This document shows, piece by piece, positions 1 to 21,050 of a DNA stretch of 21,050 nt (positions are counted from its first letter, which is position 1; each line of letters starts with the position of its first letter). Under the pieces are notes generated by a model. That model saw nothing but the letters and a program-made list of their open reading frames with translations. It did no database searches and was not told where the DNA came from. A program made the position numbers and the translations under genes. Source of the stretch: a virus; the IMG/VR virus record IMGVR_UViG_3300037300_000163, positions 1 through 21,050 of that record; one strand, written 5' to 3'.

Positions 1-75
1 TGCGCCTGGAGATGCGGATAGCACAGCCACGCAGGCCCGCGCATACCCCAGACAGGTGATGAAATCGTCATTCAT
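1..75 (-). CDS. Partial unknown gene cut by the left window edge
   Basis: Only the first 25 codons are present, reading MNDDFITCLGYARACVAVLS and then five more residues to the edge. The ATG at 75-73 is preferred because GGGAGG lies seven bases upstream. Another ATG at 71-69 would form an ATGA overlap with the upstream stop, but its spacing to the same ribosome binding site is longer. The start overlaps the end of the upstream membrane-protein gene by eight bases, so the two are probably translationally coupled. The visible residues are mildly hydrophobic after position 5. Given its place after the tail genes it could belong to a lysis or accessory module, but nothing identifies a family. Confidence 0.5.
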   Translation of the reverse strand, partial: MNDDFITCLGYARACVAVLSASPGA

Positions 76-484
76 CGCGCGTCCTCCCGAAGATTGCCGC
101 CGATATGACCGGGCCGAGGACCACGAACGGAGTCGCCAGCAGCCACGCCAGCCACTGCCCGGCCCCCGCATCGCCGACCACGACCGCAACGGCCCCCGCG
201 CCCGTGGCGTAGGCTGGCAGGTCGCCGAGAAGCCAATCCCGGCGCACGCGCGTTGTCGGGGTGCGCAGGTATTGTATGGCCTCCCACACGCCGCCCCATG
301 CGCCTACGGTGGCCGCGACGGCGAGCCATGGCGGAGCGCCGAACGCGAGCGCGCCGAGCGCGGTCCATGCGGCGATCCAGCCGTGCGCGGCTTGCGTTGA
401 TGCAACCGCGTAGGGATTCGGGCGGGTGTCGCCGTCGGACGCTCCGAACGCGCCAAAGAGGTCGCGCAGCCTGGCAGCGATCAT
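68..484 (-). CDS. Small multi-pass membrane protein, faintly VanZ-like
   Basis: This 138-residue protein has hydrophobic stretches at about residues 34-50, 52-70, 92-104 and 111-132, so it should span the membrane three or four times. The chosen ATG forms an ATGA overlap with the stop of the 99-residue gene upstream; the frame is open further upstream but would overlap that gene. Residues 67-94 contain WEAIQY, then an Arg-rich stretch, then D83 and D88. This recalls the E-x-x-Q plus Asp pattern of VanZ-like membrane proteins, but the resemblance is weak and by eye. Its position just after the tail fibre genes would also suit a holin or another late membrane protein. No signal peptide with a cleavage site is evident. 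The coding call is good; the function is open. Confidence 0.75.
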   Translation of the reverse strand: MIAARLRDLFGAFGASDGDTRPNPYAVASTQAAHGWIAAWTALGALAFGAPPWLAVAATVGAWGGVWEAIQYLRTPTTRVRRDWLLGDLPAYATGAGAVAVVVGDAGAGQWLAWLLATPFVVLGPVISAAIFGRTRDE

Positions 485-780
485 ACCCGCCCCCACCCGG
501 AGACGCCCGGCTCCCCTACGTTTTCCGCTGTGGTCGAGACCCAAGCAAATCCGCCATGAAAGCGCTTTGTTCCGACCGGAAAGCCGCCTTCACCGGGCTG
601 GTCCCAAGCATGAAAGGTTTCCCCATCTTGGAAGTGCCCGCCAATAATGGGGTTTTCGGTGCCAAGCTCCCAGCGTCCGGCGGGCAGGTAGGATTGTGGA
701 AGTGTCGTGCCGAAGGCAAGCACCGCTGCACCAATGCAAACACCGCTGGCGTCGAGTTGATACGCGATAAGTTGAGTCAT
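481..780 (-). CDS. Unknown protein following the polyglycine adhesin
   Basis: The 99-residue product is not recognised. It begins MTQLIAYQLDASGVCIGAAV and is rich in Gly and aromatic residues (PAGRWELG, HFQDGETFHAW, GGFAW), suggesting a small beta-rich domain and no membrane segment. The ATG overlaps the adhesin stop as ATGA and has GAGGTG about eight bases upstream, which fixes the start; a GTG three codons earlier is less likely. Tight coupling to the adhesin suggests it helps assemble, cap or modify that fibre-tip protein. In T-even phages the fibre region also carries small assembly proteins, but no sequence similarity is claimed. A minor structural protein is equally possible. Confidence 0.75.
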   Translation of the reverse strand: MTQLIAYQLDASGVCIGAAVLAFGTTLPQSYLPAGRWELGTENPIIGGHFQDGETFHAWDQPGEGGFPVGTKRFHGGFAWVSTTAENVGEPGVSGWGRV

Positions 781-1661
781 CTGCGCCACCTCACATATTG
801 GATCGCTGCGCTACCGTTTGAGCCACCGATAGCGGCTCCGGTCCTTCCGCTTCCTCCGCCGCCAGAGCCGGTCCCCGCTGCGCCCGCTGTTGCAGGGGTT
901 GTGTCTCGCCCTCCGTCGCCGCCGACGCCAGACCCACCGGAACCACCAGCCCCGTTCGCTCTGAAGTGACCGCCACCACCCCCGCCCGCGTAGAATGCAG
1001 ATGTCCCTGTTATTGCGCTCGCAATGCCCGCACCACCTGATCCAGCTAGGCTAGCACCGGCATTTCCACCGACGCCGCCCGCACCACCACCGCCGCCGCC
1101 AACCTCATAATTCCCACCGACGCCGCCCGCAAAGCCTACGCCGTCAGAGGCGGTAGAGGAGCCACCAGACCCGCCACCAGAGCCGCCGCCGCCACCAGAG
1201 CCGCCATTCAGACCAGCGCCAACGTTGCCTCTACCGCCACCGCCCCCGCCTATGGCCGTAAGATTGACCCCCGACCCAATAAATGTGGAGTTTGATCCAG
1301 AAACCCCATCAGAGTTGCCACCGCTGCCAGCACCAAAAGGCCCCACCACGATGTTATATTGCGATCCTGTTACTGTTACTGTCGCTTTTACGAACTCACC
1401 ACCACCGCCGCCCGCGCCGGGCTGGCCCGCTACGGACCCGCCACCACCACCAGCGCCGCCAATGATTTGAACTTCGATCTCACCGCCTGTGGAGAACGTG
1501 AGTGACCCAGACACGGCAAAGGCTGCGAGCGTGTAGTTGACGCCATCGTCAGTGATGTTGGTGACGGTCGCGTTTTCGTCAGATTCGCGGATCGGGAATA
1601 CGGGCCCCCCCCCGCCCCGCCGCGTGAGGCCCACGCCTAGCCCAAGTGAAAGTCCGCTCAT
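777..1661 (-). CDS. Polyglycine-rich receptor-binding adhesin
   Basis: This 294-residue protein begins MSGLSLGLGVGLTRRGGGGP. A short beta-rich domain (about residues 28-105, including EIEVQIIGGAGGGGG and FVKATVTVTGSQYNIVVG) leads into a very long glycine-rich region (about 106-282) with many runs of four to seven Gly. It ends AAIQYVRWRR. This is the layout of Gly-rich phage tip adhesins. In T-even-like gp38 adhesins, glycine strands pack as a polyglycine sandwich and intervening loops bind the host receptor. The start is set by GGAGG eight bases upstream, overlapping the last codons of the tailspike gene and its TAA stop four bases away. A longer upstream frame is rejected because it lies inside the tailspike gene. 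Which surface molecule it binds cannot be told. Confidence 0.88.
   Translation of the reverse strand: MSGLSLGLGVGLTRRGGGGPVFPIRESDENATVTNITDDGVNYTLAAFAVSGSLTFSTGGEIEVQIIGGAGGGGGSVAGQPGAGGGGGEFVKATVTVTGSQYNIVVGPFGAGSGGNSDGVSGSNSTFIGSGVNLTAIGGGGGGRGNVGAGLNGGSGGGGGSGGGSGGSSTASDGVGFAGGVGGNYEVGGGGGGAGGVGGNAGASLAGSGGAGIASAITGTSAFYAGGGGGGHFRANGAGGSGGSGVGGDGGRDTTPATAGAAGTGSGGGGSGRTGAAIGGSNGSAAIQYVRWRR
1066..1131 (-). repeat. Direct 18-bp repeat within the polyglycine region
   Basis: An identical 18-base word (plus strand CCACCGACGCCGCCCGCA) occurs at 1066-1083 and 1114-1131, 48 bases apart. On the coding strand it gives two AGGVGGN motifs sixteen residues apart in the glycine-rich part of the adhesin. 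The in-frame spacing fits growth or shrinkage of the Gly sandwich by recombination. The tract also holds many shorter, degenerate GGN repeats. Confidence 0.8.
1605..1613 (-). repeat. Nine-base G tract in the adhesin coding sequence
   Basis: There is a run of nine C on the plus strand, which is nine G on the coding strand. It encodes part of the Gly16-19 stretch of the adhesin, close to the N terminus. A one-base change would shift the frame and abolish nearly the whole protein. Such tracts are prone to slippage in replication and also to sequencing error. Confidence 0.9.
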
Positions 1662-1665
1662 GTTC

Positions 1666-4068
1666 TTATCCTCCGATGTAAACCCAAGCGCCGCTGAGTC
1701 GATAGTAAAGCCCAGCACCATTCGAGCCGTCAAGGCCGGTGCCCGCTGAGGTGGAAAGCACGAGCATACCCTCGTAGATGGGGGAGACTGTTGAGTCGCC
1801 CGCCACGGTGCGAATAACCAACTCGGGGGCTGGCGCACTCGACACGGTGAGGGGACCATCGAAGGAGTGCCAGACGCTCAGTGGCGCTTGACCGAGGGAG
1901 CGGAGAGTCCCCGGCACAAGGATCGGGTGCCGGAAGCGGACGATATTTGTTGCGGTGTTTTTGAGGAACACGCGGACTCCGGTGTGGCCCGAGCCATTCG
2001 TCACGGTTGGCACAACGCAACTTACACTGCGCTGGTGCATTGTGTTTGCGTCGAGGTCGGTAGCGTCACCCATCGGCCATGAGACGATTTCAGTGCCGGT
2101 GAGGTCGGCGAGTCCGAAGGTCAAGTTGCTCAGGCGGTTGGTTCCGGCAAGCTCAGCCCAAACTTGCAGAGTCATGATCTGGCCTGCAACAAGGCGCTCT
2201 GCCGTTACGTCCACCACGTCAAAATACACTTGGGCTGAGTCCACTAAGGTCACGGCTCCAGCGCTTTGCAGGCCAACGGTTCCTGTGGCGCCGACCTTGA
2301 CCCAGTTCTCAAGCGTGCCGCCGGAGCGTTGCCCAAAGCGGCGGAGGAGGTTTGCGCCCTCGCTCCCCGGTGTAAAGTTGGTGTTGAAGAACGGCTGCAC
2401 TTGGAAAGCCCCGCGCGAGCCAATGCCGCCGGGCATTTCACTCGGTATGTATCGCGGGACCAGCTTGACGTTTTGACCTGCGGAGCCAAGCCCGGAAGAG
2501 TCCGCCCCGGTGCTGGACCACTTCACGCCAACCCAAGAGTGGATTTGCATTTCGAGGCTGGTTTGACGATTGATGAGACCGCCAAGGTCAAAGCCCGGCT
2601 GCATGACGAAAACGCGGTCGATGTTGAAGCACTTGAGCGGTCCGATGCTGCCGCCAATGTCGTTGCCTCGGTTGCTGCCGTGGCCGATGATAACTTGCCC
2701 ATACGTGCCGTGAGACGCGGGCGGACCCGAGATACTTCCGCCGCCGATCTGCACGTCGCCTGTGTTGTTGATCTCCAGCGGGTTGCGATGGCGCTCCATA
2801 TGGATCGCGTCGAAAAGCTGATTGGTGCCGTTGTGCGCAAGACGGTTTAGCCCTTCGACCACAGTTTTATACCCGCCAATGCGAATGCCAGTGCCGCGAT
2901 AGTCGTGGTCGGAGTTGGCATAGCCTGCGTTGAAAGAGTGGATTACTCCAACGCGGAAGTCCACGCACTGAGATGCGAAGTTATACGCTCCCCCGAAGCG
3001 ATCATTTGACAACGCAAAGGCTGCGGTGCCACCACACCGGCGAGTGAATACGTTGTGGATGAGCGACTTGCCCCATAGTTTGTAGGCGTAGACCCCCCAG
3101 CCCGAGGCGTCCTCAACGGACATATCTTTCATCGTGAGACCGCCCGCGCCGCCAACTTCGCTGGCCTCCGGGATGGTGTCGGTTGTCCGCTGCATGAAAT
3201 TGTGATTGCGCCCGATCCAGAACCCCACTTGGTAAGGGTATTCGAGATAATCCCACAGTTCAATTTGTGCCACGGTGCCCGTGCCGAGCGCGGAGGTGAA
3301 CCCCTCCCAATGAGTCATGAAGAAGTTCTGCGCAGACGTGGCGGAGTCTGACATGGAAATGCGCGGATTGGCCGGAGATTTCAAGACCGTTTTGGATGAG
3401 GCTGAGAGGGAGTTAGTCGTGCCGCCCGCGCCTCTGATCGTGATGCTACCGAGGTAAACCGTGTTCAGGTGGAAGGCAAATCCCCCATCCATGCGGCCTT
3501 CTTTGCGGGTCGCGCGGAGGTAATCCGCCCATGCTTGGATCGCTGCGGTGTCGTCGGTCGTGTCATCCCAGCGAGCGCCGAAGGGGTAGGGCGTCGGAAC
3601 AGCATCATTCAGCCCATACCAATATCCGCCCGCGTCCTGAAACTTGGCGACGTGCGACGGCTCTGTCGCTGAATACAGGTAGTCCGCAGGCCCCACACCT
3701 TCGGCAATCTGTCCTCGCACGCTCACAAGGAGCGTGGGGTAAATCGTTGCAAGTTGAGCCGCCGCAATCGTCGCAACGCTCAGATTTGTGGCGGTAATGT
3801 CGATATTGTCGCTCGGCGAGCCGGGGAGTTCAACGCCCGCAGCGCTGGTCACGCGGACTTTGAATACACCGCTTGGAAAGAAGATGCCCGCAAACGCGCC
3901 AGACGCATCGGCCACGACAGGGTGAGTGTTGGCGACCGTCATGCCGATGTTGCTGAAGGTCGTCACCGGCGTCGTCGTGCCCGCCGTGTAGACGTAAAGC
4001 AGCGCGCCGGGCGCTGAAACGCCCTGGCTGTCGTAGGCGCGCATGAAGCCCTCGGGAAGTCGTGCCAT
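1666..4068 (-). CDS. Tailspike with a beta-helix (pectate-lyase-like) body
   Basis: The 800-residue product starts with a head-binding or particle-binding domain (about residues 1-95) containing GALLYVYTAGTTTPVTTFSN and VVADASGAFAGIFF, a pattern common at the N terminus of podophage tailspikes. At 163-184 the motif FGARWDDTTDDTAAIQAWAD matches the entry to pectate-lyase-type right-handed beta-helices. The rest is Asn- and Gly-rich with short beta strands, ending YYRLSGAWVYIGG. Such spikes bind and often cut surface polysaccharide; no catalytic residues can be assigned by eye. GGAG lies eight bases before the ATG. It occupies the place of P22 gene 9 at the end of the ejection-protein genes. 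Base composition looks less GC-biased than in the head genes, fitting exchange of host-range modules, but this was not computed. Confidence 0.9.
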   Translation of the reverse strand: MARLPEGFMRAYDSQGVSAPGALLYVYTAGTTTPVTTFSNIGMTVANTHPVVADASGAFAGIFFPSGVFKVRVTSAAGVELPGSPSDNIDITATNLSVATIAAAQLATIYPTLLVSVRGQIAEGVGPADYLYSATEPSHVAKFQDAGGYWYGLNDAVPTPYPFGARWDDTTDDTAAIQAWADYLRATRKEGRMDGGFAFHLNTVYLGSITIRGAGGTTNSLSASSKTVLKSPANPRISMSDSATSAQNFFMTHWEGFTSALGTGTVAQIELWDYLEYPYQVGFWIGRNHNFMQRTTDTIPEASEVGGAGGLTMKDMSVEDASGWGVYAYKLWGKSLIHNVFTRRCGGTAAFALSNDRFGGAYNFASQCVDFRVGVIHSFNAGYANSDHDYRGTGIRIGGYKTVVEGLNRLAHNGTNQLFDAIHMERHRNPLEINNTGDVQIGGGSISGPPASHGTYGQVIIGHGSNRGNDIGGSIGPLKCFNIDRVFVMQPGFDLGGLINRQTSLEMQIHSWVGVKWSSTGADSSGLGSAGQNVKLVPRYIPSEMPGGIGSRGAFQVQPFFNTNFTPGSEGANLLRRFGQRSGGTLENWVKVGATGTVGLQSAGAVTLVDSAQVYFDVVDVTAERLVAGQIMTLQVWAELAGTNRLSNLTFGLADLTGTEIVSWPMGDATDLDANTMHQRSVSCVVPTVTNGSGHTGVRVFLKNTATNIVRFRHPILVPGTLRSLGQAPLSVWHSFDGPLTVSSAPAPELVIRTVAGDSTVSPIYEGMLVLSTSAGTGLDGSNGAGLYYRLSGAWVYIGG

Positions 4069-4086
4069 TTGCGGCGCTCCAGATAT

Positions 4087-4108
4087 AAAAGCCCGATCAG
4101 CGGCGGGC
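4087..4108 (-). terminator. Weak hairpin plus U-tract before the tailspike
   Basis: On the minus strand GCCCG, an eight-base loop and CGGGC form a five-pair GC stem followed directly by TTTTATAT. The layout is that of a weak intrinsic terminator or attenuator between the gp16-like and tailspike genes. The stem is short, so it probably reduces rather than stops readthrough. The tailspike ribosome binding site lies immediately downstream. Confidence 0.4.
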
Positions 4109-4149
4109 GAAGGGTTGCGGATGGCGTGGGGTGCGCCGATATCTAGCGG

Positions 4150-4326
4150 ATGAACGACATACCCATGACATTCAGCGTAGCGGCGGGCGGAATCATCGCC
4201 GCCTTTTTCGTGATTTCAACGCTGTATGGCATTCGCTTTTGCCAGCAAGGGCGATGGCGGCTTGGGCTGTGCATCCTCGTTTGGTCGGTTGGATACGGCG
4301 GTTTAATCGTTTCCGCCTCAGTCTGA
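4150..4326 (+). CDS. Opposite-strand small protein with two membrane segments
   Basis: This 58-residue reading frame on the plus strand begins MNDIPMTFSVAAGGIIAAFF. It has hydrophobic stretches at about residues 7-27 and 38-57, separated by a basic turn (RFCQQGRWR), so a two-pass hairpin membrane protein is predicted. It lies in the roughly 250-base gap between the gp16-like gene and the tailspike, opposite to all its neighbours, and its stop overlaps the end of the gp16-like gene by nine bases. In-frame TAG two codons upstream rules out a longer form. The ribosome binding site is weak and no clear promoter was found. P22 encodes its opposite-strand superinfection-exclusion membrane protein SieA in the same interval; there is no sequence similarity I can claim. 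The membrane pattern supports a real gene, but it may be unexpressed. Confidence 0.45.
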   Translation: MNDIPMTFSVAAGGIIAAFFVISTLYGIRFCQQGRWRLGLCILVWSVGYGGLIVSASV

Positions 4327-6558
4327 AGCCGCGCCTTCGGTGATGTTGAGACGCAGCGGCGGATACTCCGGGTAAGCGTTGAAACTTTCGTTCAAAGCGT
4401 TGCTTGCCTGAGCGCCGCCCGCACCTGTTACGCCAGCCGTCAGGGCGCTGTTCGAAACCGCGCCCGGCCCTCGAAGCGGAAGCGGTGCAGCAATGCCAGC
4501 CGCCTTCAGAGACGCCTTTGCGCTGCCCGCACTCGCCGCTGCAATCCTTGCGCCAATCGCGCCCGCTGGGCCACCCGTGACCATGCCGAGGCTAGTCATT
4601 GCGGCCTGCCAAGTGTCTTGCATTAGCCGAGAAATGGCGTATCCGGTGCCGCTCGGGTTGGTTGCCTCACGCGGCGGGATAAGGATATCCATTGCGCGTG
4701 AGAATCGGCGCATGGTCATGCGCTCCTCCGCCGAAAACATGACCTTTGAAAGCGCCTCACCCTCGCCGTCGAGGAAATCATTGATGCGCGTTCGCATCTT
4801 GGCTGGCGTGAGGGTTGCGCCCTGATCCGTCTGCGCGACGCGCGCCCAAGTGCCGGATCGGATGTTGTTAAAATCAGCCTCGGGAAGCGCGGCCTTGAGG
4901 CGCGTCGCAACCCGAACGGACGAACCTTTCGTGCCGACCTTAGTCGCGCCCCAAAGGACGTTCGCCACCTCTTGCGGCGTCACATCGTCCTTAACCATCT
5001 TTTCGATCAAGCGGCTTGCGTCGTCCCCGGGCTGCGCCGTGAACGTCTTGCGGAATGCGCTGTATTTACGCCGCGCAATCTTAACCGCCTCTAGAGCCTC
5101 GTCGGAGCCGCTGATAAGCGCGCTGTCAACCGTGTCCTGCGTCCAATCGTCAAACGCTCGCTTGATTTCCTTCAACTCGTAAAGCGCCGCGCCGTCCCCT
5201 TTCACGCGGTTCAACTTTTGCCGCATGTCCTCGATAGCCTCGAAGGAAACGCCGATTGCGCCATCAGGGCCAGCCTGCGCTTTTTCAACGAGCCTTCGAA
5301 TATCGGCAACTGCGCCAGTCGCCGCGCTCGTTGGCGCAAACGATGCCCGAGACAGAGCGTCGTCAACGCGCGCGCCAAGGCCCTCGAATGCGTCAACGGA
5401 AACGGATGTGCTGCCGATTAGCGGGTTTCGATATGCAGCGTCGACGCCCTCCCTCGCAGCCCTCGCCGCAACCTGCACCGCCTCGCCAGTCTGCCCGGCC
5501 AAGTCAAGCGCCGTGCCGTCAGCCCCGCCCAAGCCCCGGCCCAAGCCTTCTGACGCTCGCCGGGTCGCGTCGGTTGCAGCGCTGTCGATGGCCTGCACCG
5601 ATTGAAGCGCCGACCCGCCGCGCGCCGCATTGCGAGACGCCTCCTCATAAGCGCTCTGCGTCACGTCGCCGGTCGCCTGGCCTCGCGTCAGAGGTATGCC
5701 AAACTCGTCAGCCTGCGCCATGCGCGCAACCTCATCCGTCGCGCCGCCCGCCTGCTTCACCCGCGCGGCAAACGCTTGCGCGAACTCGTCGCTAATGGTC
5801 GCCGGGTCAATGCCCGCATCATTAAGCGCACGCCGCCCAGCGTCCGTCAGCGCCCCGTTTTGATATAGCGCCGGGCGGCCCAGCACGGCACGCCAGACTC
5901 GTTGCGCTGCGATTGCAGCCTCACGCCCGATCACGCCGCCAGCCGCTCCGGTAATCGCACCGACGCCCGCGCCTATCGCCCTGTTCGCGCTGCCCTCGCC
6001 ATCCGCGAAGCCATACAGCGCGCCGCCGCCTGCGCCCGTGATCGCCGCACGGCCCATCTGCGCGAGCCTAGTCGCGCCTTGCGCAACTGCACCAGTGCCG
6101 AGCGTAAGCGCCGCTGAGCCAATGCCGCCAGCCGCTTCGCCGATAAAGTCAAGCGTGCCGTATTCATCTGAAAACTGCTTTTGACGGGCGCGTGTGTCGT
6201 TAAGGCTTGCGCTGTATCTCTCGCCAAATGGCCGCTCGTAATTTCCAACGTCGAGCATCCCGCCCGGCCCTTGGCCGATGAGGGCGTCCACCGCCGCTGA
6301 AATCTCGTCACCCGCGCCGAACGTGATGCCCTGCGTAACGCTGCCGACAAGCCCCGTGAACACGTTGGACTTCTTCGGGGCTGGTTCAGTGGGCGCTCCA
6401 CCGTTGGACGTGGACTGGCGAGCGCGTGCAATGTCTACAGGGGCGGGCATACCAAGAAGCTCCTCAGTGATACCCAGGCTAGATGGCGATTGGGCAGGCC
6501 GGGCTTGCGGGCGCGCCGGGCCGAGAAGCTCGTCGGTGATGCTGGTTGCTTCAACCAT
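4318..6558 (-). CDS. Large ejected internal virion protein (P22 gp16 position)
   Basis: The 746-residue product is the last of three probable ejection proteins. The N terminus carries two copies of IT(D/E)ELLG (residues 7-13 and 30-36). A segment with TFGAGDEISAAV (79-90) and FIGEAAGG (138-145) resembles the front of many large phage virion and polyvalent proteins. Residues about 143-213 are rich in Gly and Ala with glycine-zipper spacing (GAGVGAITGAAGGVIG), suited to inserting into a membrane. The middle is mostly helical and charged, and a second hydrophobic stretch lies near the C terminus (MTSLGMVTGGPAGAIGARIA). In P22, gp16 is ejected and helps DNA cross the cell envelope. No lytic transglycosylase or protease motif was seen. 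The start shares a TAATG with the previous gene. The role is inferred from order and composition. Confidence 0.78.
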   Translation of the reverse strand: MVEATSITDELLGPARPQARPAQSPSSLGITEELLGMPAPVDIARARQSTSNGGAPTEPAPKKSNVFTGLVGSVTQGITFGAGDEISAAVDALIGQGPGGMLDVGNYERPFGERYSASLNDTRARQKQFSDEYGTLDFIGEAAGGIGSAALTLGTGAVAQGATRLAQMGRAAITGAGGGALYGFADGEGSANRAIGAGVGAITGAAGGVIGREAAIAAQRVWRAVLGRPALYQNGALTDAGRRALNDAGIDPATISDEFAQAFAARVKQAGGATDEVARMAQADEFGIPLTRGQATGDVTQSAYEEASRNAARGGSALQSVQAIDSAATDATRRASEGLGRGLGGADGTALDLAGQTGEAVQVAARAAREGVDAAYRNPLIGSTSVSVDAFEGLGARVDDALSRASFAPTSAATGAVADIRRLVEKAQAGPDGAIGVSFEAIEDMRQKLNRVKGDGAALYELKEIKRAFDDWTQDTVDSALISGSDEALEAVKIARRKYSAFRKTFTAQPGDDASRLIEKMVKDDVTPQEVANVLWGATKVGTKGSSVRVATRLKAALPEADFNNIRSGTWARVAQTDQGATLTPAKMRTRINDFLDGEGEALSKVMFSAEERMTMRRFSRAMDILIPPREATNPSGTGYAISRLMQDTWQAAMTSLGMVTGGPAGAIGARIAAASAGSAKASLKAAGIAAPLPLRGPGAVSNSALTAGVTGAGGAQASNALNESFNAYPEYPPLRLNITEGAASD

Positions 6559-7949
6559 TAGAGGCCAAACTCCTGTTGCATGGCCGCGCGCACTTGTGCG
6601 CGGATGGCCGCGGCGTCAGTGTAGCCAGCCGCTTGCACTTGCTGTGTGATTTCCAATTCGCGCTGGCGCATTATTCCGGGAATTTCGTCTAGCTGGGGCG
6701 CGCTATCCACAAGATTCCCCCCTTGTATAATTGGCCCGGTATTCCCTTGAGATTTCCAATAATTCAAGCGGACCAGCGAAAGTTTTGCCGACCGAGTAGC
6801 CTCCGCAAGTTTAGCGCCAAATTCTGCGGGGCTGTCACCGTCAAAGATACTTGAGCCAGCGTTAGGCATTTCGCCCGCTATCCGGCCCATCTCCTGCTGA
6901 GACACAGCCGCACCAGCCAAGGCTTTGATCGTGCGGTTAAGGTCTTTGAGCGCCGCCGCTTTAAACGTAGCGAATCTAGCCACCTCTTGCTGTTCTTCCG
7001 GGCTTGCCAAGCCTAACTTGTCTTTCCCCCGCAAAATGGCGTCGTTTAATCGAGTGGGGATCTGTTGATAAGTTTCATCATAAAGCTGCAATGTTCGATT
7101 AAGCCTGTCAATTTGCTCAGCAGTGTCAATCGCGCCCTTATCAAGCTGTGTATTTCCAGACGTGCCAAACCCGCCACCGCCGCTTCCGCCCATTTCAAGA
7201 CTCATAGTGCCGTCAGTATTGGTCTTGACACTCAAGCCTTTTGCCCTCTGGCCTTGGTCAACGACATATCGCCGATACTCGTCAGACCCCGGAGTAAAGC
7301 CCGCTTCTATGGCCAGCGCCCGCGCCTTTGCGAGCGGGTCACTTTCAGGCTTCGGCACGTCAGGAGCTTGGCCGGATAAAATCGAAATCAGCACGCCGAG
7401 GCCCGCTTGATCCGGCACGTTACGCGGCAGATTGCTGACGTCCATACCGTATTGCTCAACAGCCACGCGCAGGCCCTTTTGATATGCCGCCTCTTGCTGC
7501 TCGGGCGGCAAGCGGCTGATTGACGTTAGAATGGCGACTCCTACTTTTTGATTTTGCCTTTTAACGTCGTCGTCCGCAGTCCTTTGAGCCGAAGCCGCCG
7601 ACCGACCCTGCGCGGCAGTGGCGTTCGCCTGCTGGATTTGCCGCCCCTGCCGATTGTATGCCATGGTCGCGTCAAACTCGGTTACGCCGCGGTCAAAGTC
7701 CCGCTGGTCCAAACGATCCTCACGCGAGTTGCCCATTGCGCCAACAGGGTCCAGCATCGCCAGCGCATTGCGTGCGCCGTCGCTGTCAGCGCCGCCGGTC
7801 TGGATGGCTTGCGACAGGGCGTTGCGGGCCTGCCCGAGGCGCGCTTGCTCGGTGCGGGCCTCGTCTTGTGCCCGGAACTCGCGCCCTTGCGCCATGCCCT
7901 GCGTAAACGCGCCGCCGACGTTCGGGAGAAGAAGCGGAGTGATCGCCAT
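6558..7949 (-). CDS. Ejected internal virion protein (P22 gp20 position)
   Basis: This 463-residue protein, close to the length of P22 gp20 (about 470), has a Gln- and Ala-rich helical N-terminal half (about residues 15-130), a Gly-rich linker near 258-275, and a helical C-terminal half. The latter contains FATFKAAALKDLNRTIKALA, then GAAVSQQEMGRI and, later, LVRLNYWKSQG, a pattern I associate with phage internal or DNA-transfer proteins. There is no signal peptide or long hydrophobic segment. Both ends are joined to neighbours by TAATG, so synthesis of the three proteins is probably balanced by coupled translation. By position it should leave the capsid with the DNA; direct sequence similarity to gp20 was not tested. 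Confidence 0.72.
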   Translation of the reverse strand: MAITPLLLPNVGGAFTQGMAQGREFRAQDEARTEQARLGQARNALSQAIQTGGADSDGARNALAMLDPVGAMGNSREDRLDQRDFDRGVTEFDATMAYNRQGRQIQQANATAAQGRSAASAQRTADDDVKRQNQKVGVAILTSISRLPPEQQEAAYQKGLRVAVEQYGMDVSNLPRNVPDQAGLGVLISILSGQAPDVPKPESDPLAKARALAIEAGFTPGSDEYRRYVVDQGQRAKGLSVKTNTDGTMSLEMGGSGGGGFGTSGNTQLDKGAIDTAEQIDRLNRTLQLYDETYQQIPTRLNDAILRGKDKLGLASPEEQQEVARFATFKAAALKDLNRTIKALAGAAVSQQEMGRIAGEMPNAGSSIFDGDSPAEFGAKLAEATRSAKLSLVRLNYWKSQGNTGPIIQGGNLVDSAPQLDEIPGIMRQRELEITQQVQAAGYTDAAAIRAQVRAAMQQEFGL

Positions 7950-8842
7950 TAGAAGCCCATCCCCATTGCCTGACCCGCCTGCCGCGAGAGGTTATTAAAC
8001 CCGTTCGTGATGATGTTGCCTTGACCGATGTAGCCAGAGGCGCGGGCGTTGCCTTGGCCGATCAACGTATTGCTGCCGGTGTTTGCAAAATTCTGACCGA
8101 AGCCCGCAAGCGAATTTGTCGCCGTCTGCCCGCGCCCAGCGCCCGCCGCGAGCCTGTTCATGAACGTGCCGTATTCGTCCGCGGCCATTCCCTGGCCGTA
8201 GCCTTGCAGCGCCTTCATCGTCGCGCCGCTGTTAAGTCCGCCGCGTGCCGCTGCGCTACGCTCGATTGCCTGCCGCCCTTGGGCAACCCGGAACTCATAG
8301 CCCGGCGTCGTGTCAAATCCGCCATAATCGAAATTGAGCGCGTTAAACCCGCCGCCACCCGCCGCGCCGCCGCCCGCATCACCGCCCTGCGATTGTGCGT
8401 CAATGAAGCCCTGAGCGTCCGCCCGCGTGGAGAAGTTCTGATCGCCGACGGCAAACTGCGACGAAGGCCCCGAAGGAACGAAGGTTCTGCGCATTTGCTC
8501 GCCGCCACGGCTGTTCGGCTGAGCCACGTCCTGATAGCTTCCCGCTCCGGGGCGCGCTGCCACTTGGCTTTCGGTGATGGCGAGCGCGTTTTGCCCCGAA
8601 CCGGCCTGCCCCGCCATGCCCGGCTGCGACGCCATCGGTCGAGGCCCAAGCCCCATCTCATAGTCATACGCCGCTTGACTGCGCGCGCCGCTCTCAAGGA
8701 ACGGCTGAATGTTCGCCTGCGTGGCGGCAAACTGCTCGCGTTGAAGGTCAAGCGCCGCTTGCGACGATTGAACCTGAGCGTCGGTCGCTTTGCTTTGCGC
8801 GTTGCTGGCAAAAAGCCCGCTTACAATCTCGCCTAGACACAT
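7949..8842 (-). CDS. Ejected internal virion protein (P22 gp7 position)
   Basis: The 297-residue product starts MCLGEIVSGLFASNAQSK and continues with a Gln- and Ala-rich helix (about 18-50). A Gly-rich stretch (about 152-165) is followed by GYEFRVAQGRQAIERSAAAR and then GGLNSGATMKALQGYGQ. This C-terminal half, up to FNNLSRQAGQAMGMGF, is a conserved pattern in phage DNA-transfer or injection proteins. GGAG seven bases before the ATG sets the start, which overlaps the GNAT gene by ten bases. In P22, gp7 is one of three proteins ejected ahead of the genome. The Cys at position 2 is unusual but does not sit in a typical lipoprotein signal sequence. Confidence 0.75.
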   Translation of the reverse strand: MCLGEIVSGLFASNAQSKATDAQVQSSQAALDLQREQFAATQANIQPFLESGARSQAAYDYEMGLGPRPMASQPGMAGQAGSGQNALAITESQVAARPGAGSYQDVAQPNSRGGEQMRRTFVPSGPSSQFAVGDQNFSTRADAQGFIDAQSQGGDAGGGAAGGGGFNALNFDYGGFDTTPGYEFRVAQGRQAIERSAAARGGLNSGATMKALQGYGQGMAADEYGTFMNRLAAGAGRGQTATNSLAGFGQNFANTGSNTLIGQGNARASGYIGQGNIITNGFNNLSRQAGQAMGMGF

Positions 8843-9225
8843 GATGGTTCTCCGTATGCGATTTTCTGGCGCGTGAACCCCATGCGCTCAAGGGCCGGAC
8901 TTTCGCGCGTGGTCGTGAAATGCGTTGTCGCGCCGTTTTCGTGCGCCCACGATTGAAACGCCTTTAGCAGCCGCAATCCGCTGCCATCGGTTGCGTGCCA
9001 GAACATCTCCCACGCTTGGCGTTCGCTCGGCGCGCTCCACAGCGGGTGGATAAGCCCGCCAATCATCCCGCCCACGCTTAGGAAAACCGCGCCATTGACC
9101 AAGACATGCCGCACGAAGCCGGTGGCGGCGTCAGCGTCAAACGGCGCATTGCTCACCGCCGCGTGGTTGCCGCGACCTAGATCAATGATGCGCGGAATAT
9201 CCTCAGCCGTGGCGCGTCGGATCAT
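8833..9225 (-). CDS. GNAT-family N-acetyltransferase
   Basis: The 130-residue protein follows the GNAT order: an N-terminal IRRATAEDIPRIIDLGR helix, a central beta region (FLSVGGMIGGLIHPLW), a fourth strand with EMFWHATDGSGLRLLKAFQS (about 73-92) holding the acetyl-CoA-binding turn GSG, and a C-terminal SPALERMGF motif where GNAT proteins place their last helix and strand. It would transfer an acetyl group from acetyl-CoA; the substrate is unknown. Similar small GNAT proteins are common among podophage virion genes, and T7 gene 13 is one such case. It lies in the position of P22 gene 14. The start overlaps the preceding stop as ATGA. It could modify a virion protein, or may be a catalytically weak assembly factor. 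Confidence 0.85.
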   Translation of the reverse strand: MIRRATAEDIPRIIDLGRGNHAAVSNAPFDADAATGFVRHVLVNGAVFLSVGGMIGGLIHPLWSAPSERQAWEMFWHATDGSGLRLLKAFQSWAHENGATTHFTTTRESPALERMGFTRQKIAYGEPSCV

Positions 9226-9548
9226 GCGGCGTCGCGCGTCGTCAACATGAGCGTGAGCGTAGCGGCGTCGGAGGCAAGCGCGTAAATCGCGTCGCCGTTT
9301 TTCATGCCTACGTTGAACAGCGCGTTAAGGAACACGGTCGCCGCTGCGCCCGATGCGGCCACGCTCAGGGCGTTATAAATCATCGTATCCGCCGCCAAAG
9401 CGTCGCCGCTCTTTACGAGATGCACCGTGATCGTTGATGCGCCCCCAGCGCCGCAGACCGAGGCCCCCACAATCTCCTGCGAGTTTGGAGATGTGTAGAC
9501 CACGCCCGCGCTTGTGCCGGGCTGCATGATCGTTACCGTTTTCGCCAT
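9222..9548 (-). CDS. Small beta-rich virion-region protein, unknown
   Basis: This 108-residue protein begins MAKTVTIMQPGTSAGVVYTS. Alternating hydrophobic and small residues, with many Ala, Ser and Thr and few charges, suggest a beta sandwich (for example STITVHLVKSGD and TLTLMLTTRDAA). The start at 9548 is chosen over one 15 codons upstream because AAGGA lies eight bases before it and the earlier start would run into the preceding gene. It sits among tail-plug and ejection genes, so a minor structural role is likely. No family is recognised. Confidence 0.75.
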   Translation of the reverse strand: MAKTVTIMQPGTSAGVVYTSPNSQEIVGASVCGAGGASTITVHLVKSGDALAADTMIYNALSVAASGAAATVFLNALFNVGMKNGDAIYALASDAATLTLMLTTRDAA

Positions 9549-9559
9549 GGCAGGAATCC

Positions 9560-9889
9560 TTACTGAAGCGGGACGGACCCGAGGGGCGCGCAAGCCCCGA
9601 AAAGAGAGACTGACGAGGCCGGGTCACCTGCGCCTTGGAATGACACCTGCGCCGAATGCACGCCTGCGCCTTGGAGTGCGACCGCCGGATGCCCCGAGTG
9701 CCCGTATTGAAACGAAACGCCGGGGTTGGTCGCTTGCGTGATGAGCACCGTCGTCGTGGTCAGGCTTGCGCCGCCAACCGCCTGATACAGGTCTTCCAAC
9801 CAGCGTGCATATTGGCGCGTCGGGTATCCCCTGGCGTCCGAGATTGGCGCATTCAGCGACATGGGCGACGGAACTGAACGGCCCGTCAT
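9560..9889 (-). CDS. Small protein with a 12-residue repeat at the tail-needle position
   Basis: The 109-residue product has an N-terminal part (SLNAPISDARGYPTRQYARW, then LEDLYQAVGG) of a type often seen in small proteins after gp10-like genes. From residue 58 it shows a regular 12-residue repeat: Val at 58, 70, 82, 94 and 106, each followed by a small residue and then Phe or Leu (VSF, VAL, VSF, VSL, VPL), with Gly near the fifth position. This suggests stacked short beta strands, perhaps in a trimeric fibre. In P22 the gene after gp10 encodes the tail needle gp26, which is much longer and coiled-coil. The ATG overlaps the gp10-like stop as ATGA. The needle role is inference from position. 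Confidence 0.75.
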   Translation of the reverse strand: MTGRSVPSPMSLNAPISDARGYPTRQYARWLEDLYQAVGGASLTTTTVLITQATNPGVSFQYGHSGHPAVALQGAGVHSAQVSFQGAGDPASSVSLFGACAPLGSVPLQ

Positions 9890-11247
9890 TGCGACGCCAT
9901 GTAGTTGACGCCGATCAAGGGCGCGTCAATCGGGTCCGTGATCCGCAGCCGCATCGAGAAATGGTAGGCGCGGCCAAGCCCGTTCACCCATATCTGCCGC
10001 GAATATTCGCCGAGATTGCCCATGTCGAACTCCCGTTCACCGTCCCAATTCTGCCCGTCGCGGCTAACCGAAACTTGCAGCTTGGGCGTGCGCGCGAGGT
10101 TGGTGCGGCCCTGCCCGAAGCCGATTTTCACCTTGGAGACCGTGACCCAATCGCCGCCGCCGTCAATCGGCAGGCTGATGGCCTCCCGCTCGATAGCCAG
10201 CCCGCCGTCGGTTAGACCGCCGAGGGTGTGAACAAAGCCGTCAGTCGCTCCGATAACCTCTCGCCCGTCCCATATCGTGGTGCAGGTGGCAATCCACGGC
10301 AAATCACCGATTCCGCTTGACCGCTCGTGCCATAGCCCGCTGGCGAGGTCGTAGATAAGCGACGGCTGCCCGTTGATCCGCACGCAGATGAACTTGTGGC
10401 CGCGATCCTCAAGCGAGAACAGCCGCACGTCGTCGGTGTATGCCAGGTTCTTCAGGATCGTCTCAGCGAGCGACGTTGACAGCCGTTGCGGCGAACTGCC
10501 GGGGGCGACGCGATAGACCACCCGGTCGTCGCCGACGAACCACACGCCCGCGTCTGACGCGCACACCGCGTTTGCAAAGGCAAGCCCGCGCTCGAACGTG
10601 CCGCCGCTGCGCCGGGCGAAAGGAAAGTCCGCGCTGCCCGTGTTGCTCCAAAGCTCAATCGTCCGCGTGCCGAACAGGAACAGGTCTTGGTGATCCACGA
10701 AGCCGCGCACGAGTCCATCAGGCCGCGCCTCGGCGCTTGCAAAGTCGGCGGCGTTAATCGTGGTTGCGTCGCTTAGCGCCGACACGCTGAACCGCTGCCC
10801 GTCTTGCTCGAACAGGATGATGTATCCCGAGGTCGCGCCGACGCTGCCCACGTCGCTAAATGCGCCCGGCGCTGGCGTGCTTAGCGCGGTTCCGTTCCAC
10901 ACGTAATAGACGCCACCCGCAGCTAACGCTACATCAAGCCCGTTGCCCGCTATCGTGGTTTTGGCGCTGTCGTTAATGTCCCCGAGCGCCGTTGCCGTGC
11001 CGCTCGTTGCGATGCTCCACAGCTTGCCGCCCGCCGCCGCATAGAGCGCCGAGGACTGCGCGTAGATAGCCCGCACAGGCCCGCCTAGCTGGTCGCTGAG
11101 CGCCGTCAGGCCCGACGATGGCAGGAGCAGCAGCCGCCCCGCGCCACCGTCAGGAAACGGCTCCGCGAACAGGTTGAGCAACCGCTCGCCGCTATGCTCC
11201 GGCACGGAGCCGCCGACCGATTGGCGCGCAAATGTGACATACGGCAT
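9886..11247 (-). CDS. P22 gp10-like tail hub / packaged-DNA stabilisation protein
   Basis: This 453-residue protein is close to the length of P22 gp10 (about 470). It opens with QSVGGSVPEHSGERLLNLFA and continues with repeated beta-propeller-like segments (SSALYAAAGGKLWSI, GGVYYVWNGTAL, DLFLFGTRTIELWSNTG, DAGVWFVGDDRVVYRV), the pattern of the family to which gp10 belongs. In P22, gp10 binds below gp4 and helps close the portal so that packaged DNA does not leak. Here it follows the gp4-like gene with one gene between. Its start shares TAATG with that gene. Family assignment is by recognised pattern and synteny. Confidence 0.88.
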   Translation of the reverse strand: MPYVTFARQSVGGSVPEHSGERLLNLFAEPFPDGGAGRLLLLPSSGLTALSDQLGGPVRAIYAQSSALYAAAGGKLWSIATSGTATALGDINDSAKTTIAGNGLDVALAAGGVYYVWNGTALSTPAPGAFSDVGSVGATSGYIILFEQDGQRFSVSALSDATTINAADFASAEARPDGLVRGFVDHQDLFLFGTRTIELWSNTGSADFPFARRSGGTFERGLAFANAVCASDAGVWFVGDDRVVYRVAPGSSPQRLSTSLAETILKNLAYTDDVRLFSLEDRGHKFICVRINGQPSLIYDLASGLWHERSSGIGDLPWIATCTTIWDGREVIGATDGFVHTLGGLTDGGLAIEREAISLPIDGGGDWVTVSKVKIGFGQGRTNLARTPKLQVSVSRDGQNWDGEREFDMGNLGEYSRQIWVNGLGRAYHFSMRLRITDPIDAPLIGVNYMASQ

Positions 11248-12290
11248 TAGTCGCCCCCTCGGATATAGCGCAGCGCGGCGTCAAGCTCGGGGTCGCCGCT
11301 CGATTCGTCGCCCTGCATTCCGCGCGACGCCGCGCCCGCTCCGACGGCAAGCGGAACGGCGGCACTCAGGTTGGAAAGGTTTTTCAGGCGAGGGTCAAAG
11401 CGCGCGAACCGGCTGCGGATGTTGGAGGGGTCCATTATTGAACGCTGATCCGCGACTGATACGCCGTCAAAGCCACGCCGTGAAAGCTCCTCTCCAAAGC
11501 CACGGGCCATGTCGTCATCGTAAAGGTTTTTCGCGGCGCTTGCGGCCTCCCGTGCTTCCATCGTGGCGGGTCGATTTGTGGCGACGAGCGGAAGGACTCT
11601 GGACGATGGCCGATCGGCGGGAATTTTTGGGTGCGGCTCTCCAGCAAAGACGTTTGCCATACGCGGGTTGTTTGTGGAGTAGATGCCCGGCCCAACCTTC
11701 CCTCGCTGGCTTGGCCGCAAGGCTTGAAAGTCAGCGCTCGCCCCCGTCCCATGATAAAGCGGGGTATCCACGTCGAAGCCCATCTCCCTCGCGCGCGCCA
11801 TCCGCGAAGCCTCGTCCATTGCCATATCCGCGCCAGTCTCGCCGCGCTCATAGGCGTTAAACAGCCGCGCCGGGTCAGCCGCCGCAAGCATATCGTCGGT
11901 CACTTCACCGGCGCGACCCTCGCGCAGCATTCGAACCACCGCGTCCGTCGCATCATCCGCAAGCCGGTTCACGCCGCTTACGCTGCCCGGCAAGAACACC
12001 GACCCGAGCGCCGCCGCCATTGTGCCGCCCGCCAAAAGCGCGTTGACCGGGTCGCGCGCTTGCATCAGGTCGCCCGAAGCGCGCACCGCGTCCACGAAGT
12101 CCTGCCCCGGCGAAATCATCGCCAGTGCGTTGCCCACGCTCGCGCCAAATCGCGACAACTCCGGCCCGGCATAATATCGCGCCGTGTCGGCGACCGGTTC
12201 AAGCTGGCGCTCTAGCCAAGCGCTGCGCTGCTGGCCTGTGCTGCTGGCGAGGGCGTTGATTCCTTGAAGCAAGGCGTCAAGGCGGTCCAT
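11247..12290 (-). CDS. Virion-region protein with an ADP-ribosyltransferase-like domain
   Basis: The 347-residue product carries the motifs of phage ADP-ribosyltransferase (ART) domains of the polyvalent-protein type: LYHGTG at 178-183, GIYSTNNPRMANVFA at 202-216 and a closing IMDPSNIRSRFARFDP at 285-300. H180 and Y204 fit the first two positions of the H-Y-E triad. The third is unclear: the residue aligned by eye is Q282 (next to D281), so activity is uncertain. Residues 84-104 and 308-322 are hydrophobic and could aid membrane passage. TAATG overlaps join it to the gp4-like and gp10-like genes, so it is expressed with virion proteins. An enzyme carried in the particle and delivered with the DNA is a reasonable inference; an inactive structural relic is the main alternative. 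Confidence 0.75.
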   Translation of the reverse strand: MDRLDALLQGINALASSTGQQRSAWLERQLEPVADTARYYAGPELSRFGASVGNALAMISPGQDFVDAVRASGDLMQARDPVNALLAGGTMAAALGSVFLPGSVSGVNRLADDATDAVVRMLREGRAGEVTDDMLAAADPARLFNAYERGETGADMAMDEASRMARAREMGFDVDTPLYHGTGASADFQALRPSQRGKVGPGIYSTNNPRMANVFAGEPHPKIPADRPSSRVLPLVATNRPATMEAREAASAAKNLYDDDMARGFGEELSRRGFDGVSVADQRSIMDPSNIRSRFARFDPRLKNLSNLSAAVPLAVGAGAASRGMQGDESSGDPELDAALRYIRGGD

Positions 12291-12685
12291 TAGTAAATCG
12301 ACCTCTGCCCGGCCCAGTATTGCTGCGGCATAACCTTCAAGCCCTCGTCAACCACCAACGCCGCCTGCACATGATAGCGAGCCATGATCGCCTGCCGCGC
12401 GCGCCGCACGTCATTCGGATTCGGATGGCGCACGCCGTAATTCGACGCGACGTGATCCGCCGTCAAATCCGCGATTGCGCCCTCAAATTCTGCTGGCAGG
12501 TTGAAGGTGTCCGCTGCCCTTAGCGTGGTGTGCGTCAGGTCAGCGCCGCGCGCCTTGAACCCGTGCATCACTTCGTTCATCGCCACGAGCGTCAACGCCG
12601 CGTCTGCGGCCTCCGGCTCCTGCGAAATCGGCGAGACGCCAATCCGCAACAGCGCGCGCCCGACAATTTCCGATGCAAGCGTCAT
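12290..12685 (-). CDS. P22 gp4-like tail accessory factor
   Basis: The 131-residue helical protein begins MTLASEIVGRALLRIGVSPI and contains ALTLVAMNEVMHGFKARGAD and FEGAIADLTADHVASNYG, a pattern shared by gp4-like head-completion proteins. In P22, gp4 (about 166 residues) forms a ring under the portal and is the first tail part added after packaging; gp10 then binds it. The start at 12685 makes an ATGA overlap with the upstream gene and has GGAG eleven bases before it; a longer frame upstream is rejected because it overlaps that gene. The protein ends in an aromatic tail (QQYWAGQRSIY). Confidence 0.85.
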   Translation of the reverse strand: MTLASEIVGRALLRIGVSPISQEPEAADAALTLVAMNEVMHGFKARGADLTHTTLRAADTFNLPAEFEGAIADLTADHVASNYGVRHPNPNDVRRARQAIMARYHVQAALVVDEGLKVMPQQYWAGQRSIY

Positions 12686-12933
12686 GGGCGCGCCTCCGCA
12701 ATCGCTGCGCGCAGCCGCGCCGAACCCCACCGCTTGTCAACGTCAACGCCAAGCGCTTCCGCCTCCGCGATAAGCGCCGCCTTTCCGGTTTGGGACGCGA
12801 CCGGCGCGACCGGCTCCACCACGCCAACGCGCGCCGGGCTATCAACCCACCCGACAGGGACGGACGCAGCGTCGTCAAATATCTCGCCATGCACCACGCC
12901 ATCGCGCAGCGTGTAGGCCCAGGTTCTCGACAT
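12682..12933 (-). CDS. Small protein with a C-terminal SAP/HeH-like helix motif
   Basis: The 83-residue product begins MSRTWAYTLRDGVVHGEIFD, a short beta-rich part, then a Pro/Val linker. Its C terminus, ALIAEAEALGVDVDKRWGSA followed by RLRAAIAEA, is the helix-extended-loop-helix pattern of SAP/HeH-like motifs often found at the ends of phage head-completion or small structural proteins, which may touch DNA or other proteins. GGAGGTG shortly before the ATG is one of the strongest ribosome binding sites here and sets the start. It lies between the coat and gp4-like genes, so a head-completion role is likely. Confidence 0.78.
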   Translation of the reverse strand: MSRTWAYTLRDGVVHGEIFDDAASVPVGWVDSPARVGVVEPVAPVASQTGKAALIAEAEALGVDVDKRWGSARLRAAIAEARP

Positions 12934-12960
12934 AGCGTCACCTCCGCGCAATTAGAGCGA

Positions 12961-12979
12961 CGGGGCCATTACAGCCCCG
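12961..12979 (-). promoter_or_regulatory. Stem-loop after the coat-protein gene
   Basis: CGGGGC and GCCCCG form a perfect six-pair stem with a seven-base loop, 22 bases past the coat stop, in the only sizeable gap among the head genes. No U-tract follows, so it is not a standard terminator. It may protect the 3' end of coat mRNA or reduce expression of genes beyond it. Confidence 0.5.
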
Positions 12980-13000
12980 CCACAGATTCACGAAAAACCA

Positions 13001-14239
13001 TCACGCAGTAAGGCGGAGCGCCAAATCAGGGTAAATGGCCTTCGTGCCGAAAAGCACGTCCAAGCGGTATTTCCGCTGCAACGTGTTGAAGTCCACCGCT
13101 TCGGTGCAGGTGATTGACATGCGATTGCCCGACTTGGTGGAGACCTTGACGCCCGCGCCGCCATCGACGTTCAGCGGACGCGAAACCAACAGGAACGCGT
13201 TCTTATGGAACAGGAGCGACTGCTCGTAGGACGCGCCCGCCGTTCCGGTCTTGACCACGATGGCCGCGTTATCAGCGGCGGTTGCACTGACCGTTTGATA
13301 AGGCCCGGTGATGATGATCGCGGGCGCGATGCTCAGCGTGCAATCGCCCGCGCCGTCCGAATCCACGTCTGCCAGAACCGTGAAGCATTGCAGGCGCCCG
13401 GTCGATTGCTTGCTGATGGGATTGACCGAAAACACGCCCGCAATGGTGATCACGTCGCCCTTCTTCAGCAGGCCAGTGACCGAGGTTGACCACCCGTCCG
13501 TGTTGAGCGACTGCGAGTTGGTGGCCTTGCTCGCTGCGTAGGTGACGGCCTGCGACCCGCCATCGACAAGCGGGGTTCCGCCCTGAGCGCCCACGACATG
13601 GCGCGGCATGTGCACGCTGGAATAGTGGTCAAAGCCCGCGTAATGACCCGTCGAGACCTTCTCAAGCGCGGTCGTAACCTTGCTGCGCTCCACCTGCACC
13701 GCCTTGAGCGAGTCAGCGAGGTAGGCCGCAGTCATTGGCGAATGCACCGCACAGCGCGGGTCAAGCGGGACCGCCATGTCAGTCATGGTCGCGCCAGCCT
13801 CAGCCAGCGTGAGGAACGTGGCCGGGCGAGTGCCGGGCGTGCCCCAATAGTTCCACACGCTCGAATACATCGTGGCGATTTCAGTCTCGATGCGGTCGCG
13901 CAGCTTGATAACGGCGGATTCAACGATGTTCTGGATCCGGTCGCTGCCGAGGTCCAGCGTCAATTCCTGCGGCGTCAGCGTGAATTTGGCCGTTTCTGTC
14001 TTGTTCATCGTGACGGCCACGTTCGCATCTTCAACGTCGGTGTTGAAGGACGAAACGTCGAGGTTATCGCTCTGCGTTGCCATGCGGATCGGACGCCGCA
14101 CGCTAATGCTGTCGCCAACCGTGCCGCTGAACTCGGACGAATAGTCCATGCTCACGAGCTTGCCGAGGACAAGGGAGTTTTCAAGGTGCATCAGCGCTTC
14201 GTTGGCGATGATGGCCGGGGTGAGAATTGCGTTAGCCAT
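13001..14239 (-). CDS. Major capsid (coat) protein, P22 gp5-like
   Basis: The 412-residue protein is close in length to P22 coat (430). It begins MANAILTPAIIANEALMHLE, the typical start of this coat family, followed by VGDSISVRRPIRM (41-53) and FTLTPQELTLDLG (86-98). Residues about 225-345, including KKGDVITIAGVFSVNPISKQ, form the inserted I-domain characteristic of P22-type coat proteins on the HK97 fold. The C terminus (LQRKYRLDVLFGTKAIYPDL) is also typical. AAGGA lies seven bases upstream, nine bases after the scaffold stop. It should form the icosahedral procapsid around the scaffold. Confidence 0.93.
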   Translation of the reverse strand: MANAILTPAIIANEALMHLENSLVLGKLVSMDYSSEFSGTVGDSISVRRPIRMATQSDNLDVSSFNTDVEDANVAVTMNKTETAKFTLTPQELTLDLGSDRIQNIVESAVIKLRDRIETEIATMYSSVWNYWGTPGTRPATFLTLAEAGATMTDMAVPLDPRCAVHSPMTAAYLADSLKAVQVERSKVTTALEKVSTGHYAGFDHYSSVHMPRHVVGAQGGTPLVDGGSQAVTYAASKATNSQSLNTDGWSTSVTGLLKKGDVITIAGVFSVNPISKQSTGRLQCFTVLADVDSDGAGDCTLSIAPAIIITGPYQTVSATAADNAAIVVKTGTAGASYEQSLLFHKNAFLLVSRPLNVDGGAGVKVSTKSGNRMSITCTEAVDFNTLQRKYRLDVLFGTKAIYPDLALRLTA

Positions 14240-14248
14240 TGGGTGTCC

Positions 14249-15076
14249 TTATTTGCCCTCTCGGAACCTTCGATATTCCGTCGGGGTCATATCGCCCAGC
14301 GCCTTGTGGCCGGTTCCCGACGTGGGGTTTACCGGGCGCACAGGTGGCGGGGCATTGGTTGATGTGCGAGCCTTGGGAGCCGAAAGATTGGCCTCAATGC
14401 GCCCCAATTCGCGGGCCGCTTGAAGCGGTGACATTCGAGCGATGCGAGACGCTTCGGCGCGGTTATTCCCGAGGTGATACGCGATATCAGCGCCGTGGTC
14501 CGAGCCGCGAATAACCTCGCCCATGGCGGGCGAAATATCAACGGACTGGTCAAGCGCCACTTTTTCGAAATCGCGATACTTGGACTTAGCCGCGTCAACC
14601 TGCTCACGCCATTGTGCCGTTACCTCCGCAGACCGTTCGGCTGCGGCGGCGTCATGCTGCTTCTGTGCCTGAGAGGTTTGCCGGTCAGACAAAACCTTGT
14701 CACGCTTCCAGACCGCACGTGCGGCGGCGTATTCGGTGTAGTCGGTGTATTCACCCTCGGTCGGCTCGGGGTCGTCGCCATACTGCGCTCTAAGCTCGCG
14801 CACCCTGGCCTCAGCCCTTGCCGCCCGCTCCTCAATCTCTGCAATGTGCTGCTGTCGCCGCTCGCGGCGGATCGCGGATCGTGACTTTTCGTCCTCAGCG
14901 GGCGGCGTCTTATCGCCAACCGTCGCATCGGGCTTTTCTTTCGCGTCGCCAGTTTCAGCACCATCAGACCCGTCTTGGTCCTCAACGGCCTCGCCAGGCG
15001 TCGGCGCTTCGTAAGTGCCGTCGGCGTCCGTGCCGTCATTACCCACCGCATCGGCGGGGTTCTGATCTTCGTTCAT
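14249..15076 (-). CDS. Head scaffolding protein
   Basis: The 275-residue product is highly charged. Residues 1-60 are acidic and disordered, 65-100 are a basic coiled-coil region (RRERRQQHIAEIEERAARAE), a further helix lies at about 130-175, and the C terminus ends LGDMTPTEYRRFREGK. A short helical, basic C terminus is what P22-type scaffolds use to bind coat. Its place between portal and coat matches P22 gene 8 (303 residues). GAGG lies six bases before the ATG, and only one base separates it from the portal stop. It should direct procapsid assembly and then leave the head. No protease domain is seen. Confidence 0.88.
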   Translation of the reverse strand: MNEDQNPADAVGNDGTDADGTYEAPTPGEAVEDQDGSDGAETGDAKEKPDATVGDKTPPAEDEKSRSAIRRERRQQHIAEIEERAARAEARVRELRAQYGDDPEPTEGEYTDYTEYAAARAVWKRDKVLSDRQTSQAQKQHDAAAAERSAEVTAQWREQVDAAKSKYRDFEKVALDQSVDISPAMGEVIRGSDHGADIAYHLGNNRAEASRIARMSPLQAARELGRIEANLSAPKARTSTNAPPPVRPVNPTSGTGHKALGDMTPTEYRRFREGK

Positions 15077-15077
15077 T

Positions 15078-17132
15078 TTAGCCTCGTTGGAAGGGGTTGA
15101 TAATTTGCTGAACGCCGTCGGCTATTCCATCCCGCATCGCAGCCGTAGCGGCCCCGCTGCTGAGTTGTTCCTCGCGCATTGCTGCGCTTGCCTCAAATCG
15201 CGCCTTTTGAGCGTCGAAATAAGCCTTCTCCGCATCGGCCTCGGCCTTCTTTGCCTTGGCGGATTTCTCTTGCAGGTCAGCTTGCGCAATCTGAACTTCC
15301 ATTTCCTGAAAATCTCGTTGCCGCTTCTGCTCGACCTGCTGCTGCTGCTGCGCCATTTCCTGCTGCTGCATCATTTCGGGTGTCGGCTCGCCTTCGTCGG
15401 CCATGCCGGGCGGGAGCATCTTTTTTAAGCGCTCCGCCAATTCGTCAGCGCCGGGCCAATCCTGCGTTTTCGCAATCAGGTCGCCCGCCATTGCCGCCGC
15501 TTGCGGAACCGCTTGCACGAATGCAATCATAGCATCCGCCGCCGCGCTGCGTGCCGTGGTGTAGCTAGGCCCGGTCTTGACGCGCACGTCATAGCGGCCA
15601 AGCGTTAGGTCATTAACCGGCGTTGCAAAGCCCTCTTGCATTTGCATCCCGTTGACCTCGACGTTCTTCTCCGCCTCATCCTTGCCGGTAATGCGAATCA
15701 TGCGCTGCGCGTCGTAAATGATCGGGATCAAATCGACCATGATGCGGCCTGCCTGCCCGATAGCCTTTGACAAATTGTCCACATAAATGGACGTGCTGAT
15801 ATCCGACTCCATCTGGCGACGCTCAATCGCAATGCCGGATTTCTCGTTGCTTCGCTGACCTAGCGCGGCGTCGTAGATGCCGGTCGTGGCTTGCATGTCG
15901 TCTGCGGCCATGGCGATTTCATTCGCCAGCCCCGATGAGGAGACGGGCGGCATTGACCGCTGAGGCGGGCCGGGCGCGTCAGGATCGGGATTATACGGCA
16001 GGTATGGCTTGGACGTGGTGTTCGCCAGCGCCCATTGCGATTCAAGCCCCGCGAACTGCTCAGTGGTGCCGATAAACGGAACCTTGGGCTGCAAGCTAAC
16101 GACTTCGGCCTGCTGTGACCGGGCGTAGTTGTAAAGCCGTTGCGGGTCTTTGGCGTAACGGATCACGCTGGACCGAACGGTTCGCTCGCCGACTTGGATT
16201 TCCTCACCCATGACCGCGATAATCGGGATGTCGCGCCCCGGCCATTCGGTTGGCTCCTCAAGCACCTCAAAGCCGCTCAGCTTGCACGACATGACGCGGT
16301 GAGTATCCACCTCGCGCACATAAAGCGCCACCATGCCGTCAACCATTCCACCGGGCTTCGTCCCCTTGGGAACTTCGACGATGCTGCCATCGTCAATTTT
16401 GGCAATTGTGCGCCGCACCGGCTCCTTATACCAATATTCGGCCACGCCAATGGTTTCGCTCGTATACCAGTGAACCAAAGTCGCTGAAACATCGTCTTGC
16501 GGAAACTCAGTAGTGCTTGCGTCGGGGTAAGCCACCTTGAACGCTTCTGGCGTCATTTGCTCGACCACGAACATATATTTCGCGTCTCTCCGCGTCGGGT
16601 CTTTTGACTGCGGATCGCAATGCACGGCAAACGGGTTGATGATGCTTTTGAGTGTGACGACCTGATCGAACGTCTCATCGCCTTCGTATTCGGTCAGGAC
16701 GCGGAACCAGCCCATACCGCACGCCGCCGCCTGCTCGGCTGAAAGCTCGTAAATGCTTGGCGCGTCGCACGAATATTGAATTTGTCGCACGAGGCCGTCG
16801 TAGATTTCGGCGGTGTCCTCTGACGCCTCGCTGTCGCCCGCAATGATTGACAGCGCCGGATTCGTGCGGCGAATATCGCCGGTCACCTGGCGGAGAAACT
16901 GCGGTAGGCGGTTGATCGTAATGACCGGGCGACCCTCAAGCTCGCGCGCCGACTTGACGGCCTCAGGCCATTGCTCGCCGATGATAAACGCCAGATCATC
17001 AGCCGCGTGAAGCCGGTTCTCACGGTCGGCGTCCAGCGCTTCAGTGTGGCGCTCCATCGCCTTGCGGTGCATTGCCTTGTAGTCGTCCGCCTTGTCTACC
17101 TTGTCCGGGGTGGCTTCGCTTGCGTATTTCAT
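15078..17132 (-). CDS. Portal protein, P22 gp1-like
   Basis: The 684-residue protein is close to P22 portal (725). Characteristic segments include ENRLHAADDLAFIIGEQWPE, GRPVITINRLPQFLRQVTGD, INPFAVHCDPQSKDPTRRDA and QRLYNYARSQQAEVVSLQPK, all typical of the P22-like portal family. The last hundred residues are Gln- and Ala-rich coiled coil (EMAQQQQQVEQKRQRDFQEM onward), corresponding to the helical barrel inside P22 heads. The portal forms the dodecameric ring through which DNA is packed and later ejected. I prefer the ATG at 17132, which overlaps the terminase stop as ATGA; another ATG four codons upstream also fits. Confidence 0.92.
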   Translation of the reverse strand: MKYASEATPDKVDKADDYKAMHRKAMERHTEALDADRENRLHAADDLAFIIGEQWPEAVKSARELEGRPVITINRLPQFLRQVTGDIRRTNPALSIIAGDSEASEDTAEIYDGLVRQIQYSCDAPSIYELSAEQAAACGMGWFRVLTEYEGDETFDQVVTLKSIINPFAVHCDPQSKDPTRRDAKYMFVVEQMTPEAFKVAYPDASTTEFPQDDVSATLVHWYTSETIGVAEYWYKEPVRRTIAKIDDGSIVEVPKGTKPGGMVDGMVALYVREVDTHRVMSCKLSGFEVLEEPTEWPGRDIPIIAVMGEEIQVGERTVRSSVIRYAKDPQRLYNYARSQQAEVVSLQPKVPFIGTTEQFAGLESQWALANTTSKPYLPYNPDPDAPGPPQRSMPPVSSSGLANEIAMAADDMQATTGIYDAALGQRSNEKSGIAIERRQMESDISTSIYVDNLSKAIGQAGRIMVDLIPIIYDAQRMIRITGKDEAEKNVEVNGMQMQEGFATPVNDLTLGRYDVRVKTGPSYTTARSAAADAMIAFVQAVPQAAAMAGDLIAKTQDWPGADELAERLKKMLPPGMADEGEPTPEMMQQQEMAQQQQQVEQKRQRDFQEMEVQIAQADLQEKSAKAKKAEADAEKAYFDAQKARFEASAAMREEQLSSGAATAAMRDGIADGVQQIINPFQRG

Positions 17133-18493
17133 GCCGCCATCCATCCGCCGTTGCCGCGCGCTGAGGCGGGGGGCTGCTTTATTTCACCCGCCGCGCGTCG
17201 CGTCATGCGCGGGAACAGGTCGGTTAGCGCCCACACCAGCGCGTCAACGCGGTCGGGCGAATAGCCTTGCGCCTTGCGGTCAAAGCCCGTCGTGAAGCTG
17301 CACATTTGCGATTCAAGGTCGCTAAATTCGCCGACATGGTAGACCTTGCCCTGCTCGTAGAGCGCCGCCGCAGGCTCAGCGCGGACCACCTTGCCGCGCG
17401 TGGCGTGAACGGCCCGATACGGCACATGGGCGCTCTGCGCTCGTATTGTAGACTCAACCATCTGCCCGCCTTGGTTGACCTCCGCCACGATTCGGTCAGC
17501 GTCCCATGCGTGATAGAGTCCAACAGCGCGCCGCGCCCACTCCTCGGGTCGGTAGCGCCCGCTGGCGTCTTCGAGAATATAGGCGTTTCCGCCGCCGTCG
17601 ATGCCCGCCACGATAAGCCCGGTTTCGTCGCTGCCGACGTCGCTGCTAACCGCTGGATCAATGGCGACAACGATGCGGCCCAGTCCTTCGGGCGCAACCT
17701 GCACCCGCTTGATCCAATCGCGCCGCCACAGCGCATTCTCCACATCAGCGGTAAATTGCCCATCGTAAAACCTGCGCCGTTGCCGCTCAGGGAGCGCTTG
17801 CAGCGACACGAGGTAGTCGGCGGGGAGGTTGTCCGCGTTGTCAGTCGGGTTGGCGACGCCCATGGCGTAATTCGTGCGGTCAACCGGAGACTCGCCGTCA
17901 GGGTTTATCCCGTCGATCCACATGCGATAGGTCCAGTGCGCCCGCGTCGTGGGGTTAAGGTCGACATAATCGCGCAACGGAAGCCGGTCGCCGTTTTCCT
18001 TGAACACGTTTTGAGCAAGCCGCGTCTGCGCCACGGTATAAGACGCAAGCGGGATTTCGCTGGCCTCGTTGAAGTAGAGCGTGGCGAACTCCTTGCCGAG
18101 AACCTTGTCCACCCGCTCCTTGTCGTCTAGCCCGGCAAGCCACACCTCCGAGCCGTTCGGGTAGCTAAAATATCCATTCTGTTCGTGCCACCGCAGGCTC
18201 ACGCCAGGCGTCGCAAGCGCGAACATTTTTGGGAACGTGTCTTGGCCGATTGACTGCTTCACCGCGACGCCGTGGCGACGGAATATTGCATGGCGCGATC
18301 CGGGGGCCATGAGGGCGCGCATGTGGATCGCGTAGCAAATCAGGAACGTCTTGCCCGAGCGTGACCCGCCGTAGACAAGGTGATGCTTTTGCGGCCCGGC
18401 AAGCTGGTTGCGAATTTCGCTTTGTTTGGCCGTGAGGTTAAAGGTCAGTGTCGCGGCCCGCGATATTGACGACCACGCCCACCGCGCCGTCAT
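17129..18493 (-). CDS. terL: Terminase large subunit (packaging ATPase and nuclease)
   Basis: The 454-residue protein has Walker A GGSRSGKT (42-49), Walker B ATLYFNE with catalytic E143, and DLNPTT (178-183) as the coupling-motif region. The C-terminal nuclease shows AIDP (D279), AEVNQ (E338) and RVDAL (D417), the expected acidic residues of an RNase H-like terminase nuclease. It drives DNA into the procapsid through the portal and cuts the concatemer, probably by headful packaging as in P22 and Sf6 (inference from the family). Sf6 gp2 is 470 residues. The start is uncertain: the ATG used overlaps the small-subunit gene by 56 bases and has no clear ribosome binding site. The conserved part begins near FNLTAKQSEI, so a non-ATG start such as CTG at 18448 is possible. 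Confidence 0.95.
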   Translation of the reverse strand: MTARWAWSSISRAATLTFNLTAKQSEIRNQLAGPQKHHLVYGGSRSGKTFLICYAIHMRALMAPGSRHAIFRRHGVAVKQSIGQDTFPKMFALATPGVSLRWHEQNGYFSYPNGSEVWLAGLDDKERVDKVLGKEFATLYFNEASEIPLASYTVAQTRLAQNVFKENGDRLPLRDYVDLNPTTRAHWTYRMWIDGINPDGESPVDRTNYAMGVANPTDNADNLPADYLVSLQALPERQRRRFYDGQFTADVENALWRRDWIKRVQVAPEGLGRIVVAIDPAVSSDVGSDETGLIVAGIDGGGNAYILEDASGRYRPEEWARRAVGLYHAWDADRIVAEVNQGGQMVESTIRAQSAHVPYRAVHATRGKVVRAEPAAALYEQGKVYHVGEFSDLESQMCSFTTGFDRKAQGYSPDRVDALVWALTDLFPRMTRRAAGEIKQPPASARGNGGWMAA

Positions 18494-18869
18494 GGGTTAG
18501 CTTGTCGCCGTATATTTTCGGCAGGGCTTTTGACAGCGCCCACTTGCGCGTGTCATTGCGCAGCTTGGAGCGCGCGACGTTTTCGCTGTTGAGGATGGCG
18601 CGCCCGTCTCGAATCATCCAATCGTTTGTCGCGTCGTCTGCGATTTCAAACATCTCATCAAACATCGCGTGATAGCCGATTTCGCGCGCGTGAGTGTAGC
18701 GCTCGCCAAACCCCTCGCGGTTGTCGATTGCCCACGTGCGCACGCTGCGCTCGCTCGGCATGTCGGCGTCGCGGCATACGGCGCGCAGCGTGCGACCGTT
18801 CGCAAGCTCGTCCAGGATGTAATCGGCAACAGCGGCGGTATATTTGCTCGGCGTCTGCGATTTACGCAT
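18438..18869 (-). CDS. terS: Terminase small subunit, Sf6 gp1-like
   Basis: The 143-residue product, similar in size to Sf6 gp1 (140), begins MRKSQTPSKYTAAVADYILD. A helix-turn-helix part (about residues 12-55, with GRTLRAVCRDADMPSERSVR) should bind the packaging site. The following helices (ATNDWMIRDGRAILNSENVA and KLRNDTRKWALSKALPKIYG) match the oligomerisation region of this family. It ends before a short tail (VVVNIAGRDTDL). The ATG at 18869 overlaps the upstream gene by eight bases; a TTG one codon earlier is less likely. It recognises phage DNA and passes it to the large subunit encoded just downstream. Confidence 0.9.
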   Translation of the reverse strand: MRKSQTPSKYTAAVADYILDELANGRTLRAVCRDADMPSERSVRTWAIDNREGFGERYTHAREIGYHAMFDEMFEIADDATNDWMIRDGRAILNSENVARSKLRNDTRKWALSKALPKIYGDKLTHDGAVGVVVNIAGRDTDL

Positions 18870-19167
18870 CAATCACGCGCCACCCTGCGGTGTGGCCCTC
18901 AAGATACTGCGCCTCGTAGATGTCACCATCGGCGAGGAACAGGCCCTTGTTTGCAGCCGCTGCGCCGCTTTCGGCGATCCACACAGCGCCACCCGCCGTC
19001 TTAAAGCGCACGACTTCACCCCGATACGCCTCGGCGGCGCTAAGCGTCGCGGACGTGCCCGAGCTTGTGACGGCAACGCCGATGCGCGGTAGCCCCTGCC
19101 AGACGGGGGAGGCGCTGGCCGCGCCGTTCACTCCGCCTCGACCGATCATAAGCGCGACTTTTGCCAT
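18862..19167 (-). CDS. First gene of the virion operon, small unknown protein
   Basis: The 101-residue protein begins MAKVALMIGRGGVNGAASAS. It is rich in Ala and Gly, with beta-type segments (GEVVRFKTAGGAVWIAESGA, then GLFLADGDIYEAQYL) resembling small phage beta-barrel proteins. TAGGAGG eight bases before the ATG is a very strong ribosome binding site, so it should be well expressed. It is the first gene after the promoter at 19238-19266. Strong expression and composition would suit an abundant head or decoration protein, but placement before the terminase is unusual for that, and no family is recognised. Confidence 0.8.
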   Translation of the reverse strand: MAKVALMIGRGGVNGAASASPVWQGLPRIGVAVTSSGTSATLSAAEAYRGEVVRFKTAGGAVWIAESGAAAANKGLFLADGDIYEAQYLEGHTAGWRVIDA

Positions 19168-19190
19168 ACGATGGCCTCCTAAACGCGAAA

Positions 19191-19219
19191 CACCCGCGCG
19201 GGATTAACCGGCGGGCGTG
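19191..19219 (-). promoter_or_regulatory. GC-rich inverted repeat in the leader
   Basis: The leader between the promoter and the first ribosome binding site contains CACGCCCGC and GCGGGTG, able to pair through CAC/GTG and CCGC/GCGG with a two-base bulge around a loop of about 13 bases. The pairing is imperfect and no known riboswitch is recognised. It might stabilise the transcript or affect initiation. Confidence 0.3.
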
Positions 19220-19237
19220 AAATTAGAGATTGAGCAA

Positions 19238-19266
19238 ACGGTATCGCAAACGTTGCAGCGCGTCAA
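19238..19266 (-). promoter_or_regulatory. Promoter of the virion operon
   Basis: On the minus strand TTGACG (19266-19261) and TACCGT (19243-19238) are separated by 17 bases, giving a sigma-70-type promoter with a strong -35 and a moderate -10. Transcription should start near 19231, leaving a leader of about 64 bases before the first gene. Two copies of CGTTTGC flank the -10 region (19252-19246 and 19240-19234), twelve bases apart, and may bind a regulator. The site lies just beyond the terminator of the upstream operon. Confidence 0.65.
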
Positions 19267-19284
19267 GCGGTTACGCCGGGCAAT

Positions 19285-19316
19285 AAAAAACCGCCCCCCG
19301 CGTTAGCAGGAGGCGG
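19285..19316 (-). terminator. Rho-independent terminator of the upstream operon
   Basis: On the minus strand CCGCCTCC, a ten-base loop and GGGGGCGG form an eight-pair stem with one G-U pair, followed at once by six T. It lies about 70 bases past the last gene of the upstream cluster and just before the virion promoter, separating the two transcription units. Late antitermination through it remains possible. Confidence 0.8.
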
Positions 19317-19386
19317 AAGTCGCAACAGGAGGAGACAGGCACATGACGACCCGACAAAGCCAATGTTGCACGGGTCGCGCGGGCGG

Positions 19387-19587
19387 TCAAGCGTCGTCGT
19401 CGGGGTCGTAAATCTTTTGCATGACCTCATGCTTCGCCATCTCTAGCGCGCCCAGCGCTTCAAATCCGGTCACGCCGCCCTCAGCGTTATAGATTGCGTC
19501 CATGATTGCCACTAAGAGCGCGTCCGGGGCACTCTCGCCGTCGCCGGTGATAACGCGCCACGGGCCAATCGTCACCTCATCCGCCAT
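19387..19587 (-). CDS. Small acidic unknown protein
   Basis: The 66-residue product begins MADEVTIGPWRVITGDGESA and ends KIYDPDDDA. It is acidic, apparently with a short beta region followed by helices (ALLVAIMDAIYN and FEALGALEMAKHEVMQ), and has no membrane segment. GGGAGGT nine bases before the ATG supports this start, which overlaps the preceding gene by eleven bases. It is the last gene before the terminator. No family is recognised. Confidence 0.75.
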   Translation of the reverse strand: MADEVTIGPWRVITGDGESAPDALLVAIMDAIYNAEGGVTGFEALGALEMAKHEVMQKIYDPDDDA

Positions 19588-19843
19588 GGCTCAAGACCTC
19601 CCTGCACAATGCTGCCAGCCGAGCAATTTCTAGCGCCAGCGCGCCCATTTCGTCGGCGGTAAATATCTCCGCAAATGCTTTATCGCACCCGTCAACAAAT
19701 ATCACGCCGTGCTCGGTCAACTCGGTTTGAAATACCCGACCGCCACCCATTCGCGCCAGGATCGGGAAATCTGCATCATCGCGCCCGCCCGATCCCGTCA
19801 CCTCGTAAATTTTAACGAGGTTTTCGCCGTCAAGTTTGGTCAT
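19577..19843 (-). CDS. Small unknown protein
   Basis: This 88-residue product begins MTKLDGENLVKIYEVTGSGG. The first two thirds look beta-rich (FPILARMGGGRVFQTELTEH, GVIFVDG) and the end is a helix (DEMGALALEIARLAALCREV). The start is firmly placed: AAAGGAG lies eight bases upstream and the ATG overlaps the previous stop as ATGA; a longer frame upstream is rejected. It belongs to the small-gene operon upstream of the packaging genes. No family is recognised. Confidence 0.78.
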   Translation of the reverse strand: MTKLDGENLVKIYEVTGSGGRDDADFPILARMGGGRVFQTELTEHGVIFVDGCDKAFAEIFTADEMGALALEIARLAALCREVLSHGG

Positions 19844-20355
19844 GCGTTGGCTCCTTTGAAAAACACCTCTAACACCACCAAGGCGGCGCGCGCATCCTGC
19901 CACCACACATATTTGAGATCAAACCCGCGCTGAGGTTGCCACTCGTCAATTAGGAAAGACTCCGCCGCGCCCCTCAGCGGGCCTAGCACGCGCCCGCACT
20001 TCGTGTCGCGCTGCTCAATCCTAGCGGCGTATTCAGGGCCGGATTCGCTCGCGCCGTATCGGGTGAAATCAAGCGAGTCCCGACCGCTGGCACATCCTCG
20101 CACCGCCATCGCAGCACGGCGCAGCGCGATATATTCCTCGCCCGATTCAAACATCCGTTCGGTGATATGCCGGTATCGTCGCGCCCGGTGTAGCGGCGTC
20201 TGGCAGTCGTCGCGCCACACCGTGGGGCCTGCCGTCATCCCCTTAGCTTGCCGCTCAGGCGTTGGCGCGGCTTCGGGTTGCGCGAGGGTGACGCGCTCAA
20301 CCGCTGCCGCCTTGCGCGCTTTGGTCGGCGACGGCTTCCACGGGCGGACCGTCAT
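19840..20355 (-). CDS. Unknown basic protein
   Basis: The 171-residue protein has a basic, probably disordered start (MTVRPWKPSPTKARKAAAVE) and a helical body rich in Arg and aromatic residues (RARRYRHITERMFESGEEYI, EYAARIEQRDTKCGRVLGPL). It ends LVVLEVFFKGANA. The ATG forms an ATGA overlap with the DUF3310-type gene and has a G-rich ribosome binding site. Genes just before phage terminases sometimes encode late regulators, and its basic nature would permit nucleic-acid binding, but no helix-turn-helix or zinc site can be defended. Confidence 0.75.
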   Translation of the reverse strand: MTVRPWKPSPTKARKAAAVERVTLAQPEAAPTPERQAKGMTAGPTVWRDDCQTPLHRARRYRHITERMFESGEEYIALRRAAMAVRGCASGRDSLDFTRYGASESGPEYAARIEQRDTKCGRVLGPLRGAAESFLIDEWQPQRGFDLKYVWWQDARAALVVLEVFFKGANA

Positions 20356-20753
20356 TCCCCGCCCTCCATCAGCGCAATTTCCGCCGCGATAGCGTCTCGC
20401 ATGTCTACCAGATACGCAATCGGAGACTCTTCACGCCCCCAAACCCAAGCCGCTCTCCACGCGCGCCGCACGATAAAGCCGCGGCCCTCGCGCATCTGCC
20501 GCGTAAACTCCGCCATGCTGAAATCAGGCTCAGCCATGCACGCCAGCACCACAGGCTCCCGCGCCATCGCATCAACCAGGTCATCCGTCCAAAGCAAAGC
20601 TTTGCGCAAGTCTTGCAGTTCCTCGCCCTTGAGGTGCGCCCGCATCACGTATTGCACGATCTGCGCGAGCGGACCGCACAGGCGGCGCGAGAGGTTGATG
20701 ATTTCGATTGGGTGCGCCGTGTAGTGCGCCGGTGACGTTACAGGGTCGTTCAT
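20352..20753 (-). CDS. DUF3310-type protein
   Basis: The 133-residue product begins MNDPVTSPAHYTAHPIEIIN. NDPVxxPAHY, followed by a helix and QYVMRAHLKGEELQDLRKAL (about 34-52), matches the DUF3310 pattern widespread in phages, where the usual form is YLWRAGxKG followed by DLxKAL. T7 gp1.7, a nucleotide kinase, contains a related region, but this protein has no visible Walker motif, so kinase activity should not be assumed. The C-terminal half (about 60-133) is helical and unrecognised. The start forms an ATGA overlap with the upstream gene, with GGGAGAG just upstream; earlier starts overlap that gene. Confidence 0.82.
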   Translation of the reverse strand: MNDPVTSPAHYTAHPIEIINLSRRLCGPLAQIVQYVMRAHLKGEELQDLRKALLWTDDLVDAMAREPVVLACMAEPDFSMAEFTRQMREGRGFIVRRAWRAAWVWGREESPIAYLVDMRDAIAAEIALMEGGE

Positions 20754-21031
20754 TTCGTCTCTCCCATCCAGCCCCAAACCCGCTGCCACCATCCGCGCGC
20801 CACCGGCGCAACATCCGCAACGCCAGCCGATTTCCTCGCATCCGAGAGAATCACCTGCACCGCGTTTGCGACGCCGACGCCCTGCTCAATCGCCATTCCC
20901 TCAATCCAGGCGAGGCCCTTGCGCCACTCAGGCGTGAGGCGCTGCGGCGCGGCGTGGCGCATCATCCACAGATACGCCTCCAGCCTATCCACGAGGTCGA
21001 GCCGGTCGCTCGGCTGATACCTGATGCCCAT
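20750..21031 (-). CDS. Unknown protein, possibly truncated by the right edge
   Basis: From the first visible ATG the product has 93 residues, beginning MGIRYQPSDRLDLVDRLEAY. It is helical, with LEAYLWMMRHAA and GLAWIEGMAIEQG, and ends with a Trp-rich stretch (GWWQRVWGWMGETK). The frame stays open to the window edge (AALDA before this Met) and no ribosome binding site precedes the ATG, so the true start may lie outside. Its stop overlaps the next ATG as ATGA. No family is recognised. Confidence 0.65.
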   Translation of the reverse strand: MGIRYQPSDRLDLVDRLEAYLWMMRHAAPQRLTPEWRKGLAWIEGMAIEQGVGVANAVQVILSDARKSAGVADVAPVARGWWQRVWGWMGETK

Positions 21032-21050
21032 GGCGTCAAGCGCGGCGGCT

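What the first reader, a model, noticed from the sequence alone, without database searches (positions are those of the whole stretch)
11247..12290. ADP-ribosyltransferase-like gene placed between gp4-like and gp10-like tail genes
P22 has no gene of this kind between genes 4 and 10. Here a compact 347-residue protein with ART motifs (YHGT, GIYSTNNP, closing DPSNIRSRFARFDP) is joined to both neighbours by TAATG overlaps. Two hydrophobic stretches would suit delivery through the envelope. It may be an effector packed in the virion and released into the host at infection, as T4 does with Alt. The apparent Gln at the expected catalytic Glu position is a second point of interest: it may be inactive or use another acidic residue.
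Basis: partly seen in the sequence, partly recalled or inferred. Interest (0 to 1): 0.65.

Follow-up and report, generated by a model that had tools for sequence, protein, structure and literature searches.

The report
Swappable ADP-ribosyltransferase-like gene in podovirus
A short-tailed phage carries, among the genes that build its head-tail connector, an ADP-ribosyltransferase-like protein whose relatives keep the same two ends but swap the enzyme-like middle, which suggests an interchangeable effector that the phage may carry into the cell.

Summary
The gene is real: minus strand 11247-12290, 347 aa, joined by TAATG overlaps to a gp4-like and a gp10-like gene in a P22-type head/tail cluster. 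The ADP-ribosyltransferase (ART) reading holds at the level of fold and homology. PF18760 ART-PolyVal hits it below threshold (E 0.003), but 37 of 60 related cores hit that family, best 1e-10. An AlphaFold2 model of the core (pLDDT 79) finds ART proteins in the PDB. The top match is an ejectosome protein solved inside the podovirus A4 virion.

At least 144 IMG/VR loci encode relatives, mostly beside terminase, portal, adaptor or gp10 genes. They share a linker and a closing tail but swap the ART core. Two phages about 92-100% identical on both sides have unrelated cores. No immunity gene travels with the core.

Gln282 at the catalytic Glu position is not decay peculiar to this gene. Two divergent relatives also have Gln, most of the family lacks Glu, and cores with Thr there are under purifying selection.

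Packaging and injection remain inferred. ART effectors in phage structural modules are published. The fixed-joint core swapping and relaxed third residue are the new parts.

The parts
11247..12290 (-). ART-like gene, 347 aa (stop codon included)
   Evidence: homologues
11958..12290 (-). N-terminal helical region, residues 1-111, with one borderline hydrophobic stretch (82-100); shared with relatives such as L051, L055 and L070
   Evidence: tblastn matches start at query residues 8-19; helices in a low-confidence model; hydropathy
11781..11957 (-). conserved family linker, residues 112-170 (LREGRA.EVTDDM...TGADMxMDEASRMARA)
   Evidence: alignments; mean pairwise identity 56%
11430..11780 (-). 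variable ART core, residues 171-287
   Evidence: PF18760 hits, AF2 model and fold search; mean pairwise identity 26%
11751..11753 (-). predicted catalytic His180 codon
   Evidence: His in 63 of 71 aligned family cores
11679..11681 (-). predicted Tyr204 codon (strand 2)
   Evidence: Tyr 35, Trp 11, Phe 9 of 71
11445..11447 (-). Gln282 codon at the third catalytic position
   Evidence: E 23, S 12, V 10, T 6, Q 3 and others in 64 unique cores
11352..11429 (-). conserved closing tail, residues 288-313 (PSNIRSRFARFDPRLKNLSNLSAAVP)
   Evidence: RS.FARFDPRL invariant in 71 sequences selected by that motif, and invariant in the 60-member alignment
12288..12292 (-). TAATG overlap with the gp4-like gene
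11245..11249 (-). TAATG overlap with the gp10-like gene
12290..12730 (-). gp4-like (head-tail connector) gene upstream
   Evidence: position between coat and gp10; weak phrog_394 hit
9886..11247 (-). gp10-like head closure Hc3 gene downstream
   Evidence: phrog_578 E 3e-76
4318..8842 (-). probable ejection-protein genes (297 aa gp7-like, 463 aa, 746 aa): the delivery route that a packaged effector would need
   Evidence: phrog_598 'DNA ejection' E 1e-30; phrog_5880 E 6e-18, unknown function

Best explanation
The gene encodes a late-expressed, ART-fold effector of a P22-type podovirus. Its helical N-terminus and the conserved linker and tail form a constant frame. The ART core in between is exchanged by recombination between phages at fixed joints. 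The protein is made together with the connector proteins through overlapping start and stop codons, probably enters the particle near the portal or ejection proteins, and is released into the host with the DNA. There it would bind NAD+ and modify a host target. With Gln instead of Glu at the third position it would act, if at all, as a weak or substrate-assisted mono-ADP-ribosyltransferase, or only as an NAD+ or target binder. Shown here: gene, predicted fold, family, context and core swapping among relatives. Inferred: packaging, injection, activity and target.
For: ART-PolyVal hit on the window protein E 0.003, on its isolate homologue E 8e-4, and on 37 of 60 family cores, best 1e-10. Core model pLDDT 78.7. 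PDB fold matches are mainly KptA/Tpt1, PARP13, PARP10, tankyrase, ExoA and MbcT at Z 5-6. The best match is cyanophage A4 pre-ejectosome chain 9k3a_B (Foldseek probability 0.99; Z 7.3, rmsd 4.2 over 125 residues), whose sequence carries YHGT at 1425 and GTYFSK at 1446. BFVD matches include many phage ART-PolyVal proteins (E 1e-10 to 1e-3). Downstream neighbours of relatives: 27 of 51 virion structural, 7 portal, 5 head-tail adaptor; upstream: terminase large subunit, portal or head closure. Core swapping: L063 vs L055 DNA 92-100%, then about 30% across the core, then 81-100%. Purifying selection on cores, dN/dS mostly 0.05-0.23, including 0.07-0.12 for cores with Thr at the third position.
Against: No virion proteomics for this phage or for its isolate relative. 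The window protein alone misses Pfam's gathering score (18.7 vs 31.2). The A4 match has Z below 8 and a Foldseek E of 0.023, and sequence kinship with A4 is weak (E 0.006, probability 6%). Gln282 is not the acidic residue described for ART-PolyVal (PMC5512222). No close pair of Gln members was available for a selection test.
Confidence: 0.55

Rival explanations
1. It is an ART effector made late in the infected cell and acting there (host takeover or exclusion of other phages), not packaged in the virion.
For: No packaging signal is known for it. T4 ModA and ModB are ART precedents that act after synthesis in the cell (PMC9503650).
Against: The family sits with terminase, portal, adaptor and gp10 genes across lineages, and the best fold match is a virion ejectosome protein.
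Confidence: 0.2
2. It is a structural or accessory connector or ejection protein whose ART-like core has lost enzymatic activity and serves as a binding or scaffold domain.
For: Third residue not conserved (Glu in 23 of 64 unique cores). The A4 ejectosome domain also lacks Glu there (TTLVINP).
Against: His180 kept in 63 of 71 and an aromatic residue at 204 in most. Rapid core exchange with constant neighbours fits an effector better than a scaffold. P22-like relatives with a gp10 gene lack an ART gene between gp4 and gp10, so it is dispensable there.
Confidence: 0.2
3. It is an antibacterial polymorphic toxin with a cognate immunity gene, as proposed for MuF toxins.
For: Constant frame with swapped catalytic cores.
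Against: TAATG overlaps leave no room for an adjacent immunity gene. In L055 and L063 the cores are unrelated but the next genes are nearly identical. No MuF domain was found.
Confidence: 0.05

Closest known systems
ART-PolyVal (Pfam PF18760), ART domains of phage polyvalent proteins (Iyer et al. 2017, PMC5512222)
   Same: YHGT strand-1 His, strand-2 Tyr, closing (D/N)PxxIRS motif, location among late structural genes; relatives carry polyvalent modules such as LPD23
   Different: Below the gathering score; Gln instead of the acidic third residue; compact protein with a single recognisable domain
Gp6 (URC15508) of Octadecabacter Antarctic DB virus 2, a podovirus with a P22-type neck (PMC9239159)
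   Same: Same linker, ART core with Gln at the third position, and same tail; next to a head-tail adaptor gene
   Different: 493 aa with an extra middle module; annotated only as hypothetical; gene order differs
ORF27 of Anabaena phage A-4L, PDB 9k3a chain B (pre-ejectosome)
   Same: YHGT...GTYFSKS ART-like domain in a podovirus; best fold match; also lacks Glu at the third position
   Different: 1717 aa, no sequence similarity detected outside the core; no Pfam ART hit
T4 Alt
   Same: Phage ART gene among virion genes; the model for an injected ART
   Different: Alt belongs to the R-S-E ART clade (PMC5512222), is larger and acts on RNA polymerase; no sequence kinship found here
MuF polymorphic toxins (PMC5576092)
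   Same: Constant phage-structural part joined to an exchangeable effector domain, including ARTs
   Different: No MuF domain; the exchanged core is internal, between a constant linker and a constant tail; no immunity gene

Membership tests
ART-PolyVal (PF18760) | Profile score above Pfam's gathering threshold | tested here: not met
   18.7 bits full length and 20.5 bits for the core against 31.2; relative L114 passes with 35.0
ART-PolyVal (PF18760) | ART fold | tested here: met
   Core model pLDDT 78.7; matches dominated by ART proteins in PDB at Z 5-7 and by ART-PolyVal proteins in BFVD; prediction only
ART-PolyVal (PF18760) | His in strand 1 and Tyr in strand 2 | tested here: met
   His180 and Tyr204, aligned with the family
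ART-PolyVal (PF18760) | Acidic residue in strand 5 (Asp in PMC5512222) | tested here: not met
   Gln282; also Gln in L001 and L046
Polyvalent protein | Two or more domains of disparate activity in one polypeptide | tested here: not met
   Only the ART core is recognised in the 347 aa; longer relatives do carry further domains, e.g. L063 with LPD23 and L093 with VanY
T4 Alt-like ART | R-S-E active site | tested here: not met
   Motif is H-Y-Q
MuF polymorphic toxin | N-terminal MuF domain | tested here: not met
   No MuF hit in Pfam or PHROGs
Virion-packaged, injected ART effector | Protein present in particles and delivered to the host | not testable with these tools
   Only gene context and the fold match to a virion protein

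The most novel reading that the evidence does not exclude
Podoviruses and related phages hold one dedicated locus beside the connector genes where a delivery frame (N-terminus, linker, tail) is constant and the ART core is replaced at fixed joints, without immunity genes and without need of the catalytic Glu: an interchangeable injected host-modifying effector.
Probability: 0.4. Interest if true: 0.65.

Novelty: new variant of a known kind. Interest (0 to 1): 0.42.

Why it matters
If the frame is a packaging and ejection signal, it would show how small effectors are loaded into podovirus heads, and would let many ART cores be recognised and compared by what lies between two conserved joints. 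Core swapping at an otherwise constant locus points to selection by the host, as with polymorphic toxins. The loss of the catalytic Glu in most cores, under purifying selection where it could be tested, makes the question of what these ART folds do directly testable.

Tried and rejected
A full-length AlphaFold2 model with 18 sequences was poor (pLDDT 51.9) and was not used for fold claims. A single-protein scan of viral contigs found no relative; the alignment-based scans did. The genome-contig scan found nothing, plasmids nothing, and no solved structure matched convincingly by sequence. PADLOC gave only a chance-level hit. PARP, ExoA, KptA and MbcT are each compatible folds at Z 5-6, but Z differences below 1 are ties, so no single one is claimed as nearest. 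D281 as a substitute acidic residue was rejected: L046 has Gly and L001 has Val at that place. A chance antisense ORF was rejected on homology. The paper on cyanophage A4 (doi 10.1073/pnas.2423403122) is not held, so whether its authors named the ART-like domain is unknown. A literature search for an H-Y-Q ART found nothing. That non-Glu ARTs can still act through the substrate (PARP10) is from general knowledge, not tested here.

Full report
Observation. The gene lies on the minus strand at 11247-12290 and encodes 347 residues. It overlaps both neighbours by TAATG. The window is a 21,050-base virus record with a P22-type late cluster: terminase, portal (P22_portal, E 1e-189), scaffold, coat (P22_CoatProtein, E 5e-51), a gp4-like gene, this gene, a gp10-like head-closure gene, an acetyltransferase-like gene and DNA-ejection genes.

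Homology. The protein itself scores only 18.7 bits against ART-PolyVal (E 0.003, cut-off 31.2). One isolated phage has a homologue, gp6 of Octadecabacter Antarctic DB virus 2 (40% identity over 116-307), a podovirus with a P22-type neck (PMC9239159), again with a sub-threshold ART-PolyVal hit. An alignment of these two found 22 IMG/VR loci; a wider alignment found at least 144, of which 80 were fetched. Of 60 aligned cores, 37 hit ART-PolyVal at E 0.05 or better, best 1e-10. Some full-length relatives pass the threshold or carry polyvalent modules: L114 ART-PolyVal 35.0 bits; L063 LPD23, E 3e-22; L093 VanY.

Fold. With 60 cores the AlphaFold2 model of residues 112-320 reached pLDDT 78.7 and pTM 0.65. 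VIA-align rows at Z 5-6 are ART-superfamily proteins: KptA/Tpt1, PARP13, PARP10, tankyrases, ExoA, MbcT. The first row, in both Foldseek and VIA-align, is 9k3a_B, from the pre-ejectosome of cyanophage A4 (probability 0.99; Z 7.3 over 125 residues). That chain is ORF27 of Anabaena phage A-4L (1717 of 1717 residues matched), and it reads SLYHGT at 1423 and GTYFSK at 1446. Profile alignment pairs exactly these motifs, weakly (E 0.006). Z values below 8 need caution, but the sequence motif and the fold point the same way. In BFVD, 40 phage proteins match at E below 0.001, many named ART-PolyVal.

Anatomy of the family. Four parts recur: a variable N-terminal part, a conserved linker (LLREGRA.EVTDDM...TG.DMPMD..SRMARA), a variable core, and a tail in which RS.FARFDPRL is invariant. 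Mean identity over 150 random pairs is 56% for the linker, 26% for the core and 54% for the tail; linker and tail motifs also guided the search, which favours members that keep them. At DNA level, L063 and L055 are 92-100% identical through the gp10-like gene, N-terminus and linker, about 30% across the core, and 81-100% again in the tail and following genes; L063 also has an extra insert of about 800 bases before the linker. L001, L049 and L050 show the same pattern. This is exchange at fixed joints. The genes after the swapped cores stay the same, so no cognate immunity gene moves along.

Context. Immediate downstream neighbours of 51 relatives include 27 matching a virion structural family (phrog_2941), 7 portal and 5 head-tail adaptor. 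Upstream neighbours of 53 include terminase large subunit (12 by phrog_2), portal (11) and head closure (4). Among portal relatives of the window that carry a gp10-like gene, none shows an ART gene between gp4 and gp10, though L010 and L013 carry other ART-like proteins between portal and scaffold.

The Gln. Position 282 is six residues before the conserved Pro. In 64 unique cores it is Glu 23, Ser 12, Val 10, Thr 6, Gln 3, His 3 and others (alignment uncertainty is greatest for the Val and Ser groups). Gln occurs in the window, in DB virus 2 and in L046, whose cores are at most 44% identical to the window's in pairwise alignment. A conserved acidic neighbour is absent. Cores with Thr there have dN/dS 0.07-0.12 (L122, L124, L131) and cores with Glu 0.05-0.23; one Ser pair with few changes gives 0.40. 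So lack of Glu does not by itself mean decay in this family; this was not testable in the Gln group itself.

Interpretation. ARTs near phage head genes, predicted to be packaged and injected, are published (PMC5512222, PMC9503650), as are phage polymorphic toxins built on MuF (PMC5576092). The present gene fits that idea and is best called a new variant: a compact protein with a non-acidic third residue and an internal, exchangeable ART core between constant joints. Packaging, injection, NAD+ use and target are inferences.

Noticed in passing
window 8833-9225 (-): Acetyltransferase-like gene (phrog_1249, E 4e-11) in the tail/ejection cluster; DB virus 2 also has an acetyltransferase (gp16) in its late cluster.
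   Followed up: no
window 12682-12951 and 12290-12730 (-): The gp4-like ORF probably starts at an internal ATG near 12685 (MTLASEIVGRALLRIGV) and overlaps the stop of the upstream 89-aa ORF, so the listed GTG start at 12730 is likely wrong.
   Followed up: no
L010:10934-12925, L013:12854-14323: P22-like relatives carry different ART-like proteins (HGTDVEF / HGSPHTFDRF motifs) between portal and scaffold genes: independent placement of ARTs in the same cluster.
   Followed up: partly
L001:2752-4233: The middle part of DB virus 2 gp6 reads like a ParB/sulfiredoxin-type motif (DGRHRAIAA) before the linker; L049 and L050 have GNAT-like modules at the same place, so the middle module seems to be exchanged too.
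   Followed up: partly
L133:20116-25269 (Anabaena phage A-4L ORF27): A solved pre-ejectosome protein carries an ART-like YHGT...GTYF domain that Pfam does not detect.
   Followed up: partly
L132 (PQ492659.1, Limnohabitans phage DC33): Filed under Inoviridae although its 39-kb genome with a 9-kb gene holding an ART-like region looks like a tailed phage; probable taxonomy error in the record.
   Followed up: no
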